Made by a program: the position numbers and the translations under genes
Shown here: piece after piece, positions 1-64,000 of the stretch
How positions within the stretch are numbered: position 1 is the stretch's first letter
Layout of the letters: each line of letters starts with the position of its first letter
Origin: Leucothrix arctica
GTDB taxonomy: Bacteria > Pseudomonadota > Gammaproteobacteria > Thiotrichales > Thiotrichaceae
Reading direction: 5' to 3'
Assembly (NCBI RefSeq): GCF_003172895.1
Contig: NZ_QGKL01000042.1
Span: forward strand, 186,001-250,000
Length of the DNA: 64,000 nt
The notes under the pieces: model-generated
Database searches by the model: none
What the model saw: only the letters and a program-made list of their open reading frames with translations
What the model was told of the DNA's origin: nothing

Positions 1-44
1 TTTACTTGTTGTTATCCATAAAGCAGTTTAGGGAGGTTGGAAAC

Positions 45-136
45 TCAGCTTTTTGAAATCTGGCGGAGTACTTCAGCAACCTCAGAGTAAAATGTCATGA
101 GTAGTAAATAAGATCTGATTTATCAGCGATAATCAT
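45..136 (-). pseudogene. Possible remnant of a PIN-domain (VapC-like) toxin
   Basis: The stop codon of the upstream RHH antitoxin gene overlaps an ATG (ATGA) at 136, the arrangement expected for a toxin partner. The reading frame opens MIIAD and DLIYY, resembling the first strand of PIN toxins, but meets TGA after 13 codons. A shifted frame then continues with a helix-like SEVAEVLRQ segment and also stops, at 45. This looks like a decayed 5' end of a vapC gene with at least one frame disruption. The match is short and judged by eye, so confidence is low. Confidence 0.3.
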
Positions 137-375
137 GCTCGGCCGTTATTAATAATATCATCAATGTCATCTGCAGAAATCACGTTTGGTGAAATTTGTG
201 CGCGGAGTCTTTGGATGTTTGTTAACTTATCCTTTGGTGTTTTCAGGCGGGGTAGCAAGGCTTGCTCAAGTCTGATTATAACTTCACTATTGATACTTCT
301 GTGATGATTTTCAGCGGTGCTTTTTAGGGCTTCGTAAAGTTCTTCAGGAATATTCTTGATTGTAATAGTAGGCAT
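133..375 (-). CDS. Arc/FitA-type ribbon-helix-helix antitoxin
   Basis: An 80-residue DNA-binding antitoxin. The N-terminus MPTITIKNIPEELYEALK is the beta strand plus first helix of the FitA/VapB-type RHH fold, followed by the HHRSINSEVI turn and second helix. The acidic C-terminal tail (DDIDDII) is typical of toxin-wrapping regions. I chose the ATG at 375 because AAGAGG lies about eight bases upstream; the longer frame to 492 adds residues unlike the family and would overlap the divergent ATPase gene. Family members form dimers that repress their own operon. No intact toxin follows. Confidence 0.8.
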   Translation of the reverse strand: MPTITIKNIPEELYEALKSTAENHHRSINSEVIIRLEQALLPRLKTPKDKLTNIQRLRAQISPNVISADDIDDIINNGRA

Positions 376-463
376 AGTGATACCTCTTAAAGTGAATGTG
401 GTTTCATTTTGATTACATAATGGTTGCATATCAACAAGTGGATATATCTTTTTTGAGGCAAAA

Positions 464-1624
464 GTGATACCTAGAAACATAAGTAAAGCCATATACCGCT
501 ACGCGAAGTCGTTTCCAGTAGTGGAAATCACAGGCCCGCGCCAATCAGGTAAAACCACGTTAGTGCGCTCACTCTTCGCTGACAAACCCTACGTAACTCT
601 AGAAGATCCTTCAGAGCGCCTATTTGCCGAAGATGACCCAAAAGGTTTTCTAGCTCGCTTTAGTGAAGGTGCAATTTTTGATGAGGCACAACGCTGGCCA
701 GACTTGTTTTCTTATCTTCAAGGAATGGTAGACGAAGACCGTCAGGTAGGGCGCTTCATTCTTACAGGTTCACAGCAGTTTAGTTTACTGGCAGGTGTTT
801 CACAGTCATTAGCGGGGCGCGCGGGTGTAACACGTTTATTGCCATTGGCATCGTCAGAGATTCCTAACTTATCAGCGAGTAGCCTGAATTCTATTTTGAT
901 CACGGGCGGTTATCCTGCGCTTCATGCTCAGACTATTAACGCGCAAGATTGGTTTGCCAGTTACATAGCAACCTATGTGGAGCGTGATGTGCGCCAATTG
1001 ATAAATGTTCAGGACTTAACAACGTTTCAGCGGTTCTTGCGTTTTTGTGCAGGGCGCTCGGGCAGTTTGCTCAACCTAAACGCATTGGCGGGCGAAGCGG
1101 GTGTTACCAATAAAGTGGCTCAGGCTTGGATGTCGGTATTGCAGTCGAGTGATCTGGTTTATTTATTGCCGCCGTATCACAAGAACTTCGGTAAGCGTTT
1201 GGTCAAGACACCTAAGCTATATTTCGTGGATACAGGGTTGGCTTGTTGGTTATTGGGTATTCGCTCGGAAGAGGTGTTGGCCTTACACCCATTGCGTGGT
1301 GCGTTGTTTGAAACGTGGGTCGTTGCTGAGGCGCTGAAAGCTCGTTATAACGCTGGTGAACCAGCTGATTTGTATTTCTGGCGAGATAACAATGGTGTCG
1401 AAGCAGATCTGCTTTATGAGAAAGATGGAATGCTTCAAACCATTGAAGTTAAGTCAGGTGCAACGGTGACTAGAGACTATATAAAAGCAGGGCAGAAGGC
1501 TGCGAAGTTTGCAGGTGACGAAGCTCTGACACCTTGGTTAGTGCATGGTGGTGATGATAACTACGAACGCAATGGCGTTGATGTTGTTGGCTGGCGTAAC
1601 TTTGCTGAGCGTATTTTCAAGTAA
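464..1624 (+). CDS. AAA-family ATPase with DUF4143 C-terminal domain
   Basis: 386 residues. The N-terminal P-loop domain (AAA_14) has Walker A GPRQSGKTT at about 24-32 and Walker B AIFDEAQ at about 70-76, followed by a sensor-like LTGSQQF. The C-terminal half matches DUF4143, with a nuclease-fold-like signature (VEADLLYE, then IEVKSG) near residues 312-332. The start is GTG at 464 with GAGG upstream. Members are widespread, often horizontally acquired, and their substrate is unknown. It is divergent from the antitoxin gene with an 88 bp gap. The family assignment is firm; the cellular role is not known. Confidence 0.88.
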   Translation: MIPRNISKAIYRYAKSFPVVEITGPRQSGKTTLVRSLFADKPYVTLEDPSERLFAEDDPKGFLARFSEGAIFDEAQRWPDLFSYLQGMVDEDRQVGRFILTGSQQFSLLAGVSQSLAGRAGVTRLLPLASSEIPNLSASSLNSILITGGYPALHAQTINAQDWFASYIATYVERDVRQLINVQDLTTFQRFLRFCAGRSGSLLNLNALAGEAGVTNKVAQAWMSVLQSSDLVYLLPPYHKNFGKRLVKTPKLYFVDTGLACWLLGIRSEEVLALHPLRGALFETWVVAEALKARYNAGEPADLYFWRDNNGVEADLLYEKDGMLQTIEVKSGATVTRDYIKAGQKAAKFAGDEALTPWLVHGGDDNYERNGVDVVGWRNFAERIFK

Positions 1625-1660
1625 AGTGGCAAATACTTAGATGTGTGTAGGGAGTAAACA

Positions 1661-2110
1661 GTGATTAGTACAAAAGAGATAAACGATTTAATCAGAAATG
1701 TAGTTCATAAAATAAATTACGAATCATGCGATTATGAAGTCTCCATAAAGTTACTACAAAGCACAGGTAACAAGGGTAGTTTTGAAAATATCCTCACCTC
1801 TTTATTTGAGAAAGAAGTAACCGTTACCAATTTAAAAAAGGTAAGCAAAAGTCAAATTTTAGACTCAATGGAGTTTGCTCTGACTCATGTAGATTATTCG
1901 CCCGCTCCTTATTTCGGCACAGAAGATCATAAGCAGGATGTTCATTTAATTCAGCAGCTTTTTTCAAGCTTATTGTATAGATATGAGGAGGTCTATACGT
2001 TTGATATTCCATACGAGACATATCTCGTTCCGCCAATATTTTGGGGTTTTTCATACTATATTAGATATGAAGATTGTATCGTTGTGTTTGTTGCATCGGC
2101 TTCGGATTGA
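1661..2110 (+). CDS. Hypothetical protein, 149 aa
   Basis: I do not recognise this protein. It starts at GTG 1661 with GGAG six bases upstream and lies 36 bp after the ATPase gene on the same strand, so the two may be co-transcribed. The sequence is acidic and aromatic-rich, especially the C-terminal half (runs such as YRYEEVYTF and FWGFSYYIRYED), with no signal peptide or clear membrane helix. Its size and composition would fit a small immunity-type or SMI1-like cytoplasmic protein, but that is only an impression. Codon use is more A+T-rich than in the adjacent ATPase gene, consistent with an accessory origin. Confidence 0.6.
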   Translation: MISTKEINDLIRNVVHKINYESCDYEVSIKLLQSTGNKGSFENILTSLFEKEVTVTNLKKVSKSQILDSMEFALTHVDYSPAPYFGTEDHKQDVHLIQQLFSSLLYRYEEVYTFDIPYETYLVPPIFWGFSYYIRYEDCIVVFVASASD

Positions 2111-2152
2111 GCTTGTTTAATGAAGCTTAGGACTAGTTAGTGTTAACTATGT

Positions 2153-3709
2153 CTAAGTACTAGGCAGCGGTGTTTCCGCCTTACCCTCTAAAACCGCTTG
2201 AACCAACGTCCCTAGTAACGTCGCAAAAGGCTCTATATCCTGCTTAGTACTAGCCTCTTCAAGCGCCGTCATGTATTCACTGCGCTTCTCCAAAGGCACA
2301 ACAGTCCAAGGGTAGCCACCACTGGCCAACATCGCATTCATCAAAAAGCGTCCCGTTCGGCCATTACCATCCATATAAGGGTGTATATAAACAAAGATAA
2401 AATGCCCCAGCACGACGCGAACAGCGGCATTTTCTTCGGCTTGTAATAACTCAAAAAAAGCAGGCATTGCATCGCGAACCGCTTCTTTACTTGGCGGTGA
2501 GTGCATGGAGCGACGGATAAAAACGGGGGCAGTTCGATAACCTGCCAGATCAGCAGGTTTGTGAATACCTGCCGTGACACCGGGCGCAAACATTTCGCGA
2601 TACCAGATGCGGTGGTCGTTACCGACGACTTCACCTGCATTATTCCCATCGAGTATTTGCGTGATGCTGTTTCGTACGGCTTGATAAGCTTGCCAATAGC
2701 CACGGGCGGCTAAGGCATTAAACCTTTCTTTATCATCTGCATTTTGCTCTGGGTCCCAGTCTCCTGCACGGACACGGTCGATTAGCTCTGGTGTAACACG
2801 ATAACCTTCAATAGAAAGTGAGTGATAGGCGTCTGTGATATACACATCTTCCACATGCTGCATGTAGGCATTTTTATCGATTGTCTGTGTTGGTGCAGCA
2901 GGGAAGTGTGCAATGACTGTTTCTCGCATGTCTTGCCACATCAGTCGTATACGGTTGACGTAGGGAGATTGCTCGCGCTGAGAAAAGCGTAGACTTGACT
3001 TGGCTTCAAATGGATCTACTTCTCGTACTTCATACCCAACGGCTTGCATCGTACTGACAATATCGTCAGCAGTTTGATTGCGGCCAATATTCCTAAATGC
3101 GCCTGCTAAACGTCCAGCGATAGAACTGTGGCCTCCCTCTAACAGTTGCTCTAAGATTTCTGATGCATCACTAATCATGGATAGTGCGGCGCGCATGTCT
3201 GTTGGGCTTTGCCTAAAGCTGTGTTTGTTACAGGCGATCAAAGCAGCCGGAAGGCTGTATAGGCGCAGCCCGTTTTTGATGATGACTTGAGCGGGTTCTG
3301 GGAGGGCAGCGCGAATATCTAACAGAGACGTGCCATGAGGTAGCATGGTGACATTGTTCCGTGCTTTGGCAGCTCGAACCAGTAGCTGTTTTGGTACGGT
3401 CATGTTCTCAGTATGAAGCGCAATAGATTGCTCAGGTGACAAGCACCAGTTTTCACCTTTTAAGTGATTAAGGTACGCCGCACAAAACTGCCAAAAAGAC
3501 GCATACCAAGCGGTGCTCTCTCCTAGTGTTTCGTCTGGGCGAGCAGGCACGTACCAGCCTTTGATGACTTCTTCTAAAAAACCATTTTTAATAAGGCGTT
3601 CGCGGTGAGTACGCGAGAGTTCAGCAGAGCGTATAGCCACTAGGCCCCTTGTTTGTAGTTGGTGGAGGGCTTCCAGTGAGTTTGCTAACTTTTCTGAGGG
3701 TGTCGCCAT
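2153..3709 (-). CDS. Fic-domain AMP-transferase with N-terminal DNA-binding-type domain
   Basis: 518 residues. The C-terminal Fic domain carries the canonical active-site loop HPYMDGNGRTGR at 443-454; the His is catalytic and GNGR binds the nucleotide phosphates. An inhibitory helix motif SLSIEG at 297-302 fits the S/T-xxx-E-G/N rule of self-inhibited class II Fic proteins, so activity is probably autoregulated. Residues 1-60 look like a winged-helix or AbiEi-type antitoxin domain (AELSRTHRERLIKNGFLEEV followed by GWYV). Fic enzymes transfer AMP to a target hydroxyl; the target here is unknown. Four 24-bp-spaced repeats lie just upstream and may be its operator. Confidence 0.9.
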   Translation of the reverse strand: MATPSEKLANSLEALHQLQTRGLVAIRSAELSRTHRERLIKNGFLEEVIKGWYVPARPDETLGESTAWYASFWQFCAAYLNHLKGENWCLSPEQSIALHTENMTVPKQLLVRAAKARNNVTMLPHGTSLLDIRAALPEPAQVIIKNGLRLYSLPAALIACNKHSFRQSPTDMRAALSMISDASEILEQLLEGGHSSIAGRLAGAFRNIGRNQTADDIVSTMQAVGYEVREVDPFEAKSSLRFSQREQSPYVNRIRLMWQDMRETVIAHFPAAPTQTIDKNAYMQHVEDVYITDAYHSLSIEGYRVTPELIDRVRAGDWDPEQNADDKERFNALAARGYWQAYQAVRNSITQILDGNNAGEVVGNDHRIWYREMFAPGVTAGIHKPADLAGYRTAPVFIRRSMHSPPSKEAVRDAMPAFFELLQAEENAAVRVVLGHFIFVYIHPYMDGNGRTGRFLMNAMLASGGYPWTVVPLEKRSEYMTALEEASTKQDIEPFATLLGTLVQAVLEGKAETPLPST

Positions 3710-3720
3710 TGTGGTTATTC

Positions 3721-3805
3721 TCGCTTATCGTGTTGTTCTTCTATTCGCTTATTATGTTGTATCATTATTCGCTTATTGTGTCGATCCAAAATTCGCTTAT
3801 TGTGT
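3721..3805. repeat. Four direct repeats at exact 24 bp spacing upstream of the Fic gene
   Basis: The core TCGCTTATTGTGT occurs at 3721, 3745, 3769 and 3793. Copies 3 and 4 are identical over 13 bases; copies 1 and 2 differ by one or two bases. The array ends 12 bp before the Fic start codon, covering the expected promoter and leader. On the minus strand the repeats also encode an HNKRI octapeptide repeat in a GTG-started open frame (3715-3915), but a DNA-binding array is the simpler reading. Confidence 0.75.
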
Positions 3806-3924
3806 TTAATCAGGCTTTGGACGTTTTTCAAGCTTGAATAAATAAACACCGCATGATTCACACGTCTTCTTGATACCACCTCACCTTTGTAATTACTTGA
3901 TAATTTGATATACACTTTCTTATC

Positions 3925-5097
3925 ATGCCAACGAGTAAGACTACGATGAACTACCCACCTTCCAAGTTGCCAAACATCGGCACCACGATATTCTCAGTGA
4001 TGTCAAAAATGGCGGCTGACCACCAAGCGATTAACCTGTCGCAAGGTTTTCCTGACTACAATGGCCCGAAAGATTTACTCGATCGCGTGGGCTATCACAC
4101 TGAGCAGGGTGCGAATCAATACCCGCCCATGACGGGCGTGCCGGTATTGCGGGAAGCGATTGTTGACAAGGTGTCGCGTCATTATGGCCGTACTGTTTCC
4201 GCAGAGGACGAGATCACCATCACTTCCGGTGGCACCGAGGCGTTGTTTGACGCGATTACCTGCGTGGTATCGCCGGGTGATGAGGTGATTATCTTTGACC
4301 CTGCCTTTGACAGCTACGTGCCAGCCGTGCAGTTGAATGGCGGTGTGCCAGTGCATATTCAATTACAAGCGCCGCACTTTGGCATCGACTGGGACGTGGT
4401 GAAAGCGGCTATTACCCCTAAAACGCGTTTAATGATTCTGAACTCGCCTCACAACCCGACGGGATCAGTGTTCTCGCAAGCGGATATTGATGCCTTATGT
4501 GACTTGGTCAAAGGCACGGACATCTTGCTGATTTCGGATGATGTTTACGAGCACATTGTGTTTGACGGCCAACAACACCTGAGTTTTGTGAAATACGACG
4601 AGCTTTTTCAGCGTAGTTTTGTCATTTCATCATTCGGAAAAACCTATCACGCAACGGGTTGGAAAGTGGCGTATTGCATTGCACCGCCAGCGCTGACGGC
4701 AGAGTTTCGCAAAGTGCATCAGTTTGTGACATTCACCACGCCGCCCGCGTTGCAGTTGGCCATAGCTGATTACATGCGACAAGCGCCAGAGCACTGTGAT
4801 GAGTTGGCAGGCTTCTACCAAGCGAAGCGCGACTTATTCAATAATGTGATGCAAGACAGTCGTTTTAGCTTTATCCCATCTGGCGGCACGTATTTCCAGT
4901 TGATGGACTATCGCGCCATTCAACCTGACATGAGTGATACTGAGTTTTGTGAGTGGCTTGTGAACGAAAAGGGCGTAGCCGCGATTCCTGTGTCTGTGTT
5001 TTGTAAGCAGCCGCCAGACGCTACGTTGGTACGTTTTTGTTTTGCTAAAAATGATGAAACGTTATTGGCGGCTACTGAGATTCTTAAGGGGTTGTAG
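3925..5097 (+). CDS. ybdL: PLP-dependent methionine-type aminotransferase (YbdL family)
   Basis: 390 residues, fold-type I aminotransferase, closely resembling E. coli YbdL along its length (for example GTTIF, INLSQGFPD, QGANQY.PMTGV, LNSPHNPTG, SSFGKTYHATGWK). The PLP lysine is K239 in SFGKT. YbdL enzymes transaminate methionine and aromatic amino acids with 2-oxo acids. The longest frame starts at ATG 3925, but an in-frame ATG at 3946 matches the usual family N-terminus (PPSKLPNIGTT) and is preceded by a weak GAGTAAG. A small membrane-protein gene begins directly at the stop codon. Confidence 0.92.
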   Translation: MPTSKTTMNYPPSKLPNIGTTIFSVMSKMAADHQAINLSQGFPDYNGPKDLLDRVGYHTEQGANQYPPMTGVPVLREAIVDKVSRHYGRTVSAEDEITITSGGTEALFDAITCVVSPGDEVIIFDPAFDSYVPAVQLNGGVPVHIQLQAPHFGIDWDVVKAAITPKTRLMILNSPHNPTGSVFSQADIDALCDLVKGTDILLISDDVYEHIVFDGQQHLSFVKYDELFQRSFVISSFGKTYHATGWKVAYCIAPPALTAEFRKVHQFVTFTTPPALQLAIADYMRQAPEHCDELAGFYQAKRDLFNNVMQDSRFSFIPSGGTYFQLMDYRAIQPDMSDTEFCEWLVNEKGVAAIPVSVFCKQPPDATLVRFCFAKNDETLLAATEILKGL

Positions 5098-5343
5098 ATG
5101 TTTGAAAGAATTCTGATTGATTACGAACAAAAGCTAAAGTGGGCTGCACTTGTCTTGGGTATTTTAAGTACGGTTTGCATAGTACAAGACTGGTATCCAC
5201 TAACCTTGTTCATCAGTTTACCCTTTTGCATAATCTGGGGTTGCTATGCTTGGCTTCATTCTGAGCCACAACTCAAGTACATCAATATTATCTTTTCCGC
5301 GTTATACATTTACGGGATTGTTAGATACATGATGACAGCATAA
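5098..5343 (+). CDS. Small membrane protein, 81 aa
   Basis: The ATG follows the aminotransferase stop codon with no gap, so translation is probably coupled. The protein has a short charged N-terminus (YEQKLKW) and three hydrophobic stretches, approximately 17-32, 35-52 and 60-76, consistent with two or three membrane helices. I recognise no family. A functional tie to the aminotransferase is suggested only by position. Confidence 0.6.
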   Translation: MFERILIDYEQKLKWAALVLGILSTVCIVQDWYPLTLFISLPFCIIWGCYAWLHSEPQLKYINIIFSALYIYGIVRYMMTA

Positions 5344-5398
5344 CTGCCAAGCAACCGGCTGCATACTTAGATGATGCAACCATGTGGTTTTATACAGA

Positions 5399-5431
5399 AC
5401 CCGCCTATAGCTAGAGTTGCATAAGGCGGGT
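5399..5431. terminator. Hairpin between convergent genes
   Basis: ACCCGCCT pairs with AGGCGGGT eight for eight across a 17-base loop. It sits between the small membrane-protein gene and the convergent VOC gene, so it may act for both strands. The flanking T-tract is weak. Confidence 0.45.
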
Positions 5432-5441
5432 ATTCTGCTAA

Positions 5442-5822
5442 TTACTTCATCGAACTAAGACCAAACAAATTCCCTTCCGTGTCCATGCACACGCTAACAA
5501 AACCAAACTCACCAATCGACATTTTAGGGTTAATCACTTTTCCGCCAGCGCTTGCTACGCGTGACTCTTCGACCGCACAATCTTCAGTACCAAAGTAAAC
5601 GATAGTGCCGCCAATAACAGGGCCAGCGCCTTCTCTTTTGACAAGCGCGCCACCAGCGCCGTAGTTTTCCATATCCGTTACAAAGCTTTTCATAATAACG
5701 CTACTGTCTGTTGGGTCACCGATGTTCTCAAGCTCTCGCTCTAAGACTGTTTGGTAAAATGCCGCAGCTCTATCCATGTCGTTTACGTAAATATCAAACC
5801 ATCCGATTGCATTCTGTTTCAT
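5442..5822 (-). CDS. VOC (glyoxalase/bleomycin-resistance) superfamily protein
   Basis: 126 residues with the paired beta-alpha-beta-beta-beta modules of the vicinal-oxygen-chelate fold: an N-terminal module opening IGWFDIYVNDMDRAAAFYQTVL and a second module ending in GNLFGLSS. These are small dimeric metal-dependent or binding proteins; the ligand cannot be told from sequence. It lies 68 bp downstream of an AraC-type regulator on the same strand, a frequent pairing that suggests the regulator controls it or shares its signal. Confidence 0.82.
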   Translation of the reverse strand: MKQNAIGWFDIYVNDMDRAAAFYQTVLERELENIGDPTDSSVIMKSFVTDMENYGAGGALVKREGAGPVIGGTIVYFGTEDCAVEESRVASAGGKVINPKMSIGEFGFVSVCMDTEGNLFGLSSMK

Positions 5823-5890
5823 GATCTTTTCCTTGTTTATGTGTCAGTGAGATCATAGTAACGAGGCTTCAATCGTGTGGATTGTATAAA

Positions 5891-6631
5891 TCAGACATCA
5901 TACTTTCGGAAGTACTCAGCGGGCGTGTAGCCTGTGATTTTACGGAACGAATGAATAAAGTGTGATTGGTCACTATAGGCATCTAGATAATGCTGTTTGA
6001 ATGACTGCTGCAATCGGATGACTTTCAAAAAATCATGAGGCGAAAACCCTGTTGACTGCTTAAGATTGCGTTGTAATTGGCGCGATGACATATGCGTTAG
6101 TTTAGCCATATCAGTGACAGTGTGGATAGCATCAAGGTTTTCAAGAAGCTTTTGAGTCACAGTATTGACGGCAACGAGTTTCTGCTCGGCCAGTTGTGAG
6201 ACTAACGCTGAGAAAATGGGCTGCTGAGCAAGAAAGTCGACACTTGTTAGTTTTTTGTTGGTTTCAATGAGCGGCAAGTCACCAAGGTAGGGTGTACCGA
6301 CATAGCTATCACTCGTCTCACTAAGGTCTCCTTGCCATACCCCTGGGTAGAATTGAATGCCGACATAATGAAAATCCTTTCCTAGGTTTAGGGTTTCATA
6401 GGTGGTTCTCAGTGCAGTGACGCCAGCAATATCGGTGTCTTGTAGATTAAAAAGAATGTTTACACAGGCATCAGGCAGGGCGTGATACTGAAAGTCATCT
6501 ACTAAGGGCGCATCTGTCTTTAGTTCCCAGAAATTGTGTACGAGATTAGCAATGTCACTAGGCGGCTTGGTTTCTTGGTATTTTACCGACTGATTACTTT
6601 TCTCTATGCCATCCTTTATTGGGTCATACAT
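5891..6631 (-). CDS. AraC-family transcriptional regulator
   Basis: 246 residues. The C-terminal third (about 150-246) is an AraC/XylS double helix-turn-helix: the first helix pair includes VTDMAKLTHMSSRQLQRNLKQSTGFSP, and the second ends in the diagnostic FRKITGYTPAEYFRK. The N-terminal domain (about 20-130) resembles the cupin-like DUF6597 sensor region found in this subfamily (HNFWELK, HALPDACVNILFN, YVGIQFYPG). It is upstream of the VOC gene on the same strand. The effector is unknown. Confidence 0.88.
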   Translation of the reverse strand: MYDPIKDGIEKSNQSVKYQETKPPSDIANLVHNFWELKTDAPLVDDFQYHALPDACVNILFNLQDTDIAGVTALRTTYETLNLGKDFHYVGIQFYPGVWQGDLSETSDSYVGTPYLGDLPLIETNKKLTSVDFLAQQPIFSALVSQLAEQKLVAVNTVTQKLLENLDAIHTVTDMAKLTHMSSRQLQRNLKQSTGFSPHDFLKVIRLQQSFKQHYLDAYSDQSHFIHSFRKITGYTPAEYFRKYDV

Positions 6632-6803
6632 GTTTCCACCATTAGTTGCCTGTTCTTAATGTTTATAATAGTTGTGTCGAACAGTTGATACTCAAAGAGA
6701 AGGTTAAGAAATGTCGTATGTGGTCGAATGTAAAACATGAGAAAAGAATTCAGGCTTAACAAACGTCCTAAGGGTTTTTTGGATCATATTGCGTAAGCCA
6801 GAC

Positions 6804-6923
6804 ATGGCTGAGTTTCCTGCAATATATATGCATGTCGCTCCTTTTGTAGGGTTCTTTATGTTCTCTCTAGCCATTCTGTTTTGGAACTACTGTTTGAAAT
6901 TTTATAAAAGCACCGGTAATTAA
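6804..6923 (+). CDS. Possible 39-aa single-helix membrane protein
   Basis: In the 297 bp gap between the AraC gene and the PepSY gene an ATG frame encodes 39 residues beginning MAEFPAIYMHVAPF, with one strong hydrophobic stretch (about 12-29) and a lysine-bearing tail ending at TAA 6921. There is no convincing ribosome binding site (only TAAG nine bases upstream). The rest of the gap shows nothing I recognise. It may be a genuine small protein or chance. Confidence 0.25.
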   Translation: MAEFPAIYMHVAPFVGFFMFSLAILFWNYCLKFYKSTGN

Positions 6924-6928
6924 TCGTA

Positions 6929-7984
6929 TTAACGTTTTTTGACGTAGGACATGAGTCCTAATAGGCCCAGCGTAAATAAGCTGAATCCAAAGATCGTTAA
7001 TAAAATCCGATACCACAGCCCTAGTTTTGCGGTATGTAGTGGGTAAGCGAAGTCATATAAGCGCTCAATACTTGGGCGCTTAGTGTCATCCATATTGAGC
7101 TCCATACCCCCTGATCGAGCGTCGATATAGACAGTTGTTTGACCGCTGCTATTCCATCCATTAGCTTGTTGTAAGCCAATGATACGATAGGGGCTTGTTT
7201 CTGACTCTGGTGATACCCAGCGGACGGTCGCGTTTGGGTGTTGAGAGAGAGCACGCGTGACCACTTGTGACCAGCTGATAAACTCTTTGCCTGTGAGTGT
7301 GTCGAGCGGGCCGTCTGATAAAAGATAATCACCTTCAGAGATATATGGTTCTACTAAAAGCTCTTTTGATTGGTCGGGATAGGTAAGAAAAGTCCCTGTA
7401 GTACAGATAAGCAGAATAGGAATAAAGCTCATAAACCCAAGGTTGCTATGACTGCGAATGAGTTCGCCTTTTCTAATGCCTCTGAGCTTGGATGGAAATA
7501 TTCCTAGTTTAAGTGCACGACGACGTGGCCACCAAATGATTAACCCGATTGCCATTGCTAAGACTAAAAATAGTCCGCTAAAACCAGCAATGTTTAGACC
7601 GATAGTATTGCCGAGTAAAAAGCGATGATGTAGATCTAATAGCCAGTCTTCAACGCGGCCGTTATCACTCCATTGCTCAATCAGTTCGCCATGTTGGCTA
7701 TACAAAGCACGTTTGCTTTGATCAAGAACCACCTTGTGTAGCGCCAATCCTTCATGGTGAATTTGGATAAGCAGTAGCTCATTTGCAGCGTAGTGCGATG
7801 ATATTTTATCAATAGCCAGCGCCAGTGATGCTGTATCCGCTTGAAGTGGCGCACGCGCTTGCTGCATGCTTAGCCACAGATATTCCTTCTTCCAAATAAG
7901 TAATGTGCCGCTAAGACTCATGCTCAACAACGTAAGACACAAGATTAGCCCAAGCCAGCGGTGTATAAGCTTTAATATCTTCAT
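6929..7984 (-). CDS. PepSY-associated membrane protein
   Basis: 351 residues, PepSY_TM family. The N-terminal helix starts with the family hallmark LIHRWLGLILCL (about 6-28). A periplasmic loop follows, containing the DLHHRFLLG motif, then helices near 130-150 and 180-205, a large periplasmic PepSY region with TVYIDARSG, and a final helix before the basic C-terminus. Such proteins occur next to siderophore receptors or flavin/heme reductases and are thought to work in metal or electron handling. Here the partner 60 bp upstream is a secreted protein of unknown function, probably in the same operon. Confidence 0.85.
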   Translation of the reverse strand: MKILKLIHRWLGLILCLTLLSMSLSGTLLIWKKEYLWLSMQQARAPLQADTASLALAIDKISSHYAANELLLIQIHHEGLALHKVVLDQSKRALYSQHGELIEQWSDNGRVEDWLLDLHHRFLLGNTIGLNIAGFSGLFLVLAMAIGLIIWWPRRRALKLGIFPSKLRGIRKGELIRSHSNLGFMSFIPILLICTTGTFLTYPDQSKELLVEPYISEGDYLLSDGPLDTLTGKEFISWSQVVTRALSQHPNATVRWVSPESETSPYRIIGLQQANGWNSSGQTTVYIDARSGGMELNMDDTKRPSIERLYDFAYPLHTAKLGLWYRILLTIFGFSLFTLGLLGLMSYVKKR

Positions 7985-8044
7985 TAAACGTATTGTCCAA
8001 GTTCCTTGGACAATACGTTAGCTTTTATCATTTTAGGTCGCTAT

Positions 8045-8992
8045 TTATTTCACCGTTGTTCTAAGCAGCACTAAGTTATCGAGTACAAGGTTAGAAGACC
8101 AAATGAACTGTGCATCAGCGTCTTTCGCATCAAACAGGTCAGTAAAGTTGGTATAAGATCGTTTGTTGTTAACGCCAACAGTGTTGTTAGTAAACGTTGT
8201 TGCAGCAGGCCATGCGCTGTCATTAAAGTCTGAGTTTGCCCAGTTTTCCGGGATTTCCCAATGTGCTGCTGATGTGCTTGCAGCGCTTTTTACAGACTGG
8301 TCATCACAAGCTGAGCTGTCACGTGCTTGTCCATCGACTACTAAACATGAGCGATCAACAATCGGTGCTGTATAAAACGTTTGTGCTTTCCAGCTGCCAT
8401 CAGTAATTGCAATCGTTTTGCCATCTGCATCTTGAATCTGAGCAACTAGTCCACCATCCCCCGCATGAAGACTTGTACCACGGTTACTTTCCATTCCTAA
8501 GCCCAACGTTTCTTCCCAGTCCACCATTTTTACAGCAACGGTAAACGGGCGATCAGCTTTAAATCTCACAACATTTGAGTTAAACGGGGTGAAGACTACC
8601 GGGTCTACAGCAATGAGTTTGCCGTTAATAAATAGCTCGAAGTAGTTGTCAGCAAATATATAGGCGGTGAATGTTTCTGAGCCACCAGCGTCGATGACTG
8701 GGACTTTATCAAGCTGTAGCTGGCTAGTTGATCTGAGTTCTTCACCACCACATTCGTTGTATAGGTCGCTTGCTTTGGTAGCGGTTTCAAAGTTGGTTGC
8801 AGCTGGTACTGTCCACACTTTTCCGTTTTCTGACGTTATTTGGCCAACAGCACTGACGCGAGAGCGAGAACCACAGTCGTTAAGTCCTGCATTGAGTTGT
8901 GTCGTGGCAGCGCCAAGGGTAAAGCTAGGTTGTTCAGCATTGGCTGCTGCCGAAAGCAGTGCGACTGAAAATAAGAGTGATTGAATCTTCAT
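8045..8992 (-). CDS. Secreted protein of unknown function, PepSY neighbour
   Basis: 315 residues with a clear signal peptide (MKIQSLLFSVALLSAAANA, cleavage after ANA). The ATG at 8992 is chosen because GGAAG lies just upstream; a longer frame to 9016 adds eight residues before the signal. The mature protein is rich in beta-prone segments and has an F.AYIFADNYFELFINGK stretch like the galactose-binding/sugar-hydrolase accessory domains in which a small-domain loop reads VNG. Six cysteines (for example NDCGSRSR, YNECGGE, RSCLVVDG) could form disulfides. It precedes the PepSY gene by 60 bp on the same strand. The function is unknown. Confidence 0.72.
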   Translation of the reverse strand: MKIQSLLFSVALLSAAANAEQPSFTLGAATTQLNAGLNDCGSRSRVSAVGQITSENGKVWTVPAATNFETATKASDLYNECGGEELRSTSQLQLDKVPVIDAGGSETFTAYIFADNYFELFINGKLIAVDPVVFTPFNSNVVRFKADRPFTVAVKMVDWEETLGLGMESNRGTSLHAGDGGLVAQIQDADGKTIAITDGSWKAQTFYTAPIVDRSCLVVDGQARDSSACDDQSVKSAASTSAAHWEIPENWANSDFNDSAWPAATTFTNNTVGVNNKRSYTNFTDLFDAKDADAQFIWSSNLVLDNLVLLRTTVK

Positions 8993-9153
8993 AAGGGTAC
9001 TTCCACGTGATTGCACTAGGCTGATTTAAGATAGTTATAGTCTAGTGTTTTTATGAGGGGAAGTTGCCGTCTTTACAAAAAACTTAAAACTGCACAAGAA
9101 CTGGGTAATTTGATTGACCGAGGAGGAGTACTGAATGGACTTAGTAGGGTAGA

Positions 9154-9181
9154 TAACCCGACAGCGACTGCCATCGGGTTA
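9154..9181 (-). terminator. Hairpin after znuA
   Basis: TAACCCGA pairs perfectly with TCGGGTTA across a 12-base loop, ten bases past the znuA stop codon. It probably ends the znuA transcript; the U-tract is poor. Confidence 0.55.
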
Positions 9182-9190
9182 GGAAACCAC

Positions 9191-10150
9191 TTACTTACAT
9201 TGGCTGATGCTGTTTATCATAGCCTGTATCAACGCTTGATAATGACCACTGCCAGTGGAGATACTCGCACCTAAAGGATCCATCACGCCAATCGTCGAGA
9301 TACTAGTGCCTGCAAAGACGTTTTTAACCAAGCCAGCATTGTACTGAGGCTCGGTAAAGATGCAGTTAACACCTAGTTTTTTAACGGTTTCTTGGATCTC
9401 TTTAACACGTGCTGGGCTAGGGTCTTCTGCATCACCCAGTGAAATAGAACCTGCTGCTGAGATACCAAAACGTTTTTCAAAATACTGATAGGCATCGTGG
9501 AACACAATGAACTTAGGTTGTCCAAGTGCTTCAATCTGCGTGCGAGTAGACACGATCATTGCATCCAATGAGGCGATTGTTGCTGTTGCGTTACTGCTAT
9601 AAGCCGCTGCATTTTCAGGGTCTTGCTTTGATAAAACGTCGCTGATGTGTTTTACCCATATTTTTGCATTTTCAGGATCTAACCATGCATGAGGGTCATT
9701 GCCGTCATGCTCATCATGATGTTCGTCTTTTTTGTGTTCTTTCTCATCGTCATGACCTTCTTCTTCGTGCTCGTCATCATGTTCGTGTTTTTCAAAAGTA
9801 GCGCCTTCACGGTAGCCGTGAGTTGTCGTGCCTTCAATCTCTAAAACTTCGACTTTTTGTGCTGAACTGGCAAGGTTATCTAATGACTTTTCAAGCCAAG
9901 GCGTAAATCCTTCGCCAATCCAAAAAACAACGTCTGCACTTGCTAGTGCTTTAGCTTGTGAAGGGCGAAGTGTGTAGTGGTGAGGGGAAGATTCAGCAGG
10001 GATGATGAGTGTAGGTTCTGCTACACTGCCCATCACTTGGCTAACCAGTGAATGTAATGGAGCAATATCTACGGCAACGGAAGGTGGTGCCGCATGGGCA
10101 TTGAGTGATAGGCCAAGTAAGGCTGCACAGGCGACTATAGAACGGCGCAT
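9191..10150 (-). CDS. znuA: Zinc ABC importer periplasmic binding protein ZnuA
   Basis: 319 residues with a signal peptide (MRRSIVACAALLGLSLNAHA). It has the ZnuA fold landmarks: DIAPLHSLVSQVMG, the first zinc histidine in SSPHHYTLRPS, a long His/Asp/Glu-rich flexible loop at about 120-150 that gathers zinc, NDPHAWLDPENA with the second ligand, and FHDAYQYFEKRFG with the third. C-terminal cysteines (NCIFTEP and SQCK) match the conserved disulfide. It is transcribed away from znuCB across a shared Zur-like box, so the three genes form a divergent zinc-starvation regulon. Confidence 0.96.
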   Translation of the reverse strand: MRRSIVACAALLGLSLNAHAAPPSVAVDIAPLHSLVSQVMGSVAEPTLIIPAESSPHHYTLRPSQAKALASADVVFWIGEGFTPWLEKSLDNLASSAQKVEVLEIEGTTTHGYREGATFEKHEHDDEHEEEGHDDEKEHKKDEHHDEHDGNDPHAWLDPENAKIWVKHISDVLSKQDPENAAAYSSNATATIASLDAMIVSTRTQIEALGQPKFIVFHDAYQYFEKRFGISAAGSISLGDAEDPSPARVKEIQETVKKLGVNCIFTEPQYNAGLVKNVFAGTSISTIGVMDPLGASISTGSGHYQALIQAMINSISQCK

Positions 10151-10212
10151 TTGGGTTCTCCTTTGTATAGTTACAATTTTGAGATAAAAGAAATTTGAAT
10201 AGAAAATATAAC

Positions 10213-10232
10213 TGATACGTTATAACATATCA
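10213..10232. promoter_or_regulatory. Zur box in the znuA/znuC divergent promoter
   Basis: TGATACGTTATAACATATCA is a 20-base palindrome with only one mismatched pair and the GTTATAAC centre typical of gammaproteobacterial Zur operators. Its position between the divergent zinc-uptake genes supports zinc-dependent repression of both transcripts. Confidence 0.85.
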
Positions 10233-10309
10233 TAATTAGCTCAGTAAATGATATTCAAATAAGTCTTTACTGTACAGTGCCTTTTTTAAACGTTGTCAGG
10301 TATGCATGT

Positions 10310-11041
10310 ATGTTAATTGAATGCGACAATTTGTCGGTTCATATCGGTAAGAAATCGATTCTGAAAGACATTAGTTTTTCGATTAGTCCAAAAGAAATTG
10401 TAACGATTCTTGGTCCTAATGGCTCGGGGAAAACGACCTTGTTCAAGACTTTGATAGGGGCGATTACCCCTACTTCAGGTATATTGACGAAAAAATATAG
10501 GTTACGCATTGGCTATGTCCCGCAACGTTTACATATTGATGAAACCTTACCTATGACAGTAAGACGCTTTATGAATTTGCCAAGTGGGCATTCCAAAAAA
10601 ACGGTCGCAGATGCCTTGGCTCATGCCGGTGTGCCTGAGCTAGACAAGCAGCAGATCATAGATTTATCGGGTGGGCAGTTTCAACGGGTGTTGTTAGCGC
10701 GTGCTTTGCTAGGTAACCCTGATCTATTGTTGTTGGATGAAGCAACGCAGGGTTTGGATCACCGTGGTTCAGCAGATTTTTACCGACAGATTGCCAGCGT
10801 CAGAAAGAATCTTGGTTGCGCCATTCTGATGATTAGTCATGAACTGCATGTGGTGATGCGACAGACAGATCGTGTGATTTGCTTAAATGGTCATATCTGC
10901 TGTCAGGGTGAACCAGAGGTTGTTAGCGACTCACCAGAGTACCACGCGCTATTTGGTCTTGATCAAGAAAGCGAAGCGGCGCTTTATTTACATCAGGGTC
11001 ACCACTCTCATTCTCACTTAAAGCAGGTGTCAAATGCTTGA
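10310..11041 (+). CDS. znuC: Zinc ABC importer ATPase ZnuC
   Basis: 243 residues from the ATG at 10310, preferred over a GTG at 10277 because CAGG lies about eight bases upstream and the product then begins like the family. Walker A GPNGSGKT is at 35-42, the ABC signature LSGGQ at 119-123 and Walker B LLLLDEA at about 139-145, followed by the switch histidine in MISHELH. The C-terminus is His-rich (HQGHHSHSH), seen in many ZnuC proteins and perhaps metal-sensing. It overlaps znuB by eight bases, indicating coupled translation. Confidence 0.95.
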   Translation: MLIECDNLSVHIGKKSILKDISFSISPKEIVTILGPNGSGKTTLFKTLIGAITPTSGILTKKYRLRIGYVPQRLHIDETLPMTVRRFMNLPSGHSKKTVADALAHAGVPELDKQQIIDLSGGQFQRVLLARALLGNPDLLLLDEATQGLDHRGSADFYRQIASVRKNLGCAILMISHELHVVMRQTDRVICLNGHICCQGEPEVVSDSPEYHALFGLDQESEAALYLHQGHHSHSHLKQVSNA

Positions 11042-11846
11042 TGATTTTCTAGTCCGTGCCATGTTGGCTAGTGTCGGTGTTGCTCTGGCCGCTGCGCCGT
11101 TAGGATGTTTTGTGATTTGGCGTCGAATGGCTTATTTCGGTGATGCTACCGCTCATGCTGCGGTGTTGGGTGTGGCGCTATCACTGGCATTCTCATTGCC
11201 TATATTTGTCGGTGTATTAGCTATGTGCTTGATCATGGCCATTACCGTATCCAGCTTGAGTGGCCGTGGCTTTGCTATGGATACTTTGCTCGGTGTTATG
11301 GCACATTCTTCCTTGGCCATCGGCCTGGTGGCTGTGTCGTTTTTATCGGGTGTGCGGATTGATCTGATGTCGTATTTATTTGGTGATATTTTGGCGGTAG
11401 GCAAAAGCGACCTGTTATTGATCTGGGGTGGGGCTGCCACGGTGCTGTTCTTAATTATATGGCGATGGTCGGGGCTTTTACTATCGACATTAAACGCTGA
11501 CTTAGCACTTGCCAGTGGTTTTAAACCTAAGCAGGAGCAAATGATTTTAACGATTGCCCTAGCGATTGTGGTTGCGGTGGCTATTAAAGTGGTTGGGGTG
11601 TTGTTGATAGCAGCTATGTTGATTGTACCAGCTGCCACAGCGCGGGCGTTTAGTCAGACGCCGGAAACAATGGCTATTGTAGCAGCTGGTATCGGTGCGT
11701 TTTGTGGTTTGGCAGGGCTTCAATCGTCTTACTACTTTGATACGCCGACAGGGCCGACGATTGTTTGTGTTTGTGCACTGTTGTTTGTGATTACTACGAT
11801 TGTAGCAAGAGCGTATCGGGTGCTTACCACGGGTGAAAAGGTTTAA
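11034..11846 (+). CDS. znuB: Zinc ABC importer permease ZnuB
   Basis: 270 residues, almost entirely hydrophobic with about eight predicted membrane helices, matching the ABC-3 permease family. Landmarks are GCFVIWRRMAYFGDATAHAAVLGVAL near the N-terminus, LMSYLFGDIL in the middle, and KVVGVLLIAAMLIVPAATAR in the C-terminal half that contacts the ATPase. It is the last gene of znuCB. Confidence 0.95.
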   Translation: MLDDFLVRAMLASVGVALAAAPLGCFVIWRRMAYFGDATAHAAVLGVALSLAFSLPIFVGVLAMCLIMAITVSSLSGRGFAMDTLLGVMAHSSLAIGLVAVSFLSGVRIDLMSYLFGDILAVGKSDLLLIWGGAATVLFLIIWRWSGLLLSTLNADLALASGFKPKQEQMILTIALAIVVAVAIKVVGVLLIAAMLIVPAATARAFSQTPETMAIVAAGIGAFCGLAGLQSSYYFDTPTGPTIVCVCALLFVITTIVARAYRVLTTGEKV

Positions 11847-11877
11847 GCGGCTAGCTTAAAGAAAGCAGACCGCTTAA
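11843..11877. terminator. Hairpin between znuB and the BKACE operon
   Basis: TTAAGCGG pairs perfectly with CCGCTTAA across a 19-base loop. It overlaps the znuB stop codon and sits between convergent genes. The T-tract is weak. Confidence 0.4.
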
Positions 11878-11887
11878 GTGATAATGC

Positions 11888-12820
11888 TTAGAAGTTAGTA
11901 TTATCGCCGCCTTTAAGATCAAGTATTTCACGTGCTTCATCAGGCGTAGCCACTTCGCAACCTAGGTCTTCAATGATGCGACGAATCTTAGCAACCTGCT
12001 GTGCATTACTCTCAGCAAGCTCACCACGTGAGATAAATAGGCTGTCTTCAAGACCAACACGGACATTACCTTTCATTTGGCTAGCCGTTGTTGCGAGTGA
12101 CATCTGAGAGCCACCTGCACCCAGTACAGACCAACGATAGTTATCACCAAACAAACGATCCGCCGTTTGCTTCATGAAAATAAGGTTTTCAACTTCTGGC
12201 CCAATACCACCCAAAATACCAAAGATAAACTGGATGAAAATAGGCGCTTTAAATAGACCAGTATCCACACAGTACTTCAAATTATACAAGTGACCAACGT
12301 CGTAGCACTCATGTTCAAACTTGATGTTGTGAGGTGCAAGCGTCTTAGAAACTTTTTCAATATCATTAAAGGTATTGCGGAAAATGTAAGTATCCGAATT
12401 TTCAACGTACTCCTTTTCCCAGTCATGCTTCCATGACTCATAGCGCTTAGCCAATGGGTGGAATGAAAAATTCATCGAGCCCATATTCAGTGAGCACATC
12501 TCTGGTGAGAACTTCTCAGCAGGGGCAATACGTTCTTCGATAGTGGTTTTAAGACTGCCGCCTGTTGAAATGTTGATAACCGCATCCGTTTGGCTTTTGA
12601 TATTAGGCAAAAACGCAGCAAAGTGATCAGGGTTTAGTGATACAGAACCATCTTTTGGATCACGTGCATGTAAGTGCAAAATTGAAGCACCTGCTTCTGA
12701 TGCGGCAACGGCTTGCGCAGCAATATCTTCAGCAGTGTAAGGCAATGCGTCTGACATTGTTGGTGTGTGAATAGCACCTGTAATAGCACAGGTGATAATG
12801 GTTTTCTTTTGGCGAGCCAT
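11888..12820 (-). CDS. BKACE family beta-keto acid cleavage enzyme
   Basis: 310 residues from the ATG at 12820 (GAAAGGAAG upstream; the longer frame to 12910 overlaps the permease gene). This is the DUF849/BKACE TIM-barrel family that condenses a beta-keto acid with acetyl-CoA, giving acetoacetate plus a new CoA thioester (prototype Kce, 3-keto-5-aminohexanoate cleavage). Visible family features are ITCAITGAIHTPTMS, the zinc-binding ILHLHARDP, NISTGG, ERIAPAEKFSPEMCSLNMGSMNF, FECYDVGHL-like HECYDVGHLYNL and VRVGLEDSL. It is last in the nine-gene operon. The substrate group is not determinable here; carnitine-type and amino-keto acids are possibilities. Confidence 0.9.
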   Translation of the reverse strand: MARQKKTIITCAITGAIHTPTMSDALPYTAEDIAAQAVAASEAGASILHLHARDPKDGSVSLNPDHFAAFLPNIKSQTDAVINISTGGSLKTTIEERIAPAEKFSPEMCSLNMGSMNFSFHPLAKRYESWKHDWEKEYVENSDTYIFRNTFNDIEKVSKTLAPHNIKFEHECYDVGHLYNLKYCVDTGLFKAPIFIQFIFGILGGIGPEVENLIFMKQTADRLFGDNYRWSVLGAGGSQMSLATTASQMKGNVRVGLEDSLFISRGELAESNAQQVAKIRRIIEDLGCEVATPDEAREILDLKGGDNTNF

Positions 12821-12822
12821 TA

Positions 12823-13851
12823 TTAGCTTCCTTTCTTTGATTGAGTAGTTTGGACGCGATAGCCCAGTGGAAAGAGTTGTAAATCCCAACGATCTCGGAT
12901 GATTCCCCAAAGGCCTTTTGGGGCTTTCAACATAATGACGATAGCAACAACACCCAGCGCAATCAGGTAGGTTGTGCCAAGGTCTGCCAGTGTTTCACGC
13001 ATTAGGAAGTAAACCAGTGTGCCGATAATGGGCCCTTCTAGCGTACCGATACCACCGATAACCACGATGAAAATAACGAAGGCTGTCCAGTCATTAACAG
13101 AAAATGCTGCATCAGGCGAGATACGTAGTTTCTGTAGGAAAATCAGAGCACCAACAACCGATGTTAAGGCCGCAGTGATGACATATACCAAGAACTTTGT
13201 ACGCCAGATGTTGATACCTAAAGATGAAGCCGCCAGTTCATTATCGCGAATAGCAGACAGTGCTAAACCTTTGCGTGAGCGTAAGAAAAGGTATACAGCT
13301 AATATAACCGCTACCATCACACCCAGCGCTAGCCAGTAACTGAGAGACTCACGCGCTGCTCGTCCATCGGCCATGGACTTGATAATGCTGATCGGTAACG
13401 ATGTTCCCGAGCCACCACCAAGACTAGAGACTTGAGCGAAGGTAAGGCGAAAGACTTCCGCAATAACCCATGTTCCAATGGCAAAGTAAGCTCCATGTAA
13501 ACGAAAAACTAAGGCAGCGATTGGAATAGAAACCAATCCGCCTAGTATCGCGACGCCAATAAGCGCAACCACAGGGCTCAGTCCCGCAAACATCGTCAGC
13601 GAGAACAGCATATAGCCACCAAAACCCACATAGGCTTGCTGTCCTACGGAAACTAGGCCGGCATAACCCGCCATTAAGTTCCATAGCGTTGCCAAGGATA
13701 GGTAGAGGAACAACTCAGCCATCAAACGCATGTCTGCTCGTCCTGCCCACAGCGGCGCAGAGATCAAAATGACTAAAATAATCACGGCCGCAAAACTGGC
13801 AATCAGGCTTGCTTTTGAGCGTCGTGTTACGTGCATGTTTTCGATGCTCAT
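12823..13851 (-). CDS. Liv-type ABC importer permease (LivM-like)
   Basis: 342 residues, branched-chain-amino-acid-type inner-membrane permease with about eight to ten helices. Family hallmarks are NLMAGYAGLVSVGQQAYVGFGGYMLF, LRLHGAYFAIGTW-like FRLHGAYFAIGTWVIAEV, the EAA-type loop AIRDNELAASSLGINIWRTKF, and VVIGGIGTLEGPIIGT. It overlaps the LivH-like permease by four bases (ATGA) and ends two bases before the BKACE start codon. With its partners it should import the operon's substrate, which need not be an amino acid. Confidence 0.93.
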   Translation of the reverse strand: MSIENMHVTRRSKASLIASFAAVIILVILISAPLWAGRADMRLMAELFLYLSLATLWNLMAGYAGLVSVGQQAYVGFGGYMLFSLTMFAGLSPVVALIGVAILGGLVSIPIAALVFRLHGAYFAIGTWVIAEVFRLTFAQVSSLGGGSGTSLPISIIKSMADGRAARESLSYWLALGVMVAVILAVYLFLRSRKGLALSAIRDNELAASSLGINIWRTKFLVYVITAALTSVVGALIFLQKLRISPDAAFSVNDWTAFVIFIVVIGGIGTLEGPIIGTLVYFLMRETLADLGTTYLIALGVVAIVIMLKAPKGLWGIIRDRWDLQLFPLGYRVQTTQSKKGS

Positions 13852-14711
13852 CCTGATACCCTCGGGAAAAACCCACGTGGTTTAAAGGCAATAATGCAGA
13901 GGAATGTGATGTGACCTGCAAGCAACTGCCAGCCGGGGTTAATCTGCGCGCCCAGTGTTTGTGCAACACCCAAAATAATACCGCCGACTAAAGTTCCCCA
14001 TAGGTTGCCAAGACCACCGATAATGACTGCTTCAAAGCCAAAGATTAGGCGTGCACCACCAATAGAAGGGTCAAAGTTCGTCCGTACACCGAGCATGACA
14101 CCCGCAACGGCTGTGACAGCTAGTGCTAACGCCATGGCTAAACCAAAGATGTGACGACGGTTAAGTCCCATTAGTTGTGCAATGTCTTGATTATCAGATA
14201 CCGCACGGAACGAACGTCCCAGTGATGTGTGATAAAACATCCAGTGCAAACTTGCGATAATGGCAACCGCAATCCCGAAAGTAAGCAGTGGCAGCACACC
14301 AATAGATAAGTCACCAACACTTATACTGGCTATCTCAAGCGTACCTGCATCTAACTTTTGAGGGTCAGCCGAGTAAACCTCTAGCAGTACATTTTGGATA
14401 ATGACGGACAAACCAAAGGTCACTAGTAGTGGTGGTAGTAGGTCGTCGCCTAGCGTTTTGTTGAGTATGCCGCGTTGCAGTACATAACCAATGGCTGCCA
14501 TCATCGGGACAACCGCGAACATGGCGAGTAAAGGGTGTATGCCTAACATGATGGTGACTGATAAGCCAAGGTAGGCTGCCAATACGATCAAGTCACCATG
14601 AGCGATATTCACTAAGCGCATCACACCAAAAATTAAGGAAAGCCCCGCCGCAAATAGCGCGTACAAACCTCCTAATAGAATTCCCTGTATCAGAGCGTTA
14701 ATCCAATCCAT
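13848..14711 (-). CDS. Liv-type ABC importer permease (LivH-like)
   Basis: 287 residues, second permease of the importer, with about eight helices. It opens LIQGILLGGLYALFAAGLSLIFGVMRLVNIAHGD, which is diagnostic for LivH, and has the coupling loop SFRAVSDNQDIAQLMGLN and the C-terminal VIIGGLGNLWGTLVGGIILG. It is separated by two bases from the ATPase gene upstream and overlaps the LivM-like gene downstream. Confidence 0.93.
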   Translation of the reverse strand: MDWINALIQGILLGGLYALFAAGLSLIFGVMRLVNIAHGDLIVLAAYLGLSVTIMLGIHPLLAMFAVVPMMAAIGYVLQRGILNKTLGDDLLPPLLVTFGLSVIIQNVLLEVYSADPQKLDAGTLEIASISVGDLSIGVLPLLTFGIAVAIIASLHWMFYHTSLGRSFRAVSDNQDIAQLMGLNRRHIFGLAMALALAVTAVAGVMLGVRTNFDPSIGGARLIFGFEAVIIGGLGNLWGTLVGGIILGVAQTLGAQINPGWQLLAGHITFLCIIAFKPRGFFPRVSG

Positions 14712-14713
14712 GT

Positions 14714-15421
14714 TTAATGCACTCCAAAGTAAGCACGACTGATTGCTTCGCGTTCAACGGTTTGAGAATCACCTTCCAGTGCTACACGTCCTTCCTGCAA
14801 ACAGTAGAATCGTGCTGACACGGCTAGCGCTTTACTAATATCTTGCTCAACAATCACAGCACTCATACCGTCATCGATGATGTTAGGTAGGGCGTCGTAG
14901 ATGGTTTTGATAATGACAGGGGCAAGTCCAAGACTGATTTCATCAAATAAAATAAGGTCAGGGTTAGCCATCAGTGCGCGACCAATAGCCACCATCTGTT
15001 GTTGACCACCTGATAGCGAGGTTGACGGCTGGTTTCGACGCTCTTCCAAAATAGGAAATAGCTGATAAAGCGCCTTTAAGTTCCACGGCCCTTTACGTCC
15101 AACGCGTCCGCCAATAATCAAGTTTTCTTCAACGGATAAGGATGGGAATAGTTGTCGTCCTTCAGGGACTAATGCAATACCTTTGGTAGCTACTTGGTCA
15201 GCACGCAGCGCACCAATAGGCTCGTCACGGTATACAATTTGCTCTGCATTATTGCTATTAAGCCCAGCAATAGAGCGCATCAGTGTTGTCTTACCTGCAC
15301 CATTGGCGCCGATGATGGCAATAACTTCACCTTCTGCAATGCTCAGGTCCAAATCAAACAACGCTTGAAAGTCACCGTAGTGTGCGCATAAATTGTGGGT
15401 TTTAAGTACTTGGTCAGCCAT
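14714..15421 (-). CDS. Liv-type ABC importer ATPase (LivF-like)
   Basis: 235 residues from the ATG at 15421, which overlaps the stop of the preceding ATPase gene; an alternative TTG at 15430 adds three residues. Walker A is GANGAGKTT, the signature is SLSGGQQQMVAIGRAL, Walker B is LILFDEISLGLAP, and GIALVPEGRQLFPSLSVEENL is the classic LivF Q-loop region. It forms the heterodimeric motor with the LivG-like ATPase. Confidence 0.93.
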   Translation of the reverse strand: MADQVLKTHNLCAHYGDFQALFDLDLSIAEGEVIAIIGANGAGKTTLMRSIAGLNSNNAEQIVYRDEPIGALRADQVATKGIALVPEGRQLFPSLSVEENLIIGGRVGRKGPWNLKALYQLFPILEERRNQPSTSLSGGQQQMVAIGRALMANPDLILFDEISLGLAPVIIKTIYDALPNIIDDGMSAVIVEQDISKALAVSARFYCLQEGRVALEGDSQTVEREAISRAYFGVH

Positions 15422-16142
15422 TAGCGTCAATCCCCAGGTAAATTTCTTGTACTTCCTTACTCTTCATCACCGTATCAGGGTCTCCTTCAGCAATTTGTTC
15501 ACCAAAGTTAATGACCACCAAACGGTCAACGACCGCGAGTAGGGCATGCACTACGTGTTCGATCCAAATAATCGAAACACCGCTTTTGTGGATCTTTTTG
15601 ATGGTTGAAATAAGTGAGACACACTCTGCTTCCGTAAGGCCACCTGCGATTTCGTCGAGTAGCAATAGCTTGGGCTTAGCACAGAGTGCGCGTGTTAACT
15701 CTAAACGTTTACGTTCTAACAAGGTGAGGGTGCCCGCCAAGGCATTAGCTCTGTGTAGTAGCTCTGTTTGTTCCAGTACTTCTAAACAGTGTTGCTTGGC
15801 AGCACTACCTTTCATATCAGCGGCTTGTGTGGCGGCAACCATGGCGTTTTCAAATACGGTCATGCCCACAAAGGGCTGCGGTACTTGGAAACTTCTTGCT
15901 ATGCCTGCTCGACAACGGTCTGCGGCGCTCATACGAGTAACATCTTTGCCATCAAAGGTCACTGTGCCTTTATCAGCTTTAAGCGTCCCTGTAATTAAGT
16001 TAAACATCGACGTTTTACCTGCACCATTAGGTCCAAGAACCCCCAGAGCCTCACCTTGCTTTAGCCCAAAGCTGAGCTCATTAGCAACGGTGATAGCGCC
16101 GAAAGACTTACCTAAGTTATGCAGTTTTAGGATTTCAGTCAT
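15414..16142 (-). CDS. Liv-type ABC importer ATPase (LivG-like)
   Basis: 242 residues. Walker A is GPNGAGKTS, the Q-loop region reads GIARSFQVPQPFVGMTVFEN and Walker B is LLLLDEIAGGLTEAE. The signature segment reads LTLLERKRLELTRAL instead of the LSGGQ form, a divergence seen in LivG-type halves where the composite site is degenerate. It lies nine bases downstream of the binding-protein gene and overlaps the LivF-like gene. Confidence 0.92.
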   Translation of the reverse strand: MTEILKLHNLGKSFGAITVANELSFGLKQGEALGVLGPNGAGKTSMFNLITGTLKADKGTVTFDGKDVTRMSAADRCRAGIARSFQVPQPFVGMTVFENAMVAATQAADMKGSAAKQHCLEVLEQTELLHRANALAGTLTLLERKRLELTRALCAKPKLLLLDEIAGGLTEAECVSLISTIKKIHKSGVSIIWIEHVVHALLAVVDRLVVINFGEQIAEGDPDTVMKSKEVQEIYLGIDANG

Positions 16143-16151
16143 GGATTTAAA

Positions 16152-17426
16152 TTATCCTAAAAGTTTTAGTTCACCAGTAAGCGGAATAGCTGGGGCCGAT
16201 GTGTTAGCCACAATCTTAAGATCAAATTTATCGCCTTCACGCTGCCATTGACCTGCTACTAGCGGTGTCTTGGTGACATTGTTAATAGGGCCGTTTGACC
16301 AATCGACGTTACCGACGATAGTGTCAAGCTTAGTACCCGCAATCGCTTTAATGATGGCACTTGGATCACTAAGATCATCAGCACGCTTGATCACATCTGC
16401 AACTACTTCAAATAGCGCATGTTTAAAGCCGATAGGCTGTGTCCATGGGCGACCAGATGCTGCGGTATAACCGTGTGCAAGGTCTTTGGCTGAAGCGCCT
16501 GTCAGTGAAGAGTTAAATGGATGGTTTGGTGACCACCAAACTTCTGACGACAAACCATCGCCACGTTCACCCAGTGACTCAACCACTGATGGGAAAAGGA
16601 TAGCTTTACCGATAGTGACTACTTTTGGCTTTAGGCCCTGTTGTGCGGCTTGAGACCAGAACGTTGCAAAGTCAGGTGGGATCATGTTTCCAGTGATAAT
16701 TTCACAGCCCGCTTCTTTAAACGCTGAAATTTGACTTGAGAAGTCATCAGTTAACGGCTGGTATTGACCTGGTACAACAAGGTTATAGCCAGCTTCTGCT
16801 AATGGCTTTGGTAAACCAAGCTCAGGGTGACCCCATGCATTACCATCCGCGTCATTTGGAAATAGTCCACCAGCAACCTTTTTAACGCCAGTCTTGCCCC
16901 ACATGTCTAGGAAAGAGCCAATGACATCTTCTAGGCCCCAGAAGAAATGGTAAGTCGAGTCAAAGCCTTTACCTGGGACACCTTTACGACCGAAGAAGTA
17001 GGGCTGCCATGGGCAATCCGTAGTAATACAAGGGACTTCCATTGCTTCTGCCTGATCAGCGACAGGGTTTACGGTATCTGGCGTTGAGGCAGCCACAATA
17101 ATGTCTACTTCATCACGCAGAATAAGGTCTGCTGCAACCTGTGCAGCGCGGTTAGGGTTAGACTGGCTATCTTTTGAGATGATTTTGACCGTATAGCGTT
17201 TACCGTTGTTTTCAATGCCACCTTCAAAGGCTTTAGCAATAGCTGCTAATACATAGTCGTCTGCCTCGGCAAAACCCGCTAGAGAGCCAGTGCGCGGGCT
17301 AACATGACCAATTTTAATAACTGGGTTGTCAGCATAAGCATTTGTGTATTTAAGAATGGCAGGCGCGGCCATAATGGCGGCAGTTCCTTTTAGAAAGTTT
17401 CTACGTGATCCGTGTGATTTACTCAT
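16152..17426 (-). CDS. Liv-type ABC importer substrate-binding protein, TAT-exported
   Basis: 424 residues from the ATG at 17426, chosen for the strong GGAGGAGGAACC ribosome site. The N-terminus carries a twin-arginine signal (GSRRNFLKGTAAIMAAPAIL), so the protein is probably exported folded. The mature part is a type I periplasmic binding protein of the amide/urea/branched-chain group (IKIGHVSPRTGSLAGFAEADDYV, AAQVAADLILRDEVDIIVAASTPDT). A TAT leader often goes with cofactors or large ligands but is common in this subfamily. It is the importer's specificity component; the ligand is not evident. Confidence 0.92.
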   Translation of the reverse strand: MSKSHGSRRNFLKGTAAIMAAPAILKYTNAYADNPVIKIGHVSPRTGSLAGFAEADDYVLAAIAKAFEGGIENNGKRYTVKIISKDSQSNPNRAAQVAADLILRDEVDIIVAASTPDTVNPVADQAEAMEVPCITTDCPWQPYFFGRKGVPGKGFDSTYHFFWGLEDVIGSFLDMWGKTGVKKVAGGLFPNDADGNAWGHPELGLPKPLAEAGYNLVVPGQYQPLTDDFSSQISAFKEAGCEIITGNMIPPDFATFWSQAAQQGLKPKVVTIGKAILFPSVVESLGERGDGLSSEVWWSPNHPFNSSLTGASAKDLAHGYTAASGRPWTQPIGFKHALFEVVADVIKRADDLSDPSAIIKAIAGTKLDTIVGNVDWSNGPINNVTKTPLVAGQWQREGDKFDLKIVANTSAPAIPLTGELKLLG

Positions 17427-17499
17427 GGTTCCTCCTCCAAACACCAAAATCGCTTTGGTGTGATTGTTCAAACGAATGTTGACTCAGATTTCGAGTCTA

Positions 17500-18429
17500 T
17501 TAACTTTTATCGATAATCGTTTCCAGCTTACTTAGGTGAGAACTCACCTTGTTACGTACTTCATCGGCTTCTTCAGCCGTCCACTTTTGAAAGCCTTCAC
17601 CACTTTTCATGCCGAGTTTTCCTTCGTCTACAAGCTTTTGCAGGTAAGGAGAGGGGCCTTGGCGGCTTTCTAAATCAAATAAAACGTTTTCATGGATATC
17701 TAAGGTCAAATCGGTACCTACTAGGTCAGAATTTTCTAGCGGTCCTAGTACGGCTAAACGACGCCCAAAACTGGCTTTGATAACGGTGTCGACGGCTTTG
17801 GCATCACAGATGCCGCGTTCAACCAAGCTAATTGCTTCGCGCCATAGTGCGTGTTGCAAGCGGTTACCGATAAAACCAGGAACATCCTTCTCTACCATAA
17901 CAGGTGTTTTTTCGGCATGGGTGAGCAGTGCCATCATATCGTCTGCAACCGTGCTGTCTGTCCACTCTGTTTTAATCACTTCAACCAGCGGGATCATATG
18001 AGGTGGGTTCCACCAATGGGTTCCAACTGCACGATGGCGAGTTTTCAAACCAATCATAATCTTGCTGATCTGAATCACAGATGTATTCGACGCTAAGATG
18101 CAATGTGCTGGCGCGTATCTTTCAATATCCGCAAAAATTTGTTGTTTGAGTGGAAGCTTTTCAGGGGCAGCTTCAAATACCACATCGGCATTTTTAACCG
18201 TTTCTTCCAGTGTTTCGTAAACGGCTATGCGCTGCAAGATGGGCTTTTGCTCGATCACTGAAACACCAAGTGCTGTTAAACTTTTAGCGATGTGTTGAAT
18301 TAGTGCTTCCCGTGCTGCAGGCATCGGGTCAGTGATCGATATCGTATGCCCTGCGCGAGCCATTACTAGAGCGATACCATGCCCCATCAATCCAGCGCCA
18401 ATTATCCCAATGTGTCGTTGTTCACTCAT
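17500..18429 (-). CDS. 3-hydroxyacyl-CoA-dehydrogenase-family NAD-dependent oxidoreductase
   Basis: 309 residues from the ATG at 18429 (AGGA upstream). A Rossmann N-domain (IGIIGAGLMGHGIALVMARAG) precedes the catalytic NTSVI and GTHWWNPPHMIPLVEV region, which parallels the HFFNP motif of HCDH, and the C-domain has VPGFIGNRLQHALWREAI. L-carnitine dehydrogenase and lambda-crystallin-type enzymes share this architecture and act on free hydroxy acids. In this operon it plausibly oxidises a 3-hydroxy acid to the beta-keto acid used by the BKACE enzyme. It lies four bases after the SDR gene. Confidence 0.88.
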   Translation of the reverse strand: MSEQRHIGIIGAGLMGHGIALVMARAGHTISITDPMPAAREALIQHIAKSLTALGVSVIEQKPILQRIAVYETLEETVKNADVVFEAAPEKLPLKQQIFADIERYAPAHCILASNTSVIQISKIMIGLKTRHRAVGTHWWNPPHMIPLVEVIKTEWTDSTVADDMMALLTHAEKTPVMVEKDVPGFIGNRLQHALWREAISLVERGICDAKAVDTVIKASFGRRLAVLGPLENSDLVGTDLTLDIHENVLFDLESRQGPSPYLQKLVDEGKLGMKSGEGFQKWTAEEADEVRNKVSSHLSKLETIIDKS

Positions 18430-18433
18430 TGTA

Positions 18434-19231
18434 TTATCCTGCTGTATAGCCGCCATCGGCATATAAGATATGACCGGTGTAGAAGTCAGAGGCCTTTGAA
18501 GAAAGGAACAGTAATGGGCCTGATAAATCTTCTGGTTCGCCTAAGCGTCCTTTCGGAACACGCGCCAAGAAACCTTCACGTACCGCGATCGCTTTTTCAG
18601 TGTCTTCAAACATCCAAGCGGTTAACGGTGAGCGGAAAACAGTTGGGGCAATAGCATTAACCGTGATGCCTGTTGGGCCGAGCTCGCACCCGAGCGCTTT
18701 AGTCATTCCATCAACGGCCGCTTTAGAGGCACAGTAAGCGGTATATCCCGCTGGGTGGCCAAGCAGGCCACGTGCAGATGAAACTAATACGATCTTTCCG
18801 CCATTGCCTTGGGCTTTCATAATGCCGGCTGCGGCACGTGACAATAGCCAGCTTTGTGTGACGTTAGCATCCATTACATCTTTAAAGGTGTCTGGCTCCA
18901 TGTCATTAATCAGTGCGATTTTGTTCATGCCAGAGGCAACGACTAAGATATCGAGTGAGCCATAACGACTAACAGCGGTTTCCATGAGGGCATTACAAGC
19001 TGTTTCTTCGATGGGGCGCATATTAACCGTTGTAACGTCAGCACCTGACTCACGACATTCGCTGGCAATTTCTTCTAAAGCGATTGCGTTACCCGCTGCT
19101 AATACTAGCTTGCAGCCTGCACCGGCTAAGATACGTGCGGCAACCATACCAAAAGCACCAGATGCGCCGGTAATAACGGCTACTTTATCTTTAACTTCAA
19201 ACATGAATAGGGGATTAGTAATTCCAGACAT
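18434..19231 (-). CDS. SDR-family NAD(P)-dependent dehydrogenase
   Basis: 265 residues from the ATG at 19231, which overlaps the cupin stop codon (TAATG) and has GGAGGC upstream. The cofactor motif TGASGAFG is at 21-28, catalytic Ser near 152 (VSSARG), Tyr166 and Lys170 in YCASK, and the C-terminal GHILYADGGYTAG is standard. The usual NAG after strand 4 is replaced by VASG. It likely oxidises an alcohol of the imported substrate or an intermediate; the stereochemistry cannot be read. Confidence 0.9.
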   Translation of the reverse strand: MSGITNPLFMFEVKDKVAVITGASGAFGMVAARILAGAGCKLVLAAGNAIALEEIASECRESGADVTTVNMRPIEETACNALMETAVSRYGSLDILVVASGMNKIALINDMEPDTFKDVMDANVTQSWLLSRAAAGIMKAQGNGGKIVLVSSARGLLGHPAGYTAYCASKAAVDGMTKALGCELGPTGITVNAIAPTVFRSPLTAWMFEDTEKAIAVREGFLARVPKGRLGEPEDLSGPLLFLSSKASDFYTGHILYADGGYTAG

Positions 19232-19578
19232 TATGTAGCCTCCGGTGGGTAGGGCATGACGACCATCATGATGCAAACATCGTTACGACGGTTTTCTATT
19301 TCGCGCACTTCATTCGCTGGAATGGTGCAGCTATCAAATTTCTTGAGGGTTGTTTCATTGCCATCAATGATGACGGTCATTTCGCCTTCGACGACGACAT
19401 AGACTTTTTCGAAGGGTGTGCTGTCTGGGCCAGCGCCACCACCGGGTAAGAACTGAGATAAGCCCACCCATTGATTGGTTGGGCCACCTTCCATGAAACC
19501 TTGTAGGCGTAAGCCAAGGACATCACGATGATTCGGTGCGATATAGGGTTGAGCATCTTGGAAACGATTAACTAGCAT
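19231..19578 (-). CDS. Single-domain cupin
   Basis: 115 residues, first gene of the operon, with GGGAGACGTC just before its ATG. The cupin core is visible as GGGAGPDSTPFEKVYVVVEGEMTV and the second half as KKFDSCTIPANEVREIEN. The first motif lacks the usual pair of histidines, so metal binding is doubtful; small cupins of this kind can be isomerases, lyases or ligand sensors. Context points to the same catabolic route as the dehydrogenases downstream. Confidence 0.82.
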   Translation of the reverse strand: MLVNRFQDAQPYIAPNHRDVLGLRLQGFMEGGPTNQWVGLSQFLPGGGAGPDSTPFEKVYVVVEGEMTVIIDGNETTLKKFDSCTIPANEVREIENRRNDVCIMMVVMPYPPEAT

Positions 19579-19672
19579 GACGTCTCCCAGTTAAGGCCTT
19601 TCTGATTCATATTTCCTCCTTTGAGCCTAAGCACCTTTAGTTAATGGTGAGTAGTGCTTGATGATATAGTTA

Positions 19673-19701
19673 ATGATACACTTGTATCGTAATGCGGTCA
19701 A
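19673..19701 (-). promoter_or_regulatory. Promoter and palindromic operator of the BKACE operon
   Basis: On the minus strand TTGACC (-35, 19696-19701) and TATCAT (-10, 19673-19678) are 17 bases apart. The inverted repeat GATACA-ct-TGTATC (19675-19688) lies across the spacer and -10 box, a repressor-like position. Farther upstream on the same strand are two direct ACCACG half-sites 21 bp apart (between about 19713 and 19740). Both elements recur upstream of the cyclase gene. The divergent IclR regulator is the obvious candidate to bind them. Confidence 0.65.
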
Positions 19702-19796
19702 TGATAACTGCATCGTGGTTTTAATGTATTGCTACGTGGTTCATTATATTTACGTTAGAATGCGCGGCTACGATTTATATGAGGGTTTAAAAAGAA

Positions 19797-20555
19797 ATGG
19801 CTAATACTGATAAAGGTGAGTCTAGAAGTGGTATTCAGGTTATTGCCAGAGCAGCTGCGGTGCTTAGAGAGCTGAAGGGCAATACCTCAGGCATGAGTAT
19901 TGGTCAGATTGCTGAACGTTTGGAGCTACCTCGCTCAACGGTGCAGCGGATTGTCGGGGCACTTAAAGAAGAGCGATTAGTGATTGCATCTTCTTCATCG
20001 GGTGGTTTACGTCTGGGTCCTGAGTTACATGCACTTGCAGGTGCTGCTCGTTATGACATTGTTGAGCTATGTAAGCCTCATTTAAGTGATTTGGTTGCGA
20101 AAACAGGCGAAACAGCGGATTTATCGGTACTGCGCGACAATAAAATGATCTTCTTGGATCAAGTACAAGGTTCGCACCGTTTACGTACCGTGTCCGTCGT
20201 AGGTTCTACCTTTCCTTTAACCACCACAGCGAATGGAATTGCGTGTTTGTCCATGTTAGATGATGAACAAGTTTCTAAGTTAGTGCATACAGAGTGGGAT
20301 AAAGAAGGTATTAATGGTGACTTTGAAGCATTGTTGGCAAGAGTGAGTCGAGCGCGTGATAATGGCTTGAGCTATGACAGGGAATATCACTCTCGTGGAG
20401 TGTCTGCGATTGGCTTTGCTTTTCGTGACAGCTTGAATGAGGTTTACTCAATATCTGTGCCAGTACCTTCATCTCGTTTTGATGAGCTTGAAGAGCATGT
20501 TAGTAATACTCTGCGTATATTAAAGATTGAAATAGAACATCTGATGGTTGGCTAA
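19797..20555 (+). CDS. IclR-family transcriptional regulator
   Basis: 252 residues. The N-terminal winged helix (MSIGQIAERLELPRSTVQRIVGALKEERLV, about 33-63) is characteristic, followed by the GAF-like effector domain with LSVLRDNKMIFLDQV, FPLTTTANGIACLSML and the C-terminal SRGVSAIGFAFRD. It is divergent from the cupin-to-BKACE operon, with about 218 bp between the starts, and most probably controls it and the cyclase gene. IclR proteins act as repressors or activators with small organic acids as effectors. Confidence 0.93.
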   Translation: MANTDKGESRSGIQVIARAAAVLRELKGNTSGMSIGQIAERLELPRSTVQRIVGALKEERLVIASSSSGGLRLGPELHALAGAARYDIVELCKPHLSDLVAKTGETADLSVLRDNKMIFLDQVQGSHRLRTVSVVGSTFPLTTTANGIACLSMLDDEQVSKLVHTEWDKEGINGDFEALLARVSRARDNGLSYDREYHSRGVSAIGFAFRDSLNEVYSISVPVPSSRFDELEEHVSNTLRILKIEIEHLMVG

Positions 20556-20570
20556 TTAAAATTGTGTTTT

Positions 20571-20603
20571 GAGTAACCGTCCCTGATATTAGGGACGGTA
20601 CTC
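20571..20603. terminator. Strong hairpin between iclR-type gene and cyclase gene
   Basis: ACCGTCCCT pairs with AGGGACGGT around a GATATT loop, and GAGT/ACTC extend the stem past a one-base bulge. It lies between convergent genes and can serve both strands. There is no long T-run on either side. Confidence 0.65.
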
Positions 20604-20613
20604 TGATCTTGCT

Positions 20614-21489
20614 TTAGGTCTTGTCGTTACCTGTTTCGATACGATAGTCACCACTAGGATCAACCATCGCAACAAGGCGAACGATACAACCGTCACCTTT
20701 CTTCCAGCGCCAAGGGAATGCAGCAAACGTCACACGCTTGCCAGTAACCTTGTCAATATCACCGCCTACGTTTTCAAATCCACAGATACCTGCAGAAAGA
20801 ATCGCGTTATGGCAAGGCTCCCAGTCAGGGAAGTCCTCAATGACATCACGACCAGTTTCTGCTTTATATTCTTCACAAATATTAGGTAGAAGACCGTGAG
20901 GTTTACCTGGGCCGTGTGGGCCAATTGCAGTGGCAAGTGGGTGGTCTAATGCTTGTGTGTCATTACCAACCATCTTTACTTTCTTTTTAACAAACCACTC
21001 ACCCGCTTCTTTACCAAAGCCTGGCGCATGTCCGTAATAAATCTGGTTGTCACCGTAGTATTTGTGCCATCCAGTATTGATGATAACAATGTCACCTTCA
21101 CGGATTTTAGGTGTCGCATTCTCTAGGTCTTCTGCTGTAATCATTTCCCATTTTTTCTTTGGGATGTCTAATACAACACCGGTACCAAAGAAGTAAGGTA
21201 GTGGTACTTCGTCCATGAATGGCGCGCCCGGTACAACGTGTGCTGGTGCATCAATGTGTGTTCCAGAGTGCATAACAGTCGTGATTTTCTGTGTTAGTAC
21301 ACCACCCGTCTTAGCCATGCCATGTAAACGTTCGATCTTTACATCTTCAAAGTAAGGCCAGCAAGGCTGTCCCTGACCCCATGGGTGACTTAAGTCGTAA
21401 AACTGTATACCCATGTTGTTCTTGTCATTTGACTCTTCGAACTGACATAAAGACTCATCGCGCCAATCGCCTTCTTCCCATCCTGGCAT
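20614..21489 (-). CDS. Cyclase-family metal-dependent hydrolase
   Basis: 291 residues from the ATG at 21489, chosen for the strong GAGGAGAAGGAAT ribosome site. The family signature HSGTHIDAPAH (His74, His78, Asp80, His84) is the metal-binding motif shared by kynurenine formamidase and isatin hydrolase, which hydrolyse amides or open lactam rings. DLSHPWGQGQPCWP and HAILSAGICGFENVGGDID-type segments also fit. A promoter element shared with the BKACE operon puts it in the same regulon, suggesting a hydrolytic or ring-opening step before the oxidation and cleavage steps. Confidence 0.88.
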   Translation of the reverse strand: MPGWEEGDWRDESLCQFEESNDKNNMGIQFYDLSHPWGQGQPCWPYFEDVKIERLHGMAKTGGVLTQKITTVMHSGTHIDAPAHVVPGAPFMDEVPLPYFFGTGVVLDIPKKKWEMITAEDLENATPKIREGDIVIINTGWHKYYGDNQIYYGHAPGFGKEAGEWFVKKKVKMVGNDTQALDHPLATAIGPHGPGKPHGLLPNICEEYKAETGRDVIEDFPDWEPCHNAILSAGICGFENVGGDIDKVTGKRVTFAAFPWRWKKGDGCIVRLVAMVDPSGDYRIETGNDKT

Positions 21490-21526
21490 ATTCCTTCTCC
21501 TCGTGGTTTTTAAATAAATCACATTG

Positions 21527-21545
21527 TGGTACATGTGTATCATTA
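21527..21545 (-). promoter_or_regulatory. Operator upstream of the cyclase gene, shared with the BKACE operon
   Basis: The minus strand reads AATGATACACATGTACCAC. On the plus strand the BKACE promoter (19672-19690) reads AATGATACACTTGTATCGT, identical at 15 of 19 positions including the first ten. The core TGATACACATGTACCA is itself a near palindrome. Downstream (minus strand) an ACCACG repeat follows, as in the other promoter, 23 bp from the first ACCAC. Confidence 0.6.
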
Positions 21546-21696
21546 TGGTAGCACAGAAAAGTTGAAGTGATAAATAATAAATTCCATAAAGCTACCGCTA
21601 TTTCCGTTTCTAACTGGCAGCACCGACGCTCGGGAACCACAGCCGACCATTCTTTCGTTCGCAAAAGATTTACCAAACTAATGCTCACTCGCGGGA

Positions 21697-22122
21697 TTGG
21701 CTTGCACCGTTTTAGCAATCTATTTCAGCATCACAGGTGTTTATTACGCAGCAATGATCGGCATGATCTGGGCGGTTGCATTTGATTGGGCAGATGGACT
21801 TGTTGCTAGGCGCATGAAAGGTCGCAAGGGGTATCAAAGTATCTTTGGCGGTCAGCTAGATGTATTAATCGATATAGTGAATTACGGCGTCACCCCAGCT
21901 ATTTTGTTGATGAGCCACGGAAACTTTGAACCCGTGTTTCTAATCGGTGCATTTATTATGCTGGCAGCTAGCGCAATTAGACTAAGTTATTTCAGTACAT
22001 TCGGCTTATCTGGTGGTGCTAAGTACACAGGTTTAGCATTGGATAACAACAGCATTATTTTAGTATTCATCTTCTTATTTGAAAGTACTTTTAGTCAGGG
22101 CTCTTTTTCATCTGTAGCGTAA
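21697..22122 (+). pseudogene. Truncated CDP-alcohol phosphatidyltransferase
   Basis: The frame encodes membrane helices and the CDP-alcohol transferase motif DWADGLVARR followed by GGQLDVLID, the Asp-rich metal and CDP site of phosphatidylserine-synthase-like enzymes. The intact frame opens only at TTG 21697. Immediately upstream the same frame continues as coding-like FAKDLPN, then an in-frame TAA (21679-21681), then CSLAGLAC, exactly where a Leu codon would be expected (LPN-x-CSLAG). No start codon exists in that upstream frame down to its next stop at 21571. The C-terminus ends at about 141 residues, lacking the last helices of the family. It is most likely a decaying gene rather than an active synthase. 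Confidence 0.65.
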
Positions 22123-22154
22123 ATTATTATAAAACTTTGCAAGTACTCAGTCGT

Positions 22155-22182
22155 GAGGCCCAACTAGTTATAGTTGAGCCTC
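22155..22182. terminator. Bidirectional hairpin
   Basis: GAGGC/GCCTC and CAACTA/TAGTTG stack with one internal mismatch around a GTTA loop. It sits between the phosphatidyltransferase remnant and the convergent RTX-like gene. Confidence 0.6.
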
Positions 22183-22222
22183 TTGCTGGTAGCACTGTTA
22201 ATTACCTTCTAAAGGGGAATAA

Positions 22223-22810
22223 TTAACAATTAACTAGTGTGTCAATGCCTGGTCCGCCGTTACAACCGTTATTGCCTACACCGCCATTTAGGTAGTCTCT
22301 TCCTGACTCGCCATTCAAGCTGTCGTAGTCTTGACCACCATATAAACGGTCACGACCTTGACCACCATACATGCGGTCTTCACCTCGTTGTCCGTAAAGA
22401 GAGTCACGTCCACGGTTACCATTGATAGTGTCGTGTCCGCTACCGCCAAAGATTTTATCATTACCACGGTTACCATTTAGCGTGTCATTACCACGTCCAC
22501 CACAGATAATGTCATTACCACCTCGGCCGTCAACACGGTCATTACCTGCACCAGCATAGATGACGTCTTGTCCTGGTGTACCGACGATATAATCTGCGCC
22601 TGGTGTGCCCCACATCGTAACGCGGCGACCTTGGCAAGTCATAATTCTAAGTGGTCTAATAGTACGCAAATTTTCCATGGTAATAAGTTTTAGACCAGGG
22701 ATCGCTCTAATCGTCAGGTTATCCGCGCTAACGGTTTGAAGGGTAGCTGCTGTTCCAACTAATGTTAGAAGTATCGCAGCTGCAGTGCTCTTTAAAGTAA
22801 TTGATTTCAT
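22223..22810 (-). CDS. Secreted RTX-repeat (haemolysin-type calcium-binding) protein
   Basis: 195 residues from the ATG at 22810 (GGGAGAAAC upstream). A Sec signal peptide (MKSITLKSTAAAILLTLVGTAATLQTVSA) is followed by a short spacer and, from about residue 75, roughly a dozen nine-residue glycine/aspartate repeats of the form GGxGNDxLx. Many are basic variants such as GNRGNDKIF and GQRGEDRMY. Four cysteines occur (TCQG, IICGG, GCNGG, LVNC). RTX repeats fold as calcium-loaded beta-rolls outside the cell. An N-terminal Sec signal is unusual, since RTX proteins generally leave through type I systems. No partner gene is evident. Confidence 0.82.
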   Translation of the reverse strand: MKSITLKSTAAAILLTLVGTAATLQTVSADNLTIRAIPGLKLITMENLRTIRPLRIMTCQGRRVTMWGTPGADYIVGTPGQDVIYAGAGNDRVDGRGGNDIICGGRGNDTLNGNRGNDKIFGGSGHDTINGNRGRDSLYGQRGEDRMYGGQGRDRLYGGQDYDSLNGESGRDYLNGGVGNNGCNGGPGIDTLVNC

Positions 22811-23212
22811 AGTGTTTCTCCCGAACAACTAATACAAATATAAGATTAAGAACATTTAATGCTCTTACACTGTACAGCGCGAGATAGACTAAATATGGCT
22901 CAATTACTTTGAGTTATTTTCACCTTATCTGCTTTTATATACCGTTGGTCGACCTAAAGTTAGTGATTTTCATTGGGTTAGTGCTAGGTGTCTTTAAGTG
23001 TTTTCTTTGTTGCTTATCAAGTTTTCTCCCCTACCGTTGGTACAGCTTATCGACGCTGTAAAATATGCATATCCGCCCCTTATTACCGCGTAACCAGATA
23101 TCCGCGCCTTTACAGGAACAAATACTAATAGCTGTGATATTCATAGCACTTGAAAAGGTTAAGCCTGTTTAGGGAACACTTAATCACTGTGATTGAATGC
23201 AAAGGAATTGCT
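22811..23212. other. Intergenic region, 402 bp
   Basis: It separates the divergent RTX-like and DUF4124 genes and should hold both promoters. I see no open frame of interest, no strong palindrome and no RNA gene. Confidence 0.5.
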
Positions 23213-24241
23213 ATGCCCACAACACGTCTGCGTACCGCGTTACTATTGATTGCGATCTTGCTATATATGCCATTGGCTCATGCTGAAATCTATCAGTGGG
23301 TGGATGCGAATGGGATGACACATTTTAGTGATAAACCACGTAAGTCTGGACCTAGTAATGTGATTCGCAAAGCTAAAGCAGTGAATAAAGAAGTACGCAG
23401 AAAAGCTTTACCAAAAAGACAATTTAACCGGCCCGTCAAGCAAGTACGAAGAGTAGCAAAGCCTGTTCGTACTAGAAAAGCGCCAGTGGTTAAGAAAGTC
23501 ATCAATAGACAAATGCGTAGCAATGTCGTGGCTAATAAAGAGAAACCTCAGAAAAGGGTGGCTCCGCGTCCCAAGCAAGTCTTAACTAAGAGGCCTTATC
23601 TAGTAGAGAATGAGCAGCGTCCAGAAATATCAAATTATGCAGCTAATCTAACAGCAAGTTTAAGCGCGACTATCTATGACATTGAAAGGATTACTGAGCC
23701 TAAGCCGGAGCTGGCACCAGAAGTAGTATTTGAAGCCGAACCTATGCCGCCTCAGAGGAAAGTCATTAGTAATGTTAAGCAGTCACTGTGTCAGAACAAC
23801 CAAAGACTGTTAACGGTGCTACATGAAAAAGGCTTTGAGTATTACTACGATGATACGGGTGACCTGCGTGTTGCATGGGGTGTAGAAGGTTTCTATAGGC
23901 AAAAGACGCGTTACTTAAGTGATAATGAGGTCGCCCAAAAAACTAAAGCAGTGTCCTTTGGAATCAAGCAATACTGTGAACAGCCATTCGATAAAAAACT
24001 GCAAGCGAAAGCGCGCGAAGATTGGATTCGTTCAGAGTATTGTGACGTGAGTAAGGTGATATTAGCCGATTTAAAGCACCCATTCATGAGAACATCTGAT
24101 CGTGATATTCAGGATCAGGAGAAGGAAATGAAGCGCTTTTGTTCTGAGTATCCGACTAATAAATACCGTGATGACGAACGCTATTATCCTAAGTCGTTGC
24201 ACGTTAAAAGACTGAATCAGAAGCACTTTTTGTATCGATAA
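23213..24241 (+). CDS. DUF4124-domain secreted protein
   Basis: 342 residues from the ATG at 23213 (AAAGGAATTGCT upstream; a TTG at 23150 would add 21 residues before the signal peptide). The signal peptide MPTTRLRTALLLIAILLYMPLAHA is followed directly by the DUF4124 motif EIYQWVDANGMTHFSDKP. Residues about 50-130 are very rich in Lys, Arg, Val and Pro (KAVNKEVRRKALPKR type), probably disordered and cationic. The C-terminal region, with several cysteines (KQYCEQPF, SEYCDVSK, KRFCSEYP), appears structured. DUF4124 proteins are periplasmic and of unknown function. It is monocistronic as far as can be seen. Confidence 0.82.
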   Translation: MPTTRLRTALLLIAILLYMPLAHAEIYQWVDANGMTHFSDKPRKSGPSNVIRKAKAVNKEVRRKALPKRQFNRPVKQVRRVAKPVRTRKAPVVKKVINRQMRSNVVANKEKPQKRVAPRPKQVLTKRPYLVENEQRPEISNYAANLTASLSATIYDIERITEPKPELAPEVVFEAEPMPPQRKVISNVKQSLCQNNQRLLTVLHEKGFEYYYDDTGDLRVAWGVEGFYRQKTRYLSDNEVAQKTKAVSFGIKQYCEQPFDKKLQAKAREDWIRSEYCDVSKVILADLKHPFMRTSDRDIQDQEKEMKRFCSEYPTNKYRDDERYYPKSLHVKRLNQKHFLYR

Positions 24242-24399
24242 GATTACTATTCATAGCTTGTTTGAGTGTTTATTCTTATAAAAGGTTACATTTAAAATAG
24301 TCTAGGAATTAAGTTTCGGTCTTAATACTGAGTAAATGAATCAACTGCTAGTATGCATTTAATAAAAATAATGAGTAGTTGTTACTAGCTTACTTTGCC

Positions 24400-26109
24400 A
24401 TGAAATTATTTATTTATACGCTATTACTGTTTTTGCCTTTTACGGCTTACGCTGCTGCACCTGATGATATAAATACTAATCAGCGTGCATGGTTTGATGC
24501 AGTTGATGTCGATGCTAACGGCAGTTATACAGACAATCCAGCAGACAGCGCACTAATCTCCCAATGGTCAGATAAATCTGGCTCAGCCAATCATATTTCA
24601 GCGACAGGTGTTGCTCGTCCAAAGTATCTTGTTGATAGTTTAGGGAGTGAACGCCACGGTCTGGACTTTGATGGTATTAGTAATAACTTAGTTGATAACA
24701 ATGATATTTGGGTTGGTGCCGTATCCAGTTCGGAGTCTTTTGTGGTAGTTACAACTGAACAAATCCGCGCAAGTTTTGCCTTTCTATCAAGCCATAACGG
24801 CACTAACCGGTTAGGCGTACATATACCTTGGTCAAACTCTACTACCTATTTTGATCAGGGTATTTGCTGTGGCGCACCCACTCGATTACAAGGTTCTGTG
24901 CCAATCAGCTTGGGAGAACAGTACTTTTGGCACTTTATAGGCCTCAGCAATGATCAAAGTATTTTGCAAGATGGAAAGTCATACTTGAGTGACACAGGGG
25001 CGAGTATCTATAACGTCTATGCAAACTCTTACTTTGTTTTAGGCTCAGCAAATAATACTCGTTTCCATGAAGGTCGTTTTTTTGAGGCTATTTTTTATCA
25101 GACAGAGTTAAATGATGCTCAAAGATACATCTTGAGTAATTACCTATCTGCGAAGTGGGATAAAGCGTTTGCGGCCAGCCCGACTTTTTCTGATGTATAT
25201 AGCGGTGATGATGCAGTCAATGGCGATTATGATTATTTTGTTGGCGGCATTGGGCGTTTGACTGGGACTCAAGCATCTGGAACGTCACAAGGTCTGACAA
25301 TCACTAATGATACTTTTCTTAATAGTAATGAACAGTTTATTTTAGCTGGCGTTGATTATTTAACGAGTACGCCTAAAACGGGCACTAGCTCCAGTGAGCT
25401 GCCTTCTGGGTATCTGAGTAGAAGTAATCGTAGTTGGTATATTGATAGAACAGGTGATAATGGCTTGGTCAATCTCAGCTTTAATGTGACAGATATCGGT
25501 ATTGCCGTTGATAATGGCTCGGAATATGGATTACTCCACCGAGTAGGTACTTCAGGTAATTTCACTAGTGTAGCGACAGCCACAATGGCAGGTGGTGTTA
25601 TTACATTCAGTCATCTACCTGATGATGGTGTTTATACCATTGGCAAAAAAGGCATTATGAATATTACCTTGGAGAAGGTCGGTCAAACGGTAAAGGACCC
25701 TTTGAATAATGGAATCAACCCAAAAGCGATTCCTGGCTCTATAATTGATTACACTTTAACGATAAAAAATAGGGGTAATTTAGGACCAGATCTTGATACC
25801 ACCTTAATTAAGGATACTTTGCAAAGTCAGTTAACCTTATTCACAGGAGATTTGGATGGTAATGGTAGTCCATTTGTTTTTACTGATAACAATTGCCCGC
25901 CCGAAACGGTTACGACAAACAGTGACCTGACTCTCGATTATCCTAGTGATGTTGTTTTTAAAGATGTGCTGGGGAATGTTGTCATGCCTTCGATGACTTA
26001 TGACCCTACGATTAGATCATTTGAGATCACTCTATCAGGGCTGATGAATAGTAACTACCAAGCCGATGTACCGTGCTTCACCATGAAATATAGGGTTCAG
26101 CTTCAATAG
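24400..26109 (+). CDS. Secreted LamG-like plus DUF11-domain protein
   Basis: 569 residues from the ATG at 24400; seven extra residues are possible from 24379. The signal peptide is MKLFIYTLLLFLPFTAYA. Residues about 25-250 form a concanavalin/LamG-like module (RAWFDAVDVDANGSY, ISQWSDKSGSANH, HGLDFDGISNNLV, and the closing YILSNYLSAKWDK), typical of surface adhesins. A middle region (about 265-410) resembles the conserved beta-sandwich that follows LamG in these proteins. The C-terminus is a DUF11 repeat domain (VGQTVKDPLNN, IIDYTLTIKNRGN). No sortase, PEP-CTERM or T9SS tail is visible. Probably an exported surface or extracellular structural protein. Confidence 0.78.
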   Translation: MKLFIYTLLLFLPFTAYAAAPDDINTNQRAWFDAVDVDANGSYTDNPADSALISQWSDKSGSANHISATGVARPKYLVDSLGSERHGLDFDGISNNLVDNNDIWVGAVSSSESFVVVTTEQIRASFAFLSSHNGTNRLGVHIPWSNSTTYFDQGICCGAPTRLQGSVPISLGEQYFWHFIGLSNDQSILQDGKSYLSDTGASIYNVYANSYFVLGSANNTRFHEGRFFEAIFYQTELNDAQRYILSNYLSAKWDKAFAASPTFSDVYSGDDAVNGDYDYFVGGIGRLTGTQASGTSQGLTITNDTFLNSNEQFILAGVDYLTSTPKTGTSSSELPSGYLSRSNRSWYIDRTGDNGLVNLSFNVTDIGIAVDNGSEYGLLHRVGTSGNFTSVATATMAGGVITFSHLPDDGVYTIGKKGIMNITLEKVGQTVKDPLNNGINPKAIPGSIIDYTLTIKNRGNLGPDLDTTLIKDTLQSQLTLFTGDLDGNGSPFVFTDNNCPPETVTTNSDLTLDYPSDVVFKDVLGNVVMPSMTYDPTIRSFEITLSGLMNSNYQADVPCFTMKYRVQLQ

Positions 26110-26147
26110 TTGGTGAGCCGAGTCGTTTAAATCTAGACAGGAGCCGT

Positions 26148-26414
26148 ATGAACACATCCTCTTTAACAATAAAGGCTGGAGTAGCTATCATTGTGCCTAC
26201 GCTTGCGTGCTCTACCTACTACACGCTAGAGAAACTTGGTCATGCTGAGCCTGTGATCTACTTCGCTACTTCACTCGCGTTTCCGGTGATGCTTCTAGGG
26301 TTTGTAGGCACAGCCCGCATTATCACATCAGGCAATAAAAATAGGCTCTATCAATGCCTTTCCGGACTTGCAATTTTGCTCCCTGCCACTTTATTAGCAT
26401 ACATATGGTTGTGA
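26148..26414 (+). CDS. Small membrane protein, 88 aa
   Basis: ACAGGAGCCGT precedes the ATG, a good ribosome site. The product has three hydrophobic stretches (about 8-24, 39-56 and 68-86), so it is probably a three-helix inner-membrane protein. I recognise no family. It follows the LamG/DUF11 gene by 38 bp and may be co-transcribed. Confidence 0.6.
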   Translation: MNTSSLTIKAGVAIIVPTLACSTYYTLEKLGHAEPVIYFATSLAFPVMLLGFVGTARIITSGNKNRLYQCLSGLAILLPATLLAYIWL

Positions 26415-26422
26415 GCAATATT

Positions 26423-27304
26423 CTATTGTTGATTTTTAGGGCTAGACAAGCGCCTGGGCTTCCACTGACTAATCATCAAGCCACCTAGTACAAATACATA
26501 GGCTAATATTTTAACGGTAGACACTTCTTCATTATAAAAAATCACACTGCCAACGAGTCCAAAGATAGGCGTTAATAACGTAAAGGACGCCATGGTTGAT
26601 AGTGGGTATTTCAGCGTGAGTTTATTCCATATCCAGTAGCCAAGTAGGGTGGTTGGATAAGCTTGGAACAACACTGAAAACCATACTTCGGCATTCATTT
26701 GTGCAGGCAGGGCGCTAAAGGCTTCTGCGCCATGAAAAATATATGCAAGCAATACCAGTGGGATAGGTGCAAACAACATACCCCAAACACTAAATGCAAA
26801 GATTTGTGTGGTGTTAGAGCGCTTAACAATAACACCCATCAAGCTCCAACTTAAGGCTGCAATAAGCGTCAGAGGTAAACCAATTAACGGCACTGAGCCA
26901 TCTTCTAACGTTAAACAGGCGACCAGTCCCAGTACTGCTAAACCTGCGCCAATTTTCTTATTAAGCGTGATGGTTTCTTTGAAGGCGAAGTAACCGAGCA
27001 ATAGGCCAAATACGACGCTCATATTCAGCAGTAACCCCGCCATTCCTGCCGACACGCCTAGGTTGATTGACCACACCATCATTCCCCAAACGCCTGCACC
27101 AAATGTTGTTCCATAAGCGAGTAGATAGCGGATGCCGACATTAGGTCTTTTGATAAAGAATATCGCTGGAAATACAGCAAAAACAAAGCGCATGGCCGTC
27201 AGAAGTATCGGGTCTACTTGGTCAGCACCCAGTTTTATCGCAGAGAAGTTGAAGCCCCACAAACACATCAGTGCGATGGTTATGAGTATGTCTTTTGTAG
27301 TCAT
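26423..27304 (-). CDS. EamA/DMT-family exporter
   Basis: 293 residues with ten predicted helices in two EamA repeats (starting LCLWGFNFSAIKLG-like LMCLWGFNFSAIKLG and LIAALSWSLMGVIVKR). The second repeat ends with PIFGLVGSVIFYNEEVSTVKILAYVFVLGG, the usual DMT signature. The best match among known proteins is EamA, the O-acetylserine/cysteine exporter, but substrates vary in this family. It is divergent from a MocR regulator that probably controls it. Confidence 0.88.
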   Translation of the reverse strand: MTTKDILITIALMCLWGFNFSAIKLGADQVDPILLTAMRFVFAVFPAIFFIKRPNVGIRYLLAYGTTFGAGVWGMMVWSINLGVSAGMAGLLLNMSVVFGLLLGYFAFKETITLNKKIGAGLAVLGLVACLTLEDGSVPLIGLPLTLIAALSWSLMGVIVKRSNTTQIFAFSVWGMLFAPIPLVLLAYIFHGAEAFSALPAQMNAEVWFSVLFQAYPTTLLGYWIWNKLTLKYPLSTMASFTLLTPIFGLVGSVIFYNEEVSTVKILAYVFVLGGLMISQWKPRRLSSPKNQQ

Positions 27305-27418
27305 TACTAATGCCCTATTGAGTAGGCTTAGAAGTATCCGCCAGACAAAAAAAGAATAACAGATACAAAAATAATAAATAAATAGAGTACAATTTGGTGG
27401 TCAGTAAGGAGTACGTGT

Positions 27419-28855
27419 GTGAGATATAAAGCCATTGTGGAGCAGGTGATTACCGATATTCAGCAGGACAAGCTGGAATACGGTCAGCGAATGCCGTCGT
27501 TACGCACCTTAGCGTCACAGTTTGGTGTGAGCATGACTACAGCACTCAATAGTTATCGCAGCTTAGAAGCGATGGGTTGGATCATTGCACGTCCGCAGTC
27601 AGGTTTCTTTGTTTCATCGCCTGTTCGTGAAGGAGCTGCGCCTCATCAGCCACATTTTCGCAGTAAGCTATCCGTCATATCTGATTATCGTTCTCAATCG
27701 TCAGTGGAGGTGCAGCCGAGTGCTGGGCCTTTTGGTATCAGCCAACTTGCTCCACATCACTTGCCCACACAAGCATTGCAGCGAAGCATGAAACGAGGTG
27801 TTCAGTCTTTAGGTGAGGGCATTCACGCTTATCCTGATGCACAAGGTTTGGAGTCGCTGCGCGTTGCCTTATCCGACCATTTTTCTGAGAGCGGCTTACC
27901 TATCTCGTCTGAAGAGTTAGTGATTAGTGGAGGCTGTATAGACGCGGTGCGTATGGCGCTAGAAGTGGTCACTCAACCCAATGACGGGGTTGCGATTAGC
28001 TCACCGTGTTTTAATGGTCTACTGGAGTTGCTGTCTGTGATGCAACGGAAAGTTGTCGAGATCCCCTGCACTAAAGAAGGCATCGATCTTGAGCAGCTGG
28101 AAGTGCATATTAAAAATGGCGATGTGGTTGCAGGATTATTCAGTAGTTCTCATATGAATCCACACGGCATTAGCCTACACGTTGAGCAAAAACAACGCCT
28201 TGCTGAGTTGGCTAATCACTATCAAATGCCGATTATCGAAGATGATATTTACGTAGAGCTAGGCTATGAAAAAGCGATTCCTTTACCTATTAAATATTGG
28301 GATAAGGGTGGTTACGTCTTGTGGTGTGGCTCGGTGTCGAAAACCTTATCGGCTGGAATACGTCTGGGGTGGTGTTCAGCGGGTCGTTATCAGGAGGCAC
28401 TCATTCGCCAAAGCTACGTGAGTAAACTGGGGCAAAACATCGTCGTACAAGCAGGACTTGCTGACTTTATTCGTTCTGGGGAATACCGCAAGCATTTGAA
28501 CCGAGTACGTACGCTATTATTTACCAATATATGTGCTTATCGTGTGTTGCTATCAGAGAATCTCCCAAGTAATGCGGCGATTAGTCAGCCTCATGGCGGT
28601 CTCGTATTGTGGGTGCAAGTGCCTGATTTGGATGTTGACCAATTTCGAGGCTCCGTCATCCGAGCTGATATTGATATTCGCTTAGGAAGTTTTTTTACCA
28701 CACGTGACTTGTATCAAGATTATTTTAGAGTCAGTGCGGGGTGGATGCTTGGTGATGCTTATGATGGTGATAGAACCGTGGAAGAGGTGTTACTAGCGTT
28801 ATGTGGTTTGGCGTGTGATGCTTCGCATGGAGGTGAGTTTGTATTTGAAATTTAA
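27419..28855 (+). CDS. MocR-type GntR regulator with aminotransferase-like domain
   Basis: 478 residues from GTG 27419 (AAGGAG upstream). The N-terminal GntR winged helix (YGQRMPSLRTLASQFGVSMTTALNSYRSLEAMGWI, about 21-55) is linked to a fold-type I aminotransferase domain with HAYPDAQGLESLR, SSPCFNG, IIEDDIYVELGY and the PLP lysine in SVSKTLSAGIRLGW. MocR proteins use PLP or amino compounds as effectors. The divergent EamA exporter 115 bp away is its likely target. Confidence 0.92.
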   Translation: MRYKAIVEQVITDIQQDKLEYGQRMPSLRTLASQFGVSMTTALNSYRSLEAMGWIIARPQSGFFVSSPVREGAAPHQPHFRSKLSVISDYRSQSSVEVQPSAGPFGISQLAPHHLPTQALQRSMKRGVQSLGEGIHAYPDAQGLESLRVALSDHFSESGLPISSEELVISGGCIDAVRMALEVVTQPNDGVAISSPCFNGLLELLSVMQRKVVEIPCTKEGIDLEQLEVHIKNGDVVAGLFSSSHMNPHGISLHVEQKQRLAELANHYQMPIIEDDIYVELGYEKAIPLPIKYWDKGGYVLWCGSVSKTLSAGIRLGWCSAGRYQEALIRQSYVSKLGQNIVVQAGLADFIRSGEYRKHLNRVRTLLFTNICAYRVLLSENLPSNAAISQPHGGLVLWVQVPDLDVDQFRGSVIRADIDIRLGSFFTTRDLYQDYFRVSAGWMLGDAYDGDRTVEEVLLALCGLACDASHGGEFVFEI

Positions 28856-28891
28856 AGGTGAAAATGAAAGTTCTTAACCATATCATTGAGT

Positions 28892-28918
28892 GAGGCGATT
28901 AATTTAAAGAATCGCTTC
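28892..28918. terminator. Weak hairpin after the MocR gene
   Basis: GAGGCGATT pairs with AATCGCTTC (one G-U pair) around a nine-base loop. It is followed by an A-run rather than a T-run, so a terminator role on the plus strand is uncertain. Confidence 0.3.
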
Positions 28919-29026
28919 AAAAAAGTGACAATCGTTTGGTTAGGAGTCTGCTTAGTTATCAATTTTCTTGTTGTTTATTATGTGAGATAGTCCGCATCAT
29001 CGACCATTAAATGACGCAAAATAAAT

Positions 29027-29929
29027 ATGAGCAATACTGAAATTAATCTAAAGTCACTTATTGGCGATAACACCAGAGAAGAATTTTTAACGTTACTTAA
29101 GTCTCGAACACCTTTTGTATCTCATGGTAATTCAGAGTCTCTTAAAGGTTTAACGAGTCTTCCATTTCTTAATTCTGTTGAAGATCTTGCGGACTGTTGG
29201 CGAGACACCGTGGATGTCTTTAACCCAGAAGTGGCAGATGAGATTTCAAAGGCTTCAATCCCTCCTGAAGATGCGCTCCATGAATATCAGTATGGAAGCT
29301 GCATTCTATTTAATGACGTCAATAGAATCACGCCGGAGTTTGACAGGTGGAATCAGGACATTAGAAGAGAAATTGGTTTTTCTGAATTGACCTATGTTAG
29401 AAACCTAGTCTACGCAACACCAGCGGGTAAAGGTAATGCACCTCATTTTGATCAGAATTTTAATTTTGTTATTCAATTAGAAGGAACAAAGAAGTGGTGG
29501 CTAGCAGATAATACAACCATTAATAACCCAATGACTCGTCATGTGATCGGACACCCTGTTGATAGTGAGCTAGGAAGTTATACCGCTAAGGATTTTCCAG
29601 AGTCATTCCCCAAAGATTGTACTGAATATATTTTAGAGCCGGGCTCAATTCTGTTCGTACCACGAGGCGTTTGGCACATGACCGAAGCAGTGACCGATGC
29701 TGTATCGTTTAATTTCACGTTTACACCGCCGACTTGGATTGACCTTGCGACGACGGCCTTAAGGGAAAAGCTCTCTCATTCTGAGAAGTGGAGGGAGTCG
29801 GCAATTTTCGATGATAGTGGGGCAGACAATACTGAGTTCAATCAACTTCTAAATGGTTTAAGTGCCGATGCTAAAAATTGGAATGCGGAAGATTTCTTAG
29901 AGGTTACTGAGAACCAAGAGATCCAATAG
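29027..29929 (+). CDS. JmjC/cupin-4-type Fe(II)/2-oxoglutarate oxygenase
   Basis: 300 residues. The double-stranded beta-helix core shows the metal triad His140-x-Asp142 in APHFDQNFNFVIQLEGTKKW and His217 in FVPRGVWHMTEAV. The EGxKxW and PxGxWH spacing is characteristic of the ribosomal-oxygenase/JmjC-like cupin_4 group. Such enzymes hydroxylate proteins or small molecules. There is no operon partner: MocR lies 170 bp upstream and the methyltransferase is convergent. The substrate is unknown. Confidence 0.83.
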   Translation: MSNTEINLKSLIGDNTREEFLTLLKSRTPFVSHGNSESLKGLTSLPFLNSVEDLADCWRDTVDVFNPEVADEISKASIPPEDALHEYQYGSCILFNDVNRITPEFDRWNQDIRREIGFSELTYVRNLVYATPAGKGNAPHFDQNFNFVIQLEGTKKWWLADNTTINNPMTRHVIGHPVDSELGSYTAKDFPESFPKDCTEYILEPGSILFVPRGVWHMTEAVTDAVSFNFTFTPPTWIDLATTALREKLSHSEKWRESAIFDDSGADNTEFNQLLNGLSADAKNWNAEDFLEVTENQEIQ

Positions 29930-30003
29930 GCGTAATGCCTTTCTTTCTAAGCCAAGTCTCTAGCTGCAATGATTTCATAGGTCTTGTGAAATAAACGTGA
30001 AGT

Positions 30004-30771
30004 CTAATGTTTAAACGCCATATAAGCATTTATAAAAAAGGCTTCTTTGATGGGTGACTTTTCCACGCGTTTAAAACCAACCTTATCTAACAGATCAAAC
30101 AATTCCTGCTCCTCAATCGCGTAGTTGTGAGCCACAATGTTACTTTCAGTGCCGCTCAACAAGTGTGTAATACAGTCTTTTGTGGTTCTAAGTTGCGTCT
30201 TCGGGTCATATGAAATGGTTGATTTTACCTTAAACGTAAGGCTATCAGTTCCAGTAAACGTGTAGGGTGTTTCTGGTTTAGCGTGCTTTAATTTGGGTAT
30301 GTCGATATACAATAATCCGCCATCAGCGACTTTACTAAACATGCCCTCAAGTGCGAGCTCCATGTTAGCTAGGACAGTCTCGCGACTTTGTGGATCTTCT
30401 TCTAAGTACGCACCCATAAAGAGTAATGAGTTACCACGGCATAAGACCGCATCATAGGTATAGGGGACTCGCTCTGGCAATGTTTGCCAGCTCGATAAAT
30501 AGGTGGGAATGGTGAGTTTTTTTTCGAATCGTTTTTCATTAAACAGCGTCAGCATATCCTTTGAGCCGTCGGAATAGCTAATGTTTAAACCTTGCTGTTT
30601 AAACTCAATAGCAGGGAAGCCAGTACCGCCAGCACAGTCGAGTATCATTGTTGTATCATGCGACTTAAGTAAGTCAGCTAACGTCTGGGCATAGTCTTTA
30701 CCCCAAATATCTCGCGCTTGATAATCCCAGATACTTGCAAAGTCCTGCATGCTTTTCGATTGGTCGCTCAT
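30004..30771 (-). CDS. Class I SAM-dependent methyltransferase
   Basis: 255 residues. Motif I is ILDCAGGTGFPAIEF (about 43-57), the acidic end of strand 2 is ISYSDGSKDML and motif III lies in ALCRGNSL-like AVLCRGNSLLFMG. The overall layout resembles glycine/sarcosine N-methyltransferase-type enzymes, but without enough family-specific residues to assign a substrate. The gene stands alone between convergent and divergent neighbours. Confidence 0.82.
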   Translation of the reverse strand: MSDQSKSMQDFASIWDYQARDIWGKDYAQTLADLLKSHDTTMILDCAGGTGFPAIEFKQQGLNISYSDGSKDMLTLFNEKRFEKKLTIPTYLSSWQTLPERVPYTYDAVLCRGNSLLFMGAYLEEDPQSRETVLANMELALEGMFSKVADGGLLYIDIPKLKHAKPETPYTFTGTDSLTFKVKSTISYDPKTQLRTTKDCITHLLSGTESNIVAHNYAIEEQELFDLLDKVGFKRVEKSPIKEAFFINAYMAFKH

Positions 30772-30870
30772 CCTTGATGCTTCCTAATGATTCAATAACT
30801 TACAGTCTACCTGTATGTATAATCAGCATCTAGCATAAGTCTGTTTAGTAAGCGTTTTGTAATTAAGACC

Positions 30871-31923
30871 TTAAACAAGCGCAGGGTCAAAAGTAACTAC
30901 CCGATTTCGCCCACTCTCTTTACCCTCATACAGCGCCTTATCCGCACGCTGTATCGTCTCTTCAAAGTTAGAATTAGCCCCATAAGTGGCAATACCTAAA
31001 GTCAATGTCACCTTGTGTTCAACTCCGTCATAAATAAATGGTTTGTTTGCTATGGTCTCTCTAATATTTTCAGCAACAGAAACACCTTGTTCAATATTGG
31101 TTTTAGTCAGCAGCACTAAAAATTCTTCACCACCCCAGCGAGCTACAACGTCAGTACCGCGTAAGCTGCTTTTTATAAGTTCACTGACTTGGATAAGTAC
31201 CGCGTCTCCATGGTTGTGTCCATGTGTATCATTGACACGTTTAAAGTGGTCAACGTCTGCCATGATGAGTGTGGTGTCATGATCATTGGCTTTAGGGTCT
31301 TTGTCATTAAGCCTAGCCTTGTCAAACATAGAGCGTCGATTATTTAGTCCAGTCAGAAAGTCCAACTTTGAGGTTTCTTCAGCATCTATTTTACGGCGGA
31401 GTAATGATACGCCTCGCATGTAAGAGAGGTGTCCCATGTAATGAGTGACTATGATTAAGTACAAAAATGGGCTCAGTAATTCTATAGAGTCAGCTTGTGT
31501 TACAGCGGGTTGATCACGGAATATAAAGACTAACATCGTAGTTATAAACACAAGCGATAAGCCATGGACAACCTGTTTCATTCCCCGCAGTGCGTAGTTC
31601 GCTGCGGAGTTCGCAATTAGGTAAGGCAGGGCGATTGCTGGGTTAAAGTTGATCACGCCAATAAGTACACCAACCAATGCCATATCAATCTGCATGAGCT
31701 TAATTTCAGTTTCACGACATTCGTCTTTCAAGTACCAGAGTAAGCCGATGTGTGGGTAGATAAGGCATATTGCGATAGCGATAATAGACCACGCATCAAA
31801 CCCCAAGCCTAATTTTGATTGTGATAAGACGATACTGATGGAGAATAAAATAAGTCCAAATACTCTAAGTGGGTATATTTGCCTACCAATTCTTTCGATA
31901 CTATTTTTGCGTTTTTTGATCAT
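30871..31923 (-). CDS. Membrane-bound diguanylate cyclase with intact I-site
   Basis: 350 residues. Residues about 15-170 contain about five or six membrane helices without a recognised sensor. A GGDEF domain follows (LDFLTGLNNRRSMFD, DVDHFKRVNDTHGHNHGD). The active site is RWGGEEF, preceded at the right distance by RGTD, the allosteric RxxD inhibition site. It should make cyclic di-GMP from GTP with product feedback. Confidence 0.9.
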   Translation of the reverse strand: MIKKRKNSIERIGRQIYPLRVFGLILFSISIVLSQSKLGLGFDAWSIIAIAICLIYPHIGLLWYLKDECRETEIKLMQIDMALVGVLIGVINFNPAIALPYLIANSAANYALRGMKQVVHGLSLVFITTMLVFIFRDQPAVTQADSIELLSPFLYLIIVTHYMGHLSYMRGVSLLRRKIDAEETSKLDFLTGLNNRRSMFDKARLNDKDPKANDHDTTLIMADVDHFKRVNDTHGHNHGDAVLIQVSELIKSSLRGTDVVARWGGEEFLVLLTKTNIEQGVSVAENIRETIANKPFIYDGVEHKVTLTLGIATYGANSNFEETIQRADKALYEGKESGRNRVVTFDPALV

Positions 31924-32226
31924 ATTTTTTGAATTATAAGTCGTGAACTAATCAATTTTAGGTGTACTTGAAGGTGATAATAGTTCATAAAACAAGCAAT
32001 ATGTTTAAAAATCAGATGACTGTCCTACCATTTATCTTATTCCTATCTCTCGACCTGAGCTGACGCCACTTTACTGGACATCGTGACGCGCCGTAGTGTT
32101 TAAATAAATCTCTTTAATCCCATCTTTAGAGAGGTTGTTGAGATTTGATTGGAGTATAAATTTTCAGATTTGGTTTCATCTTTGAAACTGATATTATGTA
32201 GTCATACATATAGAGAGAAGCGGCAC
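31924..32226. other. Intergenic region, 303 bp
   Basis: It lies between the divergent GGDEF and DUF2986 genes. Promoters are expected here. I see no further gene or clear structured element. Confidence 0.5.
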
Positions 32227-32406
32227 ATGAATCATCGTAAAAAAGGTAATCTGATTTTAAAGGCACGTGCTAAGAAGGCACATGCAAAATTAGTTCCAAA
32301 GAAGAAGAGCAGTTACGTGAGTAAAGCTGATCGTGCAAAGTTGGAAGCAGAAGAAAAAGCAGTAGCAGATCAAGAAACTGCAAGCGACTCTAATACTCAA
32401 GCCTGA
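32227..32406 (+). CDS. DUF2986-family small basic protein
   Basis: 59 residues from the ATG at 32227, with GAGAGAAG about six bases upstream; a longer frame to 32149 adds an unrelated leader. The N-terminal part (MNHRKKGNLILKARAKKAHAKL, basic and helical, then SYVSKADRAKLEAEE) matches DUF2986, a family I know from Vibrio/Shewanella-type gammaproteobacteria. The C-terminus is acidic. The function is unknown; the charge suggests nucleic-acid or ribosome contact. Confidence 0.78.
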   Translation: MNHRKKGNLILKARAKKAHAKLVPKKKSSYVSKADRAKLEAEEKAVADQETASDSNTQA

Positions 32407-32411
32407 TCAGG

Positions 32412-32446
32412 AATCGCTGTGGTGCTAGTCACACATGACAGCGATT
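32412..32446. terminator. Hairpin between DUF2986 and lipoprotein genes
   Basis: AATCGCTGT pairs perfectly with ACAGCGATT across 17 bases, directly after the DUF2986 stop codon and between convergent genes. Confidence 0.6.
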
Positions 32447-32473
32447 TAACAAAGTATTGGGCGGGTAGGCGTA

Positions 32474-32665
32474 TTACCTTTTAAATTGGCGGCAACCTGG
32501 TCCATCAGCCGCACAATTAGGTGAAATCACTGAGCGGTCACCCGGTAAGCGATTCTCAACCTTACCTTTATGGTTCTTACCATGCTTCTTCAGGTTTTTA
32601 TGGTGGCAGCCTGTCATAACAACGCTTACAGCGACTAACGCAATAATACTGATAATCTTTTTCAT
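32474..32665 (-). CDS. Small lipoprotein in the two-component operon
   Basis: 63 residues. The signal peptide ends in the lipobox VMTGC, so Cys19 should be lipidated. The mature part starts HHKNLKKHGKNHKGK, very His/Lys-rich, and ends with a small cysteine pair (PNCAADGPGC). The ATG overlaps the sensor-kinase stop codon (ATGA), so it is translated with it. It may be an envelope accessory or metal-binding partner of the sensor; this is inference. Confidence 0.75.
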   Translation of the reverse strand: MKKIISIIALVAVSVVMTGCHHKNLKKHGKNHKGKVENRLPGDRSVISPNCAADGPGCRQFKR

Positions 32666-34269
32666 ACCTTATTCTCCGTTTCTATAGATAAATTAGTGGG
32701 CCAGCGAACTAATAATTGTGCGCCGCCCAATCGCGAGTCGTGAATTTCCACCTGTCCTTGGTGAGCCGTCACCACTCGTTTTACAATGGCCAAACCAAGG
32801 CCAAATCCGTTGCCGTTTTTATTCCGACTACTATCCTGTATCGCGAAAGCTTCAAACAAACGCTCTCGCTCACTTTCAGGAATACCAGCACCGTCATCGT
32901 CAACCAATAAAGTTACGTGCTCTGTGTTGTATGACAATGTCGCATGCACTTTTGTTTCCGCATGACGAAAACTATTTTGTACCAAGTTACTCAGCAGTCG
33001 GCTCATTAACACATCATCAAAGCTAGCAAGCTCGTTATTGCTTACAGCTTCTGATTGCCACGTTAAATCGATACCGCCTGATAAACCTTCAAAGCCCTGC
33101 ATGGTAGATTCAAACCAAGGTTTGAGCGGTTGTAGTTTTGGCTCCAAACGCTTATCTGTTTGATCAAAACGCGCATAGGTCAGTAACTCATTTAATAAGG
33201 TATCCAGCTCTTCCATGTCTTGATTCATGTTGTCGACATAGCGTTGATGATCAGCGGGCTCATCCGTTGTTTCCAGCATATCTAGCGAGAAACGCATCCT
33301 TGCAATAGGTGTTCGTAGTTCATGAGAAACGGCACTGGTTAGTTCTTTGTGTGAGCGGATGCTTGCCTGTGTACGCGCTGCCATTTGATTAAAGGCATAG
33401 TTAAGCGATGACAAGCGGGCACTCTTTCGATAAGGCACACGCGCCTCATAATCTCCCGATCCAAAGGCTTTAGCTGCTTGCTGTAAACGTGCTAAATCGC
33501 GCCATAATGTCCATACCCAAAACAACACAAACAACGAAACAAACATCAGTAGCGAAATAATTATAAAGGTAGAGAGGTGACGAGCAATCCATGGTGATTG
33601 AAACGATGGAACCACTAGTAACCAAGGGCTATCTGAGACCTTTTTATAAAGATGATATTCCTCCTTACCATCAGAAATAGGTAAGACCTTTCCTTGCTCT
33701 AAGCGTGCCAGCTGCTGCTCAGTAAAAGTAACAGACTCTATTGGTTCTAATAACAAATCAAAGCCAAAGTTAGCACGTATCTCTTTAAGTACCTGTGGGC
33801 GTACAGCTAGAGTGTGTTCAAGTAATTGCTGCTCAATCAAATACATAGTACCTGCAGCAGTGTTCGCTTCATCCGTTGGGTAGTCCTGATCCATATCAAA
33901 TACCCAGATCAAATCACTTTCAGGTAATCTAGCAAATAAGGTGGTTACATCATCGGTCTCTATTCCCACGGTTAAGCCATGATCAAGCCGCTTTAAGTCA
34001 TGTTTATCAAAGTTATAATCAGTGAATGGGGCTAGCTTTAAAGGGTAAATAAACTCATTTTGTAACTCATTAAGCTTTTGCAAACGTTGGTTTTGGTCTA
34101 AGCCCCTAACGGACTGATTTAACAAAGTAACCGTACCCTTACTCACTCTCTGTTGATAATTATTGAGGGTGTCTTTCAATAAAAAATTCACCGTGCCATT
34201 GATTGACAACACGTAAATAATGATCGGCAATAACACCATCACTGTTAATGTAAAAAATAACTTAATCAT
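32662..34269 (-). CDS. RstB-like sensor histidine kinase
   Basis: 535 residues from the ATG at 34269 (a GTG at 34278 is possible). Membrane helices at about 4-24 and 233-254 flank a periplasmic sensor domain. HAMP follows (about 255-305), then the HisKA H-box VSHELRTPIARMRFSLDML with His316, and the HATPase N-box NLVQNSFRHAE, G1 VDDDGAGIPE and G2 GFGLGLAIV. The layout and C-terminal half resemble E. coli RstB, with a longer periplasmic domain. It is cotranscribed with the response regulator and a lipoprotein; the signal is unknown (acid or Mg in E. coli). Confidence 0.9.
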   Translation of the reverse strand: MIKLFFTLTVMVLLPIIIYVLSINGTVNFLLKDTLNNYQQRVSKGTVTLLNQSVRGLDQNQRLQKLNELQNEFIYPLKLAPFTDYNFDKHDLKRLDHGLTVGIETDDVTTLFARLPESDLIWVFDMDQDYPTDEANTAAGTMYLIEQQLLEHTLAVRPQVLKEIRANFGFDLLLEPIESVTFTEQQLARLEQGKVLPISDGKEEYHLYKKVSDSPWLLVVPSFQSPWIARHLSTFIIISLLMFVSLFVLFWVWTLWRDLARLQQAAKAFGSGDYEARVPYRKSARLSSLNYAFNQMAARTQASIRSHKELTSAVSHELRTPIARMRFSLDMLETTDEPADHQRYVDNMNQDMEELDTLLNELLTYARFDQTDKRLEPKLQPLKPWFESTMQGFEGLSGGIDLTWQSEAVSNNELASFDDVLMSRLLSNLVQNSFRHAETKVHATLSYNTEHVTLLVDDDGAGIPESERERLFEAFAIQDSSRNKNGNGFGLGLAIVKRVVTAHQGQVEIHDSRLGGAQLLVRWPTNLSIETENKV

Positions 34270-34271
34270 GA

Positions 34272-34997
34272 CTACCACCCATCTGCGACAAATAAATACC
34301 CTTGTGCCCGAACCGTTTTAATACCGGTGGGCCTAGCAGGATCAGTTTCTAACAACTTGCGCAAACGAGAGATACGAATATCAACTGAACGATCTAAACC
34401 GTCGTATTCAATGCCTGATAATGAGGTCAAAATAGCATCACGACTGAGCACCTGACCTGCGTTGCTGGCCAATAAATACAGTAGCTCATATTCCTGAGTA
34501 GTTAGCTCCAAAACGCTCCCACTCAACATCACGGAACGAGATGCAGTGTTGATCGCTAAGCGGCCAAAGACCAAACTATCAGGAATGGACGCTACGGCAT
34601 TTTCAACAACAGATACTGGTTTAATACGGCGTAATAAAGACCTAACGCGCGCCAATAACACTCTTGGCTGTACTGGTTTAATCACATAGTCATCTGCGCC
34701 CAACTCCAAGCCAACCACCTGATCAAAGTCTTCATCCTTAGCGGTTAACATGAGAATAGGGGCGTCATATTGCGGTCGGACTTGTCGGCAGACCTCTAAA
34801 CCATCTAAACCCGGCAACATCAAATCCAACACTACCAAGTCAGGCTGCATATCAATAATGCGCTTTACCGCAGTATCACCGCGATACTCAACCGCGACTT
34901 TCAAGCCTTGTTTCTCCAGATACTCCACCATCAAGTCAGACAGACGCTTGTCATCTTCAACTAGTAAAATGCTGTGGTAATGTAGTTCTGAAGTCAT
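34272..34997 (-). CDS. RstA-like OmpR-family response regulator
   Basis: 241 residues. The receiver domain has the acidic pocket VEDD, phospho-acceptor Asp58 in VVLDLMLPGLDG and Lys in YVIKPVQP. The C-terminal winged helix contains LTTQEYELLYLLA, SGIEYDGLDRSVDIRISRLRKLL and ends KTVRAQGYLFVADGW, very like RstA. It is the first gene of the operon and is divergent from a MipA/OmpV outer-membrane protein gene that is a probable target. Confidence 0.92.
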   Translation of the reverse strand: MTSELHYHSILLVEDDKRLSDLMVEYLEKQGLKVAVEYRGDTAVKRIIDMQPDLVVLDLMLPGLDGLEVCRQVRPQYDAPILMLTAKDEDFDQVVGLELGADDYVIKPVQPRVLLARVRSLLRRIKPVSVVENAVASIPDSLVFGRLAINTASRSVMLSGSVLELTTQEYELLYLLASNAGQVLSRDAILTSLSGIEYDGLDRSVDIRISRLRKLLETDPARPTGIKTVRAQGYLFVADGW

Positions 34998-35157
34998 AAT
35001 TGGACTCTGTTTAAAGTGTTTAACGCTTATTGTTACTGAGTCTAGTTTTTCATAAAAGTACTCACTTCAACAATGAGAGTTTTGTATAGGTTTTGTAATC
35101 GCAAAGTAACGTAAACGATACATTAGCAACAAACGCCAAACACTCTCTTAACAGACA

Positions 35158-35178
35158 GTTACAAAGCTAAAAGTTACG
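35158..35178. promoter_or_regulatory. Candidate RstA-type direct repeat
   Basis: GTTACA at 35158 and GTTACG at 35173 are direct repeats 15 bp apart, about 50 bp before the MipA-like start codon, in the 222 bp region shared with the response-regulator gene. GTTACA half-sites are part of the E. coli RstA box. A third partial copy (inverted, GTAAC) lies near 35106. Tentative. Confidence 0.35.
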
Positions 35179-35219
35179 ATTTACCCATCGAAATAAACAC
35201 ATAACACAGGGTAAAACTA

Positions 35220-36002
35220 ATGAAAGCATTCACTCGAAAAGTACTCATCCTTTCCACAATTGGCCTACTGGTGCCAATGATCGCAACCGCTGCTGAAACA
35301 GAAGAAAGAAGCCGTAGCTTTGGTATTGCGCTAGATATTGATAACCATGTACAAACCTATATAGAGAATAATGAGAATTATCGCGGCCAGATATTTTTTC
35401 AGTACCGTGGCGAAAAATTCAACATGGATAAGGATTCAGCGTCGTACCGCTTTTTTGATCGTGACAAGTTCCAAGTTGAAGTCATCGCTAAAGTGCCTGA
35501 GCGCGGACATGGCTTCGCCGATGAAACGACGATTACAGGCATGGATGAGCGAGAGTCGTCACTTGGACTAGGGCTGCGTGTAGGTTACAAAACAGCGATT
35601 GGTTTGCTGAGCTTAGACGCAACCAAAGACATTAGTAACCAACATGACGGAGCGGAAGCCGACCTACGTTTTGGTCCAGACTTTTACAGTGAGCGTGCCG
35701 GCAAAGCTCGCAATGTAGAGTTTGGTGTTATCGGCGGAGTGAAGTGGCAAAGTGATAAAACTGTGGACTATTACTATGGTGTTAAAGACACAGAAACAAC
35801 GGCAGACCGTGCAGCTTATGAGGGTAAAGCCGCAATAACGCCTTATGTTGGAGTGGCTGGACAGGGGAATATTACTAAGAACCTAACCTTTAACACTAGT
35901 GCGATTTACATGGATGCGCCTGATGAGATTACGGATAGTCCGATTGTTGATAAAGGTCACGATGTGCAGGTGAGTGCTGGGCTTACTTATTGGTTTAGAT
36001 AA
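35220..36002 (+). CDS. MipA/OmpV-family outer-membrane protein
   Basis: 260 residues. The signal peptide is MKAFTRKVLILSTIGLLVPMIATAA. The mature protein alternates short amphipathic strands (FQVEVIAKV, SLGLGLRVGYKTAIGLLSL, ITPYVGVAGQGNI) and ends DVQVSAGLTYWFR, a C-terminal aromatic beta-barrel signature matching MipA/OmpV (about 250 residues). It is divergent from the RstA-like regulator, echoing OmpV-type proteins controlled by two-component systems. Its role is probably envelope remodelling or small-solute passage. Confidence 0.78.
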   Translation: MKAFTRKVLILSTIGLLVPMIATAAETEERSRSFGIALDIDNHVQTYIENNENYRGQIFFQYRGEKFNMDKDSASYRFFDRDKFQVEVIAKVPERGHGFADETTITGMDERESSLGLGLRVGYKTAIGLLSLDATKDISNQHDGAEADLRFGPDFYSERAGKARNVEFGVIGGVKWQSDKTVDYYYGVKDTETTADRAAYEGKAAITPYVGVAGQGNITKNLTFNTSAIYMDAPDEITDSPIVDKGHDVQVSAGLTYWFR

Positions 36003-36138
36003 GGTAATTACTAATCGCACGAAGTTGTTTCTACAACTTCATGCGTTTCATTAAGCAAGTACTCAAAGAGGCTAAAGCATAATACCGTTCACACAATAAA
36101 TTACTTTGTATTATGTAGTCTAAGGATGGGAAAGCTTC

Positions 36139-37032
36139 GTGAAAATAATCGCTCAATGCCAACACTGTAATCGCCGTTATGATGCATCCGGACACGCCTC
36201 TGGCAGTCGGTTTCGTTGTCAATGTAGCGAAATAGTAGAAGTTCCTCAGCCTGAGGTAGTAAGAAACGCCAGCGTAATACGATGCTCATCATGCGGTGGC
36301 GCACGTAGTAACAAAGCGAGCGAATGCTCTTTTTGTAGTAGCTCTTTTACGATGCACGATTACGACCTCAACACCGCCTGCCATAAGTGCTTCACTAGAG
36401 TTAGCGACAAGGCTAAGTTTTGCCACAGTTGCGGCACAGACATTGCAACTGAGGACAGTATCGGAAATATAACCGACAAAGCCTGCCCAGGTTGTAATCA
36501 AGAGCACTTCCTACACACACGCAAGTTTCGACCTGACCACCCAGCGATACTGGAGTGCAACCATTGCGTTGGTATTTGGCTAACGAACGACTACTTTGAA
36601 AAGGTCATGAAAGATGCTGTTTCAGCAGGTGAGAACGCCTTAAAACTGGAGCAAGTCCAACCTAACAAACTTGAAACTAGTACAGAAAATACCTCATTTT
36701 CATACCGTAAATGCCCCGACTGTGACCAGTTTATGGCGCGTGAAAACTTTGCTCGTCACAGTGGGGTGATTATTGATTCTTGTAAGCAACATGGAAAGTG
36801 GTTTGACTCAGAAGAACTCTCTCGAATTTTAACTTGGGTACAAGCTGGAGGGATGGTGAAATCAACAAAAATCATGCTTTCCGAACAGCAAGCTAAGCCA
36901 TCAAAACAAAAAGCCAAGTTGGCACAAGAAAGACAGAGCCTTGCCAACCAACGAAGCCACCCAAAACACACTTATAATACCGGTGGAGGATTCGGCCTTG
37001 CCCTTGTACTATTAGATCAATTATTTAAATAA
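36139..37032 (+). CDS. Multi-zinc-ribbon protein with zf-TFIIB domain
   Basis: 297 residues starting at GTG 36139. Cysteine pairs occur in order at 7/10, 27/29, 49/52, 63/66, 81/84, 95/98, 116/119 and 140/143, followed by the zf-TFIIB-type KCPDCDQFMARENFARHSGVIIDSCKQHGKWFD (Cys192, Cys195, Cys215, His218) in which the Trp and Asp are family-typical. That gives four to five zinc-binding ribbons. A Lys/Gln-rich segment (about 245-280) and a glycine/hydrophobic tail (TGGGFGLALVLLDQLF) close the protein. Zinc-ribbon arrays of this kind may bind protein or nucleic acid; the function is unknown. Confidence 0.8.
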   Translation: MKIIAQCQHCNRRYDASGHASGSRFRCQCSEIVEVPQPEVVRNASVIRCSSCGGARSNKASECSFCSSSFTMHDYDLNTACHKCFTRVSDKAKFCHSCGTDIATEDSIGNITDKACPGCNQEHFLHTRKFRPDHPAILECNHCVGIWLTNDYFEKVMKDAVSAGENALKLEQVQPNKLETSTENTSFSYRKCPDCDQFMARENFARHSGVIIDSCKQHGKWFDSEELSRILTWVQAGGMVKSTKIMLSEQQAKPSKQKAKLAQERQSLANQRSHPKHTYNTGGGFGLALVLLDQLFK

Positions 37033-37138
37033 ACAAAGGTGAAGCTAATAACGCTTAATCATGAAGGTTAGTTGTTTAGGGTGTATGGCTACAGTTTAAC
37101 TACTTAACAAAACCTTAGACTTTAAATAGGTAAAAATT

Positions 37139-38107
37139 GTGGTACTAAATCAATACATATATTCACGCCTTTCTCCTGAATCAGTACAAGCGCACCTTGA
37201 GCATCATTACGACCTATCGCCCATTAAAAGCTGTGTGTTTTATGTATTTGGCTTGCATGATAACTATCTGGTTAAAACGGAAGAGTCGCAATTTATCCTG
37301 CGTCTTTATCGAAACCAGTGGCGCAACGCGGATGAAGTATTCTTTGAGCTTGAGCTGTTAAATTACCTTAAGCAACAAGCTCAAGCAGTGGCTTCCCCGT
37401 TACACACAAAGGCCCATGAACTAGCATTTGAGATTCAAAGCCCCGAAGGTGTGCGGTTTTCAGCGTTGTTTAACTATGCTGACGGTAAAGGGCTCACTCA
37501 GGAAATATCTACTCAAGAAAGTGAGCTATTAGGAACGACCATAGCCAATATTCACAGTGCCACAGGCGACTTTAAGACTACCCACAAAAGGAATGAACTG
37601 AATCTCACTTATCTGCTTGATGAGTCTGTAGAACTCATAGCGCCATTTATTAACGCTGAGAAACAAGAATTTTTAACTGAAATACAGAAAAAACTGCACA
37701 AGCAATTATTACCAATCACTCAAAGTGATGCCGATTTTGGAATATGCATTGGTGATGTAAATCAAAGTAACTTCCACATAAACACGTCAAAGCAAATCAC
37801 CGTGTTTGACTTCGATCAGTGTGGCTACGGTTATCGTGCCTTTGAGGTTGGCAAATTCTCATCATCGTTGTTTCGAAGCCCTAACAAAAAACAACTCACG
37901 AAAGCATTTCTTAAAGGCTATGAAACAGTGCGTAAGCTTTCAACGGTTGAGAAAAATGCTATTCCGTATTTCGAGATAGCAGCGACAATCTGGGTGATGT
38001 CAATACGCGTTGCTAACGAAGATAAAGTTGGTCATTTACACTTGGAAGAAGGTTACTGGAACCAACGGTTTGCTATTCTTGAGGCGTTGGATAAGCAAGT
38101 AAGCTAA
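37139..38107 (+). CDS. APH-family phosphotransferase / kinase
   Basis: 322 residues from GTG 37139 (TAGG eight bases upstream). Protein-kinase-like fold of aminoglycoside phosphotransferases and homoserine/Ser-Thr kinases: FILRLYR holds the ATP-binding Lys-equivalent region, the catalytic loop is GDVNQSNFHI (Asp then Asn) and the metal-binding Asp is in FDFDQCGYGYRAFEVG. SrkA-like and homoserine-kinase II-like enzymes share this pattern. The substrate is not identifiable. It appears to be a single-gene unit. Confidence 0.82.
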   Translation: MVLNQYIYSRLSPESVQAHLEHHYDLSPIKSCVFYVFGLHDNYLVKTEESQFILRLYRNQWRNADEVFFELELLNYLKQQAQAVASPLHTKAHELAFEIQSPEGVRFSALFNYADGKGLTQEISTQESELLGTTIANIHSATGDFKTTHKRNELNLTYLLDESVELIAPFINAEKQEFLTEIQKKLHKQLLPITQSDADFGICIGDVNQSNFHINTSKQITVFDFDQCGYGYRAFEVGKFSSSLFRSPNKKQLTKAFLKGYETVRKLSTVEKNAIPYFEIAATIWVMSIRVANEDKVGHLHLEEGYWNQRFAILEALDKQVS

Positions 38108-38228
38108 AGCGATAGGTTTTTTTCGATGGAAAACAACAAACATCTAGAGCAACACATCTTCTCAACCGTTCTTTCAAAGTAAAAGCCCTTAAACCTTTTC
38201 AATGGACTACATGTTCTAGGAATATAGA

Positions 38229-38705
38229 ATGGATAATGATCTAAAGAAATTGGCTATCGAGTTATCAGAAACAGGTGAAGCCAAGAAGCTTTATAAGTTA
38301 ATCAAACCTTTTATTGATGTTGAGGATCCATTTGCGATTAATTTGTATTCTACTTTCAGCTTGAAGGAATTTAGGGAGCCTGACGAGGTGTTTGCCAAAA
38401 GAAGTATCAAGTTAAAAATATATGCGTCAGAGCATGGAATTCCTGATGCTTCATATAGGATGGGAGTAAGTTATCTTTACGGCGATGACGTGACCCAAAG
38501 CTATAATGAAGCAGCAAAGTATTTTGAGCGTGCTATTTCTCAAGGGCATACCCATACAAAATTTACGTTTGGCTTTAGTTTATATTACGGTACCGATGAT
38601 AACCCAATCGATAGAGTGCGGGGGTTAGCTTTGCTAGAGGAAGCTGCCTTAGCTGGCTCGGAGGGAGCAAAAAATGAACTTGAAGTTATTAAAACTGAAA
38701 CATAA
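38229..38705 (+). CDS. Sel1-repeat (TPR-like) protein
   Basis: 158 residues with no signal peptide. At least two Sel1-like repeats are visible: ASYRMGVSYLYGDDVTQSYNEAAKYFERAISQGH and TKFTFGFSLYYGTDDNPIDRVRGLALLEEAALAGSEGA, each with the G/A-rich packing positions. Such short solenoids mediate protein-protein contact. No partner is evident from its neighbours. Confidence 0.78.
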   Translation: MDNDLKKLAIELSETGEAKKLYKLIKPFIDVEDPFAINLYSTFSLKEFREPDEVFAKRSIKLKIYASEHGIPDASYRMGVSYLYGDDVTQSYNEAAKYFERAISQGHTHTKFTFGFSLYYGTDDNPIDRVRGLALLEEAALAGSEGAKNELEVIKTET

Positions 38706-38937
38706 CTCTCTTCGATCTCGAAATAATCCGTGAAAGCCTAGAATCACTTGCAGCACCAAGCGACTATCCAAAAATAGTTTATTGTTCAATACCCTGATGA
38801 GTATTTGTTTAGGTTCTCCTTTGACAGTTCATCAGCATAGCAAGGTTAGTTATTTCACGGCTGAGACGGTGACAGCTTCTTCAGACTCTGGAAAATAGAT
38901 TTGCCTATCACCAACCCCATTCCCTTCTGCTTCTTGC

Positions 38938-39615
38938 TCAGGCTCTCTTTTGAAGCCATTGATACTGGGTACAGCAAGTTGTTTTGTTGAGGTGTTCCTC
39001 ATTGGTATGAATCGACCATAAATCAAAGATATTCCGCTTTTCTAACTGTGCAGTGGCGTGAGCTACGGCAAGTACATTTGAAGGGACAGTTTTATGATAC
39101 CCAAGATCGATTTTGCCAGCCGCTAAGCCAAAAGAGTAGACGGTATCAAACAACCCCATAAAGATAATGGTGGGTGCTTTGCCTTGTGGTTCTTGACCTT
39201 CTTGATACTCTAATGGGTCGCCACGCTCATCAATAATATGCGCGAATTCTCGTGCTAATGCAGCTCCTCGGCTATATCCAATGAGCACGATGCCTTTATG
39301 GTCGTTCTTATAGTTTTTGACGAGTTCGTCATACATGTCATTAACAATTTTTCTACCGCCTACACCGGTCATTTTTCCAGCGTAATTTAGCGGATTAAAG
39401 TTTCCACCTTCGTAGCTCGAACCAACACCCGCTGCATAGAAAGCTTTGCCATTTTTGTTAGATTTTTTATATTGCTCGATGAAGTGAAATACATTCGTTT
39501 TTTGACCGAACTTAATGTTTTTACCCGTATCGTCAAAGCCGTAGACAACAGTGTCTGCTGCAAACGCTGATGACATGAAGACTGAAAGTAATAGTGTCGT
39601 GAAATATTTAACCAT
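38938..39615 (-). CDS. DUF2235-type alpha/beta-hydrolase, probably frameshifted
   Basis: 225 residues as read. The signal peptide is MVKYFTTLLLSVFMSSAFA. The hydrolase nucleophile elbow is IGYSRGAALAREF (GxSxG) and MGLFDTVYSFG carries the probable Asp, as in DUF2235/Tle1-like phospholipases. The last 12 or so residues are unlike coding sequence. Removing one base from a run of four T (38982-38985, plus strand) lets the frame continue to a TAA at 38850, giving a natural-looking tail (NKQLAVPSINGFKREPEQE, ending VTVSAVK). So this is either a one-base frameshift mutation or a sequence error; full length would be about 254 residues. The canonical GGG-His segment of larger relatives is absent. Confidence 0.68.
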   Translation of the reverse strand: MVKYFTTLLLSVFMSSAFAADTVVYGFDDTGKNIKFGQKTNVFHFIEQYKKSNKNGKAFYAAGVGSSYEGGNFNPLNYAGKMTGVGGRKIVNDMYDELVKNYKNDHKGIVLIGYSRGAALAREFAHIIDERGDPLEYQEGQEPQGKAPTIIFMGLFDTVYSFGLAAGKIDLGYHKTVPSNVLAVAHATAQLEKRNIFDLWSIHTNEEHLNKTTCCTQYQWLQKRA

Positions 39616-39737
39616 AGGGTTCTCTTTGATTTTCTTTTACGAATACTGCGGTCAGGCTGTTTTTTTTGTCTTGAAATACAGTATATTTTATACATCGATA
39701 ACTTATAAGGGTGACTTGTCAGATACCTGTCAGGTTA

Positions 39738-40016
39738 ATGTCGGTAATTACATTCAACTTTATCTGCAAATACACTTGGCTTTTTGCCTTCGCAATATCA
39801 AGTGTGTGTTTTGGTCTGTGGATAGTCGATATACTTATACCCACTCTAAAAGGTGCTGACTTCACTCAGCAGTATGAAATCCACGGTAACTTTAGATACC
39901 TTGATTTCGGTGGTATTAGTTTCTTTCTAGGCTTTTTGTTTTTGGGTCTAACTATTTTTTTAGAGTACGTAAGCAATAGAAAATTACTTAAAGGCACTGC
40001 TGGAATCAGCAACTAG
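39738..40016 (+). CDS. Small membrane protein, about 92 aa
   Basis: Two clear membrane helices (about 8-30, WLFAFAISSVCFGLWIVDILI, and 59-76, ISFFLGFLFLGLTIFLEYV) joined by a polar loop, with a basic C-terminus (SNRKLLKG). The ATG at 39738 has AGG just upstream; GTG 39711 is an alternative that adds nine residues. It lies eight bases before the HAD phosphatase start codon and may share its transcript. The family is not recognised. Confidence 0.55.
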   Translation: MSVITFNFICKYTWLFAFAISSVCFGLWIVDILIPTLKGADFTQQYEIHGNFRYLDFGGISFFLGFLFLGLTIFLEYVSNRKLLKGTAGISN

Positions 40017-40024
40017 ATAAACTT

Positions 40025-40879
40025 ATGAAACTTAACGACACGCTGTACGTATCTGACTTAGACCGCACCCTGTTAAAAGATGATCAGACCTTGTCTGAGG
40101 AAACGACATCCTATTTAGTGAATGCTGCAAAAAAGGGACTTAATTTCACCTATGCAACTGCTCGATCACTTGCATCCAGTGGCTTTGTGTTGAAAGGTCT
40201 CGAGTTGCAACTCCCCGTTATCTTATACAACGGCGCACAGATCTATTGCCCTAAAAAAGAAGCGTATATTCACAGCTCCTATATGGAGTCAGGCGTTTAT
40301 TCAAAATTACTAAAGCAGCTAATTGGTGATGGTTTGAATCCTATCGTTCACAGCCTTGACGAGGATGACAAGCTAAGGGTGTACTTTCAAACAGTCACTT
40401 ACGAAAGTATGGTGAAGTGGATAAACTCAAGACTCAAAAATGGTGATGATCGATTCCGAGTCACCATAGATTTCTCTGAGATTGAAACTTCCAAGGTTAT
40501 CTCGTTAGTGATGACAGGCCCTTACGAGCAACTAAGGGAATATGAGCAACAGTTAAGCGCTGAACCAACTATCTCACATGTGCTATCTGAGGATGTTTAT
40601 TGTGAAGGACACTATTTACTCGAAATATCCCATATGGATGCGAACAAGGGTTTTGCCGTCGAAAAGCTACGTGATCATTTAGGTTTAGAGAATATCGTCT
40701 CATTTGGTGATAACAATAATGACCTACCAATGTTTAAGAAATCCACCCGTTCCTTGGCAGTTTGTAATGCCAAGGAACCCGTCCAAAACGCTGCCAGTGG
40801 CGTAATCGGTCATCACAATGAAGATGCGGTTATCAGTTACATTAAAGAGGTCTGTCATGAAAATTTGGAATCAAGATAA
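40025..40879 (+). CDS. Cof-type HAD-superfamily phosphatase
   Basis: 284 residues. Motif I is VSDLDRTLL with the nucleophile and acid Asp pair. The Thr of motif II lies in FTYATARS, Lys of motif III near MDANKGFAVEKL and motif IV is SFGDNNNDLPMF. A C2b (Cof-type) cap occupies about 85-195. Such enzymes dephosphorylate sugar phosphates or nucleotides. Its 3' end overlaps the downstream HD-domain gene by 23 bases, implying translational coupling with an alarmone-type hydrolase. Confidence 0.9.
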   Translation: MKLNDTLYVSDLDRTLLKDDQTLSEETTSYLVNAAKKGLNFTYATARSLASSGFVLKGLELQLPVILYNGAQIYCPKKEAYIHSSYMESGVYSKLLKQLIGDGLNPIVHSLDEDDKLRVYFQTVTYESMVKWINSRLKNGDDRFRVTIDFSEIETSKVISLVMTGPYEQLREYEQQLSAEPTISHVLSEDVYCEGHYLLEISHMDANKGFAVEKLRDHLGLENIVSFGDNNNDLPMFKKSTRSLAVCNAKEPVQNAASGVIGHHNEDAVISYIKEVCHENLESR

Positions 40880-41399
40880 GTATCTAGAAGCATGGAACTT
40901 TGCCTCTAGCATTCACAACGGCCAAACCTTACCCGGAAGCGATATTCCTTATATAAATCATATTGGGCTAGTGGCAATGGAGGCAACCGCAACGGTGTCT
41001 CATGAAGAGATCAATCACCCAGATACGCTGGTGCTATGTGCGTTACTGCATGATTCCATTGAAGACACTTCAACCACCTACGAAGATATCAAAAAGGTGT
41101 TTGGTGCAGTCATTGCAGATGGCGTTTTAGCACTGACTAAAAATACAGAGTTACCCTCAAAACCAGAGCAAATGAAGGACAGTCTTAATAGAATCAAGCA
41201 ACAGCCTAAAGAAGTCTGGATGGTTAAGTTATGTGACCGAATCACCAACTTACAACCACCGCCAAAGCATTGGAACAAAGCTAAAATCGCTAAATATCAA
41301 ACGGAAGCAACTTTGATATTGAATGAACTCGGCGAGGCCAGCCCATTCCTTGCAGAAAGGCTAAAGACTAAAATTACCAACTACAGTAAGTACTTATAA
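40857..41399 (+). CDS. HD-domain hydrolase, MESH1/SpoT-hydrolase-like
   Basis: 180 residues from the ATG at 40857 (GAGGT upstream). The single HD domain reads IPYINHIGLVAM, LCALLHDSIEDTSTTYEDI and VWMVKLCDRITNL, the same order as the ppGpp-hydrolase domain of SpoT and the stand-alone MESH1/SAH proteins (YINHP, ALLHDTVEDT, KLADKLYN). The metal ligands His and His-Asp are present. A small alarmone hydrolase or nucleotide pyrophosphohydrolase is the best guess. Coupled to a Cof-type phosphatase by overlap. Confidence 0.82.
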   Translation: MKIWNQDKYLEAWNFASSIHNGQTLPGSDIPYINHIGLVAMEATATVSHEEINHPDTLVLCALLHDSIEDTSTTYEDIKKVFGAVIADGVLALTKNTELPSKPEQMKDSLNRIKQQPKEVWMVKLCDRITNLQPPPKHWNKAKIAKYQTEATLILNELGEASPFLAERLKTKITNYSKYL

Positions 41400-41562
41400 G
41401 TCGACAGAAGTGGGTGTTTTAGGTTTTATTGCTGTTAGGTATATGTACTCACTTTGTTGAGGTAACAAATGATACATTCTCTAAATCCGCTCATGAAAGC
41501 CTTTTTGAAGACTATGACGGGATAAAAACGATGTATATAAACAATCAAAGAAGGAATAATCA

Positions 41563-42378
41563 GTGACTTTCATAGAAAAACTAAGTTGTGCTTGGGAAAA
41601 GAATAATTCATTAGTATGTGTTGGTTTAGACCCTGACACAGAACGCTTCCCATCAAGTTTGCGTGACGTGCCTGATGCTATTTTTCAGTTTAATAAAGCA
41701 ATTATCGATGCGACTCATGACTTAGTTTGTGCCTACAAACCACAAATTGCTTACTTCTCTGCGGAGTCAGCAGAAGATCAGTTAGAAAAAACCATTCAAT
41801 ATATCCAAACTGAATACCCAGATATTCCAGTCATCCTCGACTCAAAACGTGGGGATATTGGCAGTACCGCTAAAAAGTATGCTGTAGAAGCATTCGAGCG
41901 TTATAAAGCAGATGCGGTAACCATAAATCCTTACCTTGGTTTTGACTCAGCTGAGCCATTTCTAAACTACAAAGACAAGGGAACAGTATTGCTATGCCGC
42001 ACTTCTAACAGAGGCGCTAATGACCTGCAAGACTTAGATGTAGGTGGCATGCCGCTGTACCAAAAAGTGGCTTCAATGATCACTGAGCAATGGAATTTCA
42101 ACAAGAACTGCATGCTTGTTGTTGGCGCGACTTGGCCGTCACAAATGTCGGAAGTACGTGAAATTGTTGGCGACATGCCATTTCTTGTACCGGGTGTTGG
42201 TGCGCAAGGTGGCGACATTGAGGCTTTAGTGAAAGCAGGACAAACTGCAAACGGTACGGGCTTGATTATTAGCTCATCCAGAGGTGTTATCTATGCAAGT
42301 GAAGGTGATAACTTCGCTAGTGCAGCAAGGTCTGTTGTTGTAGATCTTCGCGAAAAAATTAATTTACACCGTAACTAA
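41563..42378 (+). CDS. pyrF: Orotidine-5'-phosphate decarboxylase, type 2
   Basis: 271 residues, longer than the approximately 230-residue type 1 enzymes, as usual for the PyrF2 group. The catalytic array is [14 protein letters not shown] (Lys-Asp-x-x-Asp equivalent), with N-terminal [13 protein letters not shown] and phosphate-binding [12 protein letters not shown]. It catalyses the last step of UMP synthesis. The start is GTG with AAGGA ten bases upstream. It is followed 21 bp later by the GFA gene. Confidence 0.94.
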
Positions 42379-42399
42379 GTTTAAACTGGAGTACATCAA

Positions 42400-42789
42400 A
42401 TGATCACAGGTAGCTGCCTATGCAGCCAAGTTTCATACGAAATATCAGGGAAAGTCGGTGACGTTATTCACTGTCACTGCCAAACCTGTCGTAAGGCGCA
42501 TGGCGCTGCCTTCTCTAGCGTTGCGTCCGTCCCAGATGATGCTTTTACCCTAAAAGGCGAAGAGAATCTTAAAAGCTTTGAATCTTCGAAGGGTAAGCAC
42601 CGATACTTTTGCTCAAACTGCGGCACTCAGATTTATGCTAAAAGAGAGGCTACGAGTCATATTATTTTACGCCTTGGTTCGTTAGACAACGCGGATGGTC
42701 TTGTTGAGAAGAGCCATATTTGGGTGTCTGACAAAGCGTCTTGGTACCAGATTAATAACAACCTGCCTGAATATCAAGAATATGAATAA
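42400..42789 (+). CDS. GFA-family zinc-binding protein
   Basis: 129 residues with the GFA (glutathione-dependent formaldehyde-activating-like) fold: GSCLCSQVSYEI, HCHCQTCRKAHGAAFSS and YFCSNCGTQIYA supply the two zinc sites. Relatives include Gfa and centromere-like CENP-V. Its function here is unassigned. The stop codon lies within the start of the next gene, a DCC-family protein. Confidence 0.88.
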   Translation: MITGSCLCSQVSYEISGKVGDVIHCHCQTCRKAHGAAFSSVASVPDDAFTLKGEENLKSFESSKGKHRYFCSNCGTQIYAKREATSHIILRLGSLDNADGLVEKSHIWVSDKASWYQINNNLPEYQEYE

Positions 42790-43189
42790 GGAAGAGATTC
42801 TTCTCGTTTACGACAAAGATTGTCCTGCGTGTGATTTTTACTGCCAAATCATACGTATTAGGGAAAGTGTAGGTGAGTTAAAGATTATTGATGCCAGAGA
42901 GAATAGTGATATCTTAAACGAGATTACCAGCAATGGTTTGGATATTGACCAAGGCATAGTACTGAAAATGGGTGGACAGCTTTATTATGGCTCAGATGCT
43001 ATTCATGCTTTATCGCTGCTAAGCAGTCGTTCTGGCGTACTTAACCGTCTTAACTATTGGATGTTTAAGTCAAAGCGGCTTTCTAAGGTGTTGTACCCTG
43101 TACTGCGTTTTTTCCGAAACTGCCTGCTTAAGGTTTTGGGGAAATCAAAAATTAACAATCTCAACTTACCTGACAATAACAAGTTTTAG
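42782..43189 (+). CDS. DCC-family (DUF393) thiol-disulfide oxidoreductase-like protein
   Basis: 135 residues from the ATG at 42782, overlapping the GFA stop. It opens with the DCC signature LVYDKDCPACDFYC, and SDAIHALSLLSSRSG and RFFRNCLLKVLG follow as in the family. The predicted redox CxxC is CPAC at about residues 15-18. Such proteins are thioredoxin-like. An earlier start (42695) would place unrelated sequence inside the GFA gene and is rejected. Confidence 0.85.
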   Translation: MNKEEILLVYDKDCPACDFYCQIIRIRESVGELKIIDARENSDILNEITSNGLDIDQGIVLKMGGQLYYGSDAIHALSLLSSRSGVLNRLNYWMFKSKRLSKVLYPVLRFFRNCLLKVLGKSKINNLNLPDNNKF

Positions 43190-43264
43190 CAGTGCTGATC
43201 TAAAACGTCAACTTGTTGTAGTCAAACTAAAGCTGGTCACTTCTTTAGACGTTAGTCCAAATTT

Positions 43265-43855
43265 TTACTCTTCCTGACACTGTTTGGGGATAGACTTTTC
43301 AGTCCAGTCAACTAGCTTTATCGCTTGTGCTTTGTTCTTGAATGGTTTTTTGTTCTTAACCCCTTTACCAGTCAGTAAATTCACATCGCAATCTAGCTTA
43401 TAACTAAGATCAAGCGTGTCGCGTGACTCATAGGTATAGCCTGCAACCACAAAAGCTTTGTTCCTGTAGGCAATAGTCAGTATCTGTGACCATCGGTTGC
43501 GGCCAATTGCTTGGTTTTGACTGAGTACTTGCAAAGAGCCCCCAGCAGTTAGTGCCAAAGAAGGGATGTTGCCCCACATTGAGCCTGACCAAGCAAGGTT
43601 CGGTTTGAATAGTGCCAACTGTGGTGTATTTCTATTATCCTCTAAAAAGAGGTATAACCCGACATCTTCATCAAAGTTGTTGTTTGGACTAACCAAAATC
43701 GCGTGATCCTTTCCACCATCGTTGTTCCAGTCTCCAGCAATAAAACCGACTATTTTTGCGGGGTCGATATATTGATCGGTCGGAGTCGTGGCAAAGCTAT
43801 TCGTTGATAGCACCAGCAGGGATAACATGGCAGTAATTTTATAGAGCGGCTTCAT
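43265..43855 (-). CDS. Secreted protein with calcium-loop-like motif
   Basis: 196 residues with a signal peptide (MKPLYKITAMLSLLVLSTNSFA). The motif GDWNNDGGKDHAILV matches an FG-GAP/VCBS-type Asp-rich calcium loop, followed by beta-rich sequence; two cysteines (LDCDVN and KQCQEE) flank the C-terminal part. I know no precise family. The gene stands alone, convergent with the pyrF group and divergent from the TauE gene. Confidence 0.65.
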   Translation of the reverse strand: MKPLYKITAMLSLLVLSTNSFATTPTDQYIDPAKIVGFIAGDWNNDGGKDHAILVSPNNNFDEDVGLYLFLEDNRNTPQLALFKPNLAWSGSMWGNIPSLALTAGGSLQVLSQNQAIGRNRWSQILTIAYRNKAFVVAGYTYESRDTLDLSYKLDCDVNLLTGKGVKNKKPFKNKAQAIKLVDWTEKSIPKQCQEE

Positions 43856-44024
43856 AGTGACTTCATTATTAGTGATTAATAATTGAGTCTAGTACAGTCT
43901 TTGATAAAAGATACGATCATTCACTAATCGTCGTATGGAATAGGTTGGTTAATTGCTATGCTTAGTTAAAAGGAGCGAATTATCCAATGCTACAGACGAC
44001 TGTAAAGGTCAGGAAACTGACGAT

Positions 44025-44786
44025 ATGTTAACCGATTTTTCTGATGTGATTCTTTTACTGACAGCAGCTTTCATTGCGGGCGCACTGAATGCAGTAGCCG
44101 GTGGCGGAAGTTTTCTAACGCTTCCAGCGCTGGTTTTCACCGGCATACCACCTGTTGTTGCAAACGCTACAGGTACGGTGGCTTTATTGCCTGGTTATAT
44201 TTCTGGCGCATTTGGCTTTCGCGAAGACCTTAAAGCACCTCCGGGCTTGTCATTAGTCAGCCTTGCAATCATAAGTATTGTTGGCGGAGCTATTGGTGCA
44301 GTGTTGTTGATCTTCACCAATGACCAAGTATTCCGTCAAATTATCCCTTGGTTGCTATTGCTCGCGACGGGGCTATTTGCCTTCGGTCCAATGATTCTAA
44401 ACAAGTTTAAGCAAGACTCCGAAGTGACAACGTCCTTCGTTAAAGCAGGTTTGGGTATGTTCAGCGTTGCTATCTATGGTGGGTACTTTAACGGAGGCTT
44501 AGGTATTTTACTGTTGGCATTGCTTGGCTTGTTAGGGCAAACCAATTTGAATGCCATGAATGGGGTTAAAAATGTAGTCTCTGCGTTACTGACAGCAATC
44601 GCTGTGCTTATTTACGCTTGGGGCGATGTGATTGCTTGGTCACAAGCATTAATCATGATGGTGGCTGCAACGATAGGTGGCTATCTTGGTGCGCGAGTGG
44701 CAAGACGGATTCCTGCAACGGTATTTCGGATGTGTATTGTTATCATGGGTTTGATTATGAGTATTCTATTTTTTATCAATAGCTAA
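44025..44786 (+). CDS. TauE/SafE-family anion exporter
   Basis: 253 residues from the ATG at 44025. About eight membrane helices in two repeats. The family motif FIAGALNAVAGGGSFLTLPALVF opens the first repeat and GGYFNGGLGILLLALLGLLG opens the second. TauE/SafE proteins export sulfite or sulfoacetate-type anions. No sulfur gene flanks it, so the substrate is open. Confidence 0.9.
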   Translation: MLTDFSDVILLLTAAFIAGALNAVAGGGSFLTLPALVFTGIPPVVANATGTVALLPGYISGAFGFREDLKAPPGLSLVSLAIISIVGGAIGAVLLIFTNDQVFRQIIPWLLLLATGLFAFGPMILNKFKQDSEVTTSFVKAGLGMFSVAIYGGYFNGGLGILLLALLGLLGQTNLNAMNGVKNVVSALLTAIAVLIYAWGDVIAWSQALIMMVAATIGGYLGARVARRIPATVFRMCIVIMGLIMSILFFINS

Positions 44787-44795
44787 TGAAGTTTG

Positions 44796-45518
44796 TTACT
44801 CCCCAAACAAGCAAACTTCACGCTCATCCAACCACAACGGATACGGGACCATAGACCGTTGAAATAACCGACCCTGCAAGTGATTCGCCAACCAGTGCTG
44901 CAGATGCGTGTAATTCCCGCTCGTAAACACCGGCTTATTCACCCTAGAAAACTGTCGAATGAAAGGTAATAGCGCATAATCCAGTAAGCTAGGTGTAGCA
45001 CCCATAAAGAACTCATGCTTCGCCAAGCGTTGCTCTAAAGCCTGAACAAACGGTTCACACTCAACACGGCATTCTTCCAAATCATCCCCATGAAAACGCT
45101 TTGCACGCTTGTACTTTTCTAAGCTGGGTTTAAATTCATCATCATTTTCTTGAATGATCTTAAGCATCTCTGGCAGCGCTTTAGGATCATCTGAGTAGAG
45201 TAAGTTGTCAGGGTCATTTTGGTTTAGCGCCCATAACATAATATCTAAACTTTCATCGACGATTGTAAGTTGCTGAACATCATCATCCGCCGTGGCTTCG
45301 GTATTTTCAATAACCAAAACAGGTACTGTAGCCTTGGGCGATAACAGCAACATCTCCGTAGGTTTCTCCTTCATTGTCACTGCGCGAATCTGTACAGTCT
45401 GCTTTGCGAGCAATATCGCTAAACGAGCCCGCATTGCATACGGGCAGTTTTGAAGTGAGTAGAGTAGTGGCAAAGTGGAGGGCGACTTTCCCGATACTTC
45501 AGAGGTTGTGAGTGACAT
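44796..45518 (-). CDS. Glutathione S-transferase-like protein
   Basis: 240 residues. The thioredoxin-like N-domain has LYSLQNCPYAMRARLAI with a catalytic-type Cys-Pro-Tyr as in GrxB/omega-class enzymes and the cis-proline in ATVPVLVI; the helical C-domain ends LADHEFF-like LAKHEFFMGATPSLLDYALLPFIRQF. It starts 12 bp after the U32 gene ends on the same strand, so the two are probably cotranscribed. It may act in disulfide or glutathione adduct chemistry. Confidence 0.87.
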   Translation of the reverse strand: MSLTTSEVSGKSPSTLPLLYSLQNCPYAMRARLAILLAKQTVQIRAVTMKEKPTEMLLLSPKATVPVLVIENTEATADDDVQQLTIVDESLDIMLWALNQNDPDNLLYSDDPKALPEMLKIIQENDDEFKPSLEKYKRAKRFHGDDLEECRVECEPFVQALEQRLAKHEFFMGATPSLLDYALLPFIRQFSRVNKPVFTSGNYTHLQHWLANHLQGRLFQRSMVPYPLWLDEREVCLFGE

Positions 45519-45529
45519 AAAGTGTCCCT

Positions 45530-47815
45530 TTATAAACCCTGACTGTACTGTGCGTTCGTAGACAACGTTACAAGCTCACTAAGCTGTTGTGCCGCATGAG
45601 TATGCTCATTACCACGATCACTGCTAAGCAGGTTCTCAAAGTATTCAATCAACTGAGCTTTATCATGTTCTTGTTTAGAACCCGCTCCGATATTTGTCAG
45701 GTCAATAAAGAACTCATCAAAGGTATGTCCCAAGTCATCAACGATCTCTGAGTTTAAGAACTGCTCATGATTGTAAATACTTGGGTAGCCGCCTTTCTGC
45801 TTATCAACCGCAAATGACACGCCTTTTACATTAGTAATCGTTGTGGCCTTTTGGCACTTCAACATGCAACCGTCTTCGATACTTGGCTTGTTACAACCAA
45901 CCGTTTGCTGGAAGAAACACTGACGACTTGTCATCATCAAAATCGGGTGATAAATGCTGTAAAGCATTTTGAAATTTTCAGGACGTGCAATATTTTTGAT
46001 TTGGTTACGGTTTATCTCATTAGAAATAAACGCACCTGCACAGTTCAAGTCTTCTTTTAGCGTTAACAGCGCATAAGAGTTTGTGGTGTTTAGGAAAGGC
46101 CCAGCAATCCACTCGATACCCATTTGATTCGCCACATACGCAACACCTGTATTATTGCTGACTATGCGAGTAGGGCGTATACGCTCTAGTAGGCGGATAG
46201 ACTCATCGTAATCTTTACCAATCAAAACAGCAGGGAACCAAGGAATCAGTTGTGGATTACGCTCGAATATCTCAATGTGCTTGTCGCAGTCTTTCTTCCA
46301 GCTTTCAGGTAGTTTGAAATACACGTCAGCGTCAGTCAGTTCACACAACTCAACGTCTTTTTCAGCAGCAATCAGTATCGACATGCTGTGTTTCTTGCCG
46401 CTAGCCGGCGCTAGCTTGTTGTGCTTTTCTAGCTTAGGCACTTCGACGTATGGGATTGGTTTTACTTCATTATTGAGCAAGTAAGCCGCTTCATTTTTTA
46501 ACGTTGTTAGCTCTTTAAACGGAATACTCAAGTCCGCACCTAAGTCACTGTAGTCAACGTCTTCAGTGGTGTAATCATTACTAGCGAAGTTTTTGAAGCA
46601 CTTTTCAAGTGTACTTTGACGGATAGATAAGTCTTCAGTCGCACGGAATGTTGACTCAGTCTGTAGCGATAGCACCTTGTCATCACCAACCGTCATGGTT
46701 AGCGTCAAAGGCTCGTTCAACTGGCCAGAAAACTTCATTCGTAACGGTTGCTTCGCAATGCTCAGGTACTTAATTTTGTCTGCCAGCTCATCACCTAACT
46801 CATTCTTCTTACTGTATAAGCCCGCTTTCACTTCTTGAATGTGAATGACTGTCTTAGCACCACTTTCTTCGACGGCATGAGTCAGGCTGTGATCACGAGG
46901 ATTGTCTATGAACATATCCTTTGTGAGATCTCCCGTTAAGAAGGAGTTCGTAAAGTCACGATTAAACACACGATGTAAATTTGAATCATCTGCAGCTAAT
47001 TTGCCAGACTCAACAAACGTGTCGATCGACTTACGCCACGTGTCTGTCACGGTATACACGTAGTGAGCGTTCTTGATTCGACCTTCAATCTTCAGTGAGT
47101 CAACTTGCGCGTCGACTAGCGCAGGCAAGTCAAAATAAGCGGAGTTGTCTTTCAAGTTAAGCGGGAATTTATTACCCGTAGCAGTAGGCTCGTATTCATC
47201 ACGGCATGCTTGGCTGCAACTACCACGGTTACCCGAATTACCAACACTGACTGAGCTAGAGTAACACTGGCCAGAAAATGCGATACACAATGCACCGTGT
47301 ACAAACACTTCCGTTAGTACGTCATGTTCGTGGGCTAGGGCGGTTAAGGATTTGACCTCGTGGATATTTAATTCACGCGATAAGTTTAAGCGTGATGCTC
47401 CGACTTGCGCCAAGAACTTAATTTGGCCTTCGTTATGAGTTGTCAGTTGAGTCGAGGCATGTATATCTAAGGTCGGGAAATGCTTTTTGACGAGATTAAA
47501 CAAACCAAGATCTTGAACGATGATGCCATCAAGACCGGTATTAACTAGCTTATTGAGTAGCTTGAAGAGTGTCGGTAGCTCTTGTTCGAGTATCACGACA
47601 TTAATTGTTAGAAAGACTTCGCAGTCGTACTTGTGCGCTAACTGGATGACGCCTGTTAACTCATCAAAAGTCAGATTGGAGGCACGGTTTCTAGCGTTGA
47701 ATTTATCTAGGCCGCAGTAAACCGCATTGGCTCCTGCAATTACAGCCGCTTTTATTGCTTCAACGTCGCCACCGGGCGCTAATAATTCAATCTTTCTAGT
47801 CATGTCTATGCTCAC
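45530..47815 (-). CDS. U32-family protein (RlhA-like)
   Basis: 761 residues. The N-terminal U32 barrel matches E. coli RlhA/YdcP (LLAPGGDVEAIKAAVIAGANAVYCGL, LDIHASTQLTTHN, VFVHGALCIAFSGQCYSSS, GNRGSCSQACR, SLKIEGR). The cysteines are expected Fe-S ligands, and the C-terminal extension has a further cluster (CFFQQTVGCNKPS, DGCMLKC). RlhA hydroxylates C2501 of 23S rRNA using prephenate-derived chemistry; other U32 proteins act in tRNA modification or ubiquinone synthesis. The start is GTG 47815, or ATG 47803. Followed by a GST in the same direction. Confidence 0.87.
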   Translation of the reverse strand: MSIDMTRKIELLAPGGDVEAIKAAVIAGANAVYCGLDKFNARNRASNLTFDELTGVIQLAHKYDCEVFLTINVVILEQELPTLFKLLNKLVNTGLDGIIVQDLGLFNLVKKHFPTLDIHASTQLTTHNEGQIKFLAQVGASRLNLSRELNIHEVKSLTALAHEHDVLTEVFVHGALCIAFSGQCYSSSVSVGNSGNRGSCSQACRDEYEPTATGNKFPLNLKDNSAYFDLPALVDAQVDSLKIEGRIKNAHYVYTVTDTWRKSIDTFVESGKLAADDSNLHRVFNRDFTNSFLTGDLTKDMFIDNPRDHSLTHAVEESGAKTVIHIQEVKAGLYSKKNELGDELADKIKYLSIAKQPLRMKFSGQLNEPLTLTMTVGDDKVLSLQTESTFRATEDLSIRQSTLEKCFKNFASNDYTTEDVDYSDLGADLSIPFKELTTLKNEAAYLLNNEVKPIPYVEVPKLEKHNKLAPASGKKHSMSILIAAEKDVELCELTDADVYFKLPESWKKDCDKHIEIFERNPQLIPWFPAVLIGKDYDESIRLLERIRPTRIVSNNTGVAYVANQMGIEWIAGPFLNTTNSYALLTLKEDLNCAGAFISNEINRNQIKNIARPENFKMLYSIYHPILMMTSRQCFFQQTVGCNKPSIEDGCMLKCQKATTITNVKGVSFAVDKQKGGYPSIYNHEQFLNSEIVDDLGHTFDEFFIDLTNIGAGSKQEHDKAQLIEYFENLLSSDRGNEHTHAAQQLSELVTLSTNAQYSQGL

Positions 47816-48110
47816 TTAGTACTTAGGGCAGGATTCTAACGGGAACAAGCGAATATTGGTATGGCTACTATGAAAAAGACGTGTGCTATTAAAGCGAGCA
47901 GGGGATTTATGACGTTGAGAGTCAGCATTGTTGTTTAAACAATATATGTCATTGAAGCATAATAAAAGGAAACATGTATGGAGTAAGTGGTAAATAATAA
48001 AGCTTATTTACAATATAATTAAAACTTTAGCCTTGAGATTAATTGTTTAAGACGTATTGATGTTAATCAATGTTGATATGCTTAAAATGAATACTAATCA
48101 AGGAGGGTAA

Positions 48111-49106
48111 ATGGAAAAAATTAGCACGATGCTAGCCAAAATGCGTAGTCTTAAGTCGGCGACAATGTCTGCGCACGAGTCACGAGATATTTATTTCAAA
48201 ACTTTATTTGCTGACCCATATGGGTTTAAGAATAAAACATACGACTGGGGAGGCGAGAACACCTTTATCTATTTTGCTTTGGTGGTTTACAGCTTGGGTG
48301 TTGCAACGCTGTTAACACTTGAAGCGAAGGGTATTATTCCAACCATAAACCCGCTTATATACTTGGCTTTTCTCTTCGCGGTATTCATTGAGTTATTAGG
48401 AAAAGTCGTTTTCTCATGGTGTATCCACCGATTTAAAATTAAGATTAATTACGTTAGAAAACTCGCCTTACGACCTTGGCGAAAGCTAAAGATTTACGTG
48501 ATTACATTATTCTTTGTGGTTGGTGGCAAAGATGCGGTCCATATCATCTGCATGTTGTTCTTTCTAGATCAGCTTAAAACCATTTTTACGGAGTGGAATG
48601 TCATTAGACGAAAGCTGCCTATTTTGGCATACGCTTTTGTGGCTTGGGACCGTATAGAAGATAGGCCTTACACGCTGCGTTATGACATGCTTGAGGATAT
48701 TCTAAGATTCGTCGTTTATCTTCCGTTTATCATTATATTCGGTAAAGCTTCAATCATCATAATGATTCCTAACCTTATCAATGAGTTTGGTGATGGTTTG
48801 GCAGAGCCTGTTGGTCTGCGCTTTGGACGCCACAAATACCGTACTCGTTCCCTATGGTATGACGGCAAATTCTGGAATGGTGACTTCCAGCGAAGCTTAG
48901 AAGGAAGTGCAATGGTTTACATCATATCTATTGCAGTTTTACTGCTTTATCATGACCTATTCACAAGTACTCAGCTAATCGTTTCATTGGTATTCTTGCC
49001 GATCATTATGACTGTAGCCGAAGCATTCAGCCCACATACTAATGATGGGCCAATGTTAGCGTTAACAGGATGTTCTTTCCTGTGGGTGACCCTGAACTAT
49101 GTGTGA
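48111..49106 (+). CDS. Polyprenol/phytol/dolichol-kinase-like membrane protein
   Basis: 331 residues with CAAGGAGGGT upstream, an excellent ribosome site. There are about eight membrane helices. The C-terminal half carries motifs of the CTP-dependent dolichol/phytol kinase family: GDGLAEPVGLRFGRHKYRTR (nucleotide-binding loop), RSLEGSA and AEAFSPHTNDGPMLAL. The N-terminal half has a charged stretch and extra helices. Members phosphorylate isoprenoid alcohols. No isoprenoid gene is adjacent, so the substrate is open. Confidence 0.72.
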   Translation: MEKISTMLAKMRSLKSATMSAHESRDIYFKTLFADPYGFKNKTYDWGGENTFIYFALVVYSLGVATLLTLEAKGIIPTINPLIYLAFLFAVFIELLGKVVFSWCIHRFKIKINYVRKLALRPWRKLKIYVITLFFVVGGKDAVHIICMLFFLDQLKTIFTEWNVIRRKLPILAYAFVAWDRIEDRPYTLRYDMLEDILRFVVYLPFIIIFGKASIIIMIPNLINEFGDGLAEPVGLRFGRHKYRTRSLWYDGKFWNGDFQRSLEGSAMVYIISIAVLLLYHDLFTSTQLIVSLVFLPIIMTVAEAFSPHTNDGPMLALTGCSFLWVTLNYV

Positions 49107-49117
49107 CTAACTAGCGT

Positions 49118-49147
49118 GGTAGGGTTAGCGCCAAAGCCGACCCTACC
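49118..49147. terminator. Hairpin between convergent genes
   Basis: GGTAGGGT pairs perfectly with ACCCTACC over a 14-base loop, just past the kinase-like gene and before the convergent GGDEF gene. Confidence 0.6.
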
Positions 49148-49187
49148 TAAAATGATTTACATTATGCATTACTGTTTATCTATCTAG

Positions 49188-50372
49188 CTATGCACGCTTT
49201 GATTCGAAGGGTATGGGCCCATTGAGTGATTCATTCTCTCGTTTTATGGCTTTCTTCATTTTTTTATTCAAATACATTGAGCTGTCTGCAGTATTTAGTA
49301 AGCTCTGCAAGTTGTTACCATCATCAGGGTAGATAGCAATTCCACAGCTCACACCGACCTGGTGGCTGGTCTGATTGATTTGAATTGGCTTGCAGATATT
49401 CTCAGTTAGACGCTCTATTAACTGGTGTATCTGTGACAGATCATGAATATTTTTTCCTATCAAAAGAATAACAAACTCATCACCTCCCATACGGACCGCG
49501 AGATCCCTATTGTGAATGTTGTTTTGAATGCGAGATGCGATGGTACATAGCACTTGATCACCATCGTCGTGGCCGAAGATATCATTAATTTGCTTAAAAT
49601 CATCTAGGTCAGCATAGATCAACGCAATCGCTTCATTAGTGTTTGAATTGACTCTTTTTTCAAACTCTTCAAAGAGACTCAGCCTGTTATTTAAGCCAGT
49701 TAATGGGTCTTGCATCGCTTTTCTGATCGCTGTCTTTTCAGATCTAAACATACGACGTTTAAATTGAATAATAACGATGCTTGCGAGTGCAAGATTAATG
49801 AATAGCGTTGAAACAATACAAAGAATGATCCCAGCCATTGCTAGTGATTCAATAGGGCGCAGAATGGGGTAGTCTAGTGCATGAATGCCGCAGATAAACA
49901 GCACAGAAATAACTAACCAATCAGCCTTATCTTTAGTCGTCTTTGACTTATAAAACAACCAAGCCGTTGAAAGTAAAAATGTACCTACGGTTACCGCAGT
50001 TGTAAGGGCGGCTGGCAGAAAGTCAGGTTGAATAAAGCTGTAATAAATGACTAGGGCAGTGGCGACTACATTGATTAGTAAAATGATCTTTTGGTAGACT
50101 TTTTTTCTAAGCCAAAGACAACTTCCTATAAATAAAAATGAAGACCACGAAATGAGGCTAATATTATATAGAGCTTCTCCTTGGGACGGATTTCCAAGAT
50201 GCCCATAAACCAGTAGTGAGCAATAGCCAACAGTGCCCGCCATAGAAGACAGTCCCCACCAACTAATGCCTTTTTGAACTCTAGGCATAGTTTGAGTCAG
50301 CGCAAAAAAAATGGCTGATATAATGTGGCAGGTTGTCCCTACCAGTAATATTGACGTGAAGAGTAATGGCAT
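49188..50372 (-). CDS. Membrane-bound diguanylate cyclase lacking the I-site
   Basis: 394 residues. Residues 1-205 hold seven or eight membrane helices. The GGDEF domain (DPLTGLNNRLSLFE, ADLDDFKQINDIFGHDDGD) has active site RMGGDEF. At the position of the inhibitory RxxD, this protein has HNRD (His replaces Arg), so classical product inhibition is probably absent. It differs in this from the diguanylate cyclase at 31 kb. Confidence 0.9.
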   Translation of the reverse strand: MPLLFTSILLVGTTCHIISAIFFALTQTMPRVQKGISWWGLSSMAGTVGYCSLLVYGHLGNPSQGEALYNISLISWSSFLFIGSCLWLRKKVYQKIILLINVVATALVIYYSFIQPDFLPAALTTAVTVGTFLLSTAWLFYKSKTTKDKADWLVISVLFICGIHALDYPILRPIESLAMAGIILCIVSTLFINLALASIVIIQFKRRMFRSEKTAIRKAMQDPLTGLNNRLSLFEEFEKRVNSNTNEAIALIYADLDDFKQINDIFGHDDGDQVLCTIASRIQNNIHNRDLAVRMGGDEFVILLIGKNIHDLSQIHQLIERLTENICKPIQINQTSHQVGVSCGIAIYPDDGNNLQSLLNTADSSMYLNKKMKKAIKRENESLNGPIPFESKRA

Positions 50373-50889
50373 AATTTTTTTATTTTTTGGCCAGTCTAGA
50401 GCAGCAAAATAAACATTTGGTGCCTAGAGTTACATGCGAAAACGCACTTTATTTGACATAACTGTACTAAAATTAAACACGCTCATCAAATCCTTTTATC
50501 TGAAAAATACATTTAGAATCATATGCTTAATAAATAACACCTGTGCCCGACATTTGTTTTTGAATAACTTAATGTATTAATGGATATTATTTATTCAATT
50601 ATATCTAATATACTGCTAAAAATTAGTTTTTTTTAGCCATTGACCCAGGTTTGTCAAAATATTTATGACGTCGGTTGATGACAGATAATGAAAAGTGCGA
50701 ATCACATTTTACCATTTGTCAGCGCTGGACCCGTGATTGGAGTACTTACTGCTGCTTATATGTCATCTGAATGACTCTAAAAATTACGCTGTATTCGCTA
50801 TCTATACAGCATAGAAGGTCATGCTTCATTTTAATATGATGAGTTCTTATACTAAGGGAGCACCTAATTACTTAATGAGGAAAACAAAA
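50373..50889. other. Intergenic region, about 517 bp
   Basis: A+T-rich divergent promoter region between the GGDEF and SDR genes. A 28-codon frame (50688-50774, starting MKSANHILPF) exists without a ribosome site and I do not support it as a gene. No strong palindrome was seen. Confidence 0.45.
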
Positions 50890-51597
50890 ATGAAGTTAGT
50901 CATAATTACTGGAGGTTCTAAGGGCTTAGGTGAAGCTCTTGTTAAAGAGTATGCATCTGAGAAGGAATGGCATGTAGTTGAACTGTCACGTTCTGGTTCA
51001 TCAAAACACAGTATTCAATGTGACTTTTCTGATGTGAAATCCATTGAGCGACTCAGCCAGTCGTTGTTTACTGAGTTAATTCGAGACGAGTGGGATGAGG
51101 TTATCTATATTAATAATGCGGGTGACTTAAAACCGATCTCTTTAATAGCTGGCCTTGATGTGTCCCAAATAGAAAGAAGCATTGCAATAAACCAAGTGTC
51201 ACCTTTTATTTTACTTTCTGCCTTTATGTCTGGCTTTAGAGCTTATGAAGGTCGTAAGACAATTGTGAATATTTCGTCGGGAGCAGCGCTAAAAGGTTAT
51301 GCAGGTTGGTCTCTCTATTGTGCGTCAAAGGCAGCGGTTGATAATTTTATCAATGCAGCAGCCGTTGAAGAAGTCTTTCAAGACTTCCCTTTTATAGCGG
51401 TGAATTATGAGCCCGGTGTTATAGATACATCGATGCAAGCTGAAATACGTCGCTCAGATGTGAGAAATTTTCCTGCAAAGGCACGTTTCATTGAGTTGAA
51501 AGAGAGTGGAAATCTGCGAACCGCTGAGTCTGTCGCGACGGATTTAGTCCAAAAAATAAAGAGCGGAATGGTCAATCAGACTCGTTATTCTGTCTAA
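50890..51597 (+). CDS. SDR oxidoreductase, benzil-reductase/sepiapterin-reductase-like
   Basis: 235 residues from the ATG at 50890 (GAGGAAA upstream). Cofactor motif TGGSKGLG at 7-14, INNAG, catalytic Ser (NISSGAALKGYAGWSLYCASK) with Tyr and Lys in YCASK. The segment PGVIDTSMQAEIR is typical of the YueD/benzil reductase and sepiapterin-reductase-like branch. It reduces small dicarbonyls with NADPH. No operon partner; the cold-shock gene follows after about 240 bp. Confidence 0.87.
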   Translation: MKLVIITGGSKGLGEALVKEYASEKEWHVVELSRSGSSKHSIQCDFSDVKSIERLSQSLFTELIRDEWDEVIYINNAGDLKPISLIAGLDVSQIERSIAINQVSPFILLSAFMSGFRAYEGRKTIVNISSGAALKGYAGWSLYCASKAAVDNFINAAAVEEVFQDFPFIAVNYEPGVIDTSMQAEIRRSDVRNFPAKARFIELKESGNLRTAESVATDLVQKIKSGMVNQTRYSV

Positions 51598-51840
51598 TAG
51601 TTTGAAAATAAGGCCAAGTAATGAGGTTTCACTAAGAAAATCCTCGGGGTTCCAAATCTTATTTTACTTGTAAGTATGAGGCTGACTGTGGGTTTACCTA
51701 GTTTTTCTAGACTAATTTAAGATTTTGTCTTTCATTTAGTGGACATTCTCATTATTCATATATGTATAACACGCAAAAATCTGGTAAAATGTCCCTGAAC
51801 AAAAAGTTTTGTTCAATTATATTTAATTAGGAAAGAAAAA

Positions 51841-52047
51841 ATGAGTACTGGTACAGTTAAGTGGTTTGATGCAGCTAAAGGTTTTGGTTTTATTACTCCT
51901 GATGACGGAAGCAAAGATCTTTTCGTTCATCACTCTGAAATCCAAAGTGGTGGCGACTATGCTACTCTTGCAGATGGTCAGAAGGTAGAGTTTGAAGTTG
52001 GACAAGGTCAGAAAGGTCCATGTGCAAATAAAGTAGTTGCTGTATAA
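51841..52047 (+). CDS. CspA-family cold-shock protein
   Basis: 68 residues, a single OB-fold with RNP1 KGFGFITP and RNP2 LFVHHSEI, the usual single-stranded RNA/DNA-binding chaperone. AGGAAAG lies just before the ATG. The approximately 240 bp upstream (51598-51840) contain no gene and may include a long 5' leader like that of cspA, which is cold-regulated. There is a strong hairpin downstream. Confidence 0.95.
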
Positions 52048-52099
52048 TTACATCATTTAAAGCCGTTTTTTCAATTTACGGCGGCTAAGAATGTATTTT

Positions 52100-52130
52100 C
52101 AGTGGGAGCTTACTCCGGTAGCTCCCACTG
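52100..52130 (+). terminator. Strong hairpin after the cold-shock gene
   Basis: CAGTGGGAGCT pairs perfectly over 11 bases with AGCTCCCACTG around a nine-base loop. A weaker GCCG/CGGC stem lies just upstream at about 52061-52078. No clean T-tract. The rest of the 342 bp gap to the next gene (52048-52389) shows nothing else. Confidence 0.6.
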
Positions 52131-52389
52131 ATTATAGATTAAGCCTTTTGTTACATCCTCACGCTATTAGTAATCCCTTTACTATGGCTGCAAATTTCAA
52201 AAATAGACCCTCAAAGTAAATTAAGCGTTGCTCCTTGTCCCAAGGTATAACGAACGCTACTTTCAAGACCTTATTTTCTAAGCACTATTACTTTCAGCAG
52301 TGATGACTTTCTTAGAAAGACTACTTGCAATCATTCTTACCAAGAAATCTAGCTTAGCCGAGCGTCTGTTTAGACGTAAAATATAGCGG

Positions 52390-53184
52390 TTACTGGCAAT
52401 TTAACGCAGCGGCGGCACTGGCTTTTCCAGTGTAAGGACCAATATCCTGACTGTTTAACTTACCGCTTTCAAAGTTAGTTTTTATGAGTCTTTGCCAATT
52501 AGAATCTACCGTTATCATGAATGATTTATTACCACAGCGTTGAACGCCACCCGTAATGTAATTGTGACCAATACTGTGATTGGTTAAGCCTTGTTTCTGT
52601 CCTACTTGCTTTAAACTTCCGTTATTGTAGCTCCATACTCTCAATATTTTTGCTAGGTGTGGACGGTCAATATAAGCAATGTCCATCGCACCATCATTAT
52701 TAAAGTCAGCAATACCTACCGGAGATAGCCAACGATAAGCTTGTCCAATATAAGGTGTGCTAGTTATAAGTGATAGTGTATTTGGAGCTGCTTTGGTGAT
52801 TCCATAAACAGCTATTTGAGCACCTTTTTGATTATGACTACGTATAGTAATGATTTCATTTTGCCCATCACCATCGATGTCAGCCAAGCGCGGTTGAATG
52901 TCTTCAAACACCTGTACTGCTTCAAGAGTGATGGATACAACCTTACCATTCGCTGTTTTTGCGTGGAGCGAGCTGGGTTCAATCGCATCACCCAATACAC
53001 CATGTGCATAACGTGTCGTTGCATCGTCATACCAAGCAGTTTTAATGCCACTTTTGGCGGCTTTAGCGCTAATGACTGAGCTTGGAAAATCAGTTTTAGG
53101 TAATGCGTCAGCTGCTAGTAGCGGAGCGCTGAGTACACAAATTGTTACTGCTAATACGCTTGATATGTAAAGTGAATTTTTCAT
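52390..53184 (-). CDS. Secreted FG-GAP/VCBS-repeat protein
   Basis: 264 residues. The signal peptide is MKNSLYISSVLAVTICVLSAPLLA. Two Asp-rich calcium loops of the FG-GAP kind are clear: LADIDGDGQNEIITI and IADFNNDGAMDIAYI, so the mature protein is part of a beta-propeller. It carries two cysteines (VQRCGNKS, ALNCQ). Probably extracytoplasmic and calcium-binding. The role is unknown; the gene is monocistronic. Confidence 0.78.
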   Translation of the reverse strand: MKNSLYISSVLAVTICVLSAPLLAADALPKTDFPSSVISAKAAKSGIKTAWYDDATTRYAHGVLGDAIEPSSLHAKTANGKVVSITLEAVQVFEDIQPRLADIDGDGQNEIITIRSHNQKGAQIAVYGITKAAPNTLSLITSTPYIGQAYRWLSPVGIADFNNDGAMDIAYIDRPHLAKILRVWSYNNGSLKQVGQKQGLTNHSIGHNYITGGVQRCGNKSFMITVDSNWQRLIKTNFESGKLNSQDIGPYTGKASAAAALNCQ

Positions 53185-53431
53185 AGGTGTATTTTGTAGT
53201 CTGTGTGAATTATAAGTAATTACGCGTTATTGCTTTGTTTAGATGTAATTATTTAGGCTGAGCAAAATACTTAACATAAGTGACAAATAAGAATTATCGT
53301 ATATTCACGTTAAGTAACTATAACTTTAACTAGTGTAATTAGACAAAACTTGTGAACTTCGGACATTGGCTAATGACTAAATTTTTAATACAGTTAAGAA
53401 AAATAATTATAAAAATTTAGGGATAGCATTA

Positions 53432-54067
53432 ATGACGCATGTTAAGCAGTTTTTGTTAGCAATGCTTATAGTAACGATAGGAGCAAGTAAAGCAATGGCG
53501 ACTGAAGAAGCGATGTATAGAACAGTGCTAAAAGATAAAGGTTTTGAGGTGCGCTTGTATGAGCCTCATATTGTTGCTGAAACGATAGTTGAGGGTGATT
53601 TTTCTGGTGCCGGTAGTAAGTCATTCAATCGACTGTTTAAGTATATTTCTGGTAGTAACAACTCCCGTCAAAAAATCAGTATGACTTCGCCAGTGAGTCA
53701 AGCAGCAGAAAGCGAAAAGATTAGTATGACGTCGCCAGTAGGCCAGCAGAAAGAAGCTGATGGCCGTTGGGCGGTAAGTTTTATGATGCCGGCCTCTTTT
53801 ACAATGGCAACTTTGCCGGAGCCAAAAGATCCCTTAGTTATATTGAAACAAGTACCTGAGCGATACATTGCGACTGTGCGTTACTCAGGACGATGGAGTG
53901 AAGAGCGTTACCTTTACTTTAAGGGAAAATTAGATGCTTGGATTAAAGTAAATAACTTAATAGTAGAGGGAGAGCCAACCTGGGCTCGTTATGATCCTCC
54001 ATTTAAACCGTGGTTCATGAGACGTAATGAAGTGCTAGTACCAATAGTAAAGCCTAAGCTTAAGTAG
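53432..54067 (+). CDS. SOUL-family heme-binding protein, secreted
   Basis: 211 residues with a signal peptide (MTHVKQFLLAMLIVTIGASKAMA). The SOUL domain runs from about 40 to 205: FEVRLYEPHIVAETIVEG, RQKISMTSPV, WAVSFMMPASFTM, ATVRYSGRWSEERY and a C-terminal ARYDPPFKPWFMRRNEV. An internal KISMTSPV-type motif is repeated (RQKISMTSPVSQ and SEKISMTSPVGQ). SOUL proteins bind heme or hydrophobic ligands. There is no obvious partner. Confidence 0.85.
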   Translation: MTHVKQFLLAMLIVTIGASKAMATEEAMYRTVLKDKGFEVRLYEPHIVAETIVEGDFSGAGSKSFNRLFKYISGSNNSRQKISMTSPVSQAAESEKISMTSPVGQQKEADGRWAVSFMMPASFTMATLPEPKDPLVILKQVPERYIATVRYSGRWSEERYLYFKGKLDAWIKVNNLIVEGEPTWARYDPPFKPWFMRRNEVLVPIVKPKLK

Positions 54068-54199
54068 TTGCTGGACGTTAAGACTGCTACGTAGTTTTCA
54101 CAGTTTGATTAGGTACATGTCCTAATGTCTTTCGCTCTTCAAACATTATTATAATTGATCTTCAATACTGAAATTTTATTTAGATATGAGGTGAATGTT

Positions 54200-56074
54200 A
54201 TGAGTGAGGCAATAGAAAAGAAAAAATTTCCCGAAATAGGGATTTGGAAGTTCTTAAACGAAATCCCCGCCGGCACAATGTTCATTCCATTGGTCATAAG
54301 TGCCATCATCGTAACAATGAGCATACATAGTGGTCTAGGAATGTCTTTGTGGGATTACTTAGGTGATCCGATGAAGAGTTTGTTTGGCCCTTCTGGCCAG
54401 ATGCTTGTTATTGGACTTATGTTGTTCTGCACAGGAACAATGATCACTGGTCATGATTTTATTGAAATAGGTGAGCGAGGTATTTGGATTATTCTCGCTA
54501 GATTGATACCCGCTTATGCGATCAGTGCTTTTGTATTTGTTTACTTTGGCCCTAATGGTTTTGCAGGAATCGATGCTATTACTTTAGCTTGTTGCTTAAC
54601 CTCAGCCAATGCTGCTTTATACATGGGAATCATTCAGCCTTATGCAGATGATGCAGATAGGGGAACATTTCCCATTATGCTGATTTTTTCAATGCCTCTA
54701 TTGCCTTTCATATTTCTATCTTACTACGGTAGCGGCGGTGGAGATGCAACTAGTCAGATAATGCAAGTATTCTCATTATTGATTCCATTTTTGCTAGGTA
54801 TTTTGTTGGGTAATCTTGACCCAAAAATCAAACAAGTATTCAAAGGTGGGAACACCATTCTACTACCATTTCTTGGGTTCCAATTTGGATCAACGATCGA
54901 TTTAGTTAAGGCATTTCAGGGAGAAATCATCCTTGTGGCTGTTCTACTTACAGGTATTTACTGGGCAGTAACTATTATTATCCCGTTTATTGTTGGTCGG
55001 TATATCCTAAAGCGGCCAGGTTATGCCTCAATGGGATCTACAGCATTAGCAGGTGTTTCATTAATACTTCCAGCGATGGTTGCGTCATTCACATTTGATG
55101 GCCAGCTTGGGTCAGACATTTCAGCAAATACAGTTTCAATTCTGGCTTTTGTCTTATTGATTACTAACATTTTATCACCATTCTTCACTAAATGGACGAT
55201 GAACTCGTATTTCAAGCATCATAAGGCTGATGCACAACGCGTCTTTTCTGTCACTCATCCAGAATTGTTATCAGCCGTCTATGATGAAAATGGGAATTAT
55301 AGAAACCATCATCATAATCATGACATATTCAGAAAAATATTCCGTAAAAGATCGCATAATGAGGGCGATACCTTAGTACAAGTTTCAACGTTGAATGCCC
55401 TAATGGAGGGTGATTACAGAGGAAGTAAAACGGTTAAAGAGATTTTAAAAGATACTGATACAGGTGTTGGTACATACAATGGGCTTGATGGTGAAGCAAT
55501 CATTTATAAGGGTCATGCTTACGTGGGTAGAGCGACCGGTGAAGTGACTGAAATGGGCCCAGAAGAAACATTCGCATTTTCGTGTACGACAAGGTTTGAC
55601 GAAAGTGTTGATGAAGGGGAAATTTCCTTTGATTCAATTGAGGATTTAAAAGCTAAACTTGAGACATATCTCGACTCACATAACTACTTCTTTATGATTA
55701 AAATGGAAGGCCAGTTCAACGTTAGAATAAGAAGCTGCTTCAAACAAAAAGAACCTTATGAGCCACTATATAAGGTAGCAACTGATCAAAGAGAGTTTGA
55801 ATATAATGAGATTGAAGGTGCTGTAGTTGGTATCTTTTCACCAAACTACGTTGAAGGTATGAATCTTCCTGGATGGCACATTCATTTCTTATCGAGAGAT
55901 CTTAAAAAAGGTGGTCATATTCTAAAGGTTGCTGGTAACAATATTAAAATCAAGGTTAACAAGCTTCAGGCTTGGAAGGTACTGATGCCAGAAGATCCAG
56001 ACTTTAGTAAGTGGAACTTGAAAGAAGATTTACAGGCAAAAACAGAAGCAGTTGAAGGTGCTACAAAGAAATAA
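54200..56074 (+). CDS. Fusion of KdgT-type permease and acetolactate decarboxylase
   Basis: 624 residues from the ATG at 54200 (GAGGTG upstream). Residues about 17-335 match 2-keto-3-deoxygluconate permease KdgT (NEIPAGTMFIPL, PFLLGILLGNLDPKIKQVF, LPFLGFQFGSTIDL), with about ten helices. After a charged, His-rich linker (about 345-387) residues about 390-605 are a full alpha-acetolactate decarboxylase: VQVSTLNALMEGDY, GVGTYNGLDGEAIIY, AVVGIFSPNYVEGMNLPGWHIHFLS. The zinc ligands His560, His562 and His573 keep the exact spacing of characterised BudA/AlsD, and Glu403 and Arg511 are in the catalytic positions. The decarboxylase makes acetoin from acetolactate. One open frame spans both, with no stop. 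Confidence 0.9.
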   Translation: MSEAIEKKKFPEIGIWKFLNEIPAGTMFIPLVISAIIVTMSIHSGLGMSLWDYLGDPMKSLFGPSGQMLVIGLMLFCTGTMITGHDFIEIGERGIWIILARLIPAYAISAFVFVYFGPNGFAGIDAITLACCLTSANAALYMGIIQPYADDADRGTFPIMLIFSMPLLPFIFLSYYGSGGGDATSQIMQVFSLLIPFLLGILLGNLDPKIKQVFKGGNTILLPFLGFQFGSTIDLVKAFQGEIILVAVLLTGIYWAVTIIIPFIVGRYILKRPGYASMGSTALAGVSLILPAMVASFTFDGQLGSDISANTVSILAFVLLITNILSPFFTKWTMNSYFKHHKADAQRVFSVTHPELLSAVYDENGNYRNHHHNHDIFRKIFRKRSHNEGDTLVQVSTLNALMEGDYRGSKTVKEILKDTDTGVGTYNGLDGEAIIYKGHAYVGRATGEVTEMGPEETFAFSCTTRFDESVDEGEISFDSIEDLKAKLETYLDSHNYFFMIKMEGQFNVRIRSCFKQKEPYEPLYKVATDQREFEYNEIEGAVVGIFSPNYVEGMNLPGWHIHFLSRDLKKGGHILKVAGNNIKIKVNKLQAWKVLMPEDPDFSKWNLKEDLQAKTEAVEGATKK

Positions 56075-56475
56075 CCTTAAGTGTAAAATATCCCATATCA
56101 AAGGGGGGTAGCATGGCCTGATACTAGCTAGTAATTATAATGAAACCTCTTAAGAACATTATAACTGCCGAGCAGTATTGGGCCATTTTATTAGTTAGCC
56201 TAATCGTTAAATTTCAGTGTTTTATGTAAACCAAAAAATAATGTCCTACTCATTATATTAATCAGTTTGTTCGACTATTTAGGAGCATCTATAAGCTTTT
56301 CTATGGTTATAAAATTGTATAAATAAACAAAGCTTTCCTAAGCAATTTTAAGGCACTATGAGAGGCTGTTTCAGCCTTTAAATCACGCACCATTTTTAGT
56401 GATTATTTTTATTGGTTTTAATCATATTCGGTGCGAGAATGCGCCTTTTTTCCTAGCGACATCAGGTTTATCTCT
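56075..56475. other. Intergenic region, 401 bp
   Basis: It lies between the fusion gene and the MFS gene. One small perfect hairpin (AGGCTG/CAGCCT, 56363-56377, followed by TTTA) is the only structure seen, about 100 bp before the MFS start. No gene is recognised. Confidence 0.5.
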
Positions 56476-57735
56476 ATGTTAAGCAACGTATTAAAAACAA
56501 CATGGCCTTTGTTTTTAGGTCTCGCATTTCTTATGTTAGGAAATGGTCTGCAAGGTACCTTAGTCAGTTGGCGTGCTAACTTTGAAGGCTTTAGCTCAAG
56601 CACAACCGGTTGGATCATGACCGCGTTTTATATCGGCTTTTTGGCTGGGTCTATGTACACCGGTAAGCTGATTAGAGAAGTAGGGCATATACGGGTTTTT
56701 GCTGCATTAGCATCGTTGGCATCTACAGCGGTACTAGTACAAATATTGTTTATCGACCCATTTGCTTGGTTAGTCATGCGATTGGTAACGGGCTTTTGTT
56801 TTGCGGGTGTTTACGTCGTTGTTGAAAGCTGGCTAAATGCACGCTCTGATAATGAATCACGAGGTAGAATTCTATCTATTTACATGATTGTTTCGTATGC
56901 CGGTTTGGCGGGCGGACAGTTACTGTTTAAAGTCGCTGACCCTACCTCTGTAAGCCTATTCTTACTCTCATCTATTTTGCTATCTATCGCTCTTATTCCA
57001 CTATTAATAAGTCGTGTAACTGCACCGATAGAAGAAGAAAGCGAGAATATGAGTGTTATCCAATTAATCAAAATATCCCCAACAGGTGTAATGAGCATGA
57101 CACTGACCTCTATGGCAACGGGAGTTGTGTTAGGAATGGGTGCGGTATATGCCGCAAACTCGGGGATGAGTATTTCACAAACTGCGGTATTCATGAGTGT
57201 GTTTATCGCGATGGGTGCGTTGGCTCAGTGGCCTGTAGGTTGGGTGTCAGATAACTTTGATCGTCGTTTAGTGATATTTGGACTATGCGTCGTAGCATCA
57301 TGTTTAAGCGTCATACTTTATCAAATGGATCCGAAGTCGACATACTTTGTGATGCTGTTTGGATTATTTGGAGCTGCTGCTTTACCTATCTATTCTTTAA
57401 GTGTTGCGCACACTAATGACCGTTTGAAGCCTCAGCAAATGACCAGCGCTAGTAGTACTATGGTGTTGTTTTCTGGTATCGGCGCAGCAGCAGGACCGAT
57501 CACCGTAGGTTACTTATTGAACGCCTATGGGAACAGTATGTTTCTTGTGTATCTGGGCGGGATTCACTTCATTTTAGGTGCAGCTGTTTTGTATCAAATA
57601 TCACAACGAAAAGCAGTGCCAGACGAGTTCCAAGTGGATCATCAACTTATGTCTTCTCGTGTGACGGCTATTGCACTTGAAGCGGTTGCATTAGATGCAG
57701 AAGAGTCATGGAAGGCAGATGAAGAAGCAAAATAA
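56476..57735 (+). CDS. MFS transporter, YcaD-like
   Basis: 419 residues from the ATG at 56476 (CAGGTT upstream). Twelve helices. The MFS signature between helices 2 and 3 reads GSMYTGKLIREVGHIRVFA, and WVSDNFDRRLVI is the second-half loop. The pattern VVVESWLNARSDNESRGRILS resembles the YcaD/YfcJ drug-efflux-type subfamily. The substrate is unknown. Followed after 39 bp by the YjdF gene, likely the same transcript. Confidence 0.88.
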   Translation: MLSNVLKTTWPLFLGLAFLMLGNGLQGTLVSWRANFEGFSSSTTGWIMTAFYIGFLAGSMYTGKLIREVGHIRVFAALASLASTAVLVQILFIDPFAWLVMRLVTGFCFAGVYVVVESWLNARSDNESRGRILSIYMIVSYAGLAGGQLLFKVADPTSVSLFLLSSILLSIALIPLLISRVTAPIEEESENMSVIQLIKISPTGVMSMTLTSMATGVVLGMGAVYAANSGMSISQTAVFMSVFIAMGALAQWPVGWVSDNFDRRLVIFGLCVVASCLSVILYQMDPKSTYFVMLFGLFGAAALPIYSLSVAHTNDRLKPQQMTSASSTMVLFSGIGAAAGPITVGYLLNAYGNSMFLVYLGGIHFILGAAVLYQISQRKAVPDEFQVDHQLMSSRVTAIALEAVALDAEESWKADEEAK

Positions 57736-57774
57736 TAGGCGTAGAATAAAAGACCAACATCAGGAGTATTAACT

Positions 57775-58356
57775 ATTAAATATCTTTGGATAGTCCTATT
57801 TTTTGCCGCGTTAATTTGGTCGGGTATCGCCCCTAAAGATTACCCGACTTGGTTGCTTGAAGTAATTCCAGCGATCATCGGGTTAGTGGTCATGGCGTTT
57901 ACCTACAACTCGTTTAGGTTAACGCCAGTGCTATACAGCTTTATTCTAATCCATTGCATCATACTGATGGTCGGTGGACACTACACCTACGCTGAGGTGC
58001 CATTATTTGACGGCTTGTTTGGTTTTGAGCGTAACAACTACGACAAGCTTGGACACTTTGCTCAGGGTTTTGTACCCGCGTTACTAGCAAGAGAAATACT
58101 GATTCGTAAGTCGATTGTTAACGGTAAGCGTTGGTTAACGTTTATTGTTATTTCTATCTGTCTAGCGTTCAGTGCTTTCTATGAAATGATCGAGTGGTGG
58201 GTTGCGCTATCGACAGGAGAGGGGGCGGTTGCCTTCTTAGGTACACAAGGTTATATCTGGGATACACAGTCGGATATGTTTGCTGCTTTAATCGGGGCGT
58301 ATTGTGCAGTGCTGTTTCTGGCAAAACTTCATGATAAACAGATCAAAGCGCTTTAG
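57775..58356 (+). CDS. yjdF: DUF2238/YjdF-family membrane protein, apparent AUU start
   Basis: 193 residues. The frame extends upstream of the first usual start (TTG 57853) with coding-like, YjdF-matching sequence (KYLWIVLFFAALIWSGI, PKDYPTWLLEVIP, the family's first helix). No ATG, GTG or TTG exists between it and the in-frame stop at 57742. The codon ATT at 57775 lies eight bases after CAGGAG, so an AUU start, as in infC, is the best reading. The rest has about five or six helices with GGHYTYAEVPLFD, NNYDKLGHFAQGFVP and AFYEMIEWWVA. Function unknown. Confidence 0.8.
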   Translation: MKYLWIVLFFAALIWSGIAPKDYPTWLLEVIPAIIGLVVMAFTYNSFRLTPVLYSFILIHCIILMVGGHYTYAEVPLFDGLFGFERNNYDKLGHFAQGFVPALLAREILIRKSIVNGKRWLTFIVISICLAFSAFYEMIEWWVALSTGEGAVAFLGTQGYIWDTQSDMFAALIGAYCAVLFLAKLHDKQIKAL

Positions 58357-58400
58357 CTTTACCCAGTACCAAAGTGATTAATTCATCATAAATAAAAAAA

Positions 58401-58432
58401 CCAGTGACTAGCATATTTACGCTAATCACTGG
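58401..58432. terminator. Bidirectional terminator between YjdF and GST genes
   Basis: CCAGTGA/TCACTGG plus TAGC/GCTA form a long stem with one internal mismatch. Next to it is a run of seven A (58394-58400), which gives a U-tract for the minus-strand GST operon. Confidence 0.78.
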
Positions 58433-58474
58433 CTCTTGTGTTACAAGCAAGAATTAAACAATCGGTTACTCAAC

Positions 58475-59095
58475 TTATTCGTCCAACGCCTTTTCTTTCT
58501 GCTCAGCTATCTTAAACGCTTCATGTGTTGCCAACGTTTTGCCATAGCGTTCGATATTAGGGTAAGCCGCTAGTTCGTCACCACGTGCAACGATCTCCAC
58601 AATGAATGACATCATGATATCTGCGCCGCTTAACTGCTCACCAACCAGATATGTTTTACCTTCCAGCTGATCATTAAAATAACTGACTACATCCTTCACC
58701 TCTTGATCGACATAGCCTGCCAAGAAGTTTGTTTCGCAACCGTCCATTTTAATATACATGCGCATTAATAATGGCAAAATACACGAGCTTTCCGCATAAT
58801 GAAGCCACTGTAAATAGTCGATGTAATCATCACTATCTACCGCAGGTGTTAATCGTCCAGCACCATAACGTGCAATCAAATACTCAGTTATCGCCCCAGA
58901 CTCGATAATTGACTTACCATTATCTTCAAGTACAGGTGCTTTGCCTAAAGCATGCACCGCACGCAACTCTGGAGGCGACAGAGAGGTCTTTGCATCGCGC
59001 TGGTAAGCACGGAGTTCATACTTAAGACCTAGTTCCTCTAAAAGCCAAATAATCCGCTTAGATCTAGATTTGTTTAGATGATGTAAAATAATCAT
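58475..59095 (-). CDS. Glutathione S-transferase
   Basis: 206 residues from the ATG at 59095, the normal GST N-terminus (MIILHHLNKSRSKRIIWLLEEL); a GTG at 59107 adds four residues. The thioredoxin-like domain has the glutathione-binding LGKAPVLEDNGKSIIESGAITEYL, and the C-domain contains GADIMMSF. It follows CurA-like and YqhD genes in the same direction, so it should conjugate or detoxify electrophiles produced or met by the same stress. Confidence 0.88.
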   Translation of the reverse strand: MIILHHLNKSRSKRIIWLLEELGLKYELRAYQRDAKTSLSPPELRAVHALGKAPVLEDNGKSIIESGAITEYLIARYGAGRLTPAVDSDDYIDYLQWLHYAESSCILPLLMRMYIKMDGCETNFLAGYVDQEVKDVVSYFNDQLEGKTYLVGEQLSGADIMMSFIVEIVARGDELAAYPNIERYGKTLATHEAFKIAEQKEKALDE

Positions 59096-59113
59096 AGCTG
59101 AATCCACTCTTTA

Positions 59114-60157
59114 TTAAGCTTGCTCGTCGTCACCGATACGAATCACTAGTTTACCGAAGTTTTCACCTTCAAGAAGACCCATGAATGCTTGTGGTGCGTT
59201 CTCCAAACCATCTACCAATTGCTCACGGTATTTGATTTTTCCTTGCGCTAACCAAGTCGTCATATCTTTAGCAAAGGTTGGGTACTCACTGGCGTAATCA
59301 TCAAAGATAATGAAACCACGCACAGTAATACGCTTAACTAATATAAGACCCATTAGTTGAGACAAACGATCAGGGCCAGCGTTAGCTTCTGTCAGGTTAT
59401 ACTGAGACACCAAACCACATAACGGAATACGCGCGCCTGTGTTTAGTAACGGCATAACACCATCAAACACTTTACCACCGACGTTTTCAAAGTAGATGTC
59501 GATACCTTTAGGGCATGCTGCTGCTAACTGCTCAGCGAAGTCATCTGCTTTATGATCGATACACGCATCAAAGCCTAAAACGTCTACTGCGTATTGGCAC
59601 TTCTCAGCACCACCGGCAACACCAACCACGTGACAGCCTTTGATTTTACCAATTTGTCCTACAGTTGATCCCACTGGGCCAGTCGCTGCTGCTACCACGA
59701 GTGTGTCGCCTGCTTTTGGCTTACCGATATCTAGTAGACCCATGTAAGCAGTAAAGCCAGGCATACCCATAATGCCAAGCGCGTAAGATGGTTTTACTGG
59801 GTTATCACCTAACTTAGTTAGGCCTTCACCCGTAGACACGACATAGTCCTGCCATCCAGCAAAAGACAGTACCCACTCTCCCACTTTAAACTCATTATTT
59901 TGTGATGCTTCAACACGCGAAACAGTTCCACCTAGCATTGGTTCACCGATTTCTAGTGGTACAGCATATGACTCAGATGCACTCATGCGACCACGCATGT
60001 AAGGGTCAAGGGATAGGTAGATGGTACGGAGTAAAACCTCACCATCTTTTATCTTAGGAATAGCGCTTTCAGCGAGTTTGAAATCACTATCAACAGGTGC
60101 GCCATGTGGGCGAGCAGCCAATTGAATTTGACGGTTTGTAGCATTTGTCTGTGACAT
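59114..60157 (-). CDS. curA: CurA/PTGR-type NADPH-dependent oxidoreductase
   Basis: 347 residues, medium-chain reductase of the leukotriene-B4/prostaglandin reductase group, full length. SLDPYMRGRMS, GIMGMPGFTAYMGLLDIG, NADPH-binding VVAAATGPVGSTVGQIGKIKGCHVVGVAGG and YFENVGG are all present; there is no zinc. Such enzymes reduce alpha,beta-unsaturated carbonyls (in E. coli, curcumin). Thirty-five bp downstream of the YqhD-type gene, in one detoxification operon. Confidence 0.9.
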   Translation of the reverse strand: MSQTNATNRQIQLAARPHGAPVDSDFKLAESAIPKIKDGEVLLRTIYLSLDPYMRGRMSASESYAVPLEIGEPMLGGTVSRVEASQNNEFKVGEWVLSFAGWQDYVVSTGEGLTKLGDNPVKPSYALGIMGMPGFTAYMGLLDIGKPKAGDTLVVAAATGPVGSTVGQIGKIKGCHVVGVAGGAEKCQYAVDVLGFDACIDHKADDFAEQLAAACPKGIDIYFENVGGKVFDGVMPLLNTGARIPLCGLVSQYNLTEANAGPDRLSQLMGLILVKRITVRGFIIFDDYASEYPTFAKDMTTWLAQGKIKYREQLVDGLENAPQAFMGLLEGENFGKLVIRIGDDEQA

Positions 60158-60192
60158 AATTATTCTCGATACAATGTGTTTACAGGCTGGGT

Positions 60193-61350
60193 TTAAAGTG
60201 CATCAACTAAGATACGACGGCTAACGTCTGGAGTAATGTTTCCATGCTCACCTAGCGTTACCATTCCGTGCTTTTCTAATTGCTTCACGACTGCATCAAT
60301 CACTTCTTCACCAAGGTCATAACCACTCAAACGCGTCGAAATGCCAAGGCTTTCAAAGAAGTTGCGGGTCGCGTCAATCGTTTGGTCTATGCGCGCTTCT
60401 TCAGTTCCTTCAGTGATATTCCATACTCGCTCACCAAATTGCAGTAATTTTTCTGCTTTGTCTTTACGCTGCACGTTAAGTAATGATGGCAACACGATAG
60501 CCAATGTTCTAGCGTGATCAATGTTATATAGCGCGGTTAGCTCATGACCAATCATGTGTGTTGCCCAGTCATGTCTAACACCAGTACCCACCATACCGCC
60601 TAGTGCGACTGACGCAGACCACATTAGGTTTGCGCTAAGGTCATAGTTTTTCTGGTCAGCTAGTATTTTAGGGCCAATCCCGACTAACGTTTGCAATAAA
60701 CCTTCAGCCAAACGATCTTGCACCATTGCATTTTGTGGGAACGTTAGGTACTGCTCAATCACGTGAACAAACGCATCTGCAACACCATTCGCTACTTGAC
60801 GCTCAGGCAAGGTGTAAACCTTAGTCGGGTCTAAGATAGAGAACTTTGGAAATACCAAAGGGTGCATAAACGGAAGTTTGTCGTTTGTTGCTCTGCGCGT
60901 CACTACTGAGCCACTGTTCATTTCAGAACCAGTAGCAGGAAGCGTAAGTACCGTACCAAAAGGCAGGGCGCTCTTAATGTGCTGACCACCTGTTAGTAGA
61001 ATATCCCAAGGCTCGCCTTCATAAGGTACTGCTGCTGCAACAAATTTAGTGCCGTCAATGACTGAACCACCGCCCACTGCTAGTAGGTAATCAATGTCTT
61101 TTGATCGGATTAGTTCTACTGCTTTCATCAGTGTTTCATAAGTAGGATTTGGCTCGATACCGCCAAACTCAGACACTGCACGATCACCTAAGCTTGCTCT
61201 TACTTCGTCTAATGTGCCTGTTTTTTCAGCGCTACTTCCACCGAAAAGAATCATCACTTTAGCATCAGCTGGAACGACGTCGTTTAGCTGTGAGACTGTT
61301 TCTCTTCCAAAAATGATACGTGTTGGGTTACAAAAATCGAAGTTGTTCAT
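60193..61350 (-). CDS. yqhD: YqhD-type NADPH-dependent aldehyde reductase
   Basis: 385 residues from the ATG at 61350 (CAAGGAGC upstream); the E. coli enzyme has 387. Iron/zinc alcohol dehydrogenase family: NPTRIIFG, GGGSVIDGTKFVAAA, metal ligands in ADAFVHVIEQYLT and in THMIGHELTALYNIDHA. YqhD reduces short-chain aldehydes such as butyraldehyde, glyoxal and acrolein during oxidative stress. It is divergent from a MarR regulator with palindromic operators in between. Confidence 0.94.
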   Translation of the reverse strand: MNNFDFCNPTRIIFGRETVSQLNDVVPADAKVMILFGGSSAEKTGTLDEVRASLGDRAVSEFGGIEPNPTYETLMKAVELIRSKDIDYLLAVGGGSVIDGTKFVAAAVPYEGEPWDILLTGGQHIKSALPFGTVLTLPATGSEMNSGSVVTRRATNDKLPFMHPLVFPKFSILDPTKVYTLPERQVANGVADAFVHVIEQYLTFPQNAMVQDRLAEGLLQTLVGIGPKILADQKNYDLSANLMWSASVALGGMVGTGVRHDWATHMIGHELTALYNIDHARTLAIVLPSLLNVQRKDKAEKLLQFGERVWNITEGTEEARIDQTIDATRNFFESLGISTRLSGYDLGEEVIDAVVKQLEKHGMVTLGEHGNITPDVSRRILVDAL

Positions 61351-61380
61351 AATGCTCCTTGATGGTATTATTAAGTTGTA

Positions 61381-61395
61381 CACAATCTAATTGTG
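61381..61395. promoter_or_regulatory. OhrR-type operator 1
   Basis: CACAAT-cta-ATTGTG is a perfect inverted repeat, 30 bases before the YqhD start codon. Its TACA/ACAAT-type arms resemble OhrR operators. It lies in the 119 bp region between the divergent genes. Confidence 0.7.
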
Positions 61396-61432
61396 GAAAA
61401 TGTTAACGCGTGATTGACAGTATCGTCAAGTG

Positions 61433-61446
61433 AATTGTGCGCAATG
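61433..61446. promoter_or_regulatory. OhrR-type operator 2
   Basis: AATTGTGCGCAATG contains ATTG/CAAT arms like the first site and lies about 24 bases before the MarR start codon. One site per promoter would fit coregulation and autorepression. Confidence 0.5.
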
Positions 61447-61469
61447 TATTTTTTTGGAAGGTTTTATCT

Positions 61470-61913
61470 ATGACTGCGATTACTAACGAATGCTTGAAAG
61501 TAGATAAGCAATTATGTTTCTCTATATACAAGCTATCCAACGCGATTATTCGTTCTTATCGTCCGTTGTTAAAGACGTTAGATCTGACGTATTTACAATA
61601 CATTGTGATGATGGTGCTGTGGGAGCATGAGCAAGTTACGGTTAAGGAGATTGGTGAAAAGCTGACCCTAGACTCCGGCACATTGACACCCTTGTTAAAG
61701 CGACTTGACGCTAAAGGATTAATATCTCGAACTCGTTGCACTAATGACGAGCGAGTACGAAACATTTGTTTGACTGCAGAAGGGCTGAAGCTTAGAGAGT
61801 TAGCTCTCACCGTACCAGAGAAAATGCAGTGTCAAACAGGGATGGGTTATGAGGAGTTGGCAGCGGTTAAAAAAGGTTGTGACCAGCTGTTAACAAGTCT
61901 TAACGAGTCTTAA
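61470..61913 (+). CDS. OhrR-like MarR-family redox regulator
   Basis: 147 residues from the ATG at 61470. MarR winged helix with [27 protein letters not shown] and [23 protein letters not shown], closely like OhrR. The N-terminal segment KQLCFSIYK puts Cys16 where OhrR has its peroxide-sensing cysteine. Divergent from yqhD-curA-gst, which it probably represses until oxidised or alkylated. Dps follows on the same strand. Confidence 0.88.
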
Positions 61914-61971
61914 TAGACGATTATTTGATTTAAACTTAATTACATACACTAAAAAAATACGAGGCAATAAA

Positions 61972-62442
61972 ATGACTGACGTGGATATTGGTATTAGCAA
62001 AGAAAACAGATTAGAAATTGCTGAAGGTTTGAAGCGGTTACTAGCTGATTCTTACACGCTGTACCTACAAACACATAACTTCCACTGGAATGTTACTGGT
62101 ATGCAGTTCCGTGAATTGCACCTAATGTTTGAAGAGCATTACACTGAAATGGCGATTGCGGTTGATGATATTGCTGAGCGTATTCGTACACTAGATGTTG
62201 CAGCTCCGGGTACTTACAAAGAGTTCGCTAAGCTGAGCTCTATTGAAGAAGTAGAAGGTGTTCCATCTTCAACGGACATGGTTAAGCTTCTCACGAAAGG
62301 TCACGAGCAAGTCATCAAGACGTCTCGTGATGTGTTGAAAGTTGCACAAGCAGCTGATGATGAGTCAACCGCGTCACTAGTTTCTGATCGTATGCGTATT
62401 CACGAGAAGACAGCCTGGATGTTGAGAGCAACACAGAAGTAA
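61972..62442 (+). CDS. dps: Dps-family ferritin-like DNA-protection protein
   Basis: 156 residues. The intersubunit ferroxidase site residues are recognisable: HNFHWNVTG and [21 protein letters not shown], with His, Asp and Glu in place. Dps dodecamers store iron and protect DNA against peroxide. It lies 58 bp after the OhrR-like gene, in the same oxidative-stress neighbourhood. Confidence 0.95.
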
Positions 62443-62454
62443 ATAATAAGATGG

Positions 62455-62567
62455 ACTCACTAAGTCACGCTAAATGCTTTGCGCAATGCAATTGAAGTTA
62501 GCGTTATATAACCAGTGAGTATCTACTCGATACTGATGGCCCCTGATTGGGCTGTCAGTGTACGAGT
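62455..62567. terminator. Tandem hairpins between dps and the LacI gene
   Basis: A two-tier stem pairs ACTCACT (62455) with AGTGAGT (62514) and, inside, ACGCTAA (62467) with TTAGCGT (62498). A second hairpin pairs ACTCG...GGCCC with GGGC...CGAGT (62525-62567) with small internal loops. They lie between convergent genes and probably terminate both transcripts. Confidence 0.5.
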
Positions 62568-62585
62568 CATTTCACTTATGTAAAG

Positions 62586-63599
62586 CTATTTGCTAGGTGC
62601 CGAACAAGATTCTCTTTCGATTAAGCGACAAGGTTGTACAGATCGTTTGACTGTAGTGTCTTCTTTTACAATGCTTTCTATTACCATTTTTGCTGCCACG
62701 ACTCCCATTTCATGAGGGTTCTGAGTAATAACAGTGATAGGTACTTTGAAGTGCTCAACCATCGGTATTTCATCAAAACCGACGAGGGATACATCTGTCG
62801 GTATATTAACATCAAGCTGCTTAAACTTTTTTAGTAGCAGTCTAGTCATAGCAAGGTATAAAGAAACGAATGCCGTTGGAGGGTTATCCATATTCAAGAC
62901 GTCTTCGACAGGGACACTTAAGCCTTTATCTCGATACCATACTTGAATCAGGTTTTGATCAAAAGGCAGGCCGTATTTTTCTAAAGCCTCTTTGTATCCT
63001 TTTATGCGATTTTGTCGAGAGAGGGATGATTCAAAGTCTAGAGTGTATAAGGCAATTCTTTTATGGCCCAGTTTTATTAAGTGCTCAGTTGCATCAAATG
63101 CGCCTTGTCTGTTGTCGGCTACAACAATACTTGCGTCAAGGTCTTCATATTCTAGGTGCATCATCACCACAGGAAAGCCCGCTTTGATTTCTTTGCTGAT
63201 TACATCGCTGTTTTTGCCAGATGAAGCGATGATAATACCATCAACACGCATTTGTCGTAGCTTGGTTAATGACTGCTTTTCTGTCTCTGGGTCATAGTCT
63301 GTATTGTAAATGAGTACGTCGTACTTAGATTTTTTACAATAGTCGTCGATACCGCGAATAACCTTGCTCGTAAAATGTCCGGTGATATCACGGACGATGA
63401 CACCAATCGTATTGGTGCTGTTACTTTTAAGGCTACGCGCGATATGACTGGGGGTATAGTTCAAATCTTCTATGGTTTTCTTAATCCGTTCTCGTGTCTC
63501 AACGGACATACGAGCGAAGCGCCCATTTAAGTAGTGCGATATAGTGCTTTTGGACACACCTGCTTGATTGGCAACATCTAGAATACGAATTTTTTTCAT
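62586..63599 (-). CDS. LacI-family transcriptional repressor
   Basis: 337 residues. The N-terminal HTH (ILDVANQAGVSKSTISHYLNGR) and hinge (IARSLKSN) precede a periplasmic-binding-protein-like domain (IGVIVRDITGHFTSKVIRGIDDYC, VDGIIIAS, LVGFDEIPMVEHFKVPITVI). The C-terminal ERESC closes the fold as in KdgR/GntR-like LacI proteins. Divergent from manD, and a palindromic operator overlaps the manD promoter, so it should repress hexuronate-type metabolism in the absence of inducer. Confidence 0.92.
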   Translation of the reverse strand: MKKIRILDVANQAGVSKSTISHYLNGRFARMSVETRERIKKTIEDLNYTPSHIARSLKSNSTNTIGVIVRDITGHFTSKVIRGIDDYCKKSKYDVLIYNTDYDPETEKQSLTKLRQMRVDGIIIASSGKNSDVISKEIKAGFPVVMMHLEYEDLDASIVVADNRQGAFDATEHLIKLGHKRIALYTLDFESSLSRQNRIKGYKEALEKYGLPFDQNLIQVWYRDKGLSVPVEDVLNMDNPPTAFVSLYLAMTRLLLKKFKQLDVNIPTDVSLVGFDEIPMVEHFKVPITVITQNPHEMGVVAAKMVIESIVKEDTTVKRSVQPCRLIERESCSAPSK

Positions 63600-63648
63600 C
63601 CGCGTACTTTACCTTATTTTTACTTTTGTTGGTAATTAAAGACAATTA

Positions 63649-63699
63649 TTGACACTTTCAAAGCGTGGTGTAGAATACAATGTTAGTATATCGGTATAC
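63649..63699 (+). promoter_or_regulatory. manD promoter and LacI-type operator
   Basis: TTGACA (-35, 63649-63654) and TAGAAT (-10, 63671-63676) are 16 bases apart. The inverted repeat GTATA-tcgg-TATAC (63686-63699), just past the expected transcription start, is in repressor position. Confidence 0.7.
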
Positions 63700-63746
63700 C
63701 TGTCTTAAGCTCCCTCAAAGCTAGACAATCTATAGGAGGAAATTAA

Positions 63747-64000
63747 TTGATTATTAAAGATGTAAGGGTCATTACGTGTTGCCCAGGTCGTAATTTTGTG
63801 ACGTTAAAAATTATTACTGAAGATGGAACCTATGGCATAGGTGATGCAACGGTAAATGGCCGTGAGCTAGCCGTTGAAACTTACCTAAGAGAACATGTAG
63901 CACCTTGCTTAATTGGTCGTAACGCACACGATATTGAAGATATTTGGCAGTACCTATATCGTGGTGTTTACTGGCGCAGAGGCCCAATCAATATGGCTGC
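63747..64000 (+). CDS. manD: Mannonate dehydratase (ManD/RspA), 5' end only
   Basis: The window ends inside this gene after about 84 codons. The start is TTG 63747 with AGGAGGA six bases upstream; no ATG fits. The visible N-terminal domain of the enolase superfamily is very close to RspA/Man[54 protein letters not shown]. ManD converts D-mannonate to 2-keto-3-deoxygluconate, so the neighbouring LacI regulator likely senses a hexuronate intermediate. A truncated record: the C-terminal catalytic barrel lies outside the window. Confidence 0.9.

Follow-up and report, generated by a model that had tools for sequence, protein, structure and literature searches.

Why would a permease of the KdgT family and an acetolactate decarboxylase (AlsD) be joined in a single polypeptide? 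The question is raised by a gene of Leucothrix arctica in a stretch of 64,000 nucleotides, hereafter called the window, for which the open reading frame listing gives one uninterrupted frame of 624 residues, with the permease half followed by the decarboxylase half (Table 1). The listed frame starts at an upstream TTG at position 54155, and the ATG is at 54200. The initial annotation had placed both domains in one gene, and this is borne out by the single open frame, by near-complete Pfam models in both halves, and by two further genomes with the same arrangement. Terminator-like matches around the gene were slightly more numerous than the mean of shuffled sequences (3 versus 1.7), and promoter-like matches were below it (5 versus 9.3). 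The G+C content of the fusion gene is 38.7%, compared with 42.8% for the window and 40 to 44% for four neighbours, and base composition within the window gave no clear sign of transfer. A SOUL heme-binding protein is encoded on the same strand 132 nt 5' of the fusion (53432-54067), with no evident functional link.

Table 1. Features of the fusion gene, in window coordinates
Feature	Position	Strand	Basis or remark
Fused KdgT-family permease/acetolactate decarboxylase gene	54200..56074	+	Single frame; same fusion in L002 and L003
GAGGTG, ribosome-binding-site-like, 6 nt 5' of the ATG	54188..54193	+	Read from the sequence
Permease domain of the KdgT family (residues 15-334) with ten hydrophobic segments and both termini predicted cytoplasmic	54242..55201	+	PF03812, hydropathy, loop Lys+Arg
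Charged, His-rich cytoplasmic tail/linker, residues 335-392, corresponding to the C-terminal tail of unfused permeases that are closer relatives	55202..55375	+	Alignment A1
Acetolactate decarboxylase domain, residues 393-608	55376..56023	+	PF03306, TIGR01252, PDB 4bt2
Codons of His560, His562, and His573	55877..55918	+	Invariant across the 18 rows of A3; putative zinc ligands

The decarboxylase half matched almost the whole of the Pfam family AAL_decarboxy (PF03306; 214.1 bits, residues 393-608, profile positions 2-218 of 219) and passed the cut-off of the NCBIfam acetolactate decarboxylase equivalog AlsD (TIGR01252; 187.6 bits versus 180.65). Seven distinct sequences of solved structures matched the protein, all of them in this half, the best being 4bt2 (E value of 4.3e-39). 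The alignment of AlsD sequences (A3) had 18 rows, made up of the 3 fused proteins, 7 of the 14 pair-encoded AlsDs described below, and 8 solo AlsDs (9 were prepared and L015, whose true start is unclear, was dropped; L020, L023, and L055 were excluded). His560, His562, His573, and Glu432 are invariant across these rows, and Arg511 and Glu619 are nearly so. We take the three histidines to be the zinc ligands and the glutamate and arginine residues to be catalytic. The earlier claim that these histidines lie in a full AlsD domain agrees with the full-length profile match and with the invariance of all three, and this half, judged by its profile and active-site residues, is an acetolactate decarboxylase.

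The permease half covers nearly the whole KdgT profile (PF03812; 227.3 bits over a gathering score of 25, residues 15-334, profile positions 1-303 of 305) and has invariant residues in common with the aligned PF03812 members (11 family members aligned); on this match, it is a KdgT-family protein. The NCBIfam equivalog for the 2-keto-3-deoxygluconate transporter (kdgT, TIGR00793) was failed with 84.3 bits versus a cut-off of 453.8, which rules out KdgT proper; the copy from pair locus L004 scored 119.8 bits. None of the solved structures matched the permease half at an E value of 0.001. Ten hydrophobic segments were recognized, one of them just at the threshold used, and lysines plus arginines number 22 in loops 0, 2, 4, 6, 8, and 10 versus 1 in the odd loops. 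By the positive-inside rule, these charges indicate that both ends of the permease, and hence AlsD, should be cytoplasmic, and a location of AlsD outside the cell was rejected on the same grounds. For the complete fusion protein, AlphaFold2 (alignment A2 of 23 rows) reached a mean pLDDT of 58.6 and a pTM of 0.45; mainly the AlsD core was confident, and the membrane half was too uncertain to inform the topology. Concerning the histidine-rich segment between the halves, which had been suggested to act as a hinge of the fusion, alignment A1 revealed that a DENGNYR-like stretch followed by HHH corresponds to the C-terminal tail of the unfused permeases: of 11 closer permease rows, all but one have HHH, the exception (L006) having a variant, and the tail is absent from four distant permeases. 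Since the same segment already ends stand-alone permeases, the hinge proposal is weakened, and we rejected the notion that the stretch is a feature or by-product of the fusion. The tail may dock AlsD or bind metal.

How widespread is this architecture? The scan of species genomes returned 13 loci with relatives, 2 of which encode the same fusion, in Sulfitobacter marinus (83% identity to the window protein) and Roseibium polysiphoniae (81%). These are the two further genomes found when co-occurrence of the domains elsewhere was looked for. The window's own genome was the only one with the fusion among the 57 searched as relatives (that genome counted) and among 398 genomes sampled from the same phylum, and the Roseibium genome itself was the only one among 289 of its class; all other matches in these searches span the AlsD half only. 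Such rarity leaves the alternative of a common architecture, which the initial annotation had raised, unsupported. Among the three fused genes, pS is at or near saturation (0.74 to 0.94), and pN is 0.11 to 0.12 overall (0.11 to 0.12 for the permease, 0.10 for AlsD, and 0.12 to 0.17 for the linker). A pS at or near saturation with low pN in all parts indicates that purifying selection acts on the permease, the linker, and AlsD. A misassembly, or a recently lost stop codon without functional meaning, might be thought of for a fusion that is very rare among relatives, but its presence in three genomes at 81 to 83% identity, a pS at or near saturation, and the constraint on both halves and the linker make the chance of such an artefact negligible; misassembly as such was rejected because the three genomes are separate.

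No plasmid record covered 80% of the query (425 records matched part of it), none of the 6 pattern matches in viral contigs was a relative, and the comparison of 9.4 kb around the gene with 8 other genomes, looking for an empty site, gave scattered matches in no common order. In Roseibium, an AAA gene, a 460-residue frame without Pfam match, and a transposase-like fragment (labelled by eye) lie 5' of the fusion, which hints at mobility. In Sulfitobacter, 36 nt separate the end of a fumarate-reductase-like flavoprotein gene (L002, 4090-5949) from the fusion, the two being possibly co-transcribed, and a ferredoxin-domain gene is found farther upstream.

Eleven of the 13 scan loci are in records labelled Bacilli, Bacillales, Mollicutes, or just bacterium (L008, whose genome was also drawn in the Bacilli class search). 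In all, the permease and AlsD are encoded by adjacent genes on one strand at 15 Bacilli-like loci, the two genes lying close together or overlapping. The ten aligned with the window protein are 67 to 74% identical to it in the permease and 61 to 69% in AlsD, and the class and phylum searches gave further pairs, one at about 65% (L048, in G643) and three more distant at about 50% (L045, L046, and L059). In L010, L011, and L013, the permease gene runs into the beginning of AlsD, so that the two overlap. In L014 (5998-7161), one or more in-frame stops split the permease gene into two frames, while the AlsD frame is open; this locus, its AlsD included, was left out of the alignments and trees. Of the 15 pair loci, 14 have a divergent regulator gene akin to the one in L004, the contig of L009 ending too soon, and Pfam confirmed a PucR-type helix-turn-helix in all three regulators scanned. 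Upstream of the pair, ten loci carry a dehydrogenase gene (split over two frames in L013), which in L004 belongs to the PRK09423 glycerol dehydrogenase (GldA) subfamily (414.9 bits over 336) and in the other nine is 75 to 97% identical to the L004 copy. The three fused genomes had no GldA-type match at an E value of 0.001, and 5 of the 15 pair genomes had no close one, which counts against the import reading set out below. The two closer pair loci without the GldA-type dehydrogenase, L006 and L014, have a TIR-domain gene just past the PucR-type regulator (3452-4699 in both; scanned in L006, a related frame in L014).

In the phylogenetic trees, the three fused proteins form one clade among the pairs, with supports of 100/100 for the permease and 100/99 for AlsD. 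The nearest pair to this clade was L010 alone in the AlsD tree (97/97) and a group of six including L010 in the permease tree (86/91). Solo AlsDs were represented in the tree by L016, L018, L021, and L044 only, and L047, which has no AlsD, was included in the permease tree only. The patchy distribution and the presence of close kin in distant genomes argue for horizontal transfer, and the simplest history would be one fusion of a coupled pair from a Bacilli-like donor, followed by spread to a few unrelated hosts. The fusion is real, rare, and conserved, and it is related to a more widespread pair of KdgT and AlsD genes.

Where, then, does the substrate of AlsD come from? The search for the large subunit of acetolactate synthase (TIGR00118, cut-off of 538 bits) covered 19 genomes and was positive in 14 of 14 control genomes. 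By this model, a recognizable synthase is absent from 14 of the 15 pair genomes, many of which are metagenome bins and may be incomplete: 13 had no match at an E value of 0.001, and G456 had a weak 32-bit match to a protein that is nearest MenD by NCBIfam. Other thiamine enzymes can make some acetolactate as a by-product. A full-length synthase-like protein of 434 bits, under the cut-off, is encoded in G1211, and G644 carries the permease and the regulator without AlsD; both cases weigh against import. The three fused genomes all have synthases over the cut-off, so it is the Bacilli pairs that carry the argument for uptake. Among a selection of neighbouring genes scanned at the fusion and pair loci, there was no synthase. 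Elsewhere in the window genome, on contig C29 (L069, 1501-4302), an AlsS-like acetolactate synthase gene is directly followed by one for an iron-containing alcohol dehydrogenase, and no AlsD other than the fusion was found in this genome.

In the Bacilli class sample, AlsD was present in 12 of 296 genomes, 8 of them pair genomes and 4 not. These four, together with G1058 from the phylum search, provided a comparison set of five AlsD genes for which no close KdgT relative was detected. A synthase-like gene (300 to 348 bits, none over the cut-off) directly adjoins AlsD in three of the five (G594, G655, and G1058). In G669 and G731, synthase matches reached only 17 to 18 bits, so that lack of a full synthase also occurs outside the pairs; these two genomes have gene neighbours in common with G594, AlsD is split in G731, and the synthase looks to have been lost from the corresponding position. 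The AlsD matches at L095 (6463-7056) and L094 (6677-7402) hold TGA codons and lie near the two neighbour genes of L096 (aldolase-like and DNA-glycosylase-like by eye), with the synthase gone; the AlsD of L095 is split. In this small sample of pair genomes and five comparison genomes, AlsD mostly adjoins either a synthase-like gene or a permease. That no synthase was found in 14 of the 15 pair genomes, while a synthase-like gene lies beside AlsD in three of the five outside the pairs, suggests that the permease takes the place of the synthase in supplying the substrate.

On balance, we favour the explanation that an importer of acetolactate, or of a similar acid, has been joined to a cytoplasmic decarboxylase, a coupled pair of genes being the origin of the fusion. 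The KdgT-type half would bring in 2-acetolactate or a closely related 2-hydroxy-3-oxo acid, for example 2-aceto-2-hydroxybutyrate, and the AlsD half would decarboxylate it at once to acetoin and CO2, using one internal proton. The resulting low internal concentration of substrate would pull uptake forward, and the fusion would hold the decarboxylase next to the imported substrate, a form of channelling. In malolactic fermentation, decarboxylation adds to the proton-motive force; here, the use of a proton and the removal of substrate may give an energy gain of this kind. At ten pair loci, the GldA-type dehydrogenase could take acetoin on to 2,3-butanediol by reduction and so restore NAD+. External acetolactate was seen by 1H-NMR in supernatants of Staphylococcus aureus under nitric oxide (PMC5504149). 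In Serratia, gldA and a butanediol dehydrogenase gene were reportedly deleted to block acetoin reduction (PMC5124605), which supports an action of GldA enzymes on acetoin.

The initial annotation had proposed a carrier with decarboxylation either on entry or before exit, or else a membrane-anchored source of acetoin. Decarboxylation on entry, with acetolactate or a similar acid as the substrate that we infer, is independently supported by the lack of a detected synthase in 14 of the 15 pair genomes and by the cytoplasmic side predicted for AlsD; the exit and anchor versions fit the Bacilli pairs more poorly and draw support from the synthases of the window genome. Developed for the fused genomes, these versions would have the protein handle internal acetolactate, as an overflow valve or a tethered acetoin source whose permease is an exporter or an anchor. 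Synthases in all three fused genomes speak for this, as do the AlsS-like synthase and iron alcohol dehydrogenase of the window genome, whose only detected AlsD is the fusion. We nevertheless regard it as improbable: 14 of the 15 unfused pairs lie in genomes in which no synthase was found, the permease is conserved about as well as AlsD (pN of 0.11 to 0.12 versus 0.10), unlike a mere anchor, and decarboxylation of internal acetolactate would presumably drain branched-chain amino acid synthesis.

It also seems unlikely that the substrate of the decarboxylase has shifted and that both halves act on some other 2-oxo or 3-oxo acid taken up from outside, for instance one from sugar-acid breakdown. 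Such a shift would suit a permease from the 2-keto-3-deoxygluconate family, the weak matches of the L004 regulator to the AdeR, CdaR, and PmfR models, and the separate clade formed by the paired AlsDs, on a stem of 1.98 changes per site for which the tree program warns of long branches. Yet the AlsD half scores over its equivalog cut-off with the six named active-site residues kept, the permease is far from the score needed for KdgT proper, and 10 of the 15 pairs come with a GldA-type dehydrogenase, an enzyme suited to acetoin. Import of acetolactate, or of a similar acid, with decarboxylation on entry is the account that we consider most likely.

If it is true, acetolactate, until now regarded as a metabolite that stays inside the cell or leaks from it, would be a nutrient or an electron acceptor taken up by other bacteria, and a likely substrate would be at hand for those KdgT-family permeases whose branch falls short of the 2-keto-3-deoxygluconate transporter definition. 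Because the fusion identifies importer and enzyme at once, expression of one protein could test both. A more speculative extension, to which we give a minor chance, is a single-chain scavenging module by which non-producers import the acetolactate excreted by their neighbours: uptake and decarboxylation would yield proton-motive force, acetoin would serve as an electron sink on the way to 2,3-butanediol, and the fusion would be the form that crossed phyla.

Literature searches on AlsD with a permease, on its fusion, and on acetolactate transport, in mostly open-access sources represented by titles and abstract openings, gave no description of the fusion, the pair, or the importer. Another AlsD fusion was seen in G039 (L017, 484-2157, minus strand), a 557-residue protein that has AlsD at positions 4-222 and, close to its C terminus, a tetratricopeptide repeat. 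With AlsD/BudA (PF03306, TIGR01252, PDB 4bt2), the window protein has in common the whole domain, the putative zinc-ligand histidines, and the conserved glutamate and arginine residues, but the AlsDs of the fusion and pairs are fused behind or encoded beside a transporter instead of a synthase and form a separate clade. The alsSD and budAB acetoin operons place AlsD beside the synthase that supplies its substrate. The likeness lies in a gene beside AlsD whose product would provide the substrate and in a possible acetoin reductase; the difference is that an importer-like gene occupies the place of the synthase-like gene seen in three of the five comparison loci. Substrate uptake is tied to decarboxylation in malolactic fermentation and in the OxlT/Oxc system for oxalate. 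Carboxylate uptake tied to cytoplasmic decarboxylation, as proposed for the fusion, would be common to these and to the oxaloacetate decarboxylase pump, whereas the fusion is one polypeptide with a zinc-type enzyme of another family. PF03812 belongs to clan CL0064 with OadB (PF03977), the beta subunit of the sodium-pumping oxaloacetate decarboxylase (PMC8562792), and this kinship offers a suggestive but weak parallel to a decarboxylation-driven ion pump. The near-full profile, the ten hydrophobic segments, and the invariant residues are those of the KdgT family, but the fusion permease is far below the TIGR00793 cut-off for KdgT proper and is 24 to 30% identical to four other PF03812 members. 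Both halves belong to known families.
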